DNA of 64,000 bases from Leifsonia virtsii. GTDB lineage: Bacteria > Actinomycetota > Actinomycetes > Actinomycetales > Microbacteriaceae. The translations under genes and the position numbers were made by a program. The notes below the pieces were generated by a model. That model was not told the DNA's origin. It was given only the letters and a program-made list of their open reading frames with translations, and did no database searches. Numbering within the stretch: position 1 is the first letter of the stretch; the number at the start of each line of letters is the position of its first letter. The stretch spans positions 124,001 to 188,000 of the forward strand of contig NZ_JAROCB010000002.1 in assembly GCF_030433675.1 (NCBI RefSeq). Reading direction: 5' to 3'. Of this stretch, positions 1-64,000 are shown in pieces.

Positions 1-236
1 TGCTCTCGGCGCACGCCGACGCGGCCCAGCTGGTCGACTGGATGGGGACCGCGCCCGTCGCACCGGGCTCGGTCTACCTGACCCACGGCGAGCCGGAGGC
101 GGCCGATCAGCTGCGGCTGCGCATCCGCCGATCGCTCGGCTGGAGCGCCCGGGTGCCCGAGTTCGGCGAGACGGTCGCCGTCACCGGGACTGCGGAGCAG
201 GCAGGCCCCGGCCGGATCGCGGCGACCGCGCCGTGA
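1..236 (+). CDS. MBL-fold RNA-metabolising hydrolase, C-terminal end (5' partial)
   Basis: This is the last 77 or so codons of a gene that enters from the left; the reading frame begins at base 3. The visible sequence starts LSAHAD and continues with VYLTHGEPEAAD, a GW..VP..GE segment and a short tail. These are the hallmarks of the RMMBL/beta-CASP C-terminal motif of metallo-beta-lactamase-fold RNA hydrolases: the His of SAHAD is a metal or phosphate ligand, and the THGEPEAA loop carries another conserved His. The metallo-hydrolase core lies outside the window, so substrate and exact subfamily cannot be judged. Its 3' end overlaps the convergent P-type ATPase gene by 56 bp. Confidence 0.72.
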   Translation, partial: LSAHADAAQLVDWMGTAPVAPGSVYLTHGEPEAADQLRLRIRRSLGWSARVPEFGETVAVTGTAEQAGPGRIAATAP

Positions 237-2838
237 ACCGGGAGGCGCGGCGCGCGACCCGGTGCCCGTAGGCGCGCCGCCGCACCGGCGTCGACGGCGG
301 CCGCACCAGGCGGGCGTGGTACCAGACCTTCGCCGCCTCGACGAGCAGCAGGTAGGCCAGCACCATGCCGACGAGCGCCAGCAGGAACGGCGCGGGGAGC
401 GGCGTGAAGCCGAGTACGCCGGACAGCGGCGAGTACGGCAGCCAGGTGCCGATCGCGACGACGGCGAGCACCGCGACCGTGAGCGGCAGGGACGCGCGGC
501 TGCGCAGGAACGGCACCCGGCGCGTCCGGACGGCGAACACGATCAGCGTCTGGGTGGCGATCGACTCGATGAACCAGCCCGACCGGAACTCGGGCGGGGC
601 CGCCTGCAGCGCGAAGAGCATCAGCCCGAAGGTCGCGAAGTCGAACAGCGAACTGATCGGGCCGAACAGCAGCATGAAGCGGCGGATGGCGCCGATGTCC
701 CAATGCGCGGGCGCTCGCAGCTGCTCCGGGTCGACGTGGTCGGTCGGGATCGCCAGCTGGCTGGAGTCGTACAGCAGGTTGTTCAGCAGGATCTGCCCGG
801 GCAGCATCGGCAGGAACGGCAGCACGATGGAGGCGACCGAGGCGCTGAACATGTTGCCGAAGTTGCTGGAGGTGCCCATCAGCACGTACTTGATCGTGTT
901 GGCGAAGATGCGCCGCCCCTCGGTGACGCCGTCGGCGAGCACCCCGAGGTCCTTCTCCAGCAGCAGCACGTCGGCGGCGTCCTTCGCGACGTCGACGGCG
1001 GAGTCGACCGAGATCCCGATGTCGGCGCCGTGCAGGGCGAGCGCGTCGTTGACGCCGTCGCCGAGGAAGCCGACCGCGCGGCCCTTCCTACGCAGCACCC
1101 GGACGATGCGGGACTTCTGCTCCGGCGAGACACGGGCGAAGATCGACGCGGCGCGTGCGGCCTCCGCCAGCTCGGGGTCGCCGAGCGCGTCGACGGCGTC
1201 GCCGTCCAGCGTGCCGCCGTTCGGCCGGCCGAGCTGCGCCCACAGCCGTTCGGCGACGACCGCGCCGTCACCGGTCGCGATCTTCACCTCCACGCCCAGG
1301 TCGGCCAGTCGGTCGAGCGACTCGCGCGCACCCGGCTTGACGGCGTCAGAGAAGGCGAGGAAGCCGCGGAGCACCAGCCCCCTCTCCGCTTCCGAGTCGA
1401 GGGAGGCGATGCGGGGTGCCGGGCGGGAGGCCACGGCCACCACGCGCGCGCCCTCCTCGTACAGGCGGGACAGCGCGGCGGAGGCGTCGGCGGTCGTGCC
1501 GTCGCACAGCGGCAGGACGGACTCCGGCGCCCCCTTCACGACCACGATCGGATCCGATCCCGCGGCCTGGGAGAGGGCGGTGCACCGGCGGCGCTCGTGG
1601 TCGAACGGCTCGACGTCGAGCCGGTGGTAGGCGGCGAGCGGAGCGGCGGCCGCCCCCGGCGCCTGCCAGAGCGCCTCGTCCAGCGGATTCAGGCCGACCT
1701 GCCCCGGTGCGGCCGGGTCGGTGTCGGTGGCGAGCAGGCCGAGCAGGAGCACGTCGTCCGCCGACTCGGACCCCACCGGCACGGCGCGGTCGAACGCGAT
1801 CCGGCCCGTCGTCAGGGTCCCCGTCTTGTCCGTGACAAGGAGGTCGAGGTCGCCGAGGTCCTCGATGCACACCATCCGCTTCACCAGCACGCGGCGTCGG
1901 GCGAGGGCGCGCGACCCGGCGGCCAGGCTCGTGCTCACCACCGCGGGCAGCAGCTGCGGTGTGATGCCGACGGCGATGGCGAGGGAGAACAGCAGCGACT
2001 CGATCAGCGGACGGCCGAGCAGGATCGCGGCGGCGAAGATGACCGACGTCAGGATGAGCGCGACGACCAGCAGGAACACCGAGAACCGGCCGAGCCCGCG
2101 CTGGAACTCCGTCTGCGGCTCGGTCTCGGCGAGCCCGACGGCGATGCGCCCGAACTCCGTGTCGCCCGCAGTCGCCACGACCACCCCGAGGCCGCCGCCG
2201 GCGTGCACCACGGTCCCCATCAGCGCGCAGCAGGTCAGGTCGCCGATCCCGGCTGCGGGCACCGCGGCGGTGGACTTCGTCACGGCCGCGGCCTCGCCGG
2301 TCACGATGCTCTCGTCGCACGCCAGACCGGAGACCTGGATCAGCCGCAGGTCGGCGGGCACCACCGTGCCGACCGAGAGCGCGACGACGTCGCCCGGCAC
2401 CAGCTCGGTCACATCCACCTGCCGCCGCTCGCCGCCGCGCACGACGACCGCCGTGTGGCGCAGCCGGTCGTGCAGCGCGTCGGCGGCGCGCTCCGCCCGG
2501 AACTCGTTGACGAAGCCGAGCCCGACGCTCACCAGCAGGATCACCGCGATGATCGTCGCCTCGACGCCCTCGCCGACGAACGACGACACGACCGCCGTGG
2601 CGAACAGGAGGATCAGGATGGGGCTGCGCACCTGCCGCAGCAGCACGAGCCCTGGGCGGGCCCGGTGCCCGCGCACCGCGTTCGGGCCGAGCTGCGCCAG
2701 CCGTTTCGCCGCCTCCTCCACCGAGAGCCCCGCCGCCGACGAGCCGAGCGAGGCGAGCACCTCCGTGCCCTCCCGGGAGGCCGCGTCGCGGACACGGCTG
2801 ACCTCCGCGGCCGCAGCCGCGGGGCGCGCCTCGATCAC
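181..2838 (-). CDS. mgtA: MgtA-type magnesium-translocating P-type ATPase
   Basis: An 885-residue P3B-type ATPase that would import Mg2+ across the cytoplasmic membrane at the cost of ATP. It has an N-terminal cation-ATPase domain, the TGEA actuator motif, the phosphorylation site DKTGTLT, the hinge GDGVNDALAL, and the C-terminal signature LLYDSSQLAIP..HVDPE typical of MgtA/MgtB. Length fits the family (about 850-900). The GTG start at 2838 overlaps the stop of the upstream stress-protein gene (GTGA), so the two are translationally coupled. In the DosR regulon of M. tuberculosis a universal stress protein also sits beside a P-type ATPase (ctpF), so the pairing is similar although the subfamily differs. 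The C-terminus carries a long Arg-rich tail that overlaps the convergent gene. Confidence 0.9.
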   Translation of the reverse strand: MIEARPAAAAAEVSRVRDAASREGTEVLASLGSSAAGLSVEEAAKRLAQLGPNAVRGHRARPGLVLLRQVRSPILILLFATAVVSSFVGEGVEATIIAVILLVSVGLGFVNEFRAERAADALHDRLRHTAVVVRGGERRQVDVTELVPGDVVALSVGTVVPADLRLIQVSGLACDESIVTGEAAAVTKSTAAVPAAGIGDLTCCALMGTVVHAGGGLGVVVATAGDTEFGRIAVGLAETEPQTEFQRGLGRFSVFLLVVALILTSVIFAAAILLGRPLIESLLFSLAIAVGITPQLLPAVVSTSLAAGSRALARRRVLVKRMVCIEDLGDLDLLVTDKTGTLTTGRIAFDRAVPVGSESADDVLLLGLLATDTDPAAPGQVGLNPLDEALWQAPGAAAAPLAAYHRLDVEPFDHERRRCTALSQAAGSDPIVVVKGAPESVLPLCDGTTADASAALSRLYEEGARVVAVASRPAPRIASLDSEAERGLVLRGFLAFSDAVKPGARESLDRLADLGVEVKIATGDGAVVAERLWAQLGRPNGGTLDGDAVDALGDPELAEAARAASIFARVSPEQKSRIVRVLRRKGRAVGFLGDGVNDALALHGADIGISVDSAVDVAKDAADVLLLEKDLGVLADGVTEGRRIFANTIKYVLMGTSSNFGNMFSASVASIVLPFLPMLPGQILLNNLLYDSSQLAIPTDHVDPEQLRAPAHWDIGAIRRFMLLFGPISSLFDFATFGLMLFALQAAPPEFRSGWFIESIATQTLIVFAVRTRRVPFLRSRASLPLTVAVLAVVAIGTWLPYSPLSGVLGFTPLPAPFLLALVGMVLAYLLLVEAAKVWYHARLVRPPSTPVRRRAYGHRVARRASRFTARSPRSGRGLPAPQSR

Positions 2839-3755
2839 CGGCCGGCCGTGCGGTCGCGCCCCGGCGACCGCACCACCGCGACCGGGGTCAGCGCGTTCAG
2901 CAGCACGTCGTGGCCGACCGACCCCAGCATCACGCGCTGCACGCCCCGGCGGTCGTGCGTGCCGATGACCAGCAGCCGCGACCCCTCCGCCTCCGCCACC
3001 ATCCCGCGCGCGGGCGAGGTCTCGATGGTCTCGGCGAAGACCGTCAGCCCGGGGTGCTCCGCCCGCACGCGCTCCGCGGTGTCCTCCGCGATGCGCTCGC
3101 GGCGGTCGCCGAGCGAGACCTCGGGCACCAGCCCCGCCAGCAGCGGGTTGGCGATGTAGCCGGCGCACACGATCGTCAGCGGCTCGCCCAGGGCGGCCGC
3201 CTCGTCCGCCGCGAACTCCACGGCCGGCTCGGCCCCCGGCTCGCCGTCGACGCCGACGACGACCCCCTCGCCTCCGTCCTCCCAGCCGTGCGGGACGGCG
3301 ACGACGGTGCAACCGGCCACGGCGGCGACCCGCGCCGCGATGGAGCTGGCGAACGTGTGCCGCCGCTCGGCGTCGGACGGCGTCCCGAGCACCAGCAGGT
3401 CGGCCTTCGCCGACGCAGCGACCAGCTCATGGCCGACGTGGCCGAACAGCGTCCGGGTCGTCACCTCGATGTCGGGGGCGACCGTCTGCACGCTCCCCGC
3501 GTCGGACGCCTGCGAGCGGCGGTCCAGCACGGTGCGCGCGTGGTGCACCGCGATCCTCTGCTCCGCCTCCAGCAGGGTCTTCGAGGCGAGCTCCAGCAGC
3601 CGGGTCGGGCGTGGCCCGCTGTCGCCCCAGGAACGCTCGATCACGTGGCCCAGTTCGAGCCGGGCGCCGTCTCGCGCGGCCCGCTCCGCCGCCCAGTCCA
3701 GGGCGGCGCGGTGGTCGGGCTCGCCGTCCACGGCGACCATGATGGTGTCGGTCAT
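2835..3755 (-). CDS. Universal stress protein, two UspA domains
   Basis: A 306-residue cytoplasmic protein of two tandem UspA folds. The first opens TIMVAVDGEPDHRAALDWA and the second EGVVVGVDGEPGAEPAV, each with the start of an ATP-binding fold, and each domain ends near a G-x2-G-x9-G(S/T) type loop (MLGSVGHDVLLNA in domain 2). ATP-binding USPs of this class accumulate in growth arrest. The ATG at 3755 is chosen because the USP fold begins right there; a longer open frame upstream runs through the promoter. It is first in an operon with the MgtA-type pump. Two DevR-box-like sites lie 35-75 bp upstream, shared with the divergent flavodoxin gene. Confidence 0.9.
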   Translation of the reverse strand: MTDTIMVAVDGEPDHRAALDWAAERAARDGARLELGHVIERSWGDSGPRPTRLLELASKTLLEAEQRIAVHHARTVLDRRSQASDAGSVQTVAPDIEVTTRTLFGHVGHELVAASAKADLLVLGTPSDAERRHTFASSIAARVAAVAGCTVVAVPHGWEDGGEGVVVGVDGEPGAEPAVEFAADEAAALGEPLTIVCAGYIANPLLAGLVPEVSLGDRRERIAEDTAERVRAEHPGLTVFAETIETSPARGMVAEAEGSRLLVIGTHDRRGVQRVMLGSVGHDVLLNALTPVAVVRSPGRDRTAGR

Positions 3756-3789
3756 AGCCACAGCCTCGCCGGTCCGCGCGCACAGCGTA

Positions 3790-3829
3790 GAGCCGAAAGT
3801 CCCGCAGGCGCCCCAGTGACTTTCGGCCC
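3790..3829. promoter_or_regulatory. Pair of DevR/DosR-box-like operators in a divergent promoter
   Basis: Two near-identical sites lie between the stress-protein/ATPase operon (minus) and the flavodoxin gene (plus). At 3790-3803 the minus strand reads GGGACTTTCGGCTC; at 3816-3829 the plus strand reads GTGACTTTCGGCCC. They fit the mycobacterial DevR-box pattern, a 20-bp imperfect palindrome with GGGACT and GTCCC half sites, in its G-GAC-TTT-GGCCC form. Centres are about 26 bp apart, and paired boxes are usual for DevR targets. Function is inferred from the motif, its recurrence at three other loci, and the DevR-like regulator at 10080. Confidence 0.7.
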
Positions 3830-3864
3830 TGTGGAGTCGGCGGACGCTCGGCGAGAGTCGTCGC

Positions 3865-4419
3865 ATGAACGAGACACCTCCGGTCGCCAGGGTGACCATC
3901 ATCTACGAGTCCATGTTCGGCAACACGCGCAAGGTCGCCGAGGCGATCGCGGAGGGGCTGCGGCCGACCGCGACCGTCACCGTGCTCCCTGTGAAGGACG
4001 CGCCCGAGTCGATCGGCGAGGCCGACATCCTGATCGCGGGAGCGCCGACGCATGTGCACGGCCTCAGCCGGCCGTCCACCCGGACCGAGGCGGGCAAGTG
4101 GGCGGACGACGCCGCGCGCCACCTGACGCTGGAACCGGACGCCGAGGGCATCGGGATGCGGGAGTGGCTGGAGACCTGCGGACAGGTCCCGCCGGTCTTC
4201 GCCGCCTTCGACACCCGTGCAGACACGGCCGAGCTGTTCAGCGGATCCGCCGCCTCCCACATCGAGAAGCGGCTGCGGAAGCTCGGTTCCCGGCGGTTCC
4301 TGCCGAAGGCGAGCTTCGTGGTCGACAAGCGGAGCGTGCTCGTCGACGGCGAGCTCGAGCGGGCGCGGTCCTGGGGTCGGACCATCGGCGCCGAGCTCCG
4401 GATGCCGGTCCTGCACTGA
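3865..4419 (+). CDS. Flavodoxin family protein
   Basis: A 184-residue predicted FMN-binding electron carrier or redox sensor. Near the N-terminus, IIYESMFGNTRKVAEAI is the classic flavodoxin phosphate-binding loop (T/S-x-T/F-G-x-T). ADILIAGAPTHVHGL near residues 55-65 is the region that normally packs on the isoalloxazine ring, and GMREWLETC follows. It is not a short-chain electron-transfer flavodoxin with an acidic FMN loop of obvious type, so the partner is unknown. It is transcribed alone, divergently from the stress-protein/ATPase operon, with two DevR-box-like sites between them, which suggests induction with the rest of the dormancy set. Confidence 0.85.
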   Translation: MNETPPVARVTIIYESMFGNTRKVAEAIAEGLRPTATVTVLPVKDAPESIGEADILIAGAPTHVHGLSRPSTRTEAGKWADDAARHLTLEPDAEGIGMREWLETCGQVPPVFAAFDTRADTAELFSGSAASHIEKRLRKLGSRRFLPKASFVVDKRSVLVDGELERARSWGRTIGAELRMPVLH

Positions 4420-4447
4420 GGGGATGACCCGGCGAGGCGCCCGGCCG

Positions 4448-4936
4448 TCAGCCCCGGTCGGCCGCCTCCGAGCCGTGGATCACGAGCACCGGGCAGTCCG
4501 CGTGCTCGACGCACGACCGGGACACCGACCCCAGCAGCAGCCCGGTGAACCCGCCGAGCCCGCGGCTCCCCACGATCAGCATCTCGGCGTCCTCCGACTC
4601 CGCGATCAGCTGCCGCGCGGCCGACCCGTTGCGGATCACGACCGAGTACCAGGAGGGCGCCGCCGGCCCGAACACCTCGCGCGACGCCTGCTCGGCGATC
4701 GCGTGCGCGTCGGCCTCCGGCGACCAGCCGTCCATGACATAGCCCGGCCACGACTGCGGGAACTCCCACACCGTCACCCCGACCAAGGAGCAGCCGAGGC
4801 GCTCGGCGATGCGTGCGCCCCGTCGCAGCGCGGAGAGCGACGAGGCCGAGCCGTCGACCCCGACGACGATCCGGCCGCCCGGGTGGATGCGGTCCTCCAT
4901 GCCGGTCTGCTCTCCTGCGGGTGCGTTGTCAGTCAT
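4448..4936 (-). CDS. Universal stress protein, single UspA domain
   Basis: A 162-residue single-domain USP. The core starts RIVVGVDGSASSLSALRRG (beta1 and the ATP-binding Asp) and ends LIVGSRGLGGFTGLLLGSVS followed by HADCPVLVIHG, the full G-x2-G-x9-G-S nucleotide loop expected of ATP-binding UspA proteins. An N-terminal extension of about 20 residues precedes the fold. It is the last gene of a minus-strand operon with the PPOX-fold protein and a tandem USP, 18 bp after the former, and should be expressed from the promoter at about 6300-6360. Confidence 0.88.
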   Translation of the reverse strand: MTDNAPAGEQTGMEDRIHPGGRIVVGVDGSASSLSALRRGARIAERLGCSLVGVTVWEFPQSWPGYVMDGWSPEADAHAIAEQASREVFGPAAPSWYSVVIRNGSAARQLIAESEDAEMLIVGSRGLGGFTGLLLGSVSRSCVEHADCPVLVIHGSEAADRG

Positions 4937-4954
4937 GCGGGTTGCCTTCCGTTC

Positions 4955-5374
4955 TCACCAGCGCTCCGGCTCGGGACGGCGGAGGAACCGCCGGCCGCTC
5001 AGGGCGTCGATGTCGATGTGGATGTAGCGGTACTTCAGCGTGGGGATCCACGGCTGCAAGGGCGCCTTCTCGGCCTCGTCGATCTCCGACTGCCGGTCCA
5101 GCTGCCGGGCGCGGCCGTGCACGACGACACTCCACGCCTCGTCGTCGGTGTACCCGTCGGTCTCGAAGGCGACCGCGCTGTGCACGGTCAGCTCCAGCAG
5201 CTTGGTTCCCGGGGCGGTGCGGATCAGGATGATCTCGCCGTCGGAGAAGTAGTTGACCGGATAGATGTCCGGCTCCCCGCCCGCCGCGGTGGCCAGGCGA
5301 CCGAGCACGCCCCGCTTCAGCAGCTCGCGGCACTCGTCGCGGCTCAGTTCCTGCACCGGTTCATCCGACGGCAT
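4955..5374 (-). CDS. Pyridoxamine 5'-phosphate oxidase family protein
   Basis: A 139-residue split-barrel (PPOX-fold) protein. Family features are LLKRGVLGRLATAAGGEPDI near the N-terminus, YPVNYFSDGEIILIRTAPG, and the central WSVVVHGRARQL strand. Such small proteins bind FMN or F420 and occur in the mycobacterial DosR regulon; the substrate cannot be told from sequence. A good Shine-Dalgarno site (AAGGAGAG) lies just upstream of the ATG, and the gene starts inside the last 14 bp of the preceding stress-protein gene, so the two are coupled. Confidence 0.85.
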   Translation of the reverse strand: MPSDEPVQELSRDECRELLKRGVLGRLATAAGGEPDIYPVNYFSDGEIILIRTAPGTKLLELTVHSAVAFETDGYTDDEAWSVVVHGRARQLDRQSEIDEAEKAPLQPWIPTLKYRYIHIDIDALSGRRFLRRPEPERW

Positions 5375-6287
5375 GGGCCTCTCCTTCCTGCTTTCGCACC
5401 GCGACAGGCTCCGCAGGCTGCGGAGCGGGCACGGGTGCGTGGACGACGATGGTGGGCGACGAGACGTTCAGCAGCACGTCGTAGGCGACCGAGCCGAGGC
5501 CGCCCTGCTGCGGCACCTCGCGCCGCGAGTCCCCGATGACCAGCAGCTCGGCCGCGCGGGCGACCTCGTTGAGCGCTGTGCCCGGTGTGCGCCGCACGAC
5601 CCTGCTGCGGATGGTGATGCCCGGCTGCCGGGTGCGGGCCCTCGCCACGGCGGTGACGAGCAGCTGCCGGGCCTCGTCGTCGCGGCGCAGCTGCCAGTCG
5701 CGCAGCTCGTCGTCCCGGTCGGTCTCGAAGCGGTGATGGACGCTGGAGGAGCGCACGGCGACGAGCTCGCAGTGGTGGTCGCACGCCAGGTCGGCGGCGA
5801 GATCGATCGCGGCCATGCCGGCAGGGGTGTCGTCGACGCCCACCACGACGCCGCGCCGCAGCCGCGACTCGGTCTCCGGGATGATCGCCACGGGTCCCGT
5901 GGCGAGGTTCGCCAGTTGCAGGCTGCGCGAGCCGAACGCGCGCCCGTAGTGGAAGCCGGTCTTGTGGGTGCCGACGACGAGCATGCAGTCGGGACGGCTG
6001 TACGAGGCCAGGGTGACCATCGGACTCCCGGAGCGCAGTTCGCCCGTGATGGCGACGTTTCCCGGCGCGAGGGAGCGCGCGTTGGCGAGCTCCTCGTCCA
6101 GCAGCGCGCCGGCTCCGGAGTCGACCTCGTCGATCAGCTGCGTGCCGACCGCGCCCCACTCGTCGTCGGCGACGTGCACCAGCGACACGGCGGCCGAGTG
6201 CTCGCGCGCGTGGGCGATGGCCCAGCGGACCGCTGCCCGGGCGGGGACCGATCCGTCGACTCCGACGACGAACTCACGGATGTTCAT
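5361..6287 (-). CDS. Universal stress protein, two UspA domains
   Basis: A 308-residue tandem USP. Domain 1 begins REFVVGVDGSVPARAAVRWA and domain 2 RRGVVVGVDDTPAGMAAIDL. Each domain contains a late V(V/I)GT or VIGDSR strand with a Gly loop; in domain 2 the loop reads GDSRREVPQQGGLGSVAYD, longer than usual. The ATG at 6287 is chosen because the fold starts two residues later, and a Shine-Dalgarno-like GGAGGT lies upstream. It leads a three-gene minus-strand operon (USP, PPOX-fold, USP) facing the divergent alcohol dehydrogenase gene across one DevR-box-like site. Confidence 0.9.
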   Translation of the reverse strand: MNIREFVVGVDGSVPARAAVRWAIAHAREHSAAVSLVHVADDEWGAVGTQLIDEVDSGAGALLDEELANARSLAPGNVAITGELRSGSPMVTLASYSRPDCMLVVGTHKTGFHYGRAFGSRSLQLANLATGPVAIIPETESRLRRGVVVGVDDTPAGMAAIDLAADLACDHHCELVAVRSSSVHHRFETDRDDELRDWQLRRDDEARQLLVTAVARARTRQPGITIRSRVVRRTPGTALNEVARAAELLVIGDSRREVPQQGGLGSVAYDVLLNVSSPTIVVHAPVPAPQPAEPVAVRKQEGEAHAVG

Positions 6288-6348
6288 GAGCACCTCCGCT
6301 CGCAGTCTCGCCAGGGGTCGGGCCCCTGCGAAGGGTCCTAGGTCCCGC

Positions 6349-6362
6349 GGGACCTTCGGCCC
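6349..6362. promoter_or_regulatory. DevR/DosR-box-like operator
   Basis: GGGACCTTCGGCCC lies between the minus-strand stress-protein operon (start 6287) and the plus-strand alcohol dehydrogenase gene (start 6410). This is the best match in the window to the DevR-box core. A second partly palindromic stretch, GGGTCCTAGGTCCC, abuts it at 6333-6346. Centred in a divergent intergenic region, the pair could serve both operons. Confidence 0.7.
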
Positions 6363-6409
6363 GGCCGACCTCAAGCCCGGTGGCTTGACTGCAGGGGAGG
6401 GAGGTCTCC

Positions 6410-7411
6410 ATGGCTTCGATGCGCGCGTGGCGCACCACGGGTGAGGCGCGGGGTGTCGAGCTGGTCGACCTCCCGCTGCCTGCGCCGGGCGACGACGAGG
6501 TGCTGGTGCGGGTCGAGGTCTGCGGCATCTGCCGGACCGACCTGCACGTGATCGACCACGAGATCCCCGTGCACCGCGCGGCCGTGGTGCCCGGCCATCA
6601 GGTCGTCGGGCGGGTCGCAGCGGCCGGTGCCCGGGTTCACGGCGTCGCGCCGGGGGACCGGGTCGGCGTCGCGTGGCTGCGCCGCACCTGCGGCGAGTGC
6701 GCCTTCTGCCGTCGCGGCGCCGAGAACCTCTGCCCGTCGTCGCAGTACACGGGATGGGACGCCGACGGCGGTTTCGCCGAGTACCTGACGGCTCCCGCCG
6801 CCTACGTCTACCCGCTCGGAGACGACGTGGATGCGCCCGAGACCGCGCCGCTCCTCTGCGCCGGGATCATCGGCTTCCGCGCGCTGGAGCGGGCGCAGCT
6901 CCCACCCGGCGGCACGCTCGGGATCTACGGCTTCGGGTCGAGCGCGCACGTCACCGCCCAGCTCGCCCTGGCCTCCGGCGCCCGCGTCTTCGCGATGACC
7001 AGGGGCGAGCAGAACCGGGCGCTGGCGCGCGAGCTGGGCGCGGCCTTCGTCGGCGGCGAGGCCGACCAGCCGCCGGAACCGCTCGACGCAGCGATCGTCT
7101 TCGCCCCGGCCGGGACGCTGGTGCCGGTCGCGCTCCGGGCGACGGCGAGCGGCGGGACGGTCGTGCTGGCCGGGATCGAGATGTCCGACATCCCGCCGCT
7201 TTCGTACACCGATTCCCTGTTCCGGGAGCGGGACCTGCGCACGGTGACCGCCAACACCCGGGCCGACGGGATGCGCTTCCTCGCCCTCGCCGCGAACCTG
7301 CGGCTCCGGCCGAGCGTGCGCAGCATCCCGTTCGAGGGTCTCGCCGACGCGATCGGCGATCTGCGGGACGGCCGTGCGAGCGGCTCGATGGTGCTGCAGG
7401 TCGAGAGATAG
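6410..7411 (+). CDS. adhA: Zinc-dependent alcohol dehydrogenase
   Basis: A 333-residue medium-chain dehydrogenase that should oxidise an alcohol or reduce an aldehyde with NAD(P). Catalytic zinc ligands are visible: Cys in VCGICRTDLHV, GH(Q) in VVPGHQVVG, and a distal Cys in LLCAGIIG. The structural zinc lobe has four cysteines in RRTCGECAFCRRGAENLCP. The nucleotide-binding turn GIYGFGSSAH is a slightly altered GxGxxG. This pattern matches the AdhA/YjgB-like subgroup; the symbol is by family resemblance. A very strong Shine-Dalgarno (GGGAGGGAGG) precedes the ATG. It heads an operon with the next stress protein, downstream of a DevR-box-like site. Confidence 0.88.
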   Translation: MASMRAWRTTGEARGVELVDLPLPAPGDDEVLVRVEVCGICRTDLHVIDHEIPVHRAAVVPGHQVVGRVAAAGARVHGVAPGDRVGVAWLRRTCGECAFCRRGAENLCPSSQYTGWDADGGFAEYLTAPAAYVYPLGDDVDAPETAPLLCAGIIGFRALERAQLPPGGTLGIYGFGSSAHVTAQLALASGARVFAMTRGEQNRALARELGAAFVGGEADQPPEPLDAAIVFAPAGTLVPVALRATASGGTVVLAGIEMSDIPPLSYTDSLFRERDLRTVTANTRADGMRFLALAANLRLRPSVRSIPFEGLADAIGDLRDGRASGSMVLQVER

Positions 7412-7423
7412 GAGGAGGAGAGC

Positions 7424-8287
7424 ATGCTCGAACGGACCGTCGTCTGTTGGAACCGTACGCCCGCCGCCGAGGCCGCGCTGGAGTGGGCGCTGCGCCGGTC
7501 GCGCGACACCGGTGAGCGCGTCGAGGTGTTCGACGTGATCGAGCGCGCCCTCTTCGAGGGCGACGGCGCGGCGCTCGAGCGCGCATCCACTCAGGAGGAG
7601 CAGCGCCTCGCCGAACGGCTGGACGAGCTCTCCACCACCCACCCCGGCGCCGTGGAGGCGAGCGCACTGCTGGTCGGCGACCCGCTGGAGGTGCTCTCCG
7701 AGCAGACCCAGCCCGACACTCTGGTCGTGGCCGGCACCTCCCACCGCGCCGGTCCGCGCGTGCGGTACGGCTGGTCGCTCGGCGCCCGCCTGGCGACCGC
7801 CGCAGCAGGACCGGTCGCCGTCGTGCCCGTCGAGGCGCCCTCCGTGGCGAAGGCGCGGACGGGCGTGGTGGTCGGCATCGACGGGTCGGAGATCGGCCGC
7901 CGGGCGCTCGACTTCGCCGCGGCCGAGGCGGCGATCCTGCAGCAGCCGCTCACCGTCGTCCACTGCTGGCGGGAGCCTCTCGCCGACGAGCCGCTCATCG
8001 TGCCGGACGACGACTTCGTCGACTCGCAGCAGCTCGTGCGGCAGGAGCTGCTCGACGAGCACGTCCGGATCATCCGGGAGGCGCGGCCCGACCTCGAGGT
8101 CCGCTCCGTCCTGCTGCGCCAGCATCCGATCGCCGGTCTCCGCGTGCAGTCCGAGCACGCCTTCATGCTCGTCGTCGGCAGCCGCCGGCTGACCGGCTGG
8201 AAGCGCACCTGGCTCGGCTCGGTCTCGCACGGCCTCCTGCTCGACCTGGCGGCCCCGACGGTGGTGGTCGGCCCGGAGACAGCCTGA
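7424..8287 (+). CDS. Universal stress protein, two UspA domains
   Basis: A 287-residue tandem USP starting 12 bp after the alcohol dehydrogenase stop, with GGAGGAG before the ATG. Domain 1 (MLERTVVCWNRTPAAEAAL) is divergent: the usual V-G-x-D-G-S is replaced by VCWNRTP, so ATP binding by that half is doubtful. Domain 2 (TGVVVGIDGSEIGRRALDF) is canonical and ends VVGSRRLTGWKRTWLGSVSH. The mix of a degenerate and an intact domain is common in actinobacterial tandem USPs and in the paralogue at 12133. Confidence 0.88.
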   Translation: MLERTVVCWNRTPAAEAALEWALRRSRDTGERVEVFDVIERALFEGDGAALERASTQEEQRLAERLDELSTTHPGAVEASALLVGDPLEVLSEQTQPDTLVVAGTSHRAGPRVRYGWSLGARLATAAAGPVAVVPVEAPSVAKARTGVVVGIDGSEIGRRALDFAAAEAAILQQPLTVVHCWREPLADEPLIVPDDDFVDSQQLVRQELLDEHVRIIREARPDLEVRSVLLRQHPIAGLRVQSEHAFMLVVGSRRLTGWKRTWLGSVSHGLLLDLAAPTVVVGPETA

Positions 8288-8391
8288 ACGCTTCGGAAGG
8301 GTGCCGTCGACGCCCGCTAGAGTTACACTCAGCCCGACGGCGCCCATTCCCTGCTGCCATCGTGGCGGAACCTGGAAGGGGGTGGTTCCGA

Positions 8392-10083
8392 ATGGCGGGC
8401 GACGAGCCGATCACGTTCCCGGATGCACCCCGGGCTGAGCTGGACAACGCTCTCTCGCAGCTCGTGGAGCAGGCGAACCGTGTCCTCCAGACCCAGGGCA
8501 GACTGCGAACGCTGATGCGTGCGAACAGTGCCGTTGTCTCCCACCTCGAGCTGCCGACCGTGCTGCGGACCATCGTGGAGGCCGCGGTCGACCTGGTCGG
8601 AGCGCACTACGGAGCGCTCGGCGTCATCGCTGAGACGGGCGGACTGGAGCAGTTCATCCACGTCGGGATGCCGCAGGCAGATGTCGAACGCATCGGCCAC
8701 CTGCCGGAGGGCCACGGCCTGCTCGGCGCCCTCATCGACGACCCGCGCCCGATCCGCATCGACTCGATCGCCGACGACCCGCGGTCGGCCGGCTTCCCGG
8801 CCCACCACCCGCCGATGACCGCGTTCCTCGGCGTCCCGATCACGGTGCGCGACACCGTCTACGGCAACCTGTACCTGACCGACCCCGAGTCCGGCGGCTT
8901 CAGCGAGGACGACGAGCAGCTGGTGCGGTCCCTGGCCGCGACCGCCGGTTTCGCCATCGACAACGCCCGGCTCTACGCGGAGTCGTCCGCCCGCCAGGCC
9001 TGGACCGCGTCCGCCGCGGAGATGACGGCCTCCGTACTCGGCGGCGAGGCCCCGGACGCGCTGGGAGAGCTGATCGGGCGCATTTCCGCGCTGGTCGGAG
9101 CGCGCGCCGCCTTCGTCGTCCAGCTCGACCCCGAGGAGCCGGCGGCCCGGGTGACCACGGTGGCCGACGACGACAGGGCGCTGGCCGAGGCGGCCGTCGA
9201 GGTGGACCAGGTGCGGAGCGCTCTCGAAGGGGCGCAGCCGCTCCGCCTGGACGCTCTGCGGGTCGCGACCGAGGTGGCCGGCTGGCCGCCCGGGCCCGCG
9301 CTGGTCGCGCCGTTCGCGCTGGCCGACGACCGGCCCGCGGCGCTCGTCGTCGTACGGCCGACGGGCGCACCCCGCTTCAGCGCGTTCGAGCTGGAGCGGG
9401 CGACGGGACTCGCCCGGCAGGCGTCGCTCGCGCTCGAACTCGCCGCGGCCCGTGCCGACCGGCAGCGCGCCCTGCTGCTGGAGGAGCGCGCCCGCATCGC
9501 GCGCGACCTGCACGACCACGTCATCCAGCAGCTGTTCGGGGCCGGTCTCGAGCTGCAGAGCGTCGAGTCCATGCTCGGCCCCGGTGCGCTCGCCGACCGG
9601 GTGGACGGCGCGGTCGCCTCCATCGACCAGGCGATCGCCGAGATCCGCACGGCGATCTTCGCGCTCTCCCACCAGCACAACGGTGCGGACAGCCTCCGCC
9701 ACCGCGTGCTCGACATCGTGCGAGAGGTGGGAGGCGGACTGCCGGCACCCGCCACGGTGTCGTTCTCCGGCCCGGTCGACGTCGTGTCGGAGCCCGGCCT
9801 CGCCGACGACATCGCCGCGTTCGTGCGCGAGGGGCTCACCAACGTCGTCCGTCACGCGGGCGCCACATCGGCCTCCGTCTCGGTGGCGGCTTCCGGCGAC
9901 GAGATCCTGGTCGTGATCGCCGACGACGGTCACGGCATCGGCGACACCACCCGCCGCAGCGGCCTGGGCAACCTGGATGAGAGGGCGAAGCGGAGGGGCG
10001 GCGCACTGACCGTCGACTCCGGCGCCGACGGCACCCGGCTCGGGCTCAGCGTCCCCGTGCCGACGACGAGAGGTACCATATGA
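8392..10083 (+). CDS. devS: DevS/DosS-like sensor histidine kinase (GAF-GAF-HisKA_3-HATPase)
   Basis: A 563-residue cytoplasmic kinase expected to sense O2, NO, CO or redox state and phosphorylate the regulator encoded next. A coiled N-terminal segment is followed by GAF-A (about residues 60-200), GAF-B (210-345), a HisKA_3 dimerisation helix with the phospho-His in RIARDLHDHVIQQLFG (about 370), and an HATPase domain with EGLTNVVRHAGA and DDGHGIG. GAF-A keeps GFPAHHPPM (His138-His139), the segment that carries the heme-ligating His in mycobacterial DevS, plus LGVPI and GNLYLTD. ATG 8392 has AAGGGGGTGG upstream; an in-frame GTG at 8362 is an alternative. Its stop overlaps the regulator start (ATGA). 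Confidence 0.9.
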   Translation: MAGDEPITFPDAPRAELDNALSQLVEQANRVLQTQGRLRTLMRANSAVVSHLELPTVLRTIVEAAVDLVGAHYGALGVIAETGGLEQFIHVGMPQADVERIGHLPEGHGLLGALIDDPRPIRIDSIADDPRSAGFPAHHPPMTAFLGVPITVRDTVYGNLYLTDPESGGFSEDDEQLVRSLAATAGFAIDNARLYAESSARQAWTASAAEMTASVLGGEAPDALGELIGRISALVGARAAFVVQLDPEEPAARVTTVADDDRALAEAAVEVDQVRSALEGAQPLRLDALRVATEVAGWPPGPALVAPFALADDRPAALVVVRPTGAPRFSAFELERATGLARQASLALELAAARADRQRALLLEERARIARDLHDHVIQQLFGAGLELQSVESMLGPGALADRVDGAVASIDQAIAEIRTAIFALSHQHNGADSLRHRVLDIVREVGGGLPAPATVSFSGPVDVVSEPGLADDIAAFVREGLTNVVRHAGATSASVSVAASGDEILVVIADDGHGIGDTTRRSGLGNLDERAKRRGGALTVDSGADGTRLGLSVPVPTTRGTI

Positions 10084-10724
10084 ACGGAACGGCCATCCGC
10101 GTCTTCCTCGCGGACGACCACGAGATCGTCCGCCGCGGGCTGGTCGCCCTCATCGACGCGCAGGAGGACCTGGAGGTCGTCGGCGAAGCGGCCACCGCTG
10201 CCCAGGCGCGGGCCCGCATCCTCGCGGTGCGGCCCGACGTCGCCGTGCTCGACGTGCGCCTCCCGGACGGCAGCGGTATCGACGTCTGCCGCCGCATCAA
10301 GCAGGACGAGCCCGGCATCCGGTGTCTGATGCTGACCGCGTACGACGACGAGGACGCGCTGCGGGCCGCCGTCATCGCCGGAGCCGACGGGTACGTGATC
10401 AAGGACATCCGGGGCAGTTCGCTGCTCGACGACATCCGCGCCGCGGCCCGCGGCAAGCGCCTGATCGACCCGCGCGTCGCCTCCCGGGTCTCGTCGCAGC
10501 TGCGGGAGCCGGCGGACGACCCGCGGTTCGAGTCGCTCGGGCTGCGGGAGCGGCAGGTGCTCGCCCTCATCGCCGACGGACTCACCAACCGCCAGATCGG
10601 GGAGCGCCTGGGCCTCGCGGAGAAGACGGTGAAGAACTACGTCAGCTCGCTGCTGGCCAAGCTCGGCCTGGAGCGGCGGACGCAGGCGGCCGTGCTGCAG
10701 CTCGACCACCGCGGCAGGGCCTGA
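10080..10724 (+). CDS. devR: DevR/DosR-like NarL-family response regulator
   Basis: A 214-residue two-component regulator. The receiver begins VFLADDHEIVRRGL with the acidic pocket, carries the phospho-Asp in AVLDVRLPDGSG (about residue 58), a conserved Thr in LMLTAYDD and the Lys in GYVIKDIRG. The C-terminal LuxR-type helix-turn-helix contains GLTNRQIGERLGLAEKTVKNY then LLAKLGLERRTQAAV. As I recall the mycobacterial DevR sequence, this is very close to its DNA-recognition region, including the KNYVS recognition helix. It overlaps the sensor kinase gene by 4 bp. It is the likely reader of the five DevR-box-like sites in this window. Confidence 0.92.
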   Translation: MNGTAIRVFLADDHEIVRRGLVALIDAQEDLEVVGEAATAAQARARILAVRPDVAVLDVRLPDGSGIDVCRRIKQDEPGIRCLMLTAYDDEDALRAAVIAGADGYVIKDIRGSSLLDDIRAAARGKRLIDPRVASRVSSQLREPADDPRFESLGLRERQVLALIADGLTNRQIGERLGLAEKTVKNYVSSLLAKLGLERRTQAAVLQLDHRGRA

Positions 10725-10725
10725 G

Positions 10726-10739
10726 GGGACCTTCGGCCT
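10726..10739 (+). promoter_or_regulatory. DevR/DosR-box-like operator upstream of the BON-domain gene
   Basis: GGGACCTTCGGCCT begins 1 bp after the regulator gene's stop codon and 37 bp upstream of the BON protein start. It differs from the 6349 site at only the last base. The position suits activation of the BON gene by the DevR-like regulator. Confidence 0.65.
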
Positions 10740-10775
10740 TCTCGCCGGTTGCGCGGGAGCGGCAGGCTCGTCGCC

Positions 10776-11537
10776 ATGGACAGCATGAGCATGACGAGAG
10801 AGACGCCGGCGCCGGAGCCCGCACCGAGCGACAAGGCGCGCGCGCACGAGCAGCTCAGGGTCCGGGAGGCCGTCGAGGCGGAGCTCGCCTGGACGCCCGA
10901 GGTGCAGAGCCCCTCCATCGGGGTCGCCGTCGACGACGGCGTGGTCACCCTGACCGGTGACGTCTCGTCGCTGCACGAGCGCATCGCCGCGGTCGGGGCC
11001 GCCGAGCGTGTCGCGGGGGTCCGGACGGTCGCCGACGAGCTGCGGCTGAAAGGCGGGGACGGCGAGCCGAGCGGGCACAAGCTCGCCGCGGCGGTCGACG
11101 CGATCCTGGCCTGGACGGCGAACGTCCCGCAGCAGGGCATCCGCGCCGAAGTGCAGGGGCACCGCGTGGTGCTCACCGGGAGCGTGGAGTGGGACTACCA
11201 GCGCGTGGCCGCCAAGACCGCGGTGCAGCACATCTACGGCGTGCACGAGGTGGACAACCGCATCGAGCTGACCCGCCGGCCGCAGGCGGAGGACGTGCTG
11301 GAGCAGATCGGCAACGCGATCACGCGCAGCGCGATCCTCGACGCCCGCCGCATCCGGGTGACCGTGGACGGCACCGAGATCACGCTCAGCGGGCATGTCG
11401 GCTCGTGGGCGGAGCGCGCCCAGGCGGTGCGCACCGCGTGGGCGTCGCCGCACGTCAGCGCGGTCCACGACCTCCTGGTCGTCGACCCGGAGAGCTTCCC
11501 GGTCACGCCCCCAGCAGCACCAGCACGTGATAGGTGA
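10776..11537 (+). CDS. BON-domain protein, three BON repeats
   Basis: A 253-residue protein made of three successive BON (bacterial OsmY and nodulation) domains at roughly 25-90, 100-170 and 175-245. Each has the family pattern of a variable helix, V.V.DG.VTLTG(D/S/H)V and a central glycine (VDDGVVTLTGDVSS, VQGHRVVLTGSVEW, VDGTEITLSGHVGS). BON domains bind phospholipid or act in envelope stress and osmoprotection. There is no signal peptide, so the protein appears cytoplasmic. The ATG at 10776 is preferred over a more upstream start because the latter would overlap the DevR-box-like site. Its 3' end overlaps the convergent membrane-protein gene by 35 bp. Confidence 0.85.
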   Translation: MDSMSMTRETPAPEPAPSDKARAHEQLRVREAVEAELAWTPEVQSPSIGVAVDDGVVTLTGDVSSLHERIAAVGAAERVAGVRTVADELRLKGGDGEPSGHKLAAAVDAILAWTANVPQQGIRAEVQGHRVVLTGSVEWDYQRVAAKTAVQHIYGVHEVDNRIELTRRPQAEDVLEQIGNAITRSAILDARRIRVTVDGTEITLSGHVGSWAERAQAVRTAWASPHVSAVHDLLVVDPESFPVTPPAAPARDR

Positions 11538-11703
11538 CGTACACCGGCCAGACGAACGCCTCCAGCAGCCCCAGGATGACGCCCCAGAACGAGCCGTCCG
11601 AGACGGAGACGAAGTAGATCGCGGCGCCGATGTAGGCGAGCAGGAACACGAAGCCCCACGGCCCCGCGCTCTCGACCACCCGGGTGCTTCTGCTGTCTGC
11701 CAT
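11503..11703 (-). CDS. Small two-helix membrane protein
   Basis: A 66-residue protein with a short polar N-terminus (about 15 residues) and two hydrophobic helices: FVFLLAYIGAAIYFVSV, then a turn rich in Gly and Ser, and WGVILGLLEAFVWPVYVTYH. A Shine-Dalgarno-like GGAGGG lies upstream of the ATG. Similar small proteins of unknown role are common in actinobacteria. It is convergent with, and overlaps, the BON gene by 35 bp. No function can be assigned. Confidence 0.7.
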   Translation of the reverse strand: MADSRSTRVVESAGPWGFVFLLAYIGAAIYFVSVSDGSFWGVILGLLEAFVWPVYVTYHVLVLLGA

Positions 11704-11848
11704 GAGAGAACCCTCCAGTTTCTCGATCGGCTAGGGATGCACAGCCCGTGCAGGTAAACTCTGCGCGACGCCGACGCGGCAATGTGCGCGCCTTCCGACG
11801 TCGGCCGAAAACAGCCCCTGCGCGGGCCCATCAGTCAGGAGATGCCGC

Positions 11849-12118
11849 GTGCCACGGCACATCATCACCATCGCGGGGCGACGGTTCGTCGTGGGGGACG
11901 GCGACATCGAACAGGTCAGGGGCCGCCTCCTCGAGGCGGTGCGCAACGGAGGCGAGTTCGTCGAGATGGGCGCGGTGGATGCGCTGGTCAGCCCGGGGCT
12001 GCCGGTCTTCATCGAGCGGCGCGACGAGCCGGACTCCGACCCCGAGCCCGCCGCCGGCGCGGCCACGGCCGAGGCCATCGCGATGCCCGCCGACGAGTTC
12101 GACGACTGGGGTATCTGA
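11849..12118 (+). CDS. Small hypothetical protein
   Basis: An 89-residue soluble acidic protein starting with GTG (CAGGAGA lies 8 bp upstream). The first half forms a plausible beta-hairpin and helix (HIITIAGRRFVVGDGDIEQ, RGRLLEAVRNGGEFVEM) and looks like the small DUF-type folds in which a substrate or ligand position is presented by a GGEFV.. motif; the second half is an acidic, Pro/Ala-rich tail ending DDWGI. Not recognised. It lies alone between two convergent or unrelated genes within the stress cluster. Confidence 0.62.
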   Translation: MPRHIITIAGRRFVVGDGDIEQVRGRLLEAVRNGGEFVEMGAVDALVSPGLPVFIERRDEPDSDPEPAAGAATAEAIAMPADEFDDWGI

Positions 12119-12132
12119 GCCGGGGGCACGGT

Positions 12133-12990
12133 TCACACCAGGCAGCCTGGGGTGACGACCACGGTCGGCACCTCGATGTGCAGGATCATCGCGTGGCTCA
12201 CCGATCCGAGCAGGAAGCGGTCGACGCCGCGGTGCTGCTGCGTCCCGAGCACGAGCAGCGACGCGGAGTGGACCGGGCCGGCGAGCGCGTAGTACACCTG
12301 GTCGCGCACCAGCCGCGGCGTGACCGTCAGGTCGGGGTTGGCGCTGCGCAGGCTGCCGACCACCGAGTCCAGCATCGCCTTGTGCTCCTCCTCCAGCTCG
12401 CCGAGCAGCGGACCCTCCGACACCGCGCCCGAGACGCTCACCAGCGGGTCGAGCCAGGAGTGCACCACGACCAGCTCGTGCCCGAGCCGGCGCGCCTCCC
12501 GCGCGGCGAAGCGCGCCGCCTTGAGCGACACCTCCGACCCGTCGACACCGACCACGACGCTCGTGCGGCCCTCCTCCGGCAGCGCGGGCACTACCGCCAC
12601 GGCCCCGCGCGCCGTCGCGGCGAGGCGCGCGCCGAGCGACCAGTGGTAGCGGGCGCGCGGCCCGCTGCGCTGACCCGTGCCGACGACGACCAGGTTGTCC
12701 GGCCGGGAGAACCGGCGAAGCTCCTCCACCCGATCGCCCGCCATGATGTGGGTGTTCACCCGCAGCCCAGGATGCTCGTCGCTCACCCGCGCGGCACGCT
12801 CGTCCGCGGCCTCGTGCCGTCGTGCCACCATCTCCGGTGTGACCACGCGGCCGGGGATCGGCTTCTCGTCGTCCTCGACATCCACCAGCAGGATGGCGTC
12901 GTCGTTCTGCTCGGCTCGGCGCACCGCCCACTCCAGCGCCTGCTCGGCCTCGAGCGAGCCGTCCCAGCCGACCACCGTCCCTTCGTTCAT
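12133..12990 (-). CDS. Universal stress protein, two UspA domains
   Basis: A 285-residue tandem USP. Domain 1 starts NEGTVVGWDGSLEAEQALEW and has VVVGTGQRSGPRARYHWSLG; domain 2 starts RTSVVVGVDGSEVSLKAARF and ends VLGTQQHRGVDRFLLGSVSH. The second domain has the complete ATP-loop pattern. The organisation and the RSGPRARYHWSLGARLA segment closely parallel the protein at 7424, so the two look like paralogues from a local duplication. It is the last gene of a four-gene minus-strand operon (PPOX-fold, USP, USP, USP); its start overlaps the preceding stop by 4 bp (ATGA). Confidence 0.88.
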   Translation of the reverse strand: MNEGTVVGWDGSLEAEQALEWAVRRAEQNDDAILLVDVEDDEKPIPGRVVTPEMVARRHEAADERAARVSDEHPGLRVNTHIMAGDRVEELRRFSRPDNLVVVGTGQRSGPRARYHWSLGARLAATARGAVAVVPALPEEGRTSVVVGVDGSEVSLKAARFAAREARRLGHELVVVHSWLDPLVSVSGAVSEGPLLGELEEEHKAMLDSVVGSLRSANPDLTVTPRLVRDQVYYALAGPVHSASLLVLGTQQHRGVDRFLLGSVSHAMILHIEVPTVVVTPGCLV

Positions 12991-13436
12991 GGTCTTCCCT
13001 CCGGTCTGACCACCAGCACCGGGCAAGGCGCCTGGGTCGCGCAGTACAGGCTGACGGAGCCGAGGAACGGCGACGCCAGTCCGCTCAGCCCCCTGCTCCC
13101 GACGACGAGCATCGCCGCGTCCTTCGCCGCCTCGACGAGCACGCCCCCCGCGTGCCCGAGCTCGGCGTGCAGGTGCACCCACTCGGGCCGCGCGTCCCCG
13201 AACTCCCCGCGGACCAGCTCCTCGAGCACGCCGTACGCGACCGCTTTCGGCCCACGTCCCGGCTCCGGGTAGTACGCGTCGTACATCGACGTGGAGTGCT
13301 GCCAGGCCATCACGACCTCCAGCCGGGTGCCGAGCGCCTCGGCCAGCCGTGCCGCCTCGTGCAGGGCCCTGCGCGACTCCTCCGAGCCGTCGACGCCGCA
13401 GACGATGGGAGGCGAGACCGTCCTCGATGGCTGCAT
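12987..13436 (-). CDS. Universal stress protein, single UspA domain
   Basis: A 149-residue single-domain USP: PPIVCGVDGSEESRRALHEAA at the start, LVVGSRGLSGLASPFLGSVS with the full G-x2-G-x9-G-S loop, and APCPVLVVRPEG at the end. It is nearest in layout to the single-domain USP at 4448. It sits third in the minus-strand operon, 10 bp after the upstream USP, and overlaps the next USP start. Confidence 0.88.
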   Translation of the reverse strand: MQPSRTVSPPIVCGVDGSEESRRALHEAARLAEALGTRLEVVMAWQHSTSMYDAYYPEPGRGPKAVAYGVLEELVRGEFGDARPEWVHLHAELGHAGGVLVEAAKDAAMLVVGSRGLSGLASPFLGSVSLYCATQAPCPVLVVRPEGRP

Positions 13437-13446
13437 GACCGCCCCC

Positions 13447-14331
13447 TCAGCTGTCCGCGACGGTCTCGGGGACGACGAACGCGTACTCCTTCGGCGTCAC
13501 CAGCACCGGACACGGCAGGTCGAGCAACAGATCGTGGCTGACCGAGCCGAGCATCGTCGCCGCGAGCCGTCCGCGGCCTCGGGTGCCGACGACGACGAGC
13601 GCGGCGCCCCTTCCGCGCTCGATCAGGGCCGTCGCGGGGTTCCTCCGCACGACGAGCGGGGTGATCGGCGCCTCGCGCGCGATCGGCACGTCGGCGATCG
13701 CGTCGGCGACCACCGTCTGCTCCCGCGCCAGGAAGTCCTTGTCCAGCGTCTGCCCCTCGTCGAGGGCGCGCTGGAAGACTTGCGGAACATCCCACGTGTG
13801 CACCGCCTCGATGTCTGCGCCCAGCCAGCTCGCCTCGGTGACCGCGAGCGCCAGCGCCGACCGGGCGAAGCTCGACCGGTCGATGCCGACCACCACGACG
13901 TTCCGCTTCGGCGGAGGGGTGTCCGGGATGATCGCGACCGTGCACTCCGCCTTCGCCGCGACCCGGAGGGGGAGGGAGCCGATGCGGGCGCCCGACCCGT
14001 CGATCCGCCGGTCCGTGCCGACGGCGAGCAGCGACGCGCCCTCGGCCGCGCGCAGCAGAGCGCCGGCCGGCGGCCCGTCCACCCAGCGGAACTCGGCGGA
14101 GACCCCCGGCACGAGCGACGCGACGTGGGCGCGCGCCTGCCGGAGCTCGGCCTCCACCGTGACCGAGAGATCTGTGTGCGGCCCGAAGACGGCGGCGCCG
14201 AGCCGCGTGTCGAGGGCCATCACGACGTCGAGGGTGCCACCGCGCGCACCGACGCGCAGGGCGGCCCAGTCCAGCGCCCGCCAGGCGGACGCCGTGCCGT
14301 CGAAGCCGACGACGGTCCTCCCGTCGCTCAT
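13447..14331 (-). CDS. Universal stress protein, two UspA domains
   Basis: A 294-residue tandem USP. Domain 1 begins RTVVGFDGTASAWRALDWAA and contains LLAVGTDRRIDGSG; domain 2 begins RNVVVVGIDRSSFARSALAL and ends VVVGTRGRGRLAATMLGSVSHD, with an intact ATP loop. The ATG at 14331 overlaps the stop of the upstream PPOX-fold gene (ATGA), so the operon is translationally coupled here. Confidence 0.88.
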   Translation of the reverse strand: MSDGRTVVGFDGTASAWRALDWAALRVGARGGTLDVVMALDTRLGAAVFGPHTDLSVTVEAELRQARAHVASLVPGVSAEFRWVDGPPAGALLRAAEGASLLAVGTDRRIDGSGARIGSLPLRVAAKAECTVAIIPDTPPPKRNVVVVGIDRSSFARSALALAVTEASWLGADIEAVHTWDVPQVFQRALDEGQTLDKDFLAREQTVVADAIADVPIAREAPITPLVVRRNPATALIERGRGAALVVVGTRGRGRLAATMLGSVSHDLLLDLPCPVLVTPKEYAFVVPETVADS

Positions 14332-14819
14332 CGCGGGCGCTCCGCCCGACCGGTCACGGTCTCCAGCCGGATGCGGTAGACCGCCGCGGACGAACCCGGC
14401 CGCCCGAGGTCGGGCCCGGCCGACGCGGAGCGTGGGATGTCGAGCGTGCGCATCATCCCGATCTCCGCGCCCGGGTGCTCGGCGCCGGCCTCCGCGAACA
14501 CCGGGCGGAAGCGGTCGAGCAGGATGTCGAGGCCCTCCCGCGCGTCGGCGCCGACCAGCTGCTCGAAGAACCCCCAGGCGATCACGCTGCGCCAGTCGTC
14601 GACGCTGGAGACGTCGTCCACCTCGAAGCACACTTCCGGGTGCGACCGCAGCGCGTCCAGCTTGCGGCCCTGCGCGCTGTGGGCGTAGATGTCGCCGTCG
14701 CGGTACGCGTACGAGATGGGCACGACGTAGGGGGTCGAGCCGTCGACCAGCCCCAGCCGGCCGACGATCTGGTCTGCCAGCACGTCGTCGATCTCGTCGC
14801 GGGTCAGCTCCATCAGCAT
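14328..14819 (-). CDS. Pyridoxamine 5'-phosphate oxidase family protein
   Basis: A 163-residue split-barrel flavin-binding-fold protein. Family segments include IVGRLGLVDGSTPYVVPISY, YAHSAQGRKLDALRSHPEVCFEVDD and WRSVIAWGFFEQL. Compared with the PPOX protein at 4955, it is the longer 'nitroimidazole-resistance' type of layout, with an extra C-terminal helix region. GAGGAG lies 5 bp upstream of the ATG. First gene of a four-gene operon with three stress proteins, and downstream of a DevR-box-like site at 14878. Confidence 0.85.
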   Translation of the reverse strand: MLMELTRDEIDDVLADQIVGRLGLVDGSTPYVVPISYAYRDGDIYAHSAQGRKLDALRSHPEVCFEVDDVSSVDDWRSVIAWGFFEQLVGADAREGLDILLDRFRPVFAEAGAEHPGAEIGMMRTLDIPRSASAGPDLGRPGSSAAVYRIRLETVTGRAERPR

Positions 14820-14877
14820 GCGTGCTCCTCACCTCGGCTCGTGTGTCGAGCCTCCCGCGGAAAACCGCACGTCCGTT

Positions 14878-14891
14878 AGGACTTTCGGCCC
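14878..14891. promoter_or_regulatory. DevR/DosR-box-like operator
   Basis: AGGACTTTCGGCCC lies between the minus-strand PPOX/USP operon (start 14819, 59 bp away) and the plus-strand DUF5652-like gene (start 14927, 36 bp away). It shares GGACTTTCGGC with the 3790 site. One box may activate both divergent units. Confidence 0.65.
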
Positions 14892-14926
14892 TTCGCACCG
14901 GCCCCTGCGGGCGCTTGGCTTGACGT

Positions 14927-15232
14927 ATGAAAGCGAAGACGCAGAGCATGGGCGCGATGTCGTTCCCGGAGCTTCCGCCGGGCGGCAAGGTCGTGATCGG
15001 GGCTGTCGTCGTGTGGAGCCTCGCCTGGAAGGGCGCGTCCCTCTGGCGCGCCGCGCGCAACGGGAGCAAGCCGTGGTTCGTGACCCTGCTGCTCTCCAAC
15101 ACCCTCGGGGTCCTGGATGCGATCTACCTGTTCGCGGTCGACCGGCCCCACCGCAGCGAGCACCGGGTGGAGGAGGCGATCCTCGCCGCCACCGGGGAGC
15201 CGGAGCAGCTCGCCCACTCCGACGAGACGTAA
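14927..15232 (+). CDS. DUF5652-like small membrane protein
   Basis: A 101-residue protein with a hydrophobic helix (VVIGAVVVWSLAWKGASLW), the motif RNGSKPWFVTLLLSNTLG and a second helix ILDAIYLFAVD-like, followed by a charged tail. The WK..(A)LW.AARN....WF...L..NTLG...IYLF pattern is that of DUF5652, small two-helix proteins of unknown function. Downstream of a DevR-box-like site, and 15 bp before the DUF805 gene, so probably co-transcribed with it. Confidence 0.8.
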   Translation: MKAKTQSMGAMSFPELPPGGKVVIGAVVVWSLAWKGASLWRAARNGSKPWFVTLLLSNTLGVLDAIYLFAVDRPHRSEHRVEEAILAATGEPEQLAHSDET

Positions 15233-15247
15233 GGGGACGTGGACGCC

Positions 15248-15652
15248 ATGACGTTCTTCGAGGCCATCCAGGCGGACTTCCGCAAGTACGCGGAGTTCAC
15301 CGGCGCGGCTAGACGGCCGGAGTTCTGGTGGTTCGCCCTGTTCGTGTATCTGGCCGCCGCGGCGCTGGCCGCCCTCAACATCGCCACTCCGAACGGCGTC
15401 GTGTACTTCGGCAGCAGCCTGGCGGCGGCGTTCGGCGCCGCGGCCGCGCTGCCGCTGCTCGCGGTGACCGTCCGGCGGCTGCGCGACGCCGGGTATGGCT
15501 GGGGTCACGTCTTCTGGCTGCTGCTCCCGATCGCAGGGCTCATCGTCCTCATCGTGCTGCTCGCCCAGCCCACCCGGCCCGTCGAGGCGCCGGTCGGCGC
15601 GCCCCTCGGCGGGGCACCGGCCGGGTCCGTGCCGACGGCGCCCGCCCGCTGA
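15248..15652 (+). CDS. DUF805 family membrane protein
   Basis: A 134-residue protein. N-terminal YAEFTGAARRPEFWWFALF is the diagnostic DUF805 sequence (the family motif F.GRARR.EFW.F.LF), followed by hydrophobic helices and TVRRLRDAGYGWGHVFWLLLP, the second family motif (R.RRLHD.G.SGWW...L..PI.G). DUF805 proteins are integral membrane proteins of unknown function, sometimes linked to phage or envelope stress. AAGGGGA lies 9 bp before the ATG at 15248; a GTG 9 bp further upstream is too close to that site. Confidence 0.85.
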   Translation: MTFFEAIQADFRKYAEFTGAARRPEFWWFALFVYLAAAALAALNIATPNGVVYFGSSLAAAFGAAAALPLLAVTVRRLRDAGYGWGHVFWLLLPIAGLIVLIVLLAQPTRPVEAPVGAPLGGAPAGSVPTAPAR

Positions 15653-15655
15653 GGC

Positions 15656-16414
15656 TCAGCCCTTCGCCTGCTGGTCGAAGACGAACTGCGCCCGCTGCGC
15701 GACGAGTTCGTCGTACGTGCCGTTCTTCTCCGCCCAGCGGTGCATCTGGACGCCCTGGACGAGGATCTGCTTGGGCGTCGGCTCCTGGCCGAGCAGGTCC
15801 ATCACCTCGGTGGCGAAGTCGCCGAGGTCGAGCGCGTGCGGGTTGACCCGCTCCTGGCCGCTCGACGCGACCGCCGGCGGCACCAGCTCGACCACGTCGA
15901 TCCCGCTCGACGCCAGCTGCACGCGCAGCGCCTCGGAGTAGGCGTGCACGCCGGCCTTCGACGCCGCGTACGTCGCCATCGGCGGGAACGGCAGGTACGC
16001 GATCCCGGAGGTGACCGTCACGATCGTCCCGCTGCCGTGGGCGATCAGGTGCGGGGTGAACGCATCGATCACGCGGATGGTGCCCAGCAGGTTGGTCTCG
16101 ACGGTGGTCTCGGCCGCGGCGTAGTGCTCCGGATCCCGGAGGTCCTCCATGAGCATGACGCCGGACATGACGATGACCGTGTCCAGCCCGGGATGCGCGG
16201 CGAGCACCGCGTCGCGCGCCTCCGCGACCGACGCGGCGTCGGTCACGTCGATGCGGACCGCGCCGAATCCCTGCTCCGCGGCCGCCGCCAGGGCGTCGCT
16301 GTCGCGCCCGCCGACCACGACCGTGCTGCCCGCCGCGGCGAACCGGCGCGCCAGCTCACGCCCGATGCCGGAGGTTCCGCCCGCGATGAAGACGGTGCGA
16401 GTGCTGATGTCCAT
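15656..16414 (-). CDS. Short-chain dehydrogenase/reductase
   Basis: A 252-residue SDR. The Rossmann loop is FIAGGTSGIGRELARRFA (TGxxxGIG with Gly-Gly-Thr), Ser/Tyr/Lys catalytic residues are visible as VTSGIAYLPFPPMATYAASKAG (S ... YxxxK), and the DxxS/VGGRDSD region suggests NADP preference. Such DltE-like enzymes reduce or oxidise small carbonyl substrates; this one is unassigned. It is divergent from the XRE-family regulator at 16562, a pairing very common in actinobacteria in which the regulator represses the SDR and itself. Confidence 0.85.
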   Translation of the reverse strand: MDISTRTVFIAGGTSGIGRELARRFAAAGSTVVVGGRDSDALAAAAEQGFGAVRIDVTDAASVAEARDAVLAAHPGLDTVIVMSGVMLMEDLRDPEHYAAAETTVETNLLGTIRVIDAFTPHLIAHGSGTIVTVTSGIAYLPFPPMATYAASKAGVHAYSEALRVQLASSGIDVVELVPPAVASSGQERVNPHALDLGDFATEVMDLLGQEPTPKQILVQGVQMHRWAEKNGTYDELVAQRAQFVFDQQAKG

Positions 16415-16561
16415 GCGAATGTGCCTTTCTCTCTGCGCCCGGACGGTCGCCGGGCGCGGGATCGAGCATTCCTCGCGCCGCGCACCCGCGGCAGAGCCCC
16501 GGCGATCCGGGGTCCTGGCAGGGCACCCCCATCCCGCCCCGGCGCGCGTTAGCGTGAGTCC

Positions 16562-17425
16562 ATGACGGACGACGACCGCACAAACAGGCTCGGCGCGTAC
16601 CTGCGCGCCCGCCGCGACCTCGTCACCCCGGCGCAGGTGGGCCTCCCGGTCGGCGACAACCGGCGCGTCCCCGGACTCCGCCGCGAGGAGGTCGCGATGC
16701 TCGCCGGCATCAGCGCCGACTACTACCTGCGGCTCGAACGCGGCCGCGACGCCCACCCGTCGGTGCAGGTGCTCGAGTCGCTGGCGCGCGTGCTGCAGCT
16801 CGACGACGTCGAGAGCGCCTACCTCGTCGGACTCGGCGCCGACCGCCCGCGCACGGCCCGCCGCCGCCGGGTGGAGGAGCGGGTGCCCGAGCGCCTGCAC
16901 CACCTGCTGGCGAGCATCGGCGTCCCGGCGTTCGTGGAGGGCCGGTCGTTCGATGTGCTCGCCTCCAACGACCTGGCCGTCGCCCTCTCCCCGCGCCTGC
17001 GCCCCGGCCACAACCGCCTCCGCTCGCTGCTGCTCGACCCCGAGGAGCAGGCCTTCCAGCGCGACTGGTCCGCCGCCACCGCGGGCATGGTCGCCGCCCT
17101 CCGCGCGAACATCGCCGACGACGTCGACGACGCTCGCTTCGTCGAACTGGTCGGCGAGCTCGCCATCTCGAGCGAGCGCTTCCGCGCCCTCTGGGCCCGC
17201 CACGACGTGCACAACCTGGAGGGCGGAACCGCCCTGATCGACCACCCCGTGGTCGGCGAGCTGCGCCTCCACCGCGACAAGCTCCCCGTCGGCGGCGTCA
17301 TCCTCGTCGTCTACTACCCCGACGCCGGCAGCGAGAGCGACGAGAAGCTCCGGATGCTGGCGGGGCTGGCCCAGCCGGACCGAGCCGGCTCCGAGAGCAG
17401 GTACCCCATCGGGGACTCGGCGTAG
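16562..17425 (+). CDS. XRE-family regulator with MmyB-like ligand-binding domain
   Basis: A 287-residue transcription factor. An N-terminal helix-turn-helix (LGAYLRARRDLVTP, RRVPGLRREEVAMLAGIS, ADYYLRLERGRDAHPS) carries the RRVPGLRREEVA...GIS.DYY..LE motif of the MmyB/XRE group. The C-terminal half is an MmyB-like PAS fold (FDVLASNDLAVALSP, NRLRSLLLDPEEQ, HDVHNLEGGTALIDHPVVG, LRLHRDKLPVGGV), which in relatives binds a fatty acid-like ligand. It is divergent from the SDR gene at 15656, 147 bp away, and probably regulates it. Confidence 0.88.
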   Translation: MTDDDRTNRLGAYLRARRDLVTPAQVGLPVGDNRRVPGLRREEVAMLAGISADYYLRLERGRDAHPSVQVLESLARVLQLDDVESAYLVGLGADRPRTARRRRVEERVPERLHHLLASIGVPAFVEGRSFDVLASNDLAVALSPRLRPGHNRLRSLLLDPEEQAFQRDWSAATAGMVAALRANIADDVDDARFVELVGELAISSERFRALWARHDVHNLEGGTALIDHPVVGELRLHRDKLPVGGVILVVYYPDAGSESDEKLRMLAGLAQPDRAGSESRYPIGDSA

Positions 17426-17486
17426 CCGACCCGACGCCGGCCCTGGCGTCCGCGCACTCCCTGAGAACTTCTTCACCACCCAGGAC

Positions 17487-17516
17487 TTCCTGACAGAAGC
17501 GGCCGGGCCCTATAGT
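17487..17516 (+). promoter_or_regulatory. Possible sigma-70-type promoter for the immunity-like cassette
   Basis: CTGACA at 17490 (or TTCCTG at 17487) as a -35 and TATAGT at 17511 as a -10. The spacing is 15 bp from CTGACA or 18 bp from TTCCTG, so only the -10 is convincing. It lies 80 bp upstream of the first ankyrin gene. Confidence 0.4.
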
Positions 17517-17595
17517 CGGCGCGGGCATCATCGGGGGAGACACCAGACGTCACGCTCCGCGAACGCTCCACAACGCAGGAGGAGGTCGGTAGTCC

Positions 17596-17850
17596 ATGAG
17601 CCTGCACGTGGCGACAGTCTTTATGGACGCTGCCGAATCGGGCGACGCGGAGACCGTCGAGCTGCTTCTGGAGGCCGGCGCCGATCCGCGTCCTGCTCTG
17701 CCTGCGTCCAAGGGTCCTTTCGCGGGAATGCGTGCGGCCGACTTGGCCCGACGGCTACGGCATTCGGAATCGGCAGAGCTGTTGGATCGGGCGGAGGCCG
17801 CCTGGGGAGCCGGGCGCGGAGGACCCGACAGAGGAGGACTCCGTTCGTGA
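17596..17850 (+). CDS. Short ankyrin-repeat protein
   Basis: An 84-residue protein with one complete ankyrin-type repeat and part of a second: FMDAAESGDAETVELLLEAGADPRPA carries the A..G....V..LL..GAD core, and MRAADLARRLRHSESAELLD follows as a second, degenerate repeat. A very strong AGGAGGAGG lies upstream of the ATG. It is first of a co-oriented cassette (ankyrin, SUFU, ankyrin, DUF1851-like, unknown) and its stop overlaps the SUFU start. Short ankyrin proteins recur as immunity proteins in polymorphic toxin systems; no toxin gene is visible here. Confidence 0.72.
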   Translation: MSLHVATVFMDAAESGDAETVELLLEAGADPRPALPASKGPFAGMRAADLARRLRHSESAELLDRAEAAWGAGRGGPDRGGLRS

Positions 17851-18407
17851 AGGAGCTCGACCGCCACCTCAGAGCGCACTTGGGGTGCCTGGAGGGTGTT
17901 CGCACGTTCTCCGGTGTGCCGGAAGGCGTCGAGGTCGAGTTCGACCTGCTCACCTTCGAGCCGGACGAGGGCGGCTTCTCGCCGGTCGTGACGCGAGGTC
18001 TCAGCTCGCACGTCCTTGCGATGGCAACCGAGAGGAGCACACGGATCGAACTGATGATGCTCGTCCCCGCCGCGCTGTCCGAACTCGCCGAATCGCGGAT
18101 CTGCGATGTCGCCCTGGACGTGGTCGGGTCTCATCGGGCTCCGGGGCGCTCCCAAGTCCTGAGGCGGCGCGGTCGGGTGTTCCCCGATTCGGACATGAAC
18201 GCTCTGATGTCAGTCGCGCCGGTGTACCAGGACTCGGACTTCTTCATTCTCGACGGGCCGGCCGGCCGGGTCCTGTTCCCCTGGTTGATGCCGATCACGC
18301 AAGCGGAGGCGGACTTCGTGCTCCGTTCCGGAATCGACGCATTCGAAGCGATCCTCGAGGAGTCCGACCTCGACATGCGTGATCCTTATCGAGGGTCACT
18401 TCTGTGA
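17847..18407 (+). CDS. SUFU-domain protein (suppressor-of-fused family)
   Basis: A 186-residue protein resembling the bacterial SUFU family. GVEVEFDLLTFEP, GGFSPVVTRGLSSHVLA, TERSTRIELMMLVPA and a late ILDGPAGRVLFPWLMPITQAE region follow the family's order (the 'T.GLS......E.E..+.LP' pattern and the late 'LLPL...E' block). In bacteria SUFU domains are among the commonest immunity-protein folds in contact-dependent and secreted polymorphic toxin loci. The GTG at 17847 overlaps the preceding stop (GTGA) with AGGAGGA upstream. Confidence 0.72.
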   Translation: MKELDRHLRAHLGCLEGVRTFSGVPEGVEVEFDLLTFEPDEGGFSPVVTRGLSSHVLAMATERSTRIELMMLVPAALSELAESRICDVALDVVGSHRAPGRSQVLRRRGRVFPDSDMNALMSVAPVYQDSDFFILDGPAGRVLFPWLMPITQAEADFVLRSGIDAFEAILEESDLDMRDPYRGSLL

Positions 18408-18429
18408 CGCGCCGGATCGGAGCCGCCGA

Positions 18430-18840
18430 ATGACGAAAAGCGCCAAACTCCCGCGGACGACCGCCCTGCACGACGCCGTAGCCGCCCACGGCGGCCCCGA
18501 GAGGATCGCCGAGGTGCTCCGGGCGGGCGCGGATATCGACGAGCAGGACAGTAGCGGCAACACGGCTCTCTTCCTGGCCGCCTCCTTGGGGGACCTGGAT
18601 GCGGTCACCGCGCTGCTCGACGCGGGTGCGGATCTTGAGGTCGAGAATGCGTGGGGCAATACCCCGCTGTGGGGCGCGACCATCCGTTCGCGGGGTGACG
18701 GGACCATCATCGAAGCGCTCCTGCGGCGTGGCGCGGATCCCGATCACGTCAACTCGGCGGGCAACTCGCCGAGAATGCTGGCCGAGCGGGTGGAGAACTA
18801 CGATCTCGGACGGTTCTTCCCCGAAAGGAACGGTCGGTGA
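18430..18840 (+). CDS. Ankyrin-repeat protein
   Basis: A 136-residue protein with about three ankyrin repeats: TALHDAVAAHGGPERIAEVL.AGADID, NTALFLAASLGDLDAVTALLDAGADLE and NTPLWGATIRSRGDGTIIEALL, then NSPRMLAERVENYD. Each holds the TPLH...A..G....V..LL..GAD core. ATG 18430 (GGAG about 10 bp upstream) fits better than an alternative at 18379 that would overlap the SUFU gene by 29 bp. It lies 22 bp after the SUFU stop and is probably co-transcribed. Likely immunity or protein-binding adaptor. Confidence 0.82.
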   Translation: MTKSAKLPRTTALHDAVAAHGGPERIAEVLRAGADIDEQDSSGNTALFLAASLGDLDAVTALLDAGADLEVENAWGNTPLWGATIRSRGDGTIIEALLRRGADPDHVNSAGNSPRMLAERVENYDLGRFFPERNGR

Positions 18841-18871
18841 GCGCCCACCGAGTGTCTGGTAGGACTTGAGC

Positions 18872-19462
18872 ATGTTCGAGAGATTCGTCGATCGTTTCGG
18901 GTCCACGGCGACCGCCCGGACCGGGGGCCGGCCGTGGCTCGATCCTCGCCTCGAACTCGCGAGCGGCTATCGATCCTTCGCTCACCTCTTCTCCGGCACG
19001 ACGTTCGAGCGGGGACTACTTCGCGTGCACGACGCAGACAGCGGGCCGGTGGCTGCGAGCGTGGTCGGCGAGGCGTTTCCGGAGTACGGCGGTCGACTCA
19101 GGCCGTTCGCGTTCGACTGGCTCGGCCGTCAGTTCGTCTTGGATGAGGAACGACTGCGTTCGGGTGAACCCCTTGTGCTCCTGATGGAGCCCGGCACCGG
19201 CATGGCCCTGGAGATTCCGACGACCTTCAGCGAGCTGATCGACGACGAACTCGTCGAAAGCAGTGACGCAGCGCTGCTGGATCAGTTCTTCGAGGAATGG
19301 TCGGAGCTCAACCCGGATCACCTTCCCCTCGCTTTCGACCAGTGCGTGGGCTACGACGTGCCGTTGTTCCTCGGAGGCATCGATGGCGTCGAGAACCTCG
19401 GGGTGGTCGATACCGATGTCTACTGGACGCTCACCGGGCAATTGCGGGTCGCGACTCGATGA
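18872..19462 (+). CDS. DUF1851/Tdi1-like immunity-family protein
   Basis: A 196-residue protein. The order of features suits the DUF1851/T6SS immunity Tdi1 C-terminal family (a SUKH-like fold): DADSGPVAASVVGEAFPEY and GRLRPFAFDWLGRQFVLDEE, an acidic ELIDDELVESSD... stretch, then CVGYDVPLFLGGIDGVENLGVVDTDV and YWTLTGQLR near the end. That family protects against secreted toxins such as ADP-ribosyltransferases. ATG 18872 is chosen; TTG at 18866 is possible. The next gene overlaps its stop (ATGA). Confidence 0.68.
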   Translation: MFERFVDRFGSTATARTGGRPWLDPRLELASGYRSFAHLFSGTTFERGLLRVHDADSGPVAASVVGEAFPEYGGRLRPFAFDWLGRQFVLDEERLRSGEPLVLLMEPGTGMALEIPTTFSELIDDELVESSDAALLDQFFEEWSELNPDHLPLAFDQCVGYDVPLFLGGIDGVENLGVVDTDVYWTLTGQLRVATR

Positions 19463-19806
19463 GCGCTGCTGAAGCGATCGCGAGAGAAGATCTGCTGGCG
19501 ATCTTGCACGGCTCTTCCGCTCCACTCGCGAGCGAGGTGGAGGAAGATCTTCGCGGCGCGAACGCCCCGCTGTACAGGATGTCGATGCTGCCCGCGTCCG
19601 AACTGATACCTATCTACGAGCGCCGCCGCAACCGTGTGGAGGACGGGTCCGCGCTGGCTGAACAGCTCGACGACTGGTTGAGAGCCTTGGGGTCGCACGA
19701 CGCGGTCCGGATGGTCGTGATCGATGATGCGGCGACTGTGCCTGGGATACTGCTTTCCGCGGACGCGCCCGACCTGCTCGCCATCGTCCGGCCAGGGCGC
19801 CGCTAG
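19459..19806 (+). CDS. Unknown small protein of the immunity-like cassette
   Basis: A 115-residue protein of no recognised family. N-terminal helices (AAEAIAREDLLAILHGSSAP) are followed by an acidic linker, ASELIPIYERRRNRVED, and a C-terminal LRALGSHDAVRMVVIDDAATVPGILLS segment with alternating strand-like residues. It starts inside the previous stop codon (ATGA), so it is made stoichiometrically with the DUF1851-like protein; a partner or co-immunity role is plausible but unproved. Confidence 0.55.
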   Translation: MSAAEAIAREDLLAILHGSSAPLASEVEEDLRGANAPLYRMSMLPASELIPIYERRRNRVEDGSALAEQLDDWLRALGSHDAVRMVVIDDAATVPGILLSADAPDLLAIVRPGRR

Positions 19807-19868
19807 ACCTGACTTACTCGGGCTGCCTCGGAAACCTGACCGAAACCCTCCGCGCCTATCCTGGCGGC

Positions 19869-20294
19869 ATGGCAGGGACGGACGGGTCCGGCGCGGGGGA
19901 GTGGAACCGCTTCGCCGAGGGGTCGGTGGAGCGGCTGATGCTGTCCGCGCTGAGCGAGCGGCTCGGCACTCCGCTGCGTCCGCGCCAGCTGCTGCTCGCC
20001 GAGGGCGTCCGGGTCGAGGTCGAGGGCATGGATGCGGCCGGCACGATCGTCGTGCAGCTGGTCGCGAACCAGGGGTCCTACAAGCCGTCCTACCGCAACA
20101 AGGTGATGGCCGACATGTTCAAGCTCCTCTGGCTGCGCGCCGCGGCCCCGGCGGTCGAGCGCGCCGCCGTCGTGGTGAGCGCGGTCACGGCCCGTGCGCT
20201 CAACGGCTGGGTGGCCGTCGCGGCCGCCGACCTCGGCGTCGAGGTGTACCTGTTCGACGGCGCGGACGTCGTCCCGCTTCGCGAGCAGAGTTAA
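19869..20294 (+). CDS. Hypothetical protein, possible nuclease-like fold
   Basis: A 141-residue protein. After a short helix (EWNRFAEGSVERLMLSALSERLG) comes RVEVEGMDAAGTIVVQLVANQGSYKPSYRNKVMADMFKLLWL. The acidic strand, a Q-containing strand and a following basic helix loosely resemble a PD-(D/E)xK nuclease core, but no clean catalytic signature is present. The C-terminal part has two strand-helix units (AAVVVSAVTARALN, AADLGVEVYLFDGADVV). Small soluble protein, alone between the immunity-like cassette and the importer operon. Function unknown. Confidence 0.55.
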   Translation: MAGTDGSGAGEWNRFAEGSVERLMLSALSERLGTPLRPRQLLLAEGVRVEVEGMDAAGTIVVQLVANQGSYKPSYRNKVMADMFKLLWLRAAAPAVERAAVVVSAVTARALNGWVAVAAADLGVEVYLFDGADVVPLREQS

Positions 20295-20299
20295 CACGC

Positions 20300-20335
20300 A
20301 GGCAATATTCGGGCGCGGTCGCCGAAACATTGCCT
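20300..20335. promoter_or_regulatory. Inverted repeat upstream of the importer/monooxygenase operon
   Basis: AGGCAATATTCGG (20300-20312) and CCGAAACATTGCCT (20322-20335) are inverted with only a 1-nt offset in the middle of each arm, separated by 9 bp. It sits 115 bp before the ATPase gene and just past the previous stop. An operator for the operon's regulator or a termination/leader stem is possible; the AT-rich arms favour an operator. Confidence 0.45.
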
Positions 20336-20450
20336 GGATAGCGTTTCGTCATATCAAGCGGACTCCGCGTGGCAGACATCGAACTCGCTACGCACGCTCT
20401 CCGCCATCTGGGAACGGGCCTGTGGTCCGTGCACGGCATGGAGGGTGTGG

Positions 20451-21281
20451 ATGGTGACGCCAGCGGTTCGGCTGACTTCGGTCGGTAAGGTCTACGGGTA
20501 CGGCCCATCGGCGATGATCGCGTTGAACGACGTCGACCTGGTCGTCGAGCCCGGCCGGTTCGTCAGCCTGATCGGCCCGAGCGGATGCGGCAAGTCGACG
20601 CTGCTGCGCATCGTCGCCGGGCTCGAGTCGGCCGGTCGCGGCGAGGTCCGCGTCCACGATGTGACGCCTAGTGAGGCGGGTGCGGCGAAGCTGATCGGGC
20701 TCGTGCCGCAGACCCCGGCGCTGCTGCCGTGGCTGACCGTGCTGCAGAACGTGACGCTGCCCCAGAAGATCAACCCGGGGGCCGCCAAGCGGCGCCAGCG
20801 CATCGGCGACCTGGCCGAGCGCGGCGGCGGCAACCAGTCCCCGGACATGCTCGAGCTGCTCGACCGCGCCGGGCTGGCGGACGCCGCCCACAAGCTCCCC
20901 GCCCAGCTCTCCGGCGGCATGCAGCAGCGCGCGGCGATCGTGCGGGCCTTCGGCCTCCAGCCGGATGTCCTCCTCATGGACGAGCCGTTCTCCGCCCTCG
21001 ACGAGTTCACCCGCGAGAGCCTGCAGGACCAGCTGCTCGACCTGTGGGACGAGCTGAAGACCACGGTCCTGTTCGTCACACACTCGGTCTCCGAGGCGGT
21101 CCGGATGTCCGACACCGTCGTCGTGATGGCGCCGCGCCCGGGGCGCATCGTCGACGTGATCGACATCGACCTGCCGCGGCCGCGCAACCAGAAGCTGTTC
21201 GAGGAGCGCCGCTTCCACGAATACGAAGACCTGATCAGGGATCGCCTGCACTCCGCATGGCGATCGACGGACGCGGCGTAG
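20451..21281 (+). CDS. ABC transporter ATP-binding protein (NitT/TauT family)
   Basis: A 276-residue ATPase of an importer. Walker A GPSGCGKSTLLR (about residues 45-56), Q-loop LVPQTPALLPW, signature LSGGMQQRAAI, Walker B VLLMDEPFSALDE and the H-loop VTHSVSEAV are all intact. The sequence order and the 'PGRIVDVIDIDLPRPRN' tail are those of SsuB/TauB/ThiZ-type ATPases. With the next permease and binding protein it would import a small heterocycle or sulfonate-like solute. ATG 20451 has GGAGGG 5 bp upstream. Confidence 0.9.
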   Translation: MVTPAVRLTSVGKVYGYGPSAMIALNDVDLVVEPGRFVSLIGPSGCGKSTLLRIVAGLESAGRGEVRVHDVTPSEAGAAKLIGLVPQTPALLPWLTVLQNVTLPQKINPGAAKRRQRIGDLAERGGGNQSPDMLELLDRAGLADAAHKLPAQLSGGMQQRAAIVRAFGLQPDVLLMDEPFSALDEFTRESLQDQLLDLWDELKTTVLFVTHSVSEAVRMSDTVVVMAPRPGRIVDVIDIDLPRPRNQKLFEERRFHEYEDLIRDRLHSAWRSTDAA

Positions 21282-21292
21282 GAGGTCACGAG

Positions 21293-22153
21293 ATGAGCGT
21301 CGCAACGGAACGGGCCGCCGTGTCCCCCTCGCTTCAGGATGGCGTCCCCGCCGAGCCCTCGAGGTTCAGCCTCAAGCACCCCAAGTCACGGCTGGCGTGG
21401 ATCCGGCCCACGGTGTGGCTGCCGCTGGTCGTCATGCTCGCCCTCCTCGCCGGGCTGTGGCAGTGGGGCGCGGCATCCATGCCGTACCTCCTCCCGCCGC
21501 TGCAGGCGATCGGGGACTCGCTGGGCGGCAACATCGGCTACTACCTCGGCAACGCCCTCATCACGCTGGGCGAGGCGACGGCGGGCCTCGCGATCGGCTT
21601 CGTCGCCGCGTTCGTGGTCGCCGTGCTGATCAGCGAGCTGCCGGTGGCGCGTCGGGCGATCATGCCGATCGCGGTCGTGCTCAACGTCACGCCGCTGGTG
21701 GCGATCGCGCCCGCCCTCGTCGTCGCGTTCGGCTTCGGTCCGCTGCCCAAGCTCATCATCACCGCGCTGATCTGCTTCTTCCCCATCCTCATCAACACCG
21801 CGGTGGGCCTCCGGTCGGTACCGCAGCAGGTGATGCAGGTGTACAAGACGATGGATGCCTCCCGGCTCGAGATGCTCGTCCACCTCCGCATCCCCAACGC
21901 CCTGCCGTACATCTTCGCGGCCCTGCGGATCGTCTTCCCGCTCTCGATCATCGGCGCCGTCGTCGCCGAGCTCTCCGCCTCCGGGTCGACGGGCGGCCTC
22001 GGCACCGCCATCAGCGTCGCGTCGTCGATGAACCAGCTCGCCGTGGTCTACGCCGCGATCTTCGTCCTCGCGGTGATGGGCGTCCTCCTGCTCGCCCTCA
22101 TCACCCTGATCGAGCGCCGCGTCCTGCACTGGCACGAGAGCTCGACCGACTGA
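21293..22153 (+). CDS. ABC transporter permease (NitT/TauT family)
   Basis: A 286-residue inner-membrane permease of the BPD-transporter type. A basic cytosolic N-terminus is followed by about six hydrophobic helices; the conserved EAA-like cytoplasmic loop (YKTMDASRLEMLVHLRIPNALP, with the distal G replaced) contacts the ATPase. GGAGGT precedes the ATG, 11 bp after the ATPase stop. Pairs with the ATPase upstream and the binding lipoprotein downstream. Confidence 0.9.
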   Translation: MSVATERAAVSPSLQDGVPAEPSRFSLKHPKSRLAWIRPTVWLPLVVMLALLAGLWQWGAASMPYLLPPLQAIGDSLGGNIGYYLGNALITLGEATAGLAIGFVAAFVVAVLISELPVARRAIMPIAVVLNVTPLVAIAPALVVAFGFGPLPKLIITALICFFPILINTAVGLRSVPQQVMQVYKTMDASRLEMLVHLRIPNALPYIFAALRIVFPLSIIGAVVAELSASGSTGGLGTAISVASSMNQLAVVYAAIFVLAVMGVLLLALITLIERRVLHWHESSTD

Positions 22154-22156
22154 GCC

Positions 22157-22208
22157 GGGGCATTACGCCCCTCCACACGCCTCCCCATACCTGTCGCCGA
22201 CCGGCGAC
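22157..22208. repeat. Two small inverted repeats before the binding-protein gene
   Basis: GGGGC-attac-GCCCC (22157-22171) follows the permease stop, and GTCGCCG-ac-CGGCGAC (22193-22208) follows 22 bp later. Either could form an mRNA stem that sets the level of the downstream binding protein relative to the membrane components, a usual arrangement in importers. No U-tract, so termination is not shown. Confidence 0.4.
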
Positions 22209-22269
22209 CAGGCCCGCCCCTGCCATCGTGCACCCCTGCACCACCCCATCCCCGAAGAAGGAGTGACCC

Positions 22270-23382
22270 ATGCAGCACCGTCTCATCAAGGCCGGTCTCG
22301 CGTCCCTCACCGCCGTCGTCCTGACGCTCGGTGTCGCCGCGTGCAGTTCCGGCTCCCCCGCGGACTCCGCGTCGTCCGGCAAGGCCATCTCGGCCGAGCG
22401 CTGCGCCGAGAACAAGAAGGCCGGCACGATCACGTACCTCTCCGGCTACCAGTTCCAGTCGTCCGCCTCGATCCTGGAGTACGTCGCCGCCAGCAAGCTC
22501 GGCTACTTCGACGACCTGTGCCTGAACGTGCAGCTGAAGCCGGGAACCGGCGACACCGCGCAGAACACGAAGCTGCTCGCCAGCGGGCAGGCGTCGGTCT
22601 CCGCCATCGCCCAGCAGGACCTCATCCAGGCGCGGGCCAACGGCATCGACATCGAGGGCATCTCGTCGTACTCGAACGCGGGCCTCGACATCCTGATGAC
22701 CAATCCCGACATCACCGATCTCAAGCAGCTGGATGGCAAGGTCGTCGGCCACAAGGGCTACGTCCCGGCCTCGGTCGAGGCGATGATGGTCAAGGCCGGC
22801 GTCGACTGGAAGTCGCTCACGCTGGTCAAGGAGGGCTACGACCCCTCGGTGCTGCCGCGCAAGCAGGACGGCCTCGCCGCCCTCACCGGCTTCATCTCCA
22901 ACGAGCCCAACCAGCTGAAGGCGGCCGGCGACAAGGTCACGGTCTGGCAGCCGGTCAAGTATGGCATCCCCAGCTCGCTCGGCGCGATGGCGGTCAACCC
23001 GGCCTTCGCCAAGGCTCACCCGACGGCGGTTCAGGACATCCTCCGCGCCGCCCTGCACGCCTACGACTACTGCAGCTCGAGCGACGCGAACACCGAGAAG
23101 TGCGTCGGCTTCGCGGCCGACCTCTCCGGCGGCGCCACGTACGACAAGAAGCTCAACGCGACCATCTGGAAGACCGAGACCAAGGTCGTCGCCGACAACC
23201 CCACCCCCGGCCAGCCGCTCGGCGGGATGGACGAGTCCAACATCACCAAGCTCGTCGACATGCTGCACCAGTTCCAGATCGTCCCGGACAGCGTGACGGG
23301 TGACGAGGCGAAGAAGTGGTTCGACGACTCGTACATCAAGGCCATCTACAAGGGCGACACGCTCATCTGGCCCGCCCCGTAA
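22270..23382 (+). CDS. Solute-binding lipoprotein (NMT1/THI5-like)
   Basis: A 370-residue exported lipoprotein: basic start, hydrophobic stretch and lipobox VTLGVAACSS with the acylated Cys at about residue 22. The mature part has the NMT1/THI5-like order (TYLSGYQFQSSASILEYVAASKLGYF, CLNVQLKPGTGDTAQNTKLLASGQAS, then LIQARANGIDIEGISSYSNAG), typical of importers for thiamine precursors, riboflavin-like or pyrimidine-like compounds and sulfonates. It is the substrate-recognising subunit of the ABC importer above. The ligand cannot be read off, but the neighbouring enzymes argue for a nitrogen heterocycle. Confidence 0.88.
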   Translation: MQHRLIKAGLASLTAVVLTLGVAACSSGSPADSASSGKAISAERCAENKKAGTITYLSGYQFQSSASILEYVAASKLGYFDDLCLNVQLKPGTGDTAQNTKLLASGQASVSAIAQQDLIQARANGIDIEGISSYSNAGLDILMTNPDITDLKQLDGKVVGHKGYVPASVEAMMVKAGVDWKSLTLVKEGYDPSVLPRKQDGLAALTGFISNEPNQLKAAGDKVTVWQPVKYGIPSSLGAMAVNPAFAKAHPTAVQDILRAALHAYDYCSSSDANTEKCVGFAADLSGGATYDKKLNATIWKTETKVVADNPTPGQPLGGMDESNITKLVDMLHQFQIVPDSVTGDEAKKWFDDSYIKAIYKGDTLIWPAP

Positions 23383-23414
23383 GCCCCACCACCGAACGCA
23401 GCGAAAGGCCCCCA

Positions 23415-24479
23415 ATGCCCGCGAAAGACTATGGGATCTTCCTCCCGATCGGAAACGGCGGCTGGATGCTCTCCACCACCGCACCGCATCCCGAAGCCAC
23501 GTACGCCTGGAACAAGCGCGCGGCCCTCCACGCCGAGGAGATCGGGCTCGACTTCATCATGTCGATGGCGAAGTGGCGCGGCTTCGGCGGCACGACCGAT
23601 CACTGGGGCCGGTCGCTGGAGTCGATGACCATGATGTCGGCGCTGGCCGAGGCCACCGAGCGGGTGAAGATCTGGGCCACCATGCACGCCAACGTGCACA
23701 ACCCGGCGATCGCGGCGAAGATGTACGCCACGCTGCAGGACGTCTCCGGCGGCCGGGCGGGCATGAACATCGTCAATGGCGCCTACGCCGGGGAGTTCGA
23801 GCAGTTCGGTATCTGGGACCCCGCGCTCAGCCACGCCGACCGGTACACGATGACGGAGCTGTGGACGGAGGCGGTCACCCGGCTCTGGTCGGAGGACTCC
23901 GTCACCATGCACACGCCGTACTTCGACCTGGTCGACTGCGAGTCGCGGCCGCACCCGTCGGCGACGCCGACCATCATCAGCGCGGGCAAGTCGGAGGCCG
24001 CGCGCGCCTTCCAGGCACGGTTCGCCGACGGGGCCTTCCTCGCCGGCGACAGCCTGGAGGAGATGAAGGAGCTCTCCGCCGACGTCCACGCCAGGGCCGC
24101 GGCGAACGGCCGCACCTGCAAGACGTACTCCATGCTCACCGTCGTCCAGGACGAGACCGACGCGCTCGCCGAGGCGAAGGTGAAGGAGTGGGGCGCCGGT
24201 GTCGACCGGGAGGCGCTGGCGAACATGCGGGCATCGTGGGGCGTGCCGGAGGACCAGGCCCGCGCCTGGGCCTCCGGCGCGGTCGGCGAGGCGGCGTTCC
24301 AGACCGCCTACGTGGCCGGCTCTGCGCAGACCGTGACCGAGCACATCCAGTACATCGTCGGCGAGGCGGACCTCGACGGACTGATGCTGATCTTCCCCGA
24401 GTACGACCAGGACATGGTCCTGTTCGGGGAGACCGTCCTCCCTGCCCTGCGCGCGCACGACGCGGGCGGTGACCGATGA
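23415..24479 (+). CDS. RutA-like LLM-class flavin-dependent monooxygenase
   Basis: A 354-residue luciferase-fold monooxygenase. From the N-terminus the sequence closely follows E. coli RutA, the FMN-dependent enzyme that opens the uracil ring: YGIFLPIGNGGWMLSTTAPH, FIMSMAKWRGFGGTTDHWG, LESMTMMSALAEATERVKIWA, MYATLQDVSGGRAGMNIVNG, EQFGIW and ISAGKSEAARAFQARFADG. The match is family-level: no other Rut set (rutCDEFG) is here beyond a RutB-like hydrolase and flavin reductases. It needs reduced FMN from the reductases at the end of the operon. Its 3' end overlaps the hydrolase gene (ATGA). Confidence 0.87.
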   Translation: MPAKDYGIFLPIGNGGWMLSTTAPHPEATYAWNKRAALHAEEIGLDFIMSMAKWRGFGGTTDHWGRSLESMTMMSALAEATERVKIWATMHANVHNPAIAAKMYATLQDVSGGRAGMNIVNGAYAGEFEQFGIWDPALSHADRYTMTELWTEAVTRLWSEDSVTMHTPYFDLVDCESRPHPSATPTIISAGKSEAARAFQARFADGAFLAGDSLEEMKELSADVHARAAANGRTCKTYSMLTVVQDETDALAEAKVKEWGAGVDREALANMRASWGVPEDQARAWASGAVGEAAFQTAYVAGSAQTVTEHIQYIVGEADLDGLMLIFPEYDQDMVLFGETVLPALRAHDAGGDR

Positions 24480-25135
24480 GCGACCTCCGCGAGGCGCAGC
24501 TCGCGCAGCTGACCCGGCCCGGGCGCGCCCCGGCCCTGGTCGTGGTGGACGTGCAGCGCGACTTCGGCGATCCGGACGCGCTCGGCGCCTACGGCCTGAC
24601 CGACGAGGTCGTCGCCGAACTCGACGCCACCGTGACCCGCATCGGCGCCCTGGTGGACTCCGCCCGCGAGCTGGGCGTCCCGGTGGTCTGGGTGGAGCTC
24701 GGCAGCGACCCGGCCCGCCCCTGGCGGTCGAGCAACTGGCTGCGCGAGGGCGACTACGACGCCCCCATGGGCGAGACCGAGCCATGCATCGTCGGCTCTC
24801 CCGGCGCCGAGTGGTACCGGATGCAGCCCGCCGAGGGCGAGCTGCGGGTCGTCAAGCGCGGCTACAGCGGCTTCCTCGGCACCGACCTCGACCAGCGGAT
24901 GCGCGCCGCCGGCTACGACTGGCTCACCATCGTGGGCCTCACCAGCGAGTGCTGCGTCGACGCGACCGCGCAGGACGCCATGCAGCTCGACTGGCCTGTC
25001 GTGGTGCCGACGGATGCGACGGCCGCGTACGACCTCGCCGTCAACGAGGCCGCGCTCGTGCAGCTGGAGCTCAACGTGGCGGTCCTCTCGGACACCGACG
25101 AGGTCGTCTCCCTCTGGAAGCAGGTGAACGTTTGA
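24476..25135 (+). CDS. Cysteine hydrolase, isochorismatase family (RutB-like)
   Basis: A 219-residue hydrolase with the isochorismatase-like triad: Asp in LVVVDVQRDFGD, Lys in RVVKRGYSGFLGTD and Cys in GLTSECCVDATAQDAM. RutB, the ureidoacrylate amidohydrolase that follows RutA, belongs here, as do other carbamoyl and nicotinamide amidases. The start overlaps the RutA-like stop by 4 bp; co-transcription and adjacency suggest that it hydrolyses the amide or carbamoyl group released by ring opening. Confidence 0.85.
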   Translation: MSDLREAQLAQLTRPGRAPALVVVDVQRDFGDPDALGAYGLTDEVVAELDATVTRIGALVDSARELGVPVVWVELGSDPARPWRSSNWLREGDYDAPMGETEPCIVGSPGAEWYRMQPAEGELRVVKRGYSGFLGTDLDQRMRAAGYDWLTIVGLTSECCVDATAQDAMQLDWPVVVPTDATAAYDLAVNEAALVQLELNVAVLSDTDEVVSLWKQVNV

Positions 25136-26466
25136 GCGGCATGCACATCGCCTACGACCTCTCCTTCACGCACACCGAGGGCCGCTGGGCCCAGCCCGGG
25201 TCGTGGGTCGGGCAGCAGTTCCCCGACGTGCGCATGTACCTGGAGGTCGCGAAGACCGCGGAGCGCGCCGGCGTCGACATGCTGTTCTTCGGCGACGGCT
25301 CCGGCATCCCGAGCACCTGGCGGGGCAGCATCGACCCGGCCGTCGAGTGGGGCATCCAGTGGCCGCGGCAGGACATGTCGCCGGTCATCGCCGCCATGTC
25401 GACGGTGACGGAGAGCATCGGTTTCGGGCTGACCTACTCGTCGACCTTCATGCACCCCTTCTACGTCGCCCGCCTGCTCAACTCGCTCGACCACGTCACC
25501 GGAGGCCGGATCGCCTTCAACGTCGTGGCCTCCAGCCGCGGCGCGGATGCGGCGAACTACGGCTACGCGCAGCTGATCGACCACGACCTGCGCTACGAGC
25601 GGATGGAGGAGTTCATCCACGTCTGCCGCGCGCTGTGGGACTCGGTGGCGCCGGACGCGATCCTGCGCGACCCGGTGACCGGCCGGTTCGCCGACCCGTC
25701 GAAGGTGCACCCCATCGACCACGACGGCCGGTTCTTCACCGTCAAGGGTCCGCTCGCCTCGGTGCCGAGCCCGCAGGTGCATCCGGTGATCGTGCAGGCC
25801 GGGAACTCGCCGCGCGGCATCGCCGGGTCGGCGGCGTTCGCCGACCTCGTCTTCGGCTTCGGGGGCAGCCTCCCCGGTCAGCAGCGTCACCGCCGCATGC
25901 TCGACGAAGCGCTCACCGCCGAGGGGCGCGACCCCGAGCACGTCGGCATCCTGTGGGCGACCCAGGCGATCGTCGGCCGCACCGCGGCGGAGGCGGCGGC
26001 GCGGCGGGATGCCGTGCTCGAGTTCTGGACGGAGGAGGCCATCGGCACGATGCTCTCGCACAACTCCGGGTACGACTTCTCGACGCTGCCCGAGTCGTTC
26101 CGGCTGGGCGAGCTGCGGGATGAGATCGTCGCGGCCCAGGCGAGCCCCGGCGGTTTCGTCGGCGCGCTCGTCGCGGAGTTCGGCGAGGACTACACGATCG
26201 GCCGGACCGAGTTCTTCGAGCACGGCTTCGAGGCCGCAAGCGGTCTCGACCACACCGTCGTCGGCGACGCCGCGACCGTGGCCGACGCCCTGGAGGAGAA
26301 CTTCGCCCAGACCGGTTCGCGCGGCGGCTACATGCTGTCGAGTCCCCTCTCGATGCCGTCCGGTCTCGCCGACCTGAGCGAGCTGCTCGTGCCGGAGCTG
26401 CGTCGCCGCGGTGCCCTCGCGCCGCGGTACCCCGGCTCGACGCTCCGCGAGAACCTGGCGGTCTGA
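25132..26466 (+). CDS. LLM-class flavin-dependent monooxygenase (NtaA/DszA/SnaA type)
   Basis: A 444-residue luciferase-fold monooxygenase of the NtaA/SnaA/DszA/SoxA group. Diagnostic stretches: [87 protein letters not shown] and [15 protein letters not shown]. Family members oxidise nitrilotriacetate, sulfones, or (riboflavin lyase RcaE) the ribityl chain of riboflavin. Start is uncertain: TTG 25132 has AGGTGA about 4 bp upstream and overlaps the previous stop (TTGA); ATG 25141 lacks a Shine-Dalgarno site. Confidence 0.85.
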
Positions 26467-26479
26467 GGTGGGTGGCGCT

Positions 26480-28240
26480 GTGCGGCGATCGACGCGGGAC
26501 TGGCTGGCTCTCGCCAGCCTCTGCCTCGGCTTCTTCATGCTGCTGCTGGACAGCACCATCACCTCAGTCGCCCTTCCCGCCCTGATCGCCGGTCTGGGCA
26601 CGACGGCGACCCTCGCCATCTGGGTCAACAGCGGCTACCTGATCGCCTACGCGGTGCCCCTGCTGATCGCCGGGAGGCTGGGCGACCGGTTCGGCCGGCG
26701 GCGCATCTACCTGGTCGGGCTGGCCGCGTTCACCACCGGGTCCGTGCTCTGCGCGCTGTCGCAGGACGTCGGCTCCCTGATCGGCTGGCGCGTCGCGCAG
26801 GGTGTCGGGGCCGCGCTGATGAGCCCGCAGTGCCTCACCATCATCCGGACGCTGTTCGCCCCGCCGCGGCTCGCGGTCGCGCTCGGGATCTGGGGTGCCG
26901 TCGGCGGCGCCGCCACGGTCGCCGGCCCCATCCTCGGTGGCCTGCTCGTCGGGGCCGCCGGCTGGCCGTCGATCTTCTGGGTGAATCTGCCCATCGGGCT
27001 GATCACGGCGGCCGCCGTGCTGGTGTGGGTGCCGGTGTCGGAGCGTCAGCCCGCGCGCATCCCGCTCTGGGCGATGGCGGGCAACGCCGTCGGGGTCGCG
27101 GCCCTCGTGGTCGGCATCCAGGGAACGGATGAGGCCTCGGCCTCGGTCGCCGGCATCCCGCGCTGGCTGCTGGTCGTGCTCGGCACTGTGCTCGTGGTGA
27201 GCGTCGTGTGGCTGCAGCGCCGGTCGGGCGACCGTGCGCTGCTGCCGGTGTCGCTGTTCCGCAGCCACGGCTTCGTCACGTCGTCGTGGGGTGCGGCGGC
27301 GGCCGCGTTCTGTGTGGGCTCCGCGCCCATCCCGTTGATGCTGGCGCTGCAAGAGGATCGCGGTCTGGATGTCGTCACCGCCTCGATCGTGCTGGTGCCG
27401 ATGGGCCTCGTCTGCCTGTTCGCGGCGCCCGTCTCGGCCCGGCTGAACAACACCGTCGGGCTGCGGGTCGTCGCGGTGATCGGCGGCGTCGCGCTCGTGC
27501 TCTCGATCGGCGGGACGGCCGCCCTGGTCTGGGTCGGTGCACCGCTCTGGGCCATCGCCGCGGTGTTCGCCCTGTTCGGGATCGCGAACTCGTTCCTCTG
27601 GTCGCCGTTCTCCATCGCCACGGTCAGCTCGGTCGAGCGGTCGTCGATCGGCGCCGCCTCCGGCGCCTTCAACTCGGTGAAGCAGCTCGGCGCAGTGCTC
27701 GGCAGCGCCGCGACCGCGGTCGTGCTCGCGTGGACCGGCAACGCCGTCGCGCTGGCCGTGCTCGCGCTCGTCGGGGTGCTGAGCATCGTGGCCGCCGCGC
27801 TCCTCCGCGTCACCCCCGTGGACGCCGACGGCGGCCGAGGCGTCCTCGTCGGCACGGTCGTCGGAGGCGCCGGCGCGGGCCTCGCCCTCGGCTTCCCGAC
27901 CGCGAACCTCGACCTGGAGGAGCCCTCGAGCACGCCCGCGGACGGCGTCTACGTCGGCGGCTTCCGCGCCGAGTCGTGGAGCGAGCCGCTGCCCGCGTTG
28001 ATCTCGGTCGGGACGAACGACACCTTCCCCGGCCGCGCGCACACCGTCGAGGTGCACGTGCTCGACTTCTCCGGCGACCTGTACGGGTTCCGCGCCGAGG
28101 TGACCGCGGACCGGCTGCTGCGCACGCAGCGGGCTTTCGCGAGCCCGGGCGAACTGGTCGAGGCCATGCGCCAGGACGAGCGGGAGGCCCGCTCCCTGCT
28201 CGCCGGGGCCCGGCATCCACACGAAAGGAAGGTCTCCTGA
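26480..28240 (+). CDS. MFS transporter fused to a C-terminal riboflavin-kinase-like domain
   Basis: A 586-residue fusion. Residues about 1-445 form a 14-helix DHA2-type MFS permease ([43 protein letters not shown]). Residues about 450-575 match a riboflavin kinase fold: GFPTANLDL (the conserved PTAN that binds ATP/Mg), [22 protein letters not shown], then [14 protein letters not shown] with the catalytic Glu, and [19 protein letters not shown] membrane carrier joined to a flavokinase would trap imported riboflavin as FMN. GTG 26480 is chosen because GAGGTGGG lies 7 bp upstream. Confidence 0.82.
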
Positions 28241-28755
28241 TGTTCACCGCCGCCGTCATCGTGGGCAACCCCAAGCCGCAGTCGCGCACCCGGGACGCCG
28301 CCGAGCGCCTCGCCGCCGCCCTCGGGGTGACCGCGACGACCATCGAGGTGTCCGAGCTGGGCGCCGGCCTCCTCCGCTTCGGCGACCCCGTCGTCGCCTC
28401 GGCCGTCGCCGCCGTGCAGGATGCGGACCTCGTGATCGCCGCATCCCCCACCTACAAGGGCACCTACACCGGTCTGCTCAAGCTCTTCCTCGACCAGTTC
28501 CCGACCGCCACCGGCCTCGCCGGCCAGGTCGGCGTCCCCCTGATGCTGGGCGGCGGCCCCGCGCACGCGCTCGCCCCCGAGCTCACGCTGAAGCCCGTGC
28601 TGGTCGAGCTCGGCGCGGTCTGCCCGGCCCAGGGCCTCTACCAGCTCGACTCGAAGTACGCCGAGGAGGGGGCGCTCGACAAGTGGGTGGACGCGTGGGC
28701 CCCCGCCATCCACGCGTCACTGCGGGCTTCGCTGCGGGAGGACCGGTCACGATGA
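28240..28755 (+). CDS. NAD(P)H-dependent FMN reductase
   Basis: A 171-residue flavodoxin-like reductase: VIVGNPKPQSRTRDAAERLA is the FMN phosphate-binding loop of the NADPH-dependent FMN reductase family (MsuE/SsuE type), and VIAASPTYKGTYTGLLKLFLD is the conserved active-site block. Such enzymes supply reduced FMN to two-component monooxygenases. The start overlaps the MFS stop by 1 bp (TGATG), so translation is coupled. Likely donor for the two LLM monooxygenases in the operon. Confidence 0.88.
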   Translation: MFTAAVIVGNPKPQSRTRDAAERLAAALGVTATTIEVSELGAGLLRFGDPVVASAVAAVQDADLVIAASPTYKGTYTGLLKLFLDQFPTATGLAGQVGVPLMLGGGPAHALAPELTLKPVLVELGAVCPAQGLYQLDSKYAEEGALDKWVDAWAPAIHASLRASLREDRSR

Positions 28756-29261
28756 CGATGACGTACGACTTCACCTCGGACCCGGAGGAGATGCGGGCCG
28801 CCTTCGCCGGCTTCCCGTCCGGCGTCGCCGCCCTCGCCGCCACCATCGGCGGCGAGCCGGTGGTGATGATCGCCTCCTCCTTCTCGGTCGGCGTCTCCTA
28901 CGACCCGCCCATGGTCTCCTTCGCCGCCCAGCGCAGCTCGACCACCTGGCCCACCCTCGCCGTCGCGCCCACGATCGGCGTCTCCATCCTCGGAGAGGAC
29001 CACGCCGGCAAGACCAGCCAGCTCGCCTCCCGAGACAAGCAGAACCGCCTCCGCGGAGTTCGCAAGGCCGAACTCCCGTCCGGCGCGGTCTTCCTGGAGG
29101 GCTCGCCCACCTGGCTGGAGTGCGTCGTCGAGCACAGCTACCCCGCCGGCGACCACGACATCATCGTCCTCCGCGTGCTCGCCATGATGAGCGACGAACT
29201 CCCCGCCCCGATCGTCTGGCACCAGCGGAAGGTGAAGGTGCTGTTGGAGCGGGGGGAGTGA
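28752..29261 (+). CDS. Flavin reductase family protein (RutF/HpaC-like)
   Basis: A 169-residue split-barrel flavin reductase: FPSGVAALAATIGGEPVVMIASSFSVGVSYDPPMVSF, STTWPTLAVAPTIGVSILGEDH and a late LECVVEHSYPAGDHDIIVL...H.K stretch have the order of the flavin_reduct family. It overlaps the previous gene by 4 bp (ATGA). Having two different flavin reductases in one operon is unusual; one may serve each monooxygenase, or one may act on a flavin substrate. Confidence 0.85.
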   Translation: MTMTYDFTSDPEEMRAAFAGFPSGVAALAATIGGEPVVMIASSFSVGVSYDPPMVSFAAQRSSTTWPTLAVAPTIGVSILGEDHAGKTSQLASRDKQNRLRGVRKAELPSGAVFLEGSPTWLECVVEHSYPAGDHDIIVLRVLAMMSDELPAPIVWHQRKVKVLLERGE

Positions 29262-29342
29262 AGGGCGGGGCGTTGTCTAACCTCGTCGCGGTGCGACGTC
29301 GTTGGGGCGCTCCGCCGCTTACGATCAGCTGGGGAGGGCACG

Positions 29343-29852
29343 ATGGCGCGGAGGTCGCTCGCGGACCGGCTGCAGGCCGGCTTCGAGATGGTGCCGCTGG
29401 ACAAGCGGACACCGGAGCAGTTCGCGAAGTCGCTGCCGGCCCGGTACGGAGCGAATGCCAAGCCGTGGGTGCGGCGGACGAGCTTCATCACGATGATCTT
29501 CGCCCTCACCGCCGTCGGTCTGACGTTCGTCGGGCTCGCGGTCGATGCGGTCGCATCCAACATCTGGTGGCAGACCCGCGCCGAAATGGTCTGCGTCATT
29601 GCTGACGACAGCCACCACGACACCTATGGCAGGTCCGGGTACCTCGGCACCGTCTACGACATCGACACCACAACCTGCGGACAGCTGCAGGTCACCGGCG
29701 GTGGAGGCGGCCTGGACGAGCAGGAAGCAGAAGCGCTCGGACGCTCGCTGCACGTCGGAACCGCGTACGAGATGGACGTTCGCGGATGGATCGGCTGGCC
29801 CGACGAGCGCCGCGCCATCGTCAGCGCGCGGCCGACGGGGGTTACTCAATGA
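29343..29852 (+). CDS. Hypothetical membrane protein
   Basis: A 169-residue protein with a basic cytosolic N-terminus (about 45 residues), one transmembrane helix (ITMIFALTAVGLTFVGLAVDAV) and an outside domain with two cysteines (MVCVIADDS and DTTTCGQLQ) that could pair. No family recognised. It stands alone after the flavin operon. Low-complexity glycine run GGGGG near the middle. Confidence 0.6.
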   Translation: MARRSLADRLQAGFEMVPLDKRTPEQFAKSLPARYGANAKPWVRRTSFITMIFALTAVGLTFVGLAVDAVASNIWWQTRAEMVCVIADDSHHDTYGRSGYLGTVYDIDTTTCGQLQVTGGGGGLDEQEAEALGRSLHVGTAYEMDVRGWIGWPDERRAIVSARPTGVTQ

Positions 29853-29985
29853 ATGGAGATACGTGAACGGGAGCGACATCGGCGAGCAGTGCTGATCTGG
29901 AAATCTGTGGCCTTCTCCCCCGAAAGAGGGGCTGAGCACCGAACCTCGACCGCGATAGCGTCCGAGTGAACTGTGAGGAGCGCTC

Positions 29986-30312
29986 ATGTCCGACGAGGAA
30001 CTGCCTCCGGCGCTCGCGGAGGCGTACAGCAACCGGAAACCATTCGGCAGAGGGTTCGAGCCTCGGCCATCGCCCAGAGACAGGCGATCCGCGAATGGTC
30101 CTCTCGCTGCGCTGGTCACCGTCTACACGCTGGCGCTCTGCGTTTCGATGATTCTGTTCTTCGTCGGGTTCGCCGCCTTCTCCAGCGATCCGCTCGGCGG
30201 CACCGGCACGATCGGTTGGGCAGGCTCGTTCGGCGCAATCGGTATCCTCGGCGGGATGCTTCACCTCGCTGTCGCCGCGATCCGTCGGGTGATCGAGGAC
30301 AGCGGCGCCTGA
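29986..30312 (+). CDS. Small two-helix membrane protein
   Basis: A 108-residue protein with a polar N-terminal 38 residues and two predicted membrane helices (LAALVTVYTLALCVSMILFF and GSFGAIGILGGMLHLAVAAI) with a Gly/Ser-rich loop. Unknown family. Base composition drops here and stays lower to 33.0 kb. Confidence 0.6.
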   Translation: MSDEELPPALAEAYSNRKPFGRGFEPRPSPRDRRSANGPLAALVTVYTLALCVSMILFFVGFAAFSSDPLGGTGTIGWAGSFGAIGILGGMLHLAVAAIRRVIEDSGA

Positions 30313-30400
30313 ACCCTAGTTCCGGCCGACGTATGGCGATATCTGCTCGAACGGTCGTTCTCATAAACTGACAAGGTTCACCACGGTTCGGGAGGTACAG

Positions 30401-31648
30401 GTGGCACGTCGTCGGGGGTTCTTCGCTGAATTGCAGCATCAGGCTCGTCTCGCCGAACAACGGCAACGCACTGCGCAGCGGCAGCACGACGCTGCGGTCC
30501 GGCGTGCAGAGCAGGCTCAGCGCGCCGCGGAACGGGCCCGCCTTGCGGCGGAGCGTGCAAGCGAAGCAGACCGTAGACGCCTCGAAAGGGAAGCCGCAGC
30601 CGCCCACGTCGCAGCGATGCAAGCGGAGGTCGACCAGCTCAACCACGACATCGCCGACCGTTACGAAACCATTGACGGGCTCCTTGCCGCAACACTCGAG
30701 GTCGATGACTACGTCGACCTCGAATTGCTTCGTGCTCGCGTCGAGCATCCGCCGTTCCACCGGCAGGACCTGCTCAACCCGATACCCGAACCCCTACCGA
30801 TTCCCGATCCGCCGCTTCCCGTGCGACAGGAACCCGAAGCGGTGAAGGCAGTGTTCGGGCGGAAGCAGAAGGAAGCTGCGGCCGCCGCCGCAGTCGAAGA
30901 ACAGTACGCGAGGGACTACTGGGAGTGGCACGCCGCGAACGAAACGCTGCCGGCACGTCGCGCCGCCCAATCGGAGCAACACGCGGCCGCGGAGGACGCC
31001 CGACTTGCAGAACTCGCGAAGGAGCAGGCGCTGTACCAAGCCGAATGTGAACGTCGCGAACGCGAGGTCCGCGTACAAAACGAAGAGCTCGACGGCTTGA
31101 TCACCGGGCTCGCTTACGGCACTCCCGAAGCGGTTCAAGAGTACGTTTCCATCGTTCTCGCAAATTCCGTCTACCCCGAGGGTTTCAATGTGAGTCACAC
31201 GGCCACATTTGAACCGTCCACCGCGGAGCTTACGATGAACGTCGTCGTCCCTGGACCGGACGAAATCCCGACGACGAAGAACTATCGGTATGTCAAAGCA
31301 TCCGACGAGATCGCGGAAGCCCAACTACCGCAGAAGGACATCAAGGACCGCTACGCCGGCATTGTCAACAATGTCGCCCTCCGCAGCCTCCACGAAGTGT
31401 TCGAGGCGGACCGCCGGGGAATCATCCGCTCCATCGCCCTGGAAGTCGCAACCGACACCATCAATCCCGCGACCGGCCGACCCATCCACGTCCCCCTCGC
31501 CGCAGTTTCGGTGGACAGGGACACCTTCCTTGACTTGGACCTGTCCGCGGTCGTTCCCGCTGCAACGCTTGCACACCTGGGGGCGGTTGTTTCGAAGAAC
31601 CCCGTCGGCCTGAGCCCTGTCAGCGGCGCAGGCGTCCGGCAGGTGTGA
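30401..31648 (+). CDS. Coiled-coil protein paired with a T5orf172 protein
   Basis: A 415-residue protein. Residues 1-100 are a long charged coiled coil rich in Arg, Glu, Gln and Ala (RQRTAQRQHDAAVRRAEQAQ and onwards); a Pro-rich linker (PIPEPLPIPDPPLPVRQ) and a second helical region (EEQYARDYWEWHAAN..) follow. The C-terminal third looks like a mixed alpha/beta fold (YVSIVLANSVYPEGF, NMNVVVPGPDEIPTTKNYRY, HEVFEADRRGIIRSIALEV). I recognise no family. GTG at 31645 of the next gene overlaps its stop, so the two proteins are co-translated and likely act together. Confidence 0.7.
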   Translation: MARRRGFFAELQHQARLAEQRQRTAQRQHDAAVRRAEQAQRAAERARLAAERASEADRRRLEREAAAAHVAAMQAEVDQLNHDIADRYETIDGLLAATLEVDDYVDLELLRARVEHPPFHRQDLLNPIPEPLPIPDPPLPVRQEPEAVKAVFGRKQKEAAAAAAVEEQYARDYWEWHAANETLPARRAAQSEQHAAAEDARLAELAKEQALYQAECERREREVRVQNEELDGLITGLAYGTPEAVQEYVSIVLANSVYPEGFNVSHTATFEPSTAELTMNVVVPGPDEIPTTKNYRYVKASDEIAEAQLPQKDIKDRYAGIVNNVALRSLHEVFEADRRGIIRSIALEVATDTINPATGRPIHVPLAAVSVDRDTFLDLDLSAVVPAATLAHLGAVVSKNPVGLSPVSGAGVRQV

Positions 31649-33009
31649 CCGTGGACGGGCTGACGTTCAACCCGCCGCCTGGTTGGCCAAAACCACCACC
31701 CGGTTGGCGGCCACCAGCGGGGTGGACCCCCGATCCGTCGTGGCCGGCCGCACCCGAGGGCTGGCAGCTCTGGGTCGGCGCGGACACAACACCGGCTCCC
31801 GTGGCGGAACAGACGGAAGACGACGGTGCGGGTACACCGGCAGATCCTTTCGCCGTCCGGATCGCTCAGTTGGAGGCAGAGAACGCCGCGCTGCGGTCGC
31901 GACTGGCAGCTGGGGACGCGGGCGAATCGGTCGTGACGGATGACGCCGCCGTTCTTCAGTCAGTCGGCATCTATCGGTATCACCACCCGCTTGAATCCGC
32001 CGCGGCTTACAAAGAACGTCTCAGCGTCTTGGAAGCACGGATCTCTGCCCTGGTCGTAGAGGGCCGCGCCATCGAGAAGTCGAATCTGTTCACCTTCAAC
32101 AACTCCCTCGCGCAGGGGCGTCGGATGACCGACGACCTGTCGAAGCTGATGCTCCGGGCATACAACGCTGAGGCCGAGAACAGCCTGCGCACTCTCCGAG
32201 CCGGCAATGTCGAGACCGCCAAGAGCCGGTTGGAAAGATCCCGCACAGCGATCGCAAAGCTCGGGAAGCTGATGGAGATGCGGATCAGCGACGCCTTCCA
32301 CGAACTTCGCGTCGAAGAGGTCGAACTCACCGCCGACTGGTTGATGAAGAAACAGGAGGAGCGGGAGGCGCAGCGGGAAGAACGCGCTCGCCTCCGCGAG
32401 GAAGCGAAAGTGGCGAAAGAGCTCGCCGACCAGCGAGCGCAACTCGACAAAGAACGTGCACACGTCCTCAACGCGCTCGCCCTGTTGGAAGGCAACGGCG
32501 GTGCGGACCCTGAGCTGCTCGTCCGGCTCGCGGAAATCGACGAAGCGATCAAAGAAAACGACTTCCGCGCCGCAAACATCCGCGCAGGCTATGTGTACGT
32601 CATCTCCAACGAAGGAGCGTTCGGAAAGAACGTTGTCAAGATCGGTCTGACTAGGCGTCTGGAGCCGAGAGAGCGCATCGCCGAGCTGTCCGGTGCGTCC
32701 GTACCGTTTCGCTTCGACATTCACGCGCTGCACTACTCGGATGATGCCGTGTCACTAGAGACCGAGCTTCACAAGCACTTCGCCGACCGGGCGCTGAACA
32801 GGGCAAACCCGAGGAAAGAGTTCTTTTTCGCTACACCCGCCGAGGTCCGCGAAGTACTCCTTCGAAAGGTCGGAAATCTGCTCGAATACTTTGAGGATGC
32901 CGATGCGCTCGAGTTCCGACAAAGCGTTGGGCTTTGGCCGCAACCGCACGCGTTCGCTCAGAGGTTGACGACGGAGGGGGAGCAGAACCTTCCCGCACAG
33001 CCTTCCTGA
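31645..33009 (+). CDS. DUF4041/T5orf172 (GIY-YIG-type) domain protein
   Basis: A 454-residue protein. The N-terminus repeats a Pro-Gly-Trp motif (NPPPGWPKPPPGWRPPAGW), then come a DUF4041-like coiled coil (about 90-310) and a C-terminal T5orf172/MUG113 domain (about 310-420): AGYVYVISNEGAFGKNVVKIGLT, RIAELSGASVPFRFD, ETELHKHF and the NPRKEFFF core. MUG113/T5orf172 belongs to the GIY-YIG nuclease superfamily and is often phage-linked. Whether the nuclease is active cannot be shown: the GIY and YIG elements here read GYVYVIS and VKIGLT with the Arg-rich RRLEPRERI. GTG start overlaps the preceding stop. Confidence 0.78.
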   Translation: MTVDGLTFNPPPGWPKPPPGWRPPAGWTPDPSWPAAPEGWQLWVGADTTPAPVAEQTEDDGAGTPADPFAVRIAQLEAENAALRSRLAAGDAGESVVTDDAAVLQSVGIYRYHHPLESAAAYKERLSVLEARISALVVEGRAIEKSNLFTFNNSLAQGRRMTDDLSKLMLRAYNAEAENSLRTLRAGNVETAKSRLERSRTAIAKLGKLMEMRISDAFHELRVEEVELTADWLMKKQEEREAQREERARLREEAKVAKELADQRAQLDKERAHVLNALALLEGNGGADPELLVRLAEIDEAIKENDFRAANIRAGYVYVISNEGAFGKNVVKIGLTRRLEPRERIAELSGASVPFRFDIHALHYSDDAVSLETELHKHFADRALNRANPRKEFFFATPAEVREVLLRKVGNLLEYFEDADALEFRQSVGLWPQPHAFAQRLTTEGEQNLPAQPS

Positions 33010-33047
33010 AGGCTTGAATGCGGCGACGGCTTGCCCGAGTCGAAGAA

Positions 33048-33121
33048 TGGAGCGAGTGACGGGAATCGAACCCGCGCTATCAGCTTGGGAAGCTGAGGTT
33101 CTACCATTGAACTACACTCGC
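33048..33121 (-). tRNA. tRNA-Gly (anticodon CCC)
   Basis: On the minus strand the 5' arm GCGAGTG (33121 down) pairs with CACTCGC, followed by discriminator T and an encoded CCA (33048-33050). The anticodon stem is TCAGC/GCTGA with loop TTCCCAA, giving anticodon CCC (tRNA-Gly), with U33 and A37 in the expected places. The T-arm reads GGTTCGATTCC-like. The 71-nt body plus CCA is the usual size. The T5orf172 gene stops 38 bp from its 3' end, so this tRNA borders the low-GC region. Confidence 0.93.
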
Positions 33122-33132
33122 GCGGCCCGGAA

Positions 33133-33151
33133 TCCCAGTAAAACACTGGGA
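33133..33151. repeat. Inverted repeat beside the tRNA gene
   Basis: TCCCAGT (33133-33139) and ACTGGGA (33145-33151) form a 7-bp stem with a 5-nt loop, 12 bp upstream of the tRNA-Gly 5' end. No U-tract follows on either strand. Might be a weak terminator or an operator; seen only as a structure. Confidence 0.4.
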
Positions 33152-33278
33152 AGTGAGGCTGCCGCCCAGACTACCCGGTCGCGGGCCTTCGGCCAAACCC
33201 ACCCCGCCGCGATCACGGTCACCGCCGCCGTCCGTAACACAACGCGAACCGCCGACGAGCCCCTGCGACGATGGATGC

Positions 33279-34292
33279 ATGCCTCTCGACTCCCTCCCAA
33301 TCCTCGACATCTCCGAACTCGATCAGGGCGACGCCGCCGCGGCCGCGTTCCGCGACAAGCTGCGCCAGGTCACCCACGATGTGGGGTTCTTCTACCTGGT
33401 CGGGCACGGCATCCCGCAGGAGTTGATCGATGAGGTGCTCGACGTCTCGCGCCGGTTCTTCGACCTGCCGGAGGCGGAGAAGCTGGCGATCGAGAACATC
33501 CACAGCCCGCAGTTCCGCGGGTACACCCGCACTGGCGAGGAGCTGACCAACGGCGCGGTCGACTGGCGGGAGCAGATCGACATCGGCGAGGAGCGCGCGA
33601 CCGTCGAGGGCGGCCCCGACTTCGAGCGGCTGGAGGGGCCGAACCTGTGGCCGGACGCCCTCCCGGAGCTGGAGACCGCGATCACCCGCTGGCGCGAGGA
33701 GCTGAGTGCGCTCGCGCTGCGGCTGCTGCGCACGTGGGCGGTGTCGCTCGGTGCGCCGGCGGACGTGTTCGACGGCGCGTTCGCCGAGCGGCCGTTCACG
33801 CTGATCAAGATCGTGCGCTACCCGGGCACCACCGACGAGGTGGCGCAGCAGGGCGTCGGCGCGCACCGCGACGGCGGCGTGCTCACGCTGCTGCTGGTCG
33901 AGCCGGGCAAGGGCGGCCTGCAGGTGGAGCACGAGGGCGACTGGATCGACGCGCCCTCCATCCCCGGAGCGTTCGTCGTGAACATCGGCGAGATGCTCGA
34001 ACTGGCGACCGACGGCTACCTGAAGGCGACCCTGCACCGTGTCGAGTCGCCGAAGCTCGGCACCGACCGCATCTCGATCCCGTTCTTCTTCAACCCGGCG
34101 CTGGATGCGACGGTGCCGCGGCTCGAACTGCCCGCAGAGCTGAAGGCGGAGGCGCGCGGGCTGTCGTCCGACCCGACGAACAGCCCGATCCTCGAGACCT
34201 ACGGCGAGAACGTGCTCCGCTACCGGCTGCGGGCGCACCCGAACGTCGCGGCGATCCACCACGCCGACCTGCTGGCGCGGCCGACCGCCTAG
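33279..34292 (+). CDS. 2-oxoglutarate/Fe(II) oxygenase, isopenicillin-N-synthase family
   Basis: A 337-residue oxygenase. The N-terminal DIOX_N part (LPILDISELDQGDA, VGFFYLVGHGIP) and the jelly-roll C-terminal part have the metal triad: HRDGG (His and Asp) in QGVGAHRDGGVLTLLL, and the distal His in LKATLHRVESPK followed by RISIPFF with the Arg that binds the co-substrate carboxylate. Members hydroxylate or desaturate small molecules using 2-oxoglutarate and O2. The gene lies 25 bp before the PLP-enzyme gene and is probably co-transcribed. Substrate unknown. Confidence 0.87.
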   Translation: MPLDSLPILDISELDQGDAAAAAFRDKLRQVTHDVGFFYLVGHGIPQELIDEVLDVSRRFFDLPEAEKLAIENIHSPQFRGYTRTGEELTNGAVDWREQIDIGEERATVEGGPDFERLEGPNLWPDALPELETAITRWREELSALALRLLRTWAVSLGAPADVFDGAFAERPFTLIKIVRYPGTTDEVAQQGVGAHRDGGVLTLLLVEPGKGGLQVEHEGDWIDAPSIPGAFVVNIGEMLELATDGYLKATLHRVESPKLGTDRISIPFFFNPALDATVPRLELPAELKAEARGLSSDPTNSPILETYGENVLRYRLRAHPNVAAIHHADLLARPTA

Positions 34293-34316
34293 ACTCCGCC
34301 GGAGTAGCGTGTCGCC

Positions 34317-35450
34317 ATGGCCGGAACCGACGACGACCCGACCGCACGCCCCTCCGAGCGGGAGCGCCAGTGGACCGCATCCCGCACGGCTGCTCGCCTG
34401 CTGTCCAACGAGCGGCCGGTGACCGCGGGGGAGCGGCTGGCGACCCTGGCGGCGTCGCCCCACGCCGCGGCGCTCGAGCCGGTCGACCTCTACGGCGGCG
34501 GCATCGTCGAGCGGCTGGAGGCGCGCATCGCCCACCTGCTCGGCAAGCCGGCCGCGCTCTGGTTCCCGACCGGGACTATGGCGCAGCAGGCGACGCTGCA
34601 GGTGTGGGCGGCGCGCCGCGGGAGCCGGCGGGTCGCCGTGCACCCGCTCCACCACACCCAGCTGCAGGAGGAGGGGGCGTTCGCCGAGCTGAGCGCGCTG
34701 GAGGCGGTCCACCCCACGACGGAACGGCGCCACCCTACGGCGGACGAACTGCGGGCCATCGACGGGCCGCTCGCTGCGGCCGTGGTGGAGCTTCCGATGC
34801 AGGAGCTCGGCTACGTGCTCCCGACGTGGGAGGAGTACGCGGCGTTCGCCGAGGCGGCGCGCGAGTGCGGCATTCCGCTGCACGTCGACGGCGCCCGGCT
34901 CTGGGAGTCGCGCACGCGCTTCGGCAGGTCGGCCGCCGAGATCGCCGCCGAGGCCGACTCCGTCTACGTCTCGATGTACAAGGGCGTCGGCGGGATCTCG
35001 GGCGCCCTGGTCGCCGCCCCGGCCGACGTGATCGAGGAGGCCCGAGGCTGGCGCACCCGCTACGGCGGCAACGTCTTCCAGCAGTTCCCGGCCGTCGTCG
35101 CGGCCCTCGATGGGCTCGACGCGCGCCTGGACCGGATGGACGCCTGGGTGCGGCACGCCGCCGTCGTCGCGGAGGGGCTGCGGCGCCTCCCCGAGCTCCG
35201 GATCGAGGGCGACCTGCCGCACATCAACGAGTTCTGGGTCAGCTGCGACCTGCCCGCCGCGAGCATCAACACGGCTGTGCTGCAGCATCTGGAGGCCACC
35301 GGCGATCGCTGGCTGCACGGCTGGTGGACGGACGGCGGTGCGTCCGTCGCGGAGGCGACGATCCGCGACGACGCGCTCAGCTGGACCGCGGACGACGTGG
35401 CCGCGGCCGGGCGTGCGGTTCTGGATCGAGCGCACTCCCTGACCGCGTGA
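34317..35450 (+). CDS. Threonine aldolase/beta-eliminating lyase family PLP enzyme
   Basis: A 377-residue fold-type I PLP enzyme. Its order is that of the threonine aldolase family: LEARIAHLLGKPAALWFPTGTMAQQ, HHTQLQEE, PLHVDGARLWE with the Asp that pairs with the pyridine N, and VSMYKGVGGISGALV with the Schiff-base Lys. A HI.EFW block follows. Low-specificity L-threonine aldolase cleaves threonine to glycine and acetaldehyde; substrate here is inferred from family. Follows the dioxygenase gene by 24 bp. Confidence 0.85.
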   Translation: MAGTDDDPTARPSERERQWTASRTAARLLSNERPVTAGERLATLAASPHAAALEPVDLYGGGIVERLEARIAHLLGKPAALWFPTGTMAQQATLQVWAARRGSRRVAVHPLHHTQLQEEGAFAELSALEAVHPTTERRHPTADELRAIDGPLAAAVVELPMQELGYVLPTWEEYAAFAEAARECGIPLHVDGARLWESRTRFGRSAAEIAAEADSVYVSMYKGVGGISGALVAAPADVIEEARGWRTRYGGNVFQQFPAVVAALDGLDARLDRMDAWVRHAAVVAEGLRRLPELRIEGDLPHINEFWVSCDLPAASINTAVLQHLEATGDRWLHGWWTDGGASVAEATIRDDALSWTADDVAAAGRAVLDRAHSLTA

Positions 35451-35471
35451 AGCCGTTCCCGCACGCCTGCA

Positions 35472-35496
35472 TCACATCCGGAGCCGCTGCGTCGTC
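35472..35496 (+). promoter_or_regulatory. ECF41-type promoter of the sigma-factor gene
   Basis: TCACA (35472-35476) and CGTC (35493-35496), separated by 16 bp. This is the reported ECF41 target pattern (TGTCACA-N16-CGTC) and recurs exactly at 36417. It lies about 25 bp before the sigma-factor GTG, with GGGGAGG at 35509 in between, as expected for autoregulation. Confidence 0.75.
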
Positions 35497-35519
35497 TGGG
35501 AATCGAAGGGGAGGCTGCG

Positions 35520-36413
35520 GTGGACGATGAGAAGCACCTGGCCGAGGCGATCGGCGAGCGGCAGCGTCTGGTCGCGATCGCCTATCGGATGCTCGGGACG
35601 ACGGGCGAGGCGGAGGACGCGGTCCAGGAGACTTACACGCGCTGGTACAGGATGACCGAGGCCGACCGCGACCGGATCGCCAACCCGCAGGCGTGGCTGA
35701 CCCGCGTGCTGGGCCGGGTGTGCCTGGACATGCTCGGCACCGCCCGAGCGCGTCGGGAGCACTACGTCGGCGAGTGGCTGCCCGAGCCGCTGCCCGCCGG
35801 GTTCTTCAGCGCCGGCTCCACCGCCGCCGACCCGCTCGACCAGGTGACCCTCGACGACTCCGTCAGCAGCGCCCTCCTCGTCGTCCTGGAGGCGCTCACC
35901 CCGCCGGAGCGGGTGGCCTTCGTCCTGCACGACGTGTTCGCGCTTCCTTTCGACGAGATCGGGCGCATCGTCGGCCGCTCGGCGCCGGCGGTCCGCCAGC
36001 TCGCCACGACCGCGCGCCGCCGCATCCGGGAAGCCCGGGACAGGGCGGTCTCGCGCACGGAGCACAATGCCGTCGTCCAAGCGTTCGCCGCTGCGTGCTA
36101 CGCGGGCGACCTGGCGGCCTTGACCAGGGTGCTGGACCCCGCCGTGGAGCTGCGATCCGACGGCGGCGGATTCGTCAGCGCCGCCCGCCGGCCGGTCTAC
36201 GGCGCCGACCGGGTCGGCCGCTTCCTGCTCGGCGCGCTCGCCAAGCAGCCCGAGACCGAGGTCGAGATCCTCGAGACCACGGACGGCGCCGCGTTCGCCC
36301 TGCGCCGGGATGGCGCCGTCACCGGCATCGTCAACCTCAATGTCGTCGACGGCCGGGTCCGCGATGTCTGGATGATGCTGAATCCGCAGAAGCTGCTGCA
36401 GTGGCACGCGTGA
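35520..36413 (+). CDS. ECF41-type RNA polymerase sigma factor (SigJ-like)
   Basis: A 297-residue ECF sigma factor with a C-terminal SnoaL-like extension. Region 2 includes AYRMLGTTGEAEDAVQETYTRW; region 4 has LTPPERVAFVLHDVFALPFDEIG and SAPAVRQLATTARRRIRE. Residues from about 190 form the SnoaL-like part that restrains sigma activity. ECF41 hallmarks are present: the linker WLPEPLP, the DGGG turn and the NPQKL end (family NPDKL). GTG start with GGGGAGG upstream. Its own promoter is at 35472 and its target promoter precedes the next operon. Confidence 0.92.
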   Translation: MDDEKHLAEAIGERQRLVAIAYRMLGTTGEAEDAVQETYTRWYRMTEADRDRIANPQAWLTRVLGRVCLDMLGTARARREHYVGEWLPEPLPAGFFSAGSTAADPLDQVTLDDSVSSALLVVLEALTPPERVAFVLHDVFALPFDEIGRIVGRSAPAVRQLATTARRRIREARDRAVSRTEHNAVVQAFAAACYAGDLAALTRVLDPAVELRSDGGGFVSAARRPVYGADRVGRFLLGALAKQPETEVEILETTDGAAFALRRDGAVTGIVNLNVVDGRVRDVWMMLNPQKLLQWHA

Positions 36414-36416
36414 GGA

Positions 36417-36441
36417 TCACACTTCCGGTCGCTGCATCGTC
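36417..36441 (+). promoter_or_regulatory. ECF41-type promoter of the DoxX-like/NAD(P)-binding operon
   Basis: TCACA (36417-36421), 16-bp spacer, CGTC (36438-36441). It matches the sigma-gene promoter at 35472 in both boxes and in spacing, and it begins just after the sigma stop. A transcript starting 6-9 bp past CGTC would begin at or next to the ATG at 36450, so the mRNA may be leaderless; a GGGAGG lies only 1 bp from the ATG. Confidence 0.75.
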
Positions 36442-36449
36442 TGGGAGGT

Positions 36450-36869
36450 ATGAGAAAGGCACAGTTCGCCGCACTCGCCCTCTCGGCCGTGCTGGCACTC
36501 TTCGTGGGCGTATGGGCCTACGTCCTCCCGCAGAGCTTCTACGACCTCTTCCCCGGCATCCCCGGGCCCTGGGTGTCGGTCGACGGGCCCTTCAACGAGC
36601 ACCTCGTCCGTGACGTCGGCGGGATGTACCTCGCGCTGGCCGCCGCGAGCGTCGCCGGGCTGATCTGGCGGAGTCCCGTGGCCTATCGGCTCCTCGGCAT
36701 CGCCTGGACGGTGTTCGGAGCGCTGCACTTCGTGTACCACGTGCTCCACCTCGACCACATGACTCCCGTCGACGCGGTCGGCGAGGCGATCTCGCTGCTG
36801 GTCAGCCTGCTGCTCGGCGTGATCCTGCTCCTCCCCGCCGGCGCCGACCGGAAGGCGGTCACCCGATGA
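36450..36869 (+). CDS. Four-helix membrane protein, ECF41 target
   Basis: A 139-residue membrane protein with about four hydrophobic helices (AALALSAVLALFVGVWAYVL, GMYLALAAASVAGLIW, LLGIAWTVFGALHFVYHVLH, AISLLVSLLLGVILLLP) and a DVGG motif between the first two. Resembles DoxX-like/DUF4383 small membrane proteins; the exact family is not certain. First gene behind the ECF41 promoter, overlapping the next start by 4 bp (ATGA). Confidence 0.72.
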   Translation: MRKAQFAALALSAVLALFVGVWAYVLPQSFYDLFPGIPGPWVSVDGPFNEHLVRDVGGMYLALAAASVAGLIWRSPVAYRLLGIAWTVFGALHFVYHVLHLDHMTPVDAVGEAISLLVSLLLGVILLLPAGADRKAVTR

Positions 36870-37615
36870 GGATCGCGATCGCCGGCGGCAACGGCACGGT
36901 CGGACGTTGGGCGACCGCGGCGGCCGCCGATCGGGGGCACGAGGTCCTCGTCCTCTCGCGTCGCACCGGCCACGACCTCGAGACCGGCGACGGGCTCGCC
37001 CCGGCGCTCGTCGGCGTGGATGCGCTCATCGACGTCACGAGCCTCTCGTCCACCTCCAAGAAACGCTCGGTCGAGTTCTTCGAGAAGGTCACCCGGAATC
37101 TCCTCGACGCCGAGACGGCCTCCGGGGTCGGGCACTACATCGCGCTCTCGATCGTCGGGATCGACGACATCGATGCCTCCTACTACGGCGGCAAGCTCGC
37201 TCAGGAGAGAGCCGTCACCGGCGGGGACGTGCCGTGGTCGATCCTGCGGGCGGCGCAGTTCCACGAGTTCGCGGAGCAGGTGCTCGTCCGCGGCGCGGTC
37301 GGTCCACTCGCCGCGGTCCCGACCGCGCTCATCCGCCCGGTCGCCGCACGCGAGGTGGGAGCACGGCTCGTAGATATCGCGGAGACCGGGCCCGCCGGCC
37401 GGACGCGCGACCTCGTCGGCCCGGAGGACGAGCGGCTGATCGACCTGGTGCGCCGCATGCTCGCCCACGACGGCGTCAAACGGCCGACGATCGAGATCAC
37501 CCTGCCCGGTCTCTACTGGAAGGCCATCGCCTCGGGTGTCCTCCGGGGCACGCCCGGCGCGGACCAGGGGTCCATCACCTTCGACGAATGGCTCGACCTC
37601 GACCACCGGCCCTGA
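36866..37615 (+). CDS. NAD(P)H-binding atypical SDR (NmrA/epimerase-like)
   Basis: A 249-residue atypical SDR. The nucleotide-binding motif is IAIAGGNGTVGRWATAAA (GGxGxxG), and VGHYIALSIVGIDDID.SYYGGKLAQERAV has the atypical SDR Tyr-xxx-Lys region with the YYGGK turn; WSILRAAQFHEF follows. Such proteins act as redox-responsive regulators or reduce flavin/quinone-like substrates. Epimerase-type genes are common partners of ECF41 sigma factors, which supports the regulatory link. Confidence 0.82.
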   Translation: MRIAIAGGNGTVGRWATAAAADRGHEVLVLSRRTGHDLETGDGLAPALVGVDALIDVTSLSSTSKKRSVEFFEKVTRNLLDAETASGVGHYIALSIVGIDDIDASYYGGKLAQERAVTGGDVPWSILRAAQFHEFAEQVLVRGAVGPLAAVPTALIRPVAAREVGARLVDIAETGPAGRTRDLVGPEDERLIDLVRRMLAHDGVKRPTIEITLPGLYWKAIASGVLRGTPGADQGSITFDEWLDLDHRP

Positions 37616-38105
37616 CCCCCGCGCCGCCGGGCAGCGTCTCGTAGACGTCGATCCACGCCGACTCGTACGCGACCGGGTCGACGAGACCCGCCCGGCGGCG
37701 CGCGTCCAACTCCATGAGCCGGGACGCGGCGGTGCGGAGAAGCCGCACGTCCCCGAACTCGTGGAGGTCGCCGCGGACGTACTCCGACGCGACGGTCAAG
37801 ACACGAGAGCGCGAGCGCAGCTCGCGGGTGAGCCGCGCGAGCACCACGAAGCCGGCGACGTACACGGTCAGCGCGGCGGCGAGGCTCAGCACGGGTCCGG
37901 CGTCGCTGAGCGCGACCATGAGCGTCCCGCCCGCGATCGCCCCGGCGACCGGCCAGCCATGCCGCAGGTGCAGCAGCCGGCGCTCGCCGCGGGTGATGCC
38001 GGGCGGGTAGACCGTCAGGCGCACCCGCTGCCAGAGGCCGGGGCTCGCGGGCGCCACGTCCAGGGTTCCCCACCGGGCGCGGCCTTCGAGCGCCCGTCGC
38101 ATCAT
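37575..38105 (-). CDS. DUF6611-like membrane protein
   Basis: About 176 residues with two central hydrophobic helices (WPVAGAIAGGTLMVALSDAGPVLS and AALTVYVAGFVVLARL), a charged C-terminal half (LRTAASRLMELDARRRAGLV, ESAWIDVYETL) and an Arg-rich N-terminus. Looks like the small DUF6611-type proteins of actinobacteria; family assignment is from memory of the pattern and needs a domain search. Start uncertain: ATG 38105/38102 or GTG 38114. Its 3' end overlaps the atypical SDR gene by 41 bp (convergent). Confidence 0.65.
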   Translation of the reverse strand: MMRRALEGRARWGTLDVAPASPGLWQRVRLTVYPPGITRGERRLLHLRHGWPVAGAIAGGTLMVALSDAGPVLSLAAALTVYVAGFVVLARLTRELRSRSRVLTVASEYVRGDLHEFGDVRLLRTAASRLMELDARRRAGLVDPVAYESAWIDVYETLPGGAGVRAGGRGRAIRRR

Positions 38106-38408
38106 CTCGTTCACCCGTTCAGGATGCGCCGCGCGCCCGCCCGCGCGGCCGATCCTTGCGGAGCCCATACGGCCGCGGGCGGAACGCTAACGGGTTCCTG
38201 ACGCCGGCGGCTCCCGGCGCTGCGCGGCCGGTCCCAGACCCTCCGAACGGAAACCGTTAGGAGTCGCCGGCCCCGCGTATGGATTGCGTTAGGACCGCAT
38301 CCACGCCCCATCCACACGACTTGTATGTATCCGTGCCACCGGCCAGCGCCGGCGGCATCCGCCGTGCCGGCCGGCGCGGCGTGAAGGCCCGGATGGAGAA
38401 GAACCCTG
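38106..38408 (+). promoter_or_regulatory. kdp upstream region with CGTTAG repeats
   Basis: This 300-bp gene-free stretch precedes the kdp operon. CGTTAGGA occurs twice in direct orientation at 38255-38262 and 38287-38294, 32 bp (about three helical turns) apart, and the inverted form CTAACG lies at 38187-38192. Direct repeats at that spacing suit a dimeric KdpE-type activator. GGAGAAG at 38394-38400 is the ribosome-binding site for the small ORF below. I saw no clear -35/-10 and no riboswitch of known type. Confidence 0.45.
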
Positions 38409-38492
38409 GTGTTGGACGTCCTGTGTGTGGTGGGGATCCTTGCGCTCGCCGCGATCGTCGCCCTGATCGGAAGAGGGGTGGAGAAGCTGTGA
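38409..38492 (+). CDS. 27-residue membrane peptide upstream of kdpF
   Basis: A very small ORF (28 codons with stop): GTG start with GGAGAAG 8 bp upstream, then a hydrophobic stretch LDVLCVVGILALAAIVALIG and the basic end RGVEKL. Its stop overlaps the kdpF start (GTGA), so it is translationally coupled. It is shorter than most gene callers accept. It looks like a second KdpF-like single-helix subunit or a regulatory leader peptide. KdpF itself is also a single-helix peptide of about 29 residues. Confidence 0.62.
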   Translation: MLDVLCVVGILALAAIVALIGRGVEKL

Positions 38493-38578
38493 TCTTCTTC
38501 AACCTGCTGGCGGCGGCGCTCGCCGTCGCCTCGCTCGCGTACCTGGTCTACGCCCTGCTGAAGCCGGAGAAGTTCTGA
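38489..38578 (+). CDS. kdpF: KdpF, potassium-transporting ATPase small subunit
   Basis: A 29-residue single-helix peptide ([20 protein letters not shown], then ALLKPEKF). The C-terminal L(L/F)xPExF is the KdpF signature, and kdpA follows 1 bp after the stop. KdpF stabilises the KdpABC complex in the membrane. GTG start, coupled to the upstream peptide. Confidence 0.9.
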
Positions 38579-38579
38579 C

Positions 38580-40253
38580 ATGACGTTCTGGCTCTTCCTG
38601 GCCCAGGCGGCGACCCTCGTGCTGCTGCTCGCCCTGGCCTACCGACCGCTCGGCGACTTCATGGCGGCCACCTTCACCTCCCGCAAAGACCTGCGCGTCG
38701 AGCGCGGCCTCTACCGGCTGATCGGCGTGGACCCGCGCAACCAGCAGAGCTGGCCCGCGTACTTCCGCGGCGTGCTGGCGTTCTCGGTGCTCGGCGTGCT
38801 GCTGCTCTACGTGCTGCAGCGGGCGCAGGCGATCCTGCCGTACTCGCTCGGGCTCCCCGCCGTCCCCGAGGGGCTCTCCTTCAACACGGCCATCTCGTTC
38901 GTGACCAACACGAACTGGCAGTCGTACTCGCCCGAGGTCACTCTCGGGTACACGGTCCAGCTGGCGGGGCTGGCGGTGCAGAACTTCCTGTCCGCCGCGG
39001 TCGGCATCGCCGTCGCGGTCGCGTTGGTCCGCGGGTTCGCCGCGCACCGCACCGGGACGATCGGGAACGTGTGGGTGGATGTCACCCGAGCGACCCTGCG
39101 CATCCTGCTGCCGTTCTCGATCGTCTTCGCGGTCGTCCTGATCGCCGGGGGCGTCATCCAGAACGTCAACGGCTTCCAGCACGTCACCTCGCTGACCGGA
39201 TCGACGGTCACCATCCCGGGCGGACCGGTGGCGTCGCAGGAGGCGATCAAGGAACTCGGCACCAACGGCGGCGGCTTCTTCAACGCCAACTCGGCCCACC
39301 CGTTCGAGAACCCGACGGCGTGGACGAACCTGGTCGAGATCTTCCTGATGCTCGTCATCCCGTTCTCGCTGCCGCGCACCTTCGGGACGATGGTCGGCGA
39401 CAAGCGGCAGGGGTACGCGATCCTCAGCGCGATGGCGGCCATCTTCGTCGTCTCGCTGACCGCGCTGACGCTGTTCGAGCTGCAGGGCGGCGGAACCGCC
39501 ACCCAGGCCGCCGGCGGTGCGATGGAGGGCAAGGAGCAGCGCTTCGGCATCCTCGGCAGCACGCTGTTCGGCACGACCAGCACGCTGACCTCGACCGGCG
39601 CGGTCGACTCGATGCACGACAGCTTCACGCCGCTCGGCGGGATGATGCCGATGCTCAACATGATGACCGGCGAGGTGGCCCCCGGCGGCGTCGGCTCCGG
39701 TCTCTACGGGATGCTGGTCATCGCGATCATCGCGGTGTTCCTCGCCGGGCTCATGGTGGGCCGCACGCCCGAGTACCTGGGCAAGAAGATCGGCTCGCGC
39801 GAGATCAAGCTCGCGAGCCTCTACATCCTCACCACGCCCGCCCTCGTGCTGCTCGGCACCGGCCTGAGCTTCGCCATCCCGGCGATCAGGGACAACATCG
39901 AGAAGGTCTCGATCTGGAACCCCGGCCAGCACGGCTTCTCCGAGGTGCTGTACGCCTTCACCTCGGCCGCGAACAACAACGGCTCGGCCTTCGCCGGCCT
40001 CACCGCGAACACCCCGTGGCTGAACGCGTCGCTCGCCACCGCGATGTTCCTCGGCCGGTTCGTGCCGATCGTCTTCGTCCTGGCGCTGGCGGGCTCGCTG
40101 GCGTCGCAGGAGAAGGTCCCGGCGACCGCCGGCACCCTCCCCACGTATCGTCCGCAGTTCGTCGCGCTCGTCGTCGGAACCGTGGTCATCGTGGCCGCAC
40201 TCACCTATTTCCCCGTTCTCGCGCTGGGTCCCCTGGCGGAAGGGCTGGTCTGA
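38580..40253 (+). CDS. kdpA: KdpA, potassium-translocating subunit
   Basis: A 557-residue membrane protein with about ten helices. Selectivity-filter loops are visible: [29 protein letters not shown], and [12 protein letters not shown]. KdpA forms the K+-selective channel of the high-affinity pump, used when external K+ is low. Length agrees with the family (about 555). It starts 1 bp after kdpF. Confidence 0.97.
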
Positions 40254-40256
40254 ACC

Positions 40257-42407
40257 ATGTCGACACTCACCGAGACCGTGGAGAACCGCGGTCACCACGA
40301 AACCGAGCGGACGAACGGGGGCGCCTTTAGCGGCCGGCAGCTGCTGACCGGGCTGCCCGGCGCGTTCCGCAAGCTCAACCCGAAGGACATGTGGCACAAC
40401 CCCGTCATGTTCATCGTGGAGGTGGGGGCGGCGCTGACGACACTCCTCGCCATCGCCCAGCCGTTCCTCGGCGAGCAGAAGTCCGGCGGCTCGGCCGTCA
40501 CGCTCGGCTTCACCTGGGCCATCGCCATCTGGCTGTGGCTGACCGTGCTCTTCGCGACCCTCGCCGAGTCGGTCGCCGAGGGTCGCGGCAAGGCGCAGGC
40601 GGCGAGCCTCCGCAAGACGCGCACCACCACCGTCGCCAACCGCGTCCGGAACTACGACCCGAAGGGCGACCCGGCGGCGGAAGACGCTGCGGTGGAGCAG
40701 CTGGCCTCGGCCGAGCTGACCCTCGGGGATGTCGTGATCGTCACGGCCGGCGAGCTCATCCCCGGCGACGGCGACATCGTCTGGGGCATCGCCTCGGTCG
40801 ACGAGTCGGCCATCACCGGCGAGTCCGCCCCGGTGGTCCGCGAGTCCGGCGGCGACCGCAGCGCGGTGACCGGCGGCACCCGCGTGCTGTCCGACCGGAT
40901 CGTCGTGCGCGTCACCAGCAAGCCGGGCGAGACCTTCGTCGACCGGATGATCCGGCTGGTGGAGGGCGCGGCCCGGCAGAAGACGCCGAACGAGATCGCG
41001 CTGAACATCCTGCTCGCCAGCCTGACGATCATCTTCGTCATCGTCGTGCTGGTGCTCGGTCCCACGGCCGGGTTCGCGAACGCGGCGCCGTCGGTGCCGG
41101 TGCTCGTCGCCCTGCTGGTGTGCCTCATCCCGACCACCATCGGCGCGCTGCTGTCGGCCATCGGCATCGCCGGCATGGACCGCCTGGTGCAGCACAACGT
41201 CCTGGCGATGTCGGGCCGTGCGGTCGAGGCGGCCGGCGACGTGACGACCCTGCTGCTCGACAAGACCGGCACGATCACCTACGGCAACCGGCAGGCGGCC
41301 GAGTTCGCGCCGGTCGGCGGGGTCCCGGATGCGGACCTCGTGAAGGCGGCGGCGCTCGCCTCGCTGAGCGACCCGACGCCCGAGGGCTCGTCGATCGTGA
41401 CGCTCGCGCAGAAGCTCGGCTTCAGCCACGAGGGAGCGGTCGACGGCGAGGTGGTTCCCTTTACGGCGCAGACTCGGATGAGCGGCGTCGACTTCGCCGA
41501 CGGCAGCCAGGTGCGCAAGGGCGCGGCGTCCATGGTGATCGCGTGGGCTCAGGAGTCGGGCAGTGTGCCGGCATCGACCCTCGCCGACCTCGACGCCCAG
41601 GTGCGGCGCATCTCCGAGGTCGGCGGCACGCCGCTCGCCGTGGCGACGAAGTCGGCTGCGGGGGAGGCGACCATCCTCGGCGCGATCTACCTGAAGGACA
41701 TCGTCAAGTCGGGCCTCGCCGAGCGGTTCGCCGACCTGCGCAGGATGGGCATCCGCACGGTGATGATCACCGGCGACAACCCGATCACCGCCAAGGCGAT
41801 CGCTGCAGAGGCGGGCGTGGACGACTTCCTGGCGGAGGCGACCCCGGAGGACAAGCTGAAGCTGATCCGGAAGGAGCAGGAGGGCGGCAACCTGGTCGCG
41901 ATGACCGGGGACGGCACCAACGACGCCCCGGCGCTCGCCCAGGCGGACGTCGGCGTGGCGATGAACACCGGCACCTCGGCCGCGAAGGAGGCCGGCAACA
42001 TGGTCGACCTCGACTCCGACCCGACCAAGCTGATCGACATCGTCCGCATCGGCAAGCAGCTGCTCATCACCCGCGGCGCGCTGACCACCTTCTCGATCGC
42101 CAACGACGTCGCGAAGTACTTCGCGATCATCCCGGCGATGTTCGTCGGGGTGTTCCCGGGGCTGCAGGCGCTCAACATCATGGGCCTGCACTCCGCGTCG
42201 TCGGCCATCCTCTCCGCGGTGATCTTCAACGCGATCATCATCGTCATCCTGATCCCGCTCGCGCTGCGCGGCGTCCGCTACCGGCCGCGCTCCGCCTCCT
42301 CGCTGCTGAACAGCAACCTGCTGATCTACGGCGTCGGCGGCATCATCGCCCCCTTCATCGGCATCAAGCTGATCGACCTCGTCGTCGGCCTGATCCCCGG
42401 ATTCTGA
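40257..42407 (+). CDS. kdpB: KdpB, P-type ATPase subunit
   Basis: A 716-residue P1A-type ATPase: [14 protein letters not shown] in the actuator, [11 protein letters not shown] with the phosphorylated Asp, and [21 protein letters not shown] in the hinge. It energises KdpA. Length is slightly longer than the usual 680-690 because of an N-terminal extension rich in Thr, Glu and His. It starts 3 bp after kdpA. Confidence 0.97.
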
Positions 42408-42427
42408 AAACCGAAACGGAAGGCATC

Positions 42428-43051
42428 ATGAACGCCTCACTCCGCGGCACCGGACGCCAGTACTGGGTCGCCCTCCGCGCACTGCTCATCTTCACCGTGG
42501 TCCTCGGGATCGCGTACCCGCTGGTGGTGACCGGTGTCGGCCAGCTCGTCGCGTCGGCGCAGGCCAACGGGTCGACCGTGACCTCGGGCGGGAAGGTCGT
42601 CGGCTCCGCACTGATCGGTCAGGGCTTCGTCGACAAGAAGGGCAACCCGCTGCCGCAGTGGTTCCAGTCGCGTCCCTCGGCCGCAGGAAACGGCTGGGAT
42701 GCCGGCGCCTCCAGCGGAAGCAACCTCGGGCCGAACAACCCCGACCTGCTGAAGTCCATCGAGCAGCGCAAGAAGACGATCGAGATGGTGGATGGTGTGG
42801 CCGCCGGCAGCATCCCCGCCGACGCCGTCACCGCGTCCGGTTCGGGACTCGACCCGCACATCTCGCCGGAGTTCGCACTGCTGCAGGTGGATGCGGTGGC
42901 CAAGGCCCGCGGCATCGACGCCGACAAGGTGCGCGCGCTCGTGCAGAGCCATATCCAGCAGCGCGACCTCGGCTACCTCGGAGAGGCGACGGTCAACGTC
43001 CTCCAGCTGAACATCGCGCTCGCCGAGCTCGACCCGAGCGGGAACGAGTAG
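42428..43051 (+). CDS. kdpC: KdpC, accessory subunit
   Basis: A 207-residue protein with one N-terminal helix (ALLIFTVVLGIAYPLVVTGVG) and a periplasmic-side domain. LIGQGFVDKKGNPLPQWFQSRPSAAG, SGSNLGPNNPDLLKSI, and SGSGLDPHISPEFALLQV are the KdpC motifs. It completes the operon. The kdpD/kdpE two-component genes are not found in the window. Confidence 0.97.
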   Translation: MNASLRGTGRQYWVALRALLIFTVVLGIAYPLVVTGVGQLVASAQANGSTVTSGGKVVGSALIGQGFVDKKGNPLPQWFQSRPSAAGNGWDAGASSGSNLGPNNPDLLKSIEQRKKTIEMVDGVAAGSIPADAVTASGSGLDPHISPEFALLQVDAVAKARGIDADKVRALVQSHIQQRDLGYLGEATVNVLQLNIALAELDPSGNE

Positions 43052-43078
43052 GGCACGACGCGTAAACTGGTCTGAAGC

Positions 43079-43085
43079 AAGCTAA
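43079..43085 (+). promoter_or_regulatory. AAGCTAA element upstream of the HxlR gene
   Basis: AAGCTAA in the 92-bp space before the HxlR-family gene. The same 7-mer occurs at 43670 in a perfect palindrome and at 48430, and a related AAGCTAG occurs in the palindrome at 50226. The repeated occurrence at promoters of the genes around the regulator suggests autoregulation. Confidence 0.5.
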
Positions 43086-43143
43086 TCGCACCAGGTGGCT
43101 TCCGGATCCCGGACCGGCGACGGGTTTGCGGAAGGAGGCTGTC

Positions 43144-43638
43144 GTGCCGCTCAGGTCTGATTGGTCGACGCGCGCGTGCACCATCGCGCGAGGGATCGAC
43201 GTGGTGGGCGACCCGTGGACGCTCCTGATCTTGCGGGAGGCGTTCGCGGGCGCCCTCCGCTTCGACGAGTTCGCCGCCCGCACCGGGATCAGCGACAAGG
43301 CCCTCAGCGCCCGCCTGAAGGATGCGGTGTCGGCCGGCCTCATCGAGCGGGTCGAGATCACGGACGGCCCCCGGCCGCGCGCCGAGTACCGGCTCACCGA
43401 ATCGGGCGCCGACGCGCTGCCCATCTTGCACGCCTTCGCCCTGTGGGCCGACAAGCATGCGCCCCACTCCGAGCGGGGAGCGCTCGGCATCAACTGCCGC
43501 ACGTGCGGTGCGCGGGCGACGAGCGCGGACGTGTGTCTGTCGTGCGGCAACCGGCTGACCGCCGAGAACACGCGTTGGACGCGACCCGGCGAGTGGGATG
43601 GCGCCCAGGTCGACTTGCTCGGTGTGCAGCAGCCCTAG
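43144..43638 (+). CDS. HxlR-family regulator with C-terminal zinc-ribbon-like motif
   Basis: A 164-residue transcription regulator. The winged helix (ARGIDVVGDPWTLLILREAFAG, FDEFAARTGISDKALSARLKDAV, then AEYRLTESGADALP) is typical HxlR/MarR-like. Beyond it comes a CxxC-x10-CxxC set (INCRTCGARATSADVCLSCGN) that could bind zinc and sense redox state; this tail is not part of the minimal HxlR domain. GTG 43144 has GGAGG 5 bp upstream. It probably controls the downstream ketopantoate-reductase-like gene and exporters. Confidence 0.85.
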   Translation: MPLRSDWSTRACTIARGIDVVGDPWTLLILREAFAGALRFDEFAARTGISDKALSARLKDAVSAGLIERVEITDGPRPRAEYRLTESGADALPILHAFALWADKHAPHSERGALGINCRTCGARATSADVCLSCGNRLTAENTRWTRPGEWDGAQVDLLGVQQP

Positions 43639-43655
43639 AAGTCGCACCTCCACCA

Positions 43656-43674
43656 AGCTTTCTCGAAGAAAGCT
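43656..43674. promoter_or_regulatory. Perfect palindromic operator
   Basis: AGCTTTCT-cga-AGAAAGCT is a perfect 8-bp inverted repeat with a 3-bp spacer. It lies just downstream of the HxlR gene and 42 bp before the next start, which is the right place for repression or activation by a dimeric winged-helix protein. It contains the AAGCTAA element. Confidence 0.6.
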
Positions 43675-43715
43675 AAACTCGACGCATCGGGGTCGAGTCG
43701 AGAGAGGTGGAACGA

Positions 43716-44642
43716 GTGCGGATCCTTGTGGTGGGCGCCGGCGCTGTCGGTGGATATTTCGGGGCGCGGCTGACTCAGGCGGGAGTCGATGCGGCTTTCC
43801 TGGTGCGGCCGGCACGGGCGGACAGTCTCGCGGGAGCGGGGCTCGCCCTGGTGGAGCCGGACGGCTCCCGCGAGACGGTCCCCGTCCGCGCCCTGACGGC
43901 GACGCAACTCGCCGAGCCATGGGACGTGGTCCTCGTCGCGGTGAAAGGCTCGTCGCTCGAGGGGGCGATGGACGACATCGCGCCCGCCGTCGGTGACGGC
44001 ACGGTCGTGTTGCCCTTGCTCAACGGCATGAGCCACGTCGCCCGGCTCGTCGACCGTTTCGGGGCAGGGCGCGTCCTCGGGGGAGTGTGCGAAGTCGCGA
44101 CCGAGCCGGCGCCCGACGGTGCGATCCGGCAGCTCGTCCCCGGGGGGATGGTCCGGTTCGGCGAGCTCGACGGCTCGTCCTCGACCCGCGTCTCCGGGAT
44201 CCAGCAGGCGTTCGCCCCCGCACGATTCGCGAGCCGCACGTCCGAGACCATCGTGCAGGACATGTGGGAGAAGTGGCTGTTCATGGCGTCGGGAGGAGCG
44301 GTGGGCGTCCTCCTCGGCGGCTCCGTCGGCGACATCGCGGCGGTCCGCGGCGGTCCCGACGCGGAAGGAAGGATCGTCGACGAGGCGCTGGCCGTGCTGG
44401 AGGCGGCCGGTCACGCCGCTCGCGCCGATGCGGCCGCGCGGGTCCGATCGGTCCTCACGGCGGAAGACTCGCCGTTCACGACCTCGCTGTTCCGCGACTT
44501 CCGGGCGGGGCGACCCACCGAGGGGGAGGCGGTGATCGGAGACTTCGTCGGCCTCGCTGAGCAGCATGGGGTCACAGTGCCTCTGCTCTCGGCCGCGGCC
44601 GTCCGCCTGCGCGTCGCATCGACAGGACGGGGTGCTTGGTGA
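43716..44642 (+). CDS. Ketopantoate reductase family protein
   Basis: A 308-residue ApbA/PanE-like NADP-binding protein. RILVVGAGAVGGYFGARL is the Rossmann GxGxxG, VLVAVKG.SLEGA the second half, VLPLLNGMSHVARL the Asn-Gly motif, and MWEKWLFMASGGAVG the C-terminal Lys region. It may make pantoate or act on another 2-oxo acid; with exporters next to it, a catabolic or detoxifying role is equally likely. GTG 43716 is preferred because the fold begins there and GAGAGAGGTGG precedes it; another GTG lies 9 bp upstream. Confidence 0.85.
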   Translation: MRILVVGAGAVGGYFGARLTQAGVDAAFLVRPARADSLAGAGLALVEPDGSRETVPVRALTATQLAEPWDVVLVAVKGSSLEGAMDDIAPAVGDGTVVLPLLNGMSHVARLVDRFGAGRVLGGVCEVATEPAPDGAIRQLVPGGMVRFGELDGSSSTRVSGIQQAFAPARFASRTSETIVQDMWEKWLFMASGGAVGVLLGGSVGDIAAVRGGPDAEGRIVDEALAVLEAAGHAARADAAARVRSVLTAEDSPFTTSLFRDFRAGRPTEGEAVIGDFVGLAEQHGVTVPLLSAAAVRLRVASTGRGAW

Positions 44643-46039
44643 GTGCCGAAGCCTCTCTCGTCGCCCCTGACCGCTCGACGGGGCGGAGGCGCGCGGCGGT
44701 CGCCGTCGTCCTCATCGCGGTCTTCATGAGCAACCTCGACCTGTGGGTCGTCAACGTCGCGATCACCGCGATCGGCCGCGACCTGCCCGGCAGCTCGCTC
44801 GGCGGCCTGTCCTGGGTCATCAACGGCTACTCCATCGCCCTCGCCGCACTGCTCATCGTCGCGGGGCGTGCCGCGGACCGCTACGGCGTCACGCGGATCT
44901 TTCAGGCGGGACTCATCGTCTTCACCCTGGCCTCCGCGTTGTGCGCGGTCGCCCCGGACCTCGTCGTCCTCGTCGTCTTCCGCGTCCTCCAGGGGATCGG
45001 CGGGGCGATGGTCACAACCGCCTCGCTGAGCCTCCTGCTGAGGGTCACGGAACCGGAGCGCCGCGCCCACGCGGTGCGCGACTGGGCGGCGGTCGGCGCT
45101 CTCGCCGCCGCGACAGGTCCCACGATCGGCGGCCTGCTGGTGACCCTGGACTGGCGATGGGTGTTCCTCATCAACCTGCCGATCGGGATCGTCGCGATCG
45201 TTCTGACGGCCGTACGCGCGCCGAAGTTCCCCGGCAGGGCGGGGGTACCTCATCCGGATCTGCTCAGCGCCCTCCTGCTCTCCATCGCGGTCGCTGCTCT
45301 GGTGGCATCGATCGTGCAGCTCCCGGACCAGGGTCTGACCCTCACGACGGCCATCGTCGTTCTGGTGCTCGTCCTCGCAACGGGGCTGTTCGTCCTCCGT
45401 TCCCGCAAGCACGCGAACCCCCTGATCGCCCCTGTGCTGTTCCGGCTCCGCGGATTCCCGACGGTCAACGCCGCCATGCTGATCTTCTCGGCCGGCTTCG
45501 GCATCATGCTGCTCTCCAACTCCCTCTGGCTGCAGAACGTCTGGCACTTCGGGCCGGTCCTCACCGGTCTCGCCATGGCGCCGGGCCCGCTGATGGTCCC
45601 GGTCACGACGGCGATCCTGCGACGGTTCGGGCGGAGGGTGCGCCCGATCGTCTTCGTCGCGGCCGGGGGACTCGTCTTCGGCGCAGGTATGGTCTGGGGC
45701 ATCGTGATGCGCAGCGCCGAAGTCGAGTACGCCACGGTCCTGCTTCCCCAGCTCATCGCCGGTGGGGTCGGGATCGGACTCGCCATCGGGAACCTGCTGG
45801 CGACCGGGTCGGCGCTCCTCCCCGACGAGCACTCCGGCGCGGGGAGCGGAGTGCTGAACACCGCCCGCCAGATCGGCGCCAGCGTGGGCGTCGCGGTCAT
45901 CGTGACGTCGCTCGCCGCGACCGGGCAGTCGATCCTCGGCTTCGACATCGCGTGGGCGGTCGCGGCGGCGTGCGGGTTCGCGCTCGCCGTGCTCGCGCTC
46001 GCCCTGGCGCGGGCGTCCGGCGGTCGGGGTGTCTCGTGA
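44639..46039 (+). CDS. MFS exporter, DHA2 family
   Basis: About 466 residues with about 14 membrane helices. The N-terminal helix 1 segment VFMSNLDLWVVNVAITAIG, motif A RAADRYG(V)TR and motif C AATGPTIGGLLV identify the DHA2 drug-resistance family. It overlaps the preceding gene's stop (GTGA) and the next exporter overlaps its stop, so all are translated together. Two exporters in tandem suggest either different substrates or a heteromeric pair. Confidence 0.9.
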   Translation: MSAEASLVAPDRSTGRRRAAVAVVLIAVFMSNLDLWVVNVAITAIGRDLPGSSLGGLSWVINGYSIALAALLIVAGRAADRYGVTRIFQAGLIVFTLASALCAVAPDLVVLVVFRVLQGIGGAMVTTASLSLLLRVTEPERRAHAVRDWAAVGALAAATGPTIGGLLVTLDWRWVFLINLPIGIVAIVLTAVRAPKFPGRAGVPHPDLLSALLLSIAVAALVASIVQLPDQGLTLTTAIVVLVLVLATGLFVLRSRKHANPLIAPVLFRLRGFPTVNAAMLIFSAGFGIMLLSNSLWLQNVWHFGPVLTGLAMAPGPLMVPVTTAILRRFGRRVRPIVFVAAGGLVFGAGMVWGIVMRSAEVEYATVLLPQLIAGGVGIGLAIGNLLATGSALLPDEHSGAGSGVLNTARQIGASVGVAVIVTSLAATGQSILGFDIAWAVAAACGFALAVLALALARASGGRGVS

Positions 46040-47439
46040 GCGGTCCCGCCACCGCCCCCGCGCAGCGCAGCAGGCGTTTGACGTTCTTCGTGGTGGTCAC
46101 GGGCAGCGTGCTGGCGTCCCTCGACCTGTTCATCGTGAACATCGCATTCGGTTCCATCGGCGCGTCGTTCCCGGGCTCGGGCGCGCGGGAGCTGGCGTGG
46201 GTCCTGAACGCGTACGGGATCGCCTTCGCGTCTCTCCTCGTTCCGTTCGGACGCGTCGCGGACACGATCGGCCGCAAGCGGGTCTTCACAGCTGGGCTCG
46301 TCGTGTTCGCCGTGGCCAGCGCGGTCTGCGCTGCGGCGCCGTCGCTCTGGATCCTTGTCACGGCCCGGGCTGTGCAGGGTGCGGGTGCGGCCGCCGTCAT
46401 CCCCACCAGCCTCGGACTGCTGCTCTCGTCAGCCCCACCCGCCGACCACAAGCGGCTGGTCAGCATCTGGGCGGCGACAGGCTCGATCGCCGCCGCCCTG
46501 GGTCCGACGGCCGGTGGGCTGCTGGTCCAGTTCGGCTGGAGGTGGATCTTCCTGGTCACGGTGGTGCTCGCGGCCCCCGCTCTCGCCCTCGTCGGGAGGG
46601 TGCGCGCGCAACCCGGCCGAGGCGGACGTCTCCCGGACCTCCTGGGATCTGCGGCGCTCGCGCTGTCGGCCGGACTCCTCGTATGGGTCGTCTCGTACAG
46701 CTCCGATCCGGGCACGACCGTCCTCGGGCTGAGCATCGCCGCCGGGTCTGCAGCGATCCTCGCCGTCGTCTTCGTCTGGAGGAGCCGCCGGGCGCGCGTG
46801 CCGGCGGTCGACCTCCGGGTCTTCGCGGCGCGCGGCTTCCGCTTCGCCTCGGTGGGGATGCTGTTCTTCTACGCTGCGTTCGGCATCATGCTGGTCAGTG
46901 CGCCGCTCGTGCTGACCGGCGCTCTCGGCCTTCCTCCCGCGCTCGCGGGGCTCGCGTTCGGCGCCGGACCGGCTGCGGCCGTCGCGTCCACTCTGGTGGC
47001 GGGGCGGTTGCCCCTGACGCCACGGACGCTCGGCGTCGTGGGAGGAGCGCTGTTCGCGGCCGGAGGCGCGTGGTGGCTGGCGGTCCTGGTGCCGACGGGG
47101 TCGTTGTGGTGGGGCTATGTTCCGGGCATCGTGCTGACCGGGCTCGGCGCGGGTGTCGCGCAGACGTCCTTCATCGCGGGAGGGACGGCCGGCCTCCCTG
47201 CCGCGGAGTACTCCGCCGGCGCGGGCATCCTGAACACAGGGCGCCAGATCGGCTCCGCCCTCGGGGTGGCCGGCTTCGTGGCCGTCACCGCCGTCGGCGC
47301 GCACACCGCGGCCGTGTTCGCGCCCGCCTGGGCGGTGATGACCGCGGCGGGCGCCCTGGCGCTGCTGGCGGCGCTGTGCATGGGCGGCCGCACGTCGACC
47401 GCTGCGGACATCGCGGAGCTGGAGTCGTCGGCAGGCTGA
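46036..47439 (+). CDS. MFS exporter, DHA2 family
   Basis: A 467-residue multi-helix transporter: SVLASLDLFIVNIAFGSIGA, PFGRVADTIGRKRVFTAGL (motif A) and ALGPTAGGLLVQFGWRWIFL (motif C). Similar layout to the exporter just upstream, with which its start overlaps, but clearly divergent in sequence. The stop is 1 bp from the convergent LysR gene's stop. Confidence 0.9.
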   Translation: MSGPATAPAQRSRRLTFFVVVTGSVLASLDLFIVNIAFGSIGASFPGSGARELAWVLNAYGIAFASLLVPFGRVADTIGRKRVFTAGLVVFAVASAVCAAAPSLWILVTARAVQGAGAAAVIPTSLGLLLSSAPPADHKRLVSIWAATGSIAAALGPTAGGLLVQFGWRWIFLVTVVLAAPALALVGRVRAQPGRGGRLPDLLGSAALALSAGLLVWVVSYSSDPGTTVLGLSIAAGSAAILAVVFVWRSRRARVPAVDLRVFAARGFRFASVGMLFFYAAFGIMLVSAPLVLTGALGLPPALAGLAFGAGPAAAVASTLVAGRLPLTPRTLGVVGGALFAAGGAWWLAVLVPTGSLWWGYVPGIVLTGLGAGVAQTSFIAGGTAGLPAAEYSAGAGILNTGRQIGSALGVAGFVAVTAVGAHTAAVFAPAWAVMTAAGALALLAALCMGGRTSTAADIAELESSAG

Positions 47440-47440
47440 C

Positions 47441-48361
47441 TCAGGCGTGCGCCGTCGGGGTGCGCCGCACGTGATCCTTCGCGGTCGCCGCCAGCACTTC
47501 GACGATGCGCTCCACTCCCGCGTCGCCGCGGAGGGACGAGCGGTAGGCGACGTCGATGTGGCGCTGGAGCGGGAGTGTCGGCGTGCACAGCGTCACACCG
47601 TCGGGGACGGACGATACGGTGAGGCCCGGCACGAGCGCGACACCGGCTCCCGCGGCGACGAGTTCGAGCTGCGCGGCGAAATCGACGCTCTCGGCCACGA
47701 CCTTCGGCCGGAAGCCGGCCAGGCCACAGGCGCGATCCACCATCTCGTAGCAGGTCAGGTCGGCCTGCGGCGCCACCCACGCGTGCTCGGAGAGATCGGC
47801 GATGTCGACCATGGGAGCCGCGGCTGCGTCGTCGGCGCGGATCGCCAGCCAGACCCGCTCGCTCTCGAGCCGGCGGCCCACCAGGCCGTCCGGGAGGCGG
47901 CGCGGGACATTGGAGTACGAGTGGACGACGGCCACATCGGAGAGCCCGCTGAGCAGATTCGCGAGGGCTTCCGCCGGCTCGGGCGTGCTCAGGGTCAGCT
48001 GGACGCCGGAGTCCTCGGACAGGCGCCTCCAGGTGTCGGCGACGAAAGTGCGGGCGGCCGAGGGGAAGGCGGCCAGCCGGTAGGTGCCCGCCGTGCCGAG
48101 CCGGAGGGATTCCACCTCGAGCTCGGCGAGCGAGAGCCGGTCGAGAACATCCCGCCCGTGCTCGGCGAGCAGCTTCCCGGCCGGGGTGAGCGCCAGGCGC
48201 CGCCCCTGGCGCTCGGTGAGGGTGACACCGAGTTCCTTCTCGAGGGCGGAGAGCTGCATCGAGATGCCGGGCGCCGTCAGCTGGAGCTCCTCGGCGACGG
48301 CCGCGATGGTCCCCAGTCGATCCAGCTCGGCGAGCATCCGGAGCTTGCGTACGTCGATCAT
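47441..48361 (-). CDS. LysR-family transcriptional regulator
   Basis: A 306-residue regulator. N-terminal helix-turn-helix: DVRKLRMLAELDRLGTIAAVAEELQL, APGISMQLSALEKELGV and RRLALTPAGKLL. The rest is a periplasmic-binding-like effector domain (TYRLAAFPSAARTFVADTWRR). It is divergent from the EamA gene and convergent with the second MFS gene; the usual arrangement predicts control of the EamA exporter and of itself. Confidence 0.9.
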   Translation of the reverse strand: MIDVRKLRMLAELDRLGTIAAVAEELQLTAPGISMQLSALEKELGVTLTERQGRRLALTPAGKLLAEHGRDVLDRLSLAELEVESLRLGTAGTYRLAAFPSAARTFVADTWRRLSEDSGVQLTLSTPEPAEALANLLSGLSDVAVVHSYSNVPRRLPDGLVGRRLESERVWLAIRADDAAAAPMVDIADLSEHAWVAPQADLTCYEMVDRACGLAGFRPKVVAESVDFAAQLELVAAGAGVALVPGLTVSSVPDGVTLCTPTLPLQRHIDVAYRSSLRGDAGVERIVEVLAATAKDHVRRTPTAHA

Positions 48362-48504
48362 CTATGGACTTTAGCAGTCTCGGCTCGAATCAGAAGCGCG
48401 CGAGCTGTCATCGGGGCCTTCGTTCCGAAAAGCTAAAGCAGACTGAGTTATTGGGTCATATTTATTCACTTGTGCTGTACTCATAAGCCCATCACCCTTG
48501 GAGA
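48362..48504. promoter_or_regulatory. LysR/EamA divergent promoter region
   Basis: This AT-richer spacer holds GGACTTTAGCAGTC at 48366 and AGCTAAAGCAGACTGAG at 48431, which are loosely inverted to each other (TTTAGCAGTC against CTAAAGCAGAC), and the AAGCTAA element at 48430. A LysR dimer site and an HxlR-like site could overlap here. The second half (TTATTGGGTCATATTTATTC) looks like a promoter for the EamA gene. Confidence 0.5.
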
Positions 48505-49413
48505 GTGAAAGCAAATCGCGGAGTGCTCGCCGGTCTGGCCGTCGTCGTGCTGTGGGCCAGTGCCTTCCCCGCCATCCAGGTGGCCGCGCCGGCCTTCGGT
48601 GTCATCGGGCTCTCGTTCGTCAGACTCGCGGTGGCCATGATCGCGCTTCTGGCTTTCGCCGCGGTGAAGCGGGTCCGCCTCCCGAGGCCGCGCGACCTCG
48701 GCTGGATCGTCGCCGCGGGATTCTTCGGGATGACCGCCTACCAGCTGCTCCTCAATGAGAGCGAGCTGCACGTTCCGGCGGGTACTGCCAGCATCATCGT
48801 CGCGGCAGCACCGCTCGTCTCTGTGGCGGTCGCCTTCCTGCTCTTCCGCGAACCCGTCACGCGATTCACCGTCGTCGGCAGCCTGATCGCCCTGGCGGGG
48901 GTGGCGGTCGTGTGCCTCGCGCGCGCGGGCGTGTCCCTGTCCGCCTCCGTCTGGATCGTCGTCGCGGCGATGGTCGTGCAGGGTATCTACCATCCCCTGC
49001 AGCGGCCGCTGCTGAAGACGTACAGCGGCCTCGAGGTCGCGACGTACACGATGGTCGCCGGTACAGCGATGACGCTGCCCCTCGTCCCGTTCGGGTGGGG
49101 GCGGCTGGTCGAGGCATCGCCGACGGAATGGATCGCCGCGGTCTACCTCGGCCTACTGCCGTCCGCGCTCGGGTTCGTGCTCTGGGGCTACGCGGTCGGC
49201 CGCCTCCCGGTGGCGATCTCGACCTCCCTGCTCTACCTCGTTCCGCCGATCGCCGTCTTCATCGCCTGGGTCTGGCTGGGCGAGATCCCGCTGCCCGCCG
49301 AGCTGGTCGGCGGCCTCATCGTGATCGCCGGAGTTGTCGTGATCTCGCAGGGAGCGCGCCTCCTCCGGCGTGCTCGTCGCCGTCAGCCGGCGACGGCGTC
49401 CGCCGGGCGCTGA
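48505..49413 (+). CDS. EamA/DMT-superfamily exporter
   Basis: A 302-residue transporter with about ten helices in two EamA repeats. VVVLWASAFPAIQVAAPAFG and PLVSVAVAFLLFREPVT mark the first repeat; VVAAMVVQGIYHPLQRPLL and ALGFVLWGYAVGRLPVA the second, then AVFIAWVWLGEIPLP. DMT exporters move amino acids or other metabolites. GTG start with GGAG very close upstream. Its 3' end overlaps the convergent SDR gene by 31 bp. Confidence 0.88.
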   Translation: MKANRGVLAGLAVVVLWASAFPAIQVAAPAFGVIGLSFVRLAVAMIALLAFAAVKRVRLPRPRDLGWIVAAGFFGMTAYQLLLNESELHVPAGTASIIVAAAPLVSVAVAFLLFREPVTRFTVVGSLIALAGVAVVCLARAGVSLSASVWIVVAAMVVQGIYHPLQRPLLKTYSGLEVATYTMVAGTAMTLPLVPFGWGRLVEASPTEWIAAVYLGLLPSALGFVLWGYAVGRLPVAISTSLLYLVPPIAVFIAWVWLGEIPLPAELVGGLIVIAGVVVISQGARLLRRARRRQPATASAGR

Positions 49414-50177
49414 GCGGGGAGCCCCGTCGCACGTCCTGCGATCGCGGTCATGAGTTTGCGGGGAATCAGCCGGGGCAGCACACGGGCGACCAGCGCGTTC
49501 TCGAAACCGTGGACGGTGCTCGACTTGCTCGTCGCCAGGCTGCGCAGGCAGTGGTCGACGAGGTCGTCCGCGCCGCGTGCCCGCCCGGTCTTGGCGGCCT
49601 CGCCCGCGGTCTCGAAGAACTCGGTCTCGGTGGCCCCCGGGCACAGGGCGATCACGCGGACGCCGGTCCCGCGGAGCTCCTCCCATAGCGCTTCGGTGAA
49701 CGAGAGCACGAACGCTTTCGAAGCGCCGTAGACGGCCATGTGCGGCACGGGCTGGAACGACGCGGTCGAGCCCACGTTCACGATGGTCCCCGCGCGACGG
49801 GCGAGCATCCCCGGCAGGATCCGCGTCGTCATGGCGACGACCGCGCCGCAATTGACCTGCACCTGCCGGCTGAGGGCTGCGGCGTCCGACTCCGCCACAT
49901 CGGCGTGCACGCCGAATCCGGCGTTGTTGACCAGGACATCCACCCGTGTCCCAGCGGCCTCGAGGGCAGCCGCGATCCGGTCGGCTGCGCTGTCGTCGGA
50001 CAGGTCGGCTGCGATGACGTCCACCCGCACGCCGTGGCGCTCGCGGAGTTCGTCGGCCACAGCGTCCAGCCTGTCGCGCCGTCGTGCGATGAGGACGACA
50101 TCGTGGCCGTCGTGGGCGTAGCGCTCCGCGAACGCCTTCCCGATCCCGGACGATGCGCCAGTGATGACCGCTGCCAT
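49383..50177 (-). CDS. Short-chain dehydrogenase/reductase
   Basis: A 264-residue classical SDR. AAVITGASSGIGKAFAERYA is the TGxxxGIG motif, VLVNNAGFG the NNAG, GSTASFQPVPHMAVYGASKAF the Ser...YxxxK active site, and PGATETEF the PG motif. DltE-like. An inverted repeat with an AAGCTAG core lies 50 bp before its start, linking it to the HxlR-controlled set. Confidence 0.87.
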   Translation of the reverse strand: MAAVITGASSGIGKAFAERYAHDGHDVVLIARRRDRLDAVADELRERHGVRVDVIAADLSDDSAADRIAAALEAAGTRVDVLVNNAGFGVHADVAESDAAALSRQVQVNCGAVVAMTTRILPGMLARRAGTIVNVGSTASFQPVPHMAVYGASKAFVLSFTEALWEELRGTGVRVIALCPGATETEFFETAGEAAKTGRARGADDLVDHCLRSLATSKSSTVHGFENALVARVLPRLIPRKLMTAIAGRATGLPAQRPADAVAG

Positions 50178-50225
50178 GGATGATGTCCTTCCCGCTCGGC
50201 GCCCAGGGCGCCCTCGATGACTTTA

Positions 50226-50240
50226 CTAGCTTGAAGTTAG
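50226..50240. promoter_or_regulatory. Inverted repeat upstream of the SDR gene
   Basis: CTAGCTT-g-AAGTTAG: near-perfect 7-bp arms around one base. The minus strand reads CTAACTTCAAGCTAG and carries the AAGCTAR element shared with 43079, 43670 and 48430. Confidence 0.5.
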
Positions 50241-50262
50241 CAAAATCACCGGAGGGCGGAAG

Positions 50263-51357
50263 CTACACCCGCCGCAGCTGCGCCGCCGCCGGGCAGTCGA
50301 ACGGGTCGCGCGCCGCGAGCCCGACGCGATTGAGGTAGCGGATCACGATCCGGTACGAGTTCACCAGGCCGGTCTCGGTGTACGGGATGTCGTGGATTGC
50401 GCAGTGCTCGCGCACCAGCTGGCGCGCGCGGCGCAGGTGCGGGCGGGCCATGCTCGGGAAGAGGTGGTGCTCGATCTGGTGGTTGAGGCCGCCCATGAGG
50501 AGGCTCATCGACCAGCCGCCGCGGATGTTGCGGGAGGTGAGCACCTGCTTGTTCAGGAAGTCGACCCGGGTGCCGGCCGGCAGCAGCGGCATGCCCTTGT
50601 GGTTCGGCGCGAACGATGCCCCCATGTAGACGCCGAAGACGGCGAGCTGGACGCCGAGGAAGGCGAACGCCATCCCGACCGGGAGCATCAGGAAGACGAT
50701 CGTGACGTAGATCGACAGGCGGAGCCCGATGGCGACGAGCTCGGTGCTGCGGCGCTCGACCGGTCCGCGGGAGAGGAGCGAGCGGATCGACGTGACGTGC
50801 AGGTTGACGCCCTCCAGCAGCAGGAGCGGGAAGAAGAGGTAGCCCTGCCGGCGCGTGATGACCGCGAGCAGGCCGCGCTGCCGTGCCGCGTCCGTCTCGG
50901 TGAACGAGATGGTGTCGAACGCGATGTCCGGGTCCTTGCCCTCGGTGTTCGGGTTGGCGTGGTGGCGGGTGTGCTTCGTCATCCACCACTGGTAGCTCAT
51001 GCCGACGAGCCAGGTCGCGATCAGGCGGCCGGCCCGGTCGTTCGTGGGGCCGGAGGCGAACACCTGGCGGTGCGACGCCTCATGGCCGAGGAACGCGAAC
51101 TGGGTGAAGATGAGGCCGAGCGCGGCGGCGATGAGCAGCTGGAACCAGGAGTCGCCCAGCAGGATGAAGCCGGCGACGGCGCCGAGCAGCCCTGTGACGA
51201 GCACCGCGAACATGGCGATGTAGAAGCCGCGGCGCCGCTCCAGCAGGCCCTCGCCGCGGACGCGGGCGAGCAGCTCGTTGTAGGTGCTGGTGACCGGCTT
51301 GCGGCCCTCGGTGCGGGGCCGCGTCCGCAGGACGGGACCGAGAGTGGATGCAGTGAT
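50263..51357 (-). CDS. Fatty-acid desaturase, apparent ATC start
   Basis: A 364-residue membrane desaturase with three His boxes: HEASH, HTRHHAN and NHQIEHHLFPS (HxxxH, HxxHH, QxxHH). It would introduce a double bond into an acyl chain, O2- and electron-dependent; similar to the acyl-CoA delta-type (DesA3) group. In this frame the only sensible codon spaced from the strong Shine-Dalgarno GGAGGAAC is ATC at 51357 (6 bp), with no ATG, GTG or TTG nearby, and the N-terminal TASTLGPVL fits family starts. A sequencing error or a downstream start is possible. Confidence 0.82.
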   Translation of the reverse strand: MTASTLGPVLRTRPRTEGRKPVTSTYNELLARVRGEGLLERRRGFYIAMFAVLVTGLLGAVAGFILLGDSWFQLLIAAALGLIFTQFAFLGHEASHRQVFASGPTNDRAGRLIATWLVGMSYQWWMTKHTRHHANPNTEGKDPDIAFDTISFTETDAARQRGLLAVITRRQGYLFFPLLLLEGVNLHVTSIRSLLSRGPVERRSTELVAIGLRLSIYVTIVFLMLPVGMAFAFLGVQLAVFGVYMGASFAPNHKGMPLLPAGTRVDFLNKQVLTSRNIRGGWSMSLLMGGLNHQIEHHLFPSMARPHLRRARQLVREHCAIHDIPYTETGLVNSYRIVIRYLNRVGLAARDPFDCPAAAQLRRV

Positions 51358-51489
51358 GCTGTTCCTCCGCTGAGTGTGACGACTTCCCAGCCGAGGATGC
51401 GGGCGGTTCGCCCAAGATGCCCCAAGCGTAGGCGCGCTTGCTGGGTAACCCCGGTATATTCGTCGGCAGCGGAGACCGGAGGGGACCAG

Positions 51490-52374
51490 GTGCGCGACGT
51501 CGACGAGCGCGAGGCGCCGTCCTCCGCCGCGCGCGTGCTGCGGGTCGCCCTGCTGGGCCTGGCCGGCGCGGCCGTGCTCACGGCGATCGGGCTCCTCACC
51601 CAGACCTCGGCCGCGCAGGCCGACGAGCGGCCGACGCCGCCGTCCCTCCTCGGGTCGGTGACGCAGGGCGTCGGCTCGCTGCTCGGCGGCGGATCGGACT
51701 CGGGCGGACTCGTCGGCTCCATCGTGACGCCGGTGACCGGCGCTGTGGATTCGACGGTGACCTCGCTCCCGGTGGTCGGCTCCGTGACCTCCGGGCTGCT
51801 CGGCGCGACCCCGACCGGCTCGGTCACCGCGCCCGTCGTCGGCGCCGTCGACCAGGTGGTCGGGGGCGTGACCGGCATCGTCTCGGGAGGCGGCGGCACC
51901 GGTACGCCGCCGACGTCGCCGGGTGACGGGGACGGCTCGGCCCCGAGCATCCCGAGCAACGCCTCCGGTTCCGGCATCGATGGCGGCGGCGACGCGGCGG
52001 CGGTCGGCACACTCGACACGGCCGCGGTCGTACCTGCGCAGCCCGCGGCCGCCCCTGCGCCGACCGCGCCGGTCGCGGCATCGGGCAGCGCGGGCAAAGC
52101 CGTCACCCTCCACCCGGCGGCCACCCCACCGCTGGTCTCGCCCACCGCCACCGCGGACCCCGCGCCGACCGCGCCCGCGCCGGGCCCGATCAGCGATACG
52201 CCGGCCTCCACGGGCGGCTCGCTCGGCTCGTCCGGTTCGTCGGGCTCCGGTCCGACCGCCGACGTCGACGGCGCCTGGACGCCTGCCTCTGCCCCAGCCG
52301 CGCTGAGGCCGTCGCCGCCCTCCGTCATCCCCCGCTCCGCTCCGCCGGGCGACCACGAGGTCAGCCCCGGATAG
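51490..52374 (+). CDS. Secreted Ser/Thr/Pro/Ala-rich low-complexity protein
   Basis: A 294-residue protein. A basic N-terminus and hydrophobic segment (VLRVALLGLAGAAVLTAIGLL) end with TSAAQADE, a plausible signal peptide with cleavage near AQA. The rest is repeats of Gly/Ser/Thr/Val, two blocks of VTPVTGAVDSTVTSLPVVGS style, and a Pro/Ala-rich tail with a C-terminus lacking a sortase signal. No enzyme domain. Probably a wall-associated or secreted spacer protein. GTG start with GGAGGGG upstream. Confidence 0.68.
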   Translation: MRDVDEREAPSSAARVLRVALLGLAGAAVLTAIGLLTQTSAAQADERPTPPSLLGSVTQGVGSLLGGGSDSGGLVGSIVTPVTGAVDSTVTSLPVVGSVTSGLLGATPTGSVTAPVVGAVDQVVGGVTGIVSGGGGTGTPPTSPGDGDGSAPSIPSNASGSGIDGGGDAAAVGTLDTAAVVPAQPAAAPAPTAPVAASGSAGKAVTLHPAATPPLVSPTATADPAPTAPAPGPISDTPASTGGSLGSSGSSGSGPTADVDGAWTPASAPAALRPSPPSVIPRSAPPGDHEVSPG

Positions 52375-52417
52375 TCCCTCCCTCGGCGTCGGCCCTGTGC
52401 CGCGCCGGCTCGATCAT

Positions 52418-52431
52418 GCCCCGATCGGGGC
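52418..52431. repeat. Perfect 14-bp palindrome
   Basis: GCCCCGATCGGGGC is a perfect palindrome in the space between the secreted protein gene and the LuxR-type regulator gene, 70 bp before the latter. It could be its operator or a short hairpin. No further evidence. Confidence 0.4.
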
Positions 52432-52500
52432 GAGGAGCCGACGCGCCGACGCGCGCTTCGTCGCGCCGTCGCGCGTCCGGAGGTTTCGGAGGACGAGCTC

Positions 52501-54084
52501 GTGGAACGAGCGGACAACACAACGGATCAGGCGCAGCCGTTCGCGCGCGCCTGGTCGCAACTGCACCGGGCGGTCCGTGCGCGGGCCTACGAGGACGCCG
52601 TCTCGGCGGCCAGGAGCGGCTGGTTCACGCTGCTCTCGGGGCCCGCGCACGAGGTCGCGCCGCTGCTGGAGCCGGTGCCGCCGCCGGAGCTCGACCGGCG
52701 CCCGCTCCTGTCGGCCCTGCTGGGACACGCGCAGGTGTCGATCCCGGCCCGCCGGGCGCACGCGCTGCGGCGCCTGGCGCAGGCGGAGTCCGCCGCGTCC
52801 TCGCCGGGCGGCCCGCTCCCGCCGCTCGACCGCGCGCTCATCCTGGGCGCCCAGGCCGACGTGCAGCGGCGACTCGGCCGGATGGAGGGCGCGGTCGGGG
52901 CGGCACGCGCGGCGCTCACCGCGCTCGACGGTTCGGCCCCGTCGGACCCGTCGGAGGCCCGCGAGCTGGAGGACGTGTACGCGCACCTCGGCATGTCCCT
53001 GCTCTCGTCGGGCGCGACGCAGCTGGCCCAGGAGGCCCTGGAGGAGGGCGTGCTGGTGAGCGAGCTGGCCGGCAGGGCCGCGACGCCGGGGCTGCTGGCG
53101 GCACTCGCCCTGCTGGATGCGGTGGACGGCGACCTGCCGAACGCCCGCGCCTACGCGGTGCAGGCGCGCGAGCTGTCCCCGGTTCTCGCGGGGGCGGATG
53201 CCGTGCTGCTGGACACCGCGCAGACGGTCCTCGCCCTGGAATCGGCCGACCGGAGGGAGGCGGCACGCCGTGCGGCGGAGCCCGAGCCCGATGCGGGCGG
53301 GGCTTCCGGTCCCATCTGGGTCGCTGCCGCCGCGGCGACGGCCATGCTGCACTGGGTCTCCGGCTATCCGGGTCGGGCGCTCGCCGCACTGGACCACGCG
53401 GCGGCGGCGCACGGCCGCGAGGCGCGGACTATCGCCGTCCGCAGCGCCTTCGCGCCCCTCCGAGCGTCCCTGCAGCTCGCTCTCGGGCATCCGGATGCGG
53501 CGGTCGCGGTCCTGGAGCGCGACGCCACCCGGGCGGTCGCGCGGCAGCTGGGCCACGCCAGGATCGAGCTCGTGCTCGGTCGGCATGGCGCCGCGCTGGC
53601 CGAACTCCGGGCGGCGTCGACGGCGGAGCTGTCGACGCGCGAGCTGGCGGAGGCCGCGGCGCTGGAGGCGGCCGCCCTGCTCCGCTTCTCGACCGGCCCT
53701 CGCGCGGAGGCGATCGTCGACCACCTCGGTGCCCTGCTCACGGCGACCGGCCTGCGCCTGCCGCTGCGCCTGCTGGCCGCGTCCGACTTCGCGCGGGTGT
53801 CCGAGGCGCTGGCGGCTGCGGGCTACGCCGAGTCGCTCGCGCTCGACCGCCTCGCGCCGCTCTTGCCCGAGGTCGCCGAGGAGACGCTCACCAGACGTGA
53901 GACGGCGGTGCTGAACGCCCTGCTGGAGCATCCCTCGCACGCGGCGATCGCGGCCGAGCTCGGTGTCTCGGTCAACACCGTGAAGTCGCAGCTGCGCAGC
54001 GTGTACCGCAAGCTCGGCGCCTCCACCCGCGACGAGGCGATCGCCGTGGCCCTGGACCGGAACCTCATGGTGGAGCGCGAGTGA
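52501..54084 (+). CDS. LuxR-family regulator with helical repeat domain
   Basis: A 527-residue protein. Residues 1-450 are helical, rich in Ala, Leu and Arg, with TPR-like stretches (AQADVQRRLGRMEGAVGAARAA, YAHLGMSLLSSGATQLAQEA); the C-terminal 60 form a LuxR-type helix-turn-helix (LTRRETAVLNALLEHPSHAAIAAELGVSVNTVKSQLRSVYRKLG). There is no P-loop, so it is not a full MalT-type STAND protein. GTG start with GGAGGA about 7 bp upstream. Its target is unknown; the surface-protein genes nearby are candidates. Confidence 0.82.
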   Translation: MERADNTTDQAQPFARAWSQLHRAVRARAYEDAVSAARSGWFTLLSGPAHEVAPLLEPVPPPELDRRPLLSALLGHAQVSIPARRAHALRRLAQAESAASSPGGPLPPLDRALILGAQADVQRRLGRMEGAVGAARAALTALDGSAPSDPSEARELEDVYAHLGMSLLSSGATQLAQEALEEGVLVSELAGRAATPGLLAALALLDAVDGDLPNARAYAVQARELSPVLAGADAVLLDTAQTVLALESADRREAARRAAEPEPDAGGASGPIWVAAAAATAMLHWVSGYPGRALAALDHAAAAHGREARTIAVRSAFAPLRASLQLALGHPDAAVAVLERDATRAVARQLGHARIELVLGRHGAALAELRAASTAELSTRELAEAAALEAAALLRFSTGPRAEAIVDHLGALLTATGLRLPLRLLAASDFARVSEALAAAGYAESLALDRLAPLLPEVAEETLTRRETAVLNALLEHPSHAAIAAELGVSVNTVKSQLRSVYRKLGASTRDEAIAVALDRNLMVERE

Positions 54085-54096
54085 GGTCGCAGAGCC

Positions 54097-56124
54097 TCAG
54101 GGGAGGGTGACCGGCACGTCGCTGAGCACGCCGTGCCGGTCTCCGTACACCGCGACGACTCCGATGCGGTGGCCGCCCGACGTCCAGCCGTAGATCGCGT
54201 CCGCCCGTCCGCTCGCATCCAGGGTGAGGGTGAAGCGGGAGGCGGTGCCGTCGGCCCACACCTCGACGAGCGTGCCCGGCTCTCCCTGCACGCTGATGGA
54301 CACCGTCCCCGGCGCGCCGGAGGCCGTCACCTGGGGCACGAGCGCGCTGCCGGTGACGGGCGCGCTGTCGGGCGAGACGTTGCCCAGCCGGTCTGTCTGG
54401 CGTGCGGTGATGGCGTAGTCGACCGGGATGCTGACGAGTTCCGGCGAGCTCCAGCGACCGGTGTCGTCGGCGGTGACGGTGGCGACGACGTTGCCGTCAT
54501 CGGCGAGCTCGACGGTCGCACCGGCCTCGGCCGTGCCCGTGATGACGGGGGCGAGCCGGTTCGCCTCGGCGCCGGATCCGGTGTCGACGGTCAGGATGAC
54601 GGGGGCGAGGGCCGTTCGGTCGATCGCGATGCTGAATGCCGCCGGGGTCGACGTGCCGTCCGCTGTCGTCTGGACGGCGTCCAGCGTCCAGCTGCCGTCG
54701 GCGAGGCCGGAGATGTCCAGGGTGAGGGACCAGCTGCCGTCCGGCGCGACGGTCCCGGTCGCGAGCGGCGTCGAGCGGCCCGCGGCCAGGGCGGAGACGG
54801 TCGCGCCGGGGATGCCGGTGCCGGCGAGCGGGACGGTCGCGGCCGCCGTCACCCAATCCACGGGGAAGGTCGACAGCACGACAGGCGCTGCGGGCGGCAC
54901 GGGGGTCGTCTTCGGCGGGCTCGCGGGGGTCGTCGCGACGGGCGCTGTGGACGCCTTCGGAGACTCGGACGCTGGCGGCGCCGCGGTCTCCGGCTGCTCC
55001 GGGACGAAGGGGACCGACGGGACGGAAGGGACGACCGGGGCCGGCACGACCGTGGGCGCGGGCGCCGAAGGCTGCGTGGCGGCCGGCCGCTCCGGGGCCT
55101 CCGCGGCCGGCGCCGCCGCCGACGTCGTGTCGCTTCCGCTGGGGCGGGACGACGCGAAGAGCTGCGGCCCGAGCACGACGGCCCCGACGATCCCCGCCGC
55201 CACGGCGACGCCCGCGACGGCGGTCCCGGTCACTGTTCCCGCGCGTCCGGCACGCGTCGCCAGCCTCCGGACTCCGCGCGCTGCGGCGGGGGCCGCTGGA
55301 GCGTTCACCTTGGCGAACGTCGCCGCCGCCGCGGTCGCCGCCGCGCCCTCGCGAACGGTCGCCGCGTACGCCGCGGCGCCGCCGACGCCGAGCAGCAGGG
55401 GGAGCAGCACGAGAGTGAGGCGGGAGCCCACGTTGCGGGCCTCCGCCGCGACGATGCTGCACTTGGCGCACTCGGCCAGGTGACGCTCGATGCGCGCGGT
55501 GTCGCGCTTGCCGAGTCCACCCCGGCTGTAGGCGCCGACGCGCTCGGTCGTCCAGCGGTGCTCCGAGCCCTCGGGGCTCGCCGCGATGTGCGCCTGGATC
55601 CACGCCTGCCGCAGCCCCTCGCGCGCCCGGTAGGCCAGCGCAGCGGTGCCGTTGGCCGTGAGGCCGAGCAGCGGCGCGACGGCGGCCGCGGTCATCTGCT
55701 CGACCTCGGTGTACCAGAGCACCTCCTGCCAGCGCTCGGGCAGGGAGCGGAACGCGGTCACCGTGAGCGAGCGGTCCAGCGCCTCCATGCTCGCCGCCTC
55801 GGTGCTGGAAGGGTCCGGGATGGCCTCGGCGTCCTCGAGCGGATGTTCGCGCCGGCGCTGCCCCCAGCCCGCGGCGACGCTGCGGATCGTGGTGAAGAGG
55901 TACGGGCGGAAACCGGTGGTCGGCCCCTTCCCGTTGCGGACCGCTGCGAGGATGCGGAGGTACGCCTCGGCGACGACGTCGTCCGGGTCCTCCGTGCTGA
56001 ACGAGCGCGCGACCGTGCGCCCGGCGGCGGCGTGCCGGCGCCAGAGCTCGGCGAACGCCTCCTCGTCGCCGTCGCGAGCGGACGCGACGAGGGCGGTGTC
56101 GGACTCCTCCGGCACCGCATCCAT
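54097..56124 (-). CDS. ECF-like sigma factor fused to anti-sigma zinc motif, membrane helix and Ig-like domains
   Basis: A 675-residue fusion. Residues 1-165: ECF sigma regions 2 and 4 (DGDEEAFAELWRRHAAAGRT, DPDDVVAEAYLRILAAVRNG; then RSLPERWQEVLWYTEVEQMT and TAAALAYRAREGLRQAW). Residues 185-225: HxxxCxxC zinc-binding anti-sigma motif (RHLAECAKC). One or two hydrophobic helices (about 230-260 and 300-330) and a Pro/Ala/Thr/Ser-rich linker follow. From about 420 to the end: two or three bacterial Ig-like domains outside the membrane (e.g. AGTGIPGATVSALA, ITGTAEAGATVELADDGN). A single protein carrying sensor, anti-sigma and sigma is rare. ATG 56124 has AGGAGGA upstream. Confidence 0.85.
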   Translation of the reverse strand: MDAVPEESDTALVASARDGDEEAFAELWRRHAAAGRTVARSFSTEDPDDVVAEAYLRILAAVRNGKGPTTGFRPYLFTTIRSVAAGWGQRRREHPLEDAEAIPDPSSTEAASMEALDRSLTVTAFRSLPERWQEVLWYTEVEQMTAAAVAPLLGLTANGTAALAYRAREGLRQAWIQAHIAASPEGSEHRWTTERVGAYSRGGLGKRDTARIERHLAECAKCSIVAAEARNVGSRLTLVLLPLLLGVGGAAAYAATVREGAAATAAAATFAKVNAPAAPAAARGVRRLATRAGRAGTVTGTAVAGVAVAAGIVGAVVLGPQLFASSRPSGSDTTSAAAPAAEAPERPAATQPSAPAPTVVPAPVVPSVPSVPFVPEQPETAAPPASESPKASTAPVATTPASPPKTTPVPPAAPVVLSTFPVDWVTAAATVPLAGTGIPGATVSALAAGRSTPLATGTVAPDGSWSLTLDISGLADGSWTLDAVQTTADGTSTPAAFSIAIDRTALAPVILTVDTGSGAEANRLAPVITGTAEAGATVELADDGNVVATVTADDTGRWSSPELVSIPVDYAITARQTDRLGNVSPDSAPVTGSALVPQVTASGAPGTVSISVQGEPGTLVEVWADGTASRFTLTLDASGRADAIYGWTSGGHRIGVVAVYGDRHGVLSDVPVTLP

Positions 56125-56160
56125 GGTGTCCTCCTCGCGCACGCGCCGCGGCCTCTCCAC

Positions 56161-56643
56161 TCAGCCGGCCTCGGCGAGCGCCGGCTGCGGCGCCGTCAGG
56201 TCGGTCGGCCGGTGGGCGCCTCCGCCGACGCACACCAGGAAGTGGAACGGGACACCGTGCCACGGCACCCGGATCGCGGCGTCGACCGCGTCCACTCCGC
56301 CGCGCAGCAGGGTGTCGTCGATCGCGGCCGCGGTCATCCGGCGACCGGAGCCGTCGCTCGCCAGACCCTGCATGGCGTAGGTGAGGTCGGCGATGTCGGG
56401 GTCGGCCTCCGCCGCGGTCCACCGCAGCAGCGGGTCGTGCGTGTGCCGGCTGATCGGGAGCAGGGGCAGGACCGCGCCGGCGACATGCTCCAGCGGCGCA
56501 TCGACGCGGAGAGTCGGGGTGCCGTGGGCCAGCGGCGTGTCGTCGGAGGCGAACGCCAGCCAGTCGCCGGGTCGCAGCCGGTCGAGCAGGGCGACAAGCG
56601 CCGCGCTGTCGGGCGGAGCGGCGGGTAAGACGGTGTCGGGCAT
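56161..56643 (-). CDS. Hypothetical protein, first gene of the sigma-fusion operon
   Basis: A 160-residue soluble protein. LVALLDRLRPGDWLAFASDDTPLAHGTPTLR, LLPISRHTHDPLLRWTAAEAD and the late VPWHGVPFHFLVCVGGG are its recognisable blocks; no known family. It contains no membrane helix. It stops 36 bp before the sigma-fusion start and shares its promoter at 56815-56842 and its structured leader. Confidence 0.65.
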   Translation of the reverse strand: MPDTVLPAAPPDSAALVALLDRLRPGDWLAFASDDTPLAHGTPTLRVDAPLEHVAGAVLPLLPISRHTHDPLLRWTAAEADPDIADLTYAMQGLASDGSGRRMTAAAIDDTLLRGGVDAVDAAIRVPWHGVPFHFLVCVGGGAHRPTDLTAPQPALAEAG

Positions 56644-56662
56644 CACAGGTCTTTCTCGTGCA

Positions 56663-56704
56663 CGCCGAGAGCGCCCGCCGTCGGACGGCAGGGCGCTCTC
56701 GGCG
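56663..56704 (-). promoter_or_regulatory. Strong leader hairpin of the sigma-fusion operon
   Basis: Perfect 14-bp arms CGCCGAGAGCGCCC (56663-56676) and GGGCGCTCTCGGCG (56691-56704) around a 14-nt loop that itself can fold (GCCG/CGGC). On the minus-strand transcript it lies 20-60 nt before the ATG at 56643. Without a U-tract it is more likely an mRNA-stability or translational control element than a terminator. Confidence 0.6.
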
Positions 56705-56814
56705 TCGAGCGGGGTTCGGGTTTCCCGTTGTCGGCGCTTCGGGTCTGCGTCGACGGTTCCGGCGGCGATTCGGGCACCGCCGGTGGTGCGCGTTCGGGTC
56801 ACGCACCCATAGAA

Positions 56815-56842
56815 GAGATCGTCTGTTATACGGATTATGACG
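56815..56842 (-). promoter_or_regulatory. Shared ECF-type promoter, sigma-fusion operon
   Basis: Minus strand: CGTCATAATC (56842-56833), 11 bp, CGATCTC (56821-56815). The same words at the same spacing lie before the LAxTG gene (58996-58969). Taken as -35 CGTCAT and -10 CGATCT the spacer is 15 bp, in the ECF range. Autoregulation by the fusion sigma factor is the simplest reading. Confidence 0.68.
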
Positions 56843-57011
56843 CGACTTGCCGGAAATTGTTTCTCGGCGCCCGTCGGCGTTCACTATCCGAACGGTCTCC
56901 CCGTGTTCCCTCGCCGTCAGGGTGAATCCGAGGGTGAAGTCCCGCGCCGGGCCGGCGGGATGTTGATAGGAAGGCAGCGCGGCACGCGGTCGAGACGAAG
57001 GGCGGCTGGGC

Positions 57012-57218
57012 ATGGACCTCACCTACTCCGGACTCCCGCTGATCGCCGCGCACACCGAGGTCTACCGGTCACGGCTGACCGGTGACCGCATCACCGTCCG
57101 CTGCGACTGCCCGCTGGGCCGCGACCACACCTACGGCGAGTGGGTGGAGGCGACGCCCGAGTCGGACCTGCGCTGGTCGCGCGCGCTCAGCCCGCGCGGC
57201 GCCGGCGCGCACCCGTGA
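57012..57218 (+). CDS. Small hypothetical protein with Cys/His turn
   Basis: A 68-residue soluble protein. RITVRCDCPLGRDHTYGEWV carries two Cys and a His that could bind a metal. ATG preceded by GGGCGGCTGGGC (weak Shine-Dalgarno). Overlaps the convergent surface-protein gene by 32 bp. No family known, but the composition and codon usage look protein-like. Confidence 0.5.
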   Translation: MDLTYSGLPLIAAHTEVYRSRLTGDRITVRCDCPLGRDHTYGEWVEATPESDLRWSRALSPRGAGAHP

Positions 57219-58824
57219 CTGCGCCGATGACGGCGCCCGCCGCGCCGAGCACGAGCAGCACCAGGCCGGCGGTCAGCGGGAGCGTGACATCCGATCCGGT
57301 GTGCGCGAGCGTCTCCGTCGATCCAGCCGGCACGGCAGCGGGCGACGGTGCCGGGGAGCCCGGGACCGTCGGAGTGGCTGGGGCCGCGGGACCCGCCGGG
57401 TCGCCGTTCGTCCCGTTCGGCGCCGTAGGGTCGACCGCGGCGACGAAGCCGAAGTCGAGCGTCAGGTCGGAGGCGTTGTTCGTCGTCAGCGACGCCGACA
57501 CGGCCGACCAGGTCGAGCTGTCCTTCGCGCGGTCGGCGCCGGCGCCGGCGACCGTCGGGAGCAGCCCGCTGAGTGCCGCGGAGGAAGCGTCGCGGTCGAT
57601 GCTCACCGTGTAGTGCTGTCCCGCGCCGAGCACCGGCAGCCCGGTGAAGAGGTAGTGGCCGTTCGCGTCGGTGGTGGCCGGGCCGACCGGCGTGCCGTTC
57701 ACGTCGGTTACCGGTCCGCCGTCCGGGCCGGTCAGCCGCAGCACGACGCCCGCGATGCCCTTCTCGTCCGCTCCCTGCAGTCCGTCCCTGTCGGTGTCCA
57801 GCCACACGTAGTCGCCGACGGAGACGCTCTGGACGCCGCCGCCCACGCCTCCGGCGGCGGTGCGCTTGATGGTCGTCGTCTTGGTCCACGTCTTGCCTGG
57901 CGCGGTGATCGTCACCTCGTTGCCGTAGTTGCCGGCGCTCTGATCGGTGATCGTGCCCTTGTAGGTGATGTCGATGAACTCGCTCGCGCCGACCGTGTCG
58001 ATCACGAGGTGGAACCCGGTGTCCGAGCAGGTCAGGGTGTAGCGGTACGGCGAGAGCTGGCTGGTCGGCGCCCCGCCCGCGAGGCTGTTCCGGGTGGTGA
58101 TCCGGATGCTGGCGCAGTCCACGACGCTCCCGGCGCCGAGCGCGTCCACGACATCCACCGGTCCGCCGAGCCCGGTCTGGTCGCCGGGCACTTCAACCGT
58201 CCAATTGATGTTGTCCTTCGGGTCGCGGGTGCCCTCGTAGGCGCCGTCGGCCCAGCTCGCGCCCTTCCAGAGGCCGCGTTCGGTGCGGACGGGCGCAGGC
58301 CCGCAGTTCGTCGTGCACGGCGTCGGCTGAGGCTTGGGCGCGATCGTGACCGTGCTGACGGAGGTGCCGAACCGCAGGATCACGGGACCGCCGGTCTCCG
58401 TCACGACGCTGTGGTCCCACTGCACGGTCAGGTAGCCGGAGCCGGAGACCGCGTCGTGGCTCGCGACGTAGTCGGTCAGCGTGAAGACGACGGTCTTGCC
58501 GTTCCACACCGCGTCGGCGACCGTCGTTCCGTCGGGCGCGGTCAGCGGGAACCGGGCCAGGCTGACCGCCGCGAGCTCATCGGGCAGGGCGAGCTGGAAG
58601 GTGTCGCCGGGGCGGCTCCCGTCGGGAACGGCCCAGGTGAAAGCGAGCCGCAGGCGCTCGCTGTAGCCGTACGAGGACTTGTCGGTGGTCACCGAGGTGA
58701 CGGCGCCGGGGATCTCGGCGGCGCGCGCGGCGGTCGTTCCGGCGAGGACGCCGGCGAGGATGAGCAGAGCGGCGACGAGCGCGGCGATCGGCCGGGCCGC
58801 CGTCCGCAGGACGGTGGAGTTCAT
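57187..58824 (-). CDS. LAxTG-anchored surface protein with SdrD-like B domain
   Basis: A 545-residue cell-wall protein. Signal peptide (RTAARPIAALVAALLILAGVL, cleavage near ARAAE), an adhesin-like N-terminal region (TTDKSSYGYSERLRLAFTW, DVVDALGAGSVVDC) resembling collagen-binding/isopeptide adhesins, an SdrD-like B domain (VGDYVWLDTDRDGLQGADEKGI, VLRLTGPDGG..TDANGHYLF), a Pro/Ala-rich spacer, then LAHTGS, a membrane helix and RRRRAG. LAxTG is the class E sortase motif of high-GC actinobacteria. Its promoter matches the sigma-fusion operon promoter. Confidence 0.88.
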   Translation of the reverse strand: MNSTVLRTAARPIAALVAALLILAGVLAGTTAARAAEIPGAVTSVTTDKSSYGYSERLRLAFTWAVPDGSRPGDTFQLALPDELAAVSLARFPLTAPDGTTVADAVWNGKTVVFTLTDYVASHDAVSGSGYLTVQWDHSVVTETGGPVILRFGTSVSTVTIAPKPQPTPCTTNCGPAPVRTERGLWKGASWADGAYEGTRDPKDNINWTVEVPGDQTGLGGPVDVVDALGAGSVVDCASIRITTRNSLAGGAPTSQLSPYRYTLTCSDTGFHLVIDTVGASEFIDITYKGTITDQSAGNYGNEVTITAPGKTWTKTTTIKRTAAGGVGGGVQSVSVGDYVWLDTDRDGLQGADEKGIAGVVLRLTGPDGGPVTDVNGTPVGPATTDANGHYLFTGLPVLGAGQHYTVSIDRDASSAALSGLLPTVAGAGADRAKDSSTWSAVSASLTTNNASDLTLDFGFVAAVDPTAPNGTNGDPAGPAAPATPTVPGSPAPSPAAVPAGSTETLAHTGSDVTLPLTAGLVLLVLGAAGAVIGAVTGARRRRAG

Positions 58825-58968
58825 AGGGCAGCTGTCTTCCGTTGCGTCTGGTTTCGGGTTCAGGGCGCAACGAATCGCCCGGCGATCCGGCGGTCTTCGG
58901 GTCCGGCGGATGCCGCGCGCGGTTTCGGGGACCGCGTGGGAGTGCGCATTCGGGTTGCGTCCACCTGA

Positions 58969-58996
58969 GAGATCGGCGAAGCGGTCGATTATGACG
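58969..58996 (-). promoter_or_regulatory. Shared ECF-type promoter, LAxTG surface protein
   Basis: Minus strand: CGTCATAATC (58996-58987), 11 bp, CGATCTC (58975-58969), identical in both words and spacing to the sigma-fusion promoter. The leader to the ATG is about 145 nt and holds four TTCGGG words (58853, 58896, 58924, 58949), as in the other leader. A second shared block follows the -10: about 20 bp ending in CCCGAA-N-GCGCAC. Confidence 0.68.
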
Positions 58997-59020
58997 CCGG
59001 TTCGCCGATCCCGTTCGAGG

Positions 59021-61255
59021 TCAGCGCGCCCGGAACCGCCTCAGACGCAGGCTGTTGCCCACGACGAAGACGCTCGAGAAGGCCATCGCCGCGCCCGCGA
59101 TCATCGGGTTGAGCAGCCCGAGCGCCGCCAGCGGCAGCGCGGCAACGTTGTAGGCGAAGGCCCAGAACAGGTTGCCCTTGATGGTGCCCAGCGTGCGGCG
59201 GGCCAGGCGGATGGCGTCCACGGCCGCGCGCAGGTCACCGCGGACCAGCGTGATGTCGGCCGCCTCGATCGCGACATCCGTGCCGGTCCCCATCGCCAGC
59301 CCCAGGTCGGCCGCCGCCAGCGCGGCCGCGTCGTTGACCCCGTCGCCGACCATGGCGACCACGCGGCCCTGCGCCTGGAGCCGGGCCACCGCGTCCACCT
59401 TGTCTTCCGGCAGGACCTCGGCGATCACCTCGTGGATGCCGACCTCGTCGGCCACCCGGCGGGCGACCGCCGCGTTGTCGCCGGTGAGGAGGATGGGCGT
59501 CAGGCCGAGCGCGCGCAGGCCGGCGACGGCCTCCGCGCTCGTCGGCTTCACCGCGTCGGCGACGACGAGCAGCCCGCGCGCCTCGCCGTCCCAGGCGACG
59601 CAGACCACCGTGCGGCCCGCCGCCTCCTCGGCGTCCCGGCGTGCGGCGAGGTCCGCATCCAGCTCCATCGACCACTCGGACAGCAGGGATGCGCGGCCGA
59701 CCAGCACGAGGTGGCCGTCGACGACGCCGCGGACGCCGCGCCCCGCCTCGTTCGCGAACGACTCCGGCGCCGGCAGGTCCCCGGTCCGCTCACCGGCGGC
59801 CTGGGCGACGGCACGCGCGACAGGATGCTCGGACGCGTGCTCCACGGCGCCCGCGAGCCGCAGCAGCAGCCCCTCGTCGACGCCGTCTGCCGGGACGACC
59901 GCGGTGAGCGTCATGCGGCCCTCGGTGACCGTGCCGGTCTTGTCGAGCACGATCGTGTCGACCGTCTTCGTCGACTCCAGCACCTCCGGGCCCTTGATCA
60001 GCACGCCGAGCTGCGCGCCCCGGCCGGTGCCGACCAGCAGCGCGGTCGGTGTCGCCAGGCCGAGCGCGCACGGGCAGGCGATGATGAGCACCGCGACGGC
60101 CGCGGTGAACGCGACGGCGGGGGAGGAGCCGGAGAGCAGCCAGACCGCGAGCGTGGCGACGGCGATCACGAGCACGACGGGCACGAACACCGCGGAGATG
60201 CGGTCGGCGAGCCGCTGGACCTGCGCCTTGCCCGACTGCGCGTCCCCCACCAGCTTCGCCATCTGCGCCAGCCGGGTGTCGGCGCCGACCCGGGTCGCGC
60301 GCACCACGAGCCGGCCGCCCGCGTTGACGGTGGCACCGGTCACGTCGTCGCCGGCGGTCACCTCGACGGGCGCGGACTCGCCGGTGAGCAGCGAGAGGTC
60401 GACCGCGCTCGCCCCCTCGGCGACCACGCCGTCGGTCGCGATCTTCTCGCCCGGGCGCACCACGAACAGGTCGCCGACGGCGAGGCGGTCGACCGGGATG
60501 CGCTCCTCGCGTCCCTCCCGCAGCACGGCGACATCCTTCGCGCCCAGGTCGAGCAGCGCCCGCAGCGCGGCTCCGGCCCGGCGCTTCGCGCGCTTCTCGG
60601 CGTACCGGCCGGCCAGCACGAACACCGTCACGCCGGAGGCGACCTCGAGGTAGATGTCGCCCGCGGCATCCGAAGGGCTCGCGACGAAGGTGAAGGGATG
60701 CGTCATCCCGGGCATCCCCGCCGTCCCGAAGAACAGCGCGTACAGCGACCAGGCGAACGCGGCGATCGTGCCGATCGACACCAGCGTGTCCATCGTCGCC
60801 GCCCCGTGGCGGGCGTTGACCAGCGCGGCACGGTGGAACGGCCAGCCGCCCCACACCACGACCGGCGCCGCGAGGGTGAGCGAGAGCCACTGCCAGTAGG
60901 TGAACTGGAAGGCGGGCACCATCGCGAGCACGACCACCGGAGCGGCGAGCACGGCGCTGCCGACCAGGCGGGTGCGGAGGGAGGACAGCTCGGGGTCGGC
61001 GTCCCGCTCGGGCCGCTCGGGCTCCCGCGCCGGGAGGGCGGCCGTGTAGCCGGCCTTCTCCACTTCGGCGATCAGGGTCTGCGCATCCATGCCGGCTGGC
61101 ACCGACACGCGCGCCTTCTCCGTCGCGTAGTTGACCGTCGCGGTGACGCCGTCGAGGCGGTTGAGCTTCTTCTCGATCCGCATCGCGCAGGACGCGCACG
61201 TCATCCCGCCAACCTCCAGTTCGAGGTCGGTCACGCCGGTCGCCGGGGTGGTCAC
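59021..61255 (-). CDS. copA: Copper-translocating P-type ATPase (CopA-like)
   Basis: A 744-residue P1B-type ATPase. One N-terminal HMA domain ([19 protein letters not shown] with the GMTCASC metal site), TM helices, the CPC motif in [17 protein letters not shown], the phosphorylation site [12 protein letters not shown] in [10 protein letters not shown], and [21 protein letters not shown] Cu(I) exporter. GTG start, 8 bp after the chaperone stop. Downstream of the CsoR-like site, so likely copper-induced. Confidence 0.94.
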
Positions 61256-61263
61256 GGGACGCG

Positions 61264-61473
61264 CTACCGACGCTCTGCGCTGTAGCCCGCCTCGTCGACG
61301 GCCGCCAGCACGGCGGCGTCGTCGACCGGACCGTCCGCCGACACCGCGAGCAAACCGTCGGTCGAGGAGACCGTCACCTCGCGCACGCCGGCGACGCGGG
61401 TCACCTCCTCGGTCACCGCCCGCTCGCAGTGCTCGCACGTCATCCCGGTCACCTGGTACTCGATCGTCTGCAT
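61264..61473 (-). CDS. copZ: Heavy-metal-associated (CopZ-like) chaperone
   Basis: A 69-residue single HMA domain: [19 protein letters not shown] with the GMTCxxC copper site, then [19 protein letters not shown] and [11 protein letters not shown]. It would deliver Cu(I) to the adjacent pump. ATG 61473 chosen; a second possible start lies 9 bp upstream. First gene of the operon behind a CsoR-like operator. Confidence 0.9.
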
Positions 61474-61483
61474 GCCAACCAAT

Positions 61484-61500
61484 ATACCCCTACCCGGTAT
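61484..61500. promoter_or_regulatory. CsoR-type copper operator
   Basis: ATACCCCTACCCGGTAT: ATACC/GGTAT arms around a pyrimidine-rich centre, 11 bp before the copZ-like start. CsoR sites share a GTAT/ATAC palindrome with a C-rich centre, and the site is in the promoter-proximal position used by CsoR. No csoR gene lies in the window. Confidence 0.6.
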
Positions 61501-61782
61501 CGGTGCAAGCGGCGGCCCATGATCATCGGTACGCCGGCGGCCTGTTGTTCATCGAGGTCGATTCGAATAGCAATCGCACCCGGTGAAACCGTCTCTCGCG
61601 CGCGAAGGGATGCCCGCGGCATCCCCGCTCTATTCGGCCCGCAGTGAAGCGCCCAATGCGCACGCATAGACCGGCAACCGCGGGCTGCCCCCCGTCATCA
61701 GGCTCGCGAATTCTCTGCGGTACCGCGTCATAGCGGATCGGTTAGTGCGTCATTAACGGTAGAAGGTCACCGGCGCCCCCAC
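61501..61782. other. Gene-free spacer before the P450 gene
   Basis: About 280 bp between the copper operon and the P450 gene; I see no gene in it. GCGTCAT is repeated directly at 61725-61731 and 61747-61753 (22 bp apart), the second followed by TAACGGTAGAAGG. These could be activator half-sites or ECF-type promoter parts. The base composition falls from here to the end of the window. Confidence 0.45.
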
Positions 61783-63030
61783 GTGGGGTTCGACCACCCC
61801 AGTGTGTCCCTCACACGACGCAAGGCAGTCTTTGCAGATTGGCAGAATGTGGCAGTTCGACGACTCGGACCGACAATTACTCGTTACGAACCACTCGACG
61901 TGGATACGCTCGCTGATCCATATCCCGCGTATTCCGCGCTGAGGGCAGTTCCTGGCCTCTACTGGCACGAGGGCATGAGGAGCTATGTCGCCTCGCGGTA
62001 TCACGCTTGCAAGGTCGTACTAAGCGACAACTCTCGCTTCGCGAAGGACCGGAAGCGGATCGCCTCGCTGTCGTCGCCGGACATCCCCCGGAGCGTCCAG
62101 ACCGAGGACCCTCCTAACAGGCTTGGACTTCGGCAGAAATTCAGACAGACACTGCGTCAGATGGATCTAGACCAGATCTGCGCGGAGGTTGGGGAGCGCT
62201 TGGACCAGCGGCTGTCCAACGCGGGTGGCGACTTCGATTTCGTACGCGACGTCGCCAACCCGGCGGCTCTCGACTTGACGGCGACAGTGTTCGGGCTCAA
62301 CCAAGTTCAGGCTGAAGACTATGTGAGTTGTCACCGGGCGTTACAGCGAGCGACCGACGGCGGACTCGATCCGACCCGTCGCACAGAAGGACGTCGTGCC
62401 GGTGCGCTGTTGCAAAAGTACGCTGCCGAATGGATCGAGCAAGACGGGGTCGAAGCACTGCTCGCTCCAGCGAAAGCCTTTGCGCAGAAGTTCCCGAAGG
62501 ACTACGTGATCAACACGTTTGCGGGAATGGTGAACGCGAGCTTCAGTACCGCCGCATCGCTTACGTCGGGGATATTCAGTCTCTTGGTGAGTGACCAGAA
62601 CTTGGTGATCCAAGCTCGTGAGGCCATGCGATCGGGAGCCGGACTAATCGCTGCCAACGAATTCCTGAGGTTCCTGGCACCGGCTCAGGCAACCAGTCGA
62701 TTCGTCGTTCAAGCCTGCGAGGTGGAGGGAACCGACCTTGAACCCGGTGACACCGTTGTGACCCTCATGGCCTCCGCCAATCGTGACCCGGACTACTTCA
62801 AAGATCCCGATGAACTTGACCTCTTTCGTTCTCCCAACCGTCACCTCTCCTTCGCGGCTGGCCCGCATCTGTGTCTCGGGAGAAGGCTTGCAGAGCAGTG
62901 GGGAGCAGAACTGATTCGCCGACTGGTCGAGACAGAACTCTTGGGCACCCTCACCACTGGCCGCGCCGCCCATCTCGACAGCGCGACAGTGAGGTCGATG
63001 GTGTCGCTTCCGGTCAGGCGGGAGTCATAG
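61783..63030 (+). CDS. Cytochrome P450 of a minimal-RiPP-like cluster
   Basis: A 415-residue (or shorter) bacterial P450. The heme loop is SFAAGPHLCLGRRLA with the Cys ligand at about residue 370, ExxR is NEFLRFLAP, and the I-helix reads FAGMVNASFSTAASL, where the usual acid-Thr pair is replaced by a Ser/Thr-rich stretch. Start is uncertain: GTG 61783 (weak Shine-Dalgarno), GTG 61804 or GTG 61849. The gene is co-oriented with the heptapeptide gene 185 bp after its stop. P450s with this partner crosslink aromatic side chains in minimal RiPPs (biarylitides). Confidence 0.85.
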   Translation: MGFDHPSVSLTRRKAVFADWQNVAVRRLGPTITRYEPLDVDTLADPYPAYSALRAVPGLYWHEGMRSYVASRYHACKVVLSDNSRFAKDRKRIASLSSPDIPRSVQTEDPPNRLGLRQKFRQTLRQMDLDQICAEVGERLDQRLSNAGGDFDFVRDVANPAALDLTATVFGLNQVQAEDYVSCHRALQRATDGGLDPTRRTEGRRAGALLQKYAAEWIEQDGVEALLAPAKAFAQKFPKDYVINTFAGMVNASFSTAASLTSGIFSLLVSDQNLVIQAREAMRSGAGLIAANEFLRFLAPAQATSRFVVQACEVEGTDLEPGDTVVTLMASANRDPDYFKDPDELDLFRSPNRHLSFAAGPHLCLGRRLAEQWGAELIRRLVETELLGTLTTGRAAHLDSATVRSMVSLPVRRES

Positions 63031-63214
63031 CGTGCGGACAACAGTCGGCGCAGGCATTCGACAGCGTCTAGCCGGCGTCTGCCAGATCCAGGACTGGTAC
63101 GAGTCTTCGGCTGTCGACCCAATCGCCGCGGCGGCTGGTCGCGAGCCGATAGACACCGAGCGTCGAAAAACGAGGCTCGGTCATCAAATGGAGCATTCGA
63201 AAGGAGGCTTTGCA

Positions 63215-63238
63215 ATGGAGTACAACCACATCACCTGA
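63215..63238 (+). CDS. Heptapeptide precursor gene, MEYNHIT
   Basis: A seven-codon gene (24 bp with stop): Met-Glu-Tyr-Asn-His-Ile-Thr. A perfect AAAGGAGG lies 7 bp upstream of the ATG, stronger than for most genes here. Tyr and His at positions 3 and 5 reproduce the Tyr-x-His core of biarylitide precursors (e.g. MRYYH), which a P450 joins through their side chains. In frame, the same end can be read from GTG 63032 (68 residues) or ATG 63188 (16 residues, MEHSKGG..), but those starts lack a comparable ribosome site. A perfect hairpin follows 4 bp after the stop. Confidence 0.68.
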   Translation: MEYNHIT

Positions 63239-63242
63239 CCTG

Positions 63243-63278
63243 TGTGCGGAGGCTCCCATCCAATGGAGCCTCCGCACA
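63243..63278 (+). terminator. Perfect 14-bp hairpin after the heptapeptide gene
   Basis: TGTGCGGAGGCTCC (63243-63256), loop of 8 (CATCCAAT), GGAGCCTCCGCACA (63265-63278). No U-tract follows, so it is likely a partial terminator or mRNA-protecting stem placed between the peptide gene and the amidinotransferase gene, as often seen after RiPP precursor genes. Confidence 0.7.
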
Positions 63279-63330
63279 TCGACGAAACGCCAGTCAGGAC
63301 GATGGAAGCATCACGATTGAGGAATCCGCT

Positions 63331-64000
63331 TTGACAACCGTAAATACGCACAATGACTGGGACCCGCTAAAGGAAATCATCGTTGGCTCCGCAGAAAACT
63401 ACACATCTCATGACCGCGAACTGTCCTTCGATGTGTTCTTCCATGAGAATCTGTTTCGGTCTGACTGGGCTTACCCCCGCCTGACGCAAGCTACTCGACT
63501 GGACACGGGGCGACGCTCTTGGGCCATCAAGCAGCGGTACGTCGAAGAGCTTTCCGAGGACGTGGAGAGCTTGGCTGTAACGCTCTCAGCGCTGGGGGTG
63601 ACGGTACGGCGCCCCAAGACTCTTCCTCCGAATGCCGCATGCATCTCAGGATTCGGGTGGGAAGCCCCACCTGTACCAGCGCTAAACATCCGCGACAACA
63701 CTCTCATCGTCGGGTCTGAGATCATCGAGACCCCTCCGGCCATCCGATCTCGTTATCTTGAAACGCGACTACTCGCGCCTGTCTTCGCCGACTACTTTCG
63801 GGCCGGTGCGGATTGGACGACCATGCCGCGCCCGGTACTGACGGACACGTCATTCGACCTGTCCTACGCTCGAGACACCGAGTCGACTCTGGGCGGTCCG
63901 ACAGAGCCCATCGAGGAACCGCAGCCGACCCCCTTCGACGTCGGCCTCGAGATGATTCTCGACGGCGCGCAATGTCTGCGGCTCGGGCGTGACATCATCA
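63331..64000 (+). CDS. Arginine amidinotransferase (StrB/GATM family), 3' partial
   Basis: The first 223 residues; the gene leaves the window. TTG start (AACCGTAAATACG follows). NDWDPLKEIIVGSAENY, SALGVTVRRPKTLP, NTLIVGSEIIETPPAIRSRYLE, LAPVFADYFRAGADW and LDGAQCLRLGRDII follow the StrB1/glycine amidinotransferase order. They transfer the amidino group of arginine onto an amine. In StrB1 the catalytic-Asp region reads FDAANVLRFGTD; here it is LDGAQCLRLGRD, a change next to a conserved Asp. The His and Cys of the triad are beyond the window. Likely an RiPP-cluster tailoring enzyme. Confidence 0.82.
   Translation, partial: MTTVNTHNDWDPLKEIIVGSAENYTSHDRELSFDVFFHENLFRSDWAYPRLTQATRLDTGRRSWAIKQRYVEELSEDVESLAVTLSALGVTVRRPKTLPPNAACISGFGWEAPPVPALNIRDNTLIVGSEIIETPPAIRSRYLETRLLAPVFADYFRAGADWTTMPRPVLTDTSFDLSYARDTESTLGGPTEPIEEPQPTPFDVGLEMILDGAQCLRLGRDII

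Follow-up and report, generated by a model that had tools for sequence, protein, structure and literature searches.

The window analysed here, a 64,000-nucleotide stretch of the Leifsonia virtsii genome, ends within a compact gene set that encodes, in order, a cytochrome P450, the seven-residue peptide MEYNHIT, an amidinotransferase (AmT), an ATP-grasp ligase and an MFS exporter. With some reserve, we favor the reading that these genes form one cluster, in which the P450 joins Tyr3 to His5 of the MEYNHIT peptide and the AmT and ligase likely cap the peptide N-terminus with a guanidine-bearing amino acid. The cluster runs past the window end and was followed into L003, a sequence from the same contig in which window position equals L003 position plus 60000. 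There, as judged from the sequence and the L003 open reading frames (ORFs), the exporter gene is followed by a gene beginning at L003:7282 that we take to be dcd.

A preliminary description of this DNA had arranged a P450 gene, a MEYNHIT gene with a Shine-Dalgarno (SD) site, a hairpin and an amidinotransferase gene in this way, and the sequence, coordinates and fold scores confirm that layout (Table 1). The N-terminus of the P450 is uncertain, with the GTG at 61849 giving the better fit to the length of its relatives. The AmT frame starts at approximately the TTG at 63334 and is complete, at 380 amino acids, in L003:3334-4476. Directly upstream of the cluster, on the minus strand (59021-61482), lie genes that we take to encode a P-type metal ATPase (copA-like) and a small metal-binding protein (copZ-like).

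Table 1. Features of the MEYNHIT cluster, in window coordinates or, where prefixed, in L003 coordinates
Feature	Position	Strand	Basis
Cytochrome P450	61783-63030	+	PF00067, 57.6 bits; PDB relatives P450Blt and RufO; tree
Possible GTG ORF, 68 codons, in frame with MEYNHIT	63032-63238	+	Weak similarity to a small ORF in L006
SD site AAGGAGG	63201-63207	+	7-nt spacer to ATG; sequence and scan
Seven-codon precursor gene MEYNHIT	63215-63238	+	Sequence; seven- and five-codon relatives
Hairpin directly 3′ of the precursor gene	63242-63279	+	15-bp stem, 8-nt loop, fold z -6.96
AmT, cut by the window end	63334-64000	+	StrB1/AGAT/SxtG relatives; catalytic triad
PGM1-like ATP-grasp ligase	L003:4473-5786	+	PGM1 match, PF18604
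MFS exporter	L003:5823-7052	+	L003 ORFs

Across both strands of the 64-kb window, and with no SD site demanded, MEYNHIT is the sole ATG-initiated ORF of five to eight codons that carries Tyr at position 3 and His, Tyr or Trp at position 5. When the SD rule was applied, no such mini-ORF arose in 2000 dinucleotide shuffles of positions 61480-64000. MEYNHIT agrees with the published search rule for biarylitide precursors, which specifies 5-8 amino acids, aromatic at the third and fifth position, encoded near a P450 gene (PMC13417212). The class is nonetheless described as having precursors of exactly five residues, and seven codons are present here and in two related loci (L006 and L009); we therefore treat the MEYNHIT system as a variant that works like a biarylitide. 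The hairpin behind the gene has a predicted folding energy of -31.5 kcal/mol, which none of 200 shuffled sequences equaled, and a hairpin with z at or below -1.7 follows the mini-ORF in 22 of 24 biarylitide-type loci (see below), the exceptions being L121 (-0.3) and L159 (0.1). It may serve to set apart or protect the precursor message. An intrinsic terminator was rejected, as no terminator-like site was found behind the mini-ORF, and a known RNA family was likewise rejected, since L003 1000-8000 gave no Rfam hit at E values up to 1.

Relatives of the cluster were collected through the AmT. Counting the host itself in each case, AmT matches occur in 2 of 398 genomes of the host's family (E 1e-20), 3 of 396 of its phylum (1e-100) and 3 of 396 of its order (1e-140). 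They occur in 15 of 295 genomes of the genus of G744, by inference Streptomyces (1e-140), in 22 of 277 of the corresponding family (1e-150) and in 1 of 216 of Arthrobacter's family (1e-120). A separate database search with the AmT covered the best 120 of 1473 matches; among the matches listed, AmTs that are 70-80% identical (P0124, P0133, P0140, P0178 and P0210) are filed under the organism names Rothia, Methylobacterium, Bacillus cereus, Rhizobium and Vibrio. The neighborhoods of 50 AmT genes, each 13-20 kb, were then classed as biarylitide-type (24), dpg-type (20) or neither (6: L099, L100, L131, L132, L168 and L174). This set leaves out most AmT relatives from other phyla and the plasmid matches H8 and H10, and L117 was dropped from the counts as the same plasmid stretch as L093. 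The cut-off for a biarylitide-type P450, 160 bits, was set after the data had been seen, with the 24 loci scoring 296-801 and all others 103 or less.

All 24 biarylitide-type loci, which come mostly from related Streptomycetaceae and are not independent of one another, carry a PGM1-like ligase and a mini-ORF of the form MxY[D/N][H/Y], and none has a dpg match. The preliminary description had called for a search for YxH mini-ORFs near P450 genes in relatives, and all the P450-plus-AmT loci examined contain a mini-ORF of the form given above. In 22 of the 24 loci its distance from the P450 gene is no more than 800 bp, the exceptions being L160 and L163, where the precursor stands away from that gene (MIYNH at L160:4014; MSYDY at L163:7576). 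Under a strict GGAGG rule the nearby count falls to 15 of 24, and it is 22 of 24 under a wider rule or none. Among the dpg-type loci, 14 of 20 include a PGM1-like ligase in the stretch examined, and the annotation of one, L098, names a pheganomycin family precursor. L099, on a plasmid of Streptomyces sp. KN37, retains the later part of the AmT gene only, a second ATP-grasp gene and a kinase gene, with no P450 or PGM1-like match, and is apparently a decayed cluster of the five-codon type.

With a length of 24 bp, MEYNHIT could in principle be an accidental frame lying between the genes of two enzymes that have nothing to do with each other. The shuffling result argues against this reading, as do 75 control P450 loci (stretches averaging 12.7 kb), none of which has a mini-ORF within 800 bp of the P450 under any of the three rules and one of which has a mini-ORF anywhere when the SD rule is dropped. 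We therefore reject chance as scarcely credible, and the recurrence of the mini-ORF in every relevant locus brings it close to refuted. A point absent from the preliminary description is that MEYNHIT is also the in-frame end of the 68-codon GTG ORF, which, were it the true precursor with MEYNHIT as its C-terminal core, would make the gene no longer minimal. That frame is open, begins just behind the P450 stop codon and has GGGAG 7 nt before its GTG. Its CQIQDWYE segment also resembles CQIGDWYE in a small ORF (L006:6245-6415) that precedes the MTYNHIV gene of L006, and the shared pattern RL...CQIxDWYE was equaled in 1 of 500 shuffles, L006 being one of 16 loci tested. In L006, however, the small ORF and the mini-ORF are distinct frames that overlap in an ATGA stop-start, and the similarity extended neither to L009 (equaled in 294 of 500 shuffles) nor to the 14 five-codon loci that were tested (20 of 500 in the best case). 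The five-codon genes are also free-standing, the ATG at 63215 is immediately preceded by a strong SD site, and a database search with the 68-residue ORF returned itself only. A longer precursor thus appears improbable, and we retain the seven-codon gene.

Biarylitide-type loci fall into two sub-types. The seven-codon group, MxY[N/D]HIx, comprises MEYNHIT in the window, MTYNHIV in Cellulomonas triticagri (L006) and MLYDHIA in Arthrobacter silvisoli (L009); it stays at three loci because the only AmT match in Arthrobacter's family is A. silvisoli's own. The gene order in C. triticagri is MTYNHIV, P450, AmT, ligase and MFS, and in A. silvisoli a divergent MFS gene is followed by MLYDHIA, P450, AmT, ligase and a peptide deformylase gene (L009:10548-11168; PF01327, 124.6 bits) whose frame overlaps that of the ligase. 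This deformylase may serve the formyl-Met of the mini-peptide. Both loci have an MFS gene by Pfam, and the MFS protein of the window gave no tblastn match at 1e-8 in either. The other 21 loci have five-codon mini-ORFs (MSYDH, MTYDH, MIYNH or MSYDY) and commonly encode further enzymes: an Asp/Asn hydroxylase match in 17, a second ATP-grasp protein of the L-amino-acid-ligase type in 16 and an APH-like kinase in 20, none of which was found in the three seven-codon loci. The kinase, whose gene adjoins the five-codon clusters of L093-L096, L118-L123, L134, L135 and L158-L165, perhaps points to self-protection or to a phosphorylated intermediate.

The best PDB relatives of the window P450 include 8u2m and 9eby, which are P450Blt and RufO (PMC12186263). 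In a 48-member P450 tree, the enzyme of the window belongs with both to a clade of 36 (100% SH-aLRT) that also holds 12 of the 21 five-codon loci, the number included in the tree, together with both other seven-codon loci and the Lysinibacillus MQWNY enzyme; the tree was built by a quick method without bootstrap and has some long branches. A database search scored the 7999 candidates sharing most words and kept the best 120 of 421 matches, and among the matches listed the closest near-full-length relatives (P0002-P0007) are 59-67% identical. Clade membership and the mini-ORF present in all 24 loci support the earlier proposal of a biarylitide-like minimal RiPP. Because the P450 falls in this clade and the mini-peptide has Tyr3 and His5, the enzyme likely joins the side chains of these two residues.

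The AmT can be aligned along its length with inosamine-phosphate amidinotransferase, AGAT, SxtG and HsvA, and the catalytic Asp, His and Cys, equivalent to AGAT D254, H303 and C407, are kept in all 44 aligned AmTs, including that of the window. In biarylitide-type AmTs the catalytic His is preceded by Asn (24 of 24) and in dpg-type AmTs by Ser (20 of 20), a difference that hints at different acceptors. The two types also stand apart in an AmT tree of 64 rows (without L158-L177), made by a quick method without bootstrap. The ligase matches PGM1 (3wvq) with E 6.7e-51 over 385 residues and carries PF18604. PGM1 links the core peptide of pheganomycin to a guanidinoacetic-acid residue (PMC8939145), and in ketomemicin clusters an ATP-grasp ligase is paired with an amidinotransferase (PMC11943689); from these precedents, the AmT likely makes an N-alpha-amidino amino acid that is added by the ligase. 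By analogy with pheganomycin, such an amidino acid would likely cap the peptide N-terminus. Dihydroxyphenylglycine is unlikely to be the amidinated acid, since tblastn at 1e-8 found neither dpgA nor dpgC across the 20 kb of L003.

In the proposed pathway, formyl-Met-Glu-Tyr-Asn-His-Ile-Thr would be translated from its own ribosome site and its Tyr3 and His5 then cross-linked by the P450. Met-Glu, and perhaps Ile-Thr, would be removed by peptidases from outside the cluster. This order is assumed from myxarylin, in which the cross-link is formed first and the leader is then removed, likely by a host peptidase (PMC12951456). The AmT would take an amidino group from arginine and place it on a free amino acid, at its alpha-amine, the ligase would join this amidino amino acid to the freed peptide N-terminus, and the MFS protein would export the product. 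As a fuller proposal, which we regard as evenly balanced, the seven-codon loci would constitute a separate RiPP lineage of guanidino-capped biarylitides, in which cross-linked Tyr-Asn-His(-Ile-Thr) is extended at its N-terminus with a non-ribosomal N-alpha-amidino acid by the AmT and the PGM1-type ligase, with removal of formyl-Met aided by the deformylase in one relative.

Two other readings of the enzymes bear on this pathway. The P450 might modify the mini-peptide in another way, for example by nitrating or hydroxylating Tyr3, since its clade includes RufO, which nitrates Tyr instead of cross-linking; two changes in the I-helix let RufO cross-link too (PMC12186263). Most characterized relatives named by PMC13417212 are cross-linking enzymes, however, and no nitric oxide synthase was recognized by eye among the L003 ORFs, so that we consider such chemistry rather unlikely. 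The preliminary description had guessed that the peptide itself is amidinated. In that case the AmT would modify the amine freed at Tyr3, with the ligase adding an unmodified residue or working elsewhere. The AmT family takes varied acceptors, and the sav cluster of Saccharothrix variisporea has an AmT while its description names two tailoring enzymes only, without a ligase (PMC13417212). Against this stand the kinship of the AmT to the dpg-type proteins of pheganomycin-like clusters and the occurrence of AmT and PGM1-like ligase together in all 24 biarylitide-type and in 14 of 20 dpg-type loci, on account of which the addition of an amidino amino acid as a cap is the better fit. Expression of sav yielded cross-linked YVH only and no amidinated peptide (PMC13417212), a result that weighs against direct amidination and also against the capping model, though no ligase is named in that system. 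Also counting against capping are the six dpg-type stretches that lack the ligase and the six AmT loci that fit neither kind. The guess is accordingly revised, both routes being inferred, and direct amidination is kept as a minor alternative to N-terminal capping.

The cluster shares parts with several known systems and differs from each. It resembles those of biarylitides (P450Blt, BytO; PMC13417212, PMC12951456) in having a mini-gene with Tyr3 and His5 beside a P450 of the same clade and in having no recognized protease, and it differs in its seven codons with a His-Ile-Thr end, in a P450 distant from P450Blt and in the addition of an AmT, a PGM1-like ligase and an exporter. Of 277 biarylitide clusters reported in 2026, 47 have a PGM1 homologue and Asp4 and were termed biarylitide/pheganomycin hybrids (PMC13417212); they share the biarylitide P450, mini-precursor and PGM1 homologue with the window cluster and are probably the MSYDH loci found here. 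The window cluster instead has Asn4 and seven codons and, unlike most MSYDH loci, is without the Asp hydroxylase, second ATP-grasp and APH-like kinase genes. No AmT is named for these hybrids in the main text of PMC13417212. The sav cluster (MRYVH) shares the biarylitide set and an AmT with the window, and is set apart by five codons, Val4 and an Asp hydroxylase (PMC13417212).

Pheganomycin and the guanidinotides provide the second relationship: the window cluster has a sister-group AmT with an intact catalytic triad and a PGM1-type ATP-grasp ligase, both of them guanidinotide traits. It has no dpg or radical SAM match in L003, however, and its precursor is a mini-gene with a biarylitide P450; membership among the pheganomycins was rejected for want of a dpg match. 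Ketomemicin clusters likewise combine an ATP-grasp ligase and an AmT (ktmD, ktmE) but are non-ribosomal, and ktmA, ktmB, ktmC and ktmF were not recognized by eye among the L003 ORFs. The preliminary description had placed an amidinotransferase outside the biarylitide core set, although savT of S. variisporea is already in print beside that set (PMC13417212). A full-text literature search found amidinotransferase together with biarylitide in that paper alone, and a broader one, judged from titles and abstracts, yielded no second paper on biarylitides; its main text uses the word once, for sav, and does not contain "YNH", "YDH" or "seven amino acid", though its supplements may list such cases. 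The hybrid principle is thus in print; what appears to be added here is the AmT-ligase pairing over 24 loci and the seven-codon group, together with the recurrent hairpin and the deformylase gene in one relative.

The lower GC of the segment, which the preliminary description took to fit transfer, is borne out by values of 0.57-0.62 over 61.5-64 kb as compared with 0.67-0.80 over 50-61.7 kb. The dcd gene is present in 16 of 16 genomes of the genus, host included, and none of the 14 genus mates with a returned locus shows either the MFS gene or the P450 gene within the 1.5 kb that precede it; in three mates read further, DNA similarity begins at L003:7260-7261. The cluster is therefore an insert or variable stretch beside dcd. 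A tRNA at the dcd boundary was rejected as a landing site, there being none in the 20 kb of L003. A tRNA-Gly gene (33048-33121) and dcd (approximately 67260; L003:7260) bracket about 34 kb here, as compared with about 4.5 and 5.9 kb between the same marks in two genus mates, so that the longer stretch here has the appearance of a variable region or island.

Biarylitides have no known biological function, the compounds tested were inactive, and at least the sav compound has been suggested to be an unfinished intermediate (PMC13417212). If the AmT-ligase pair caps the peptide, the tripeptides tested from such clusters would have been without their working end, and the missing activity becomes testable; the compact set of five genes could be rebuilt in a laboratory host. 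If the proposed pathway is true, these clusters would connect the smallest ribosomal precursors known with an extension of non-ribosomal origin.
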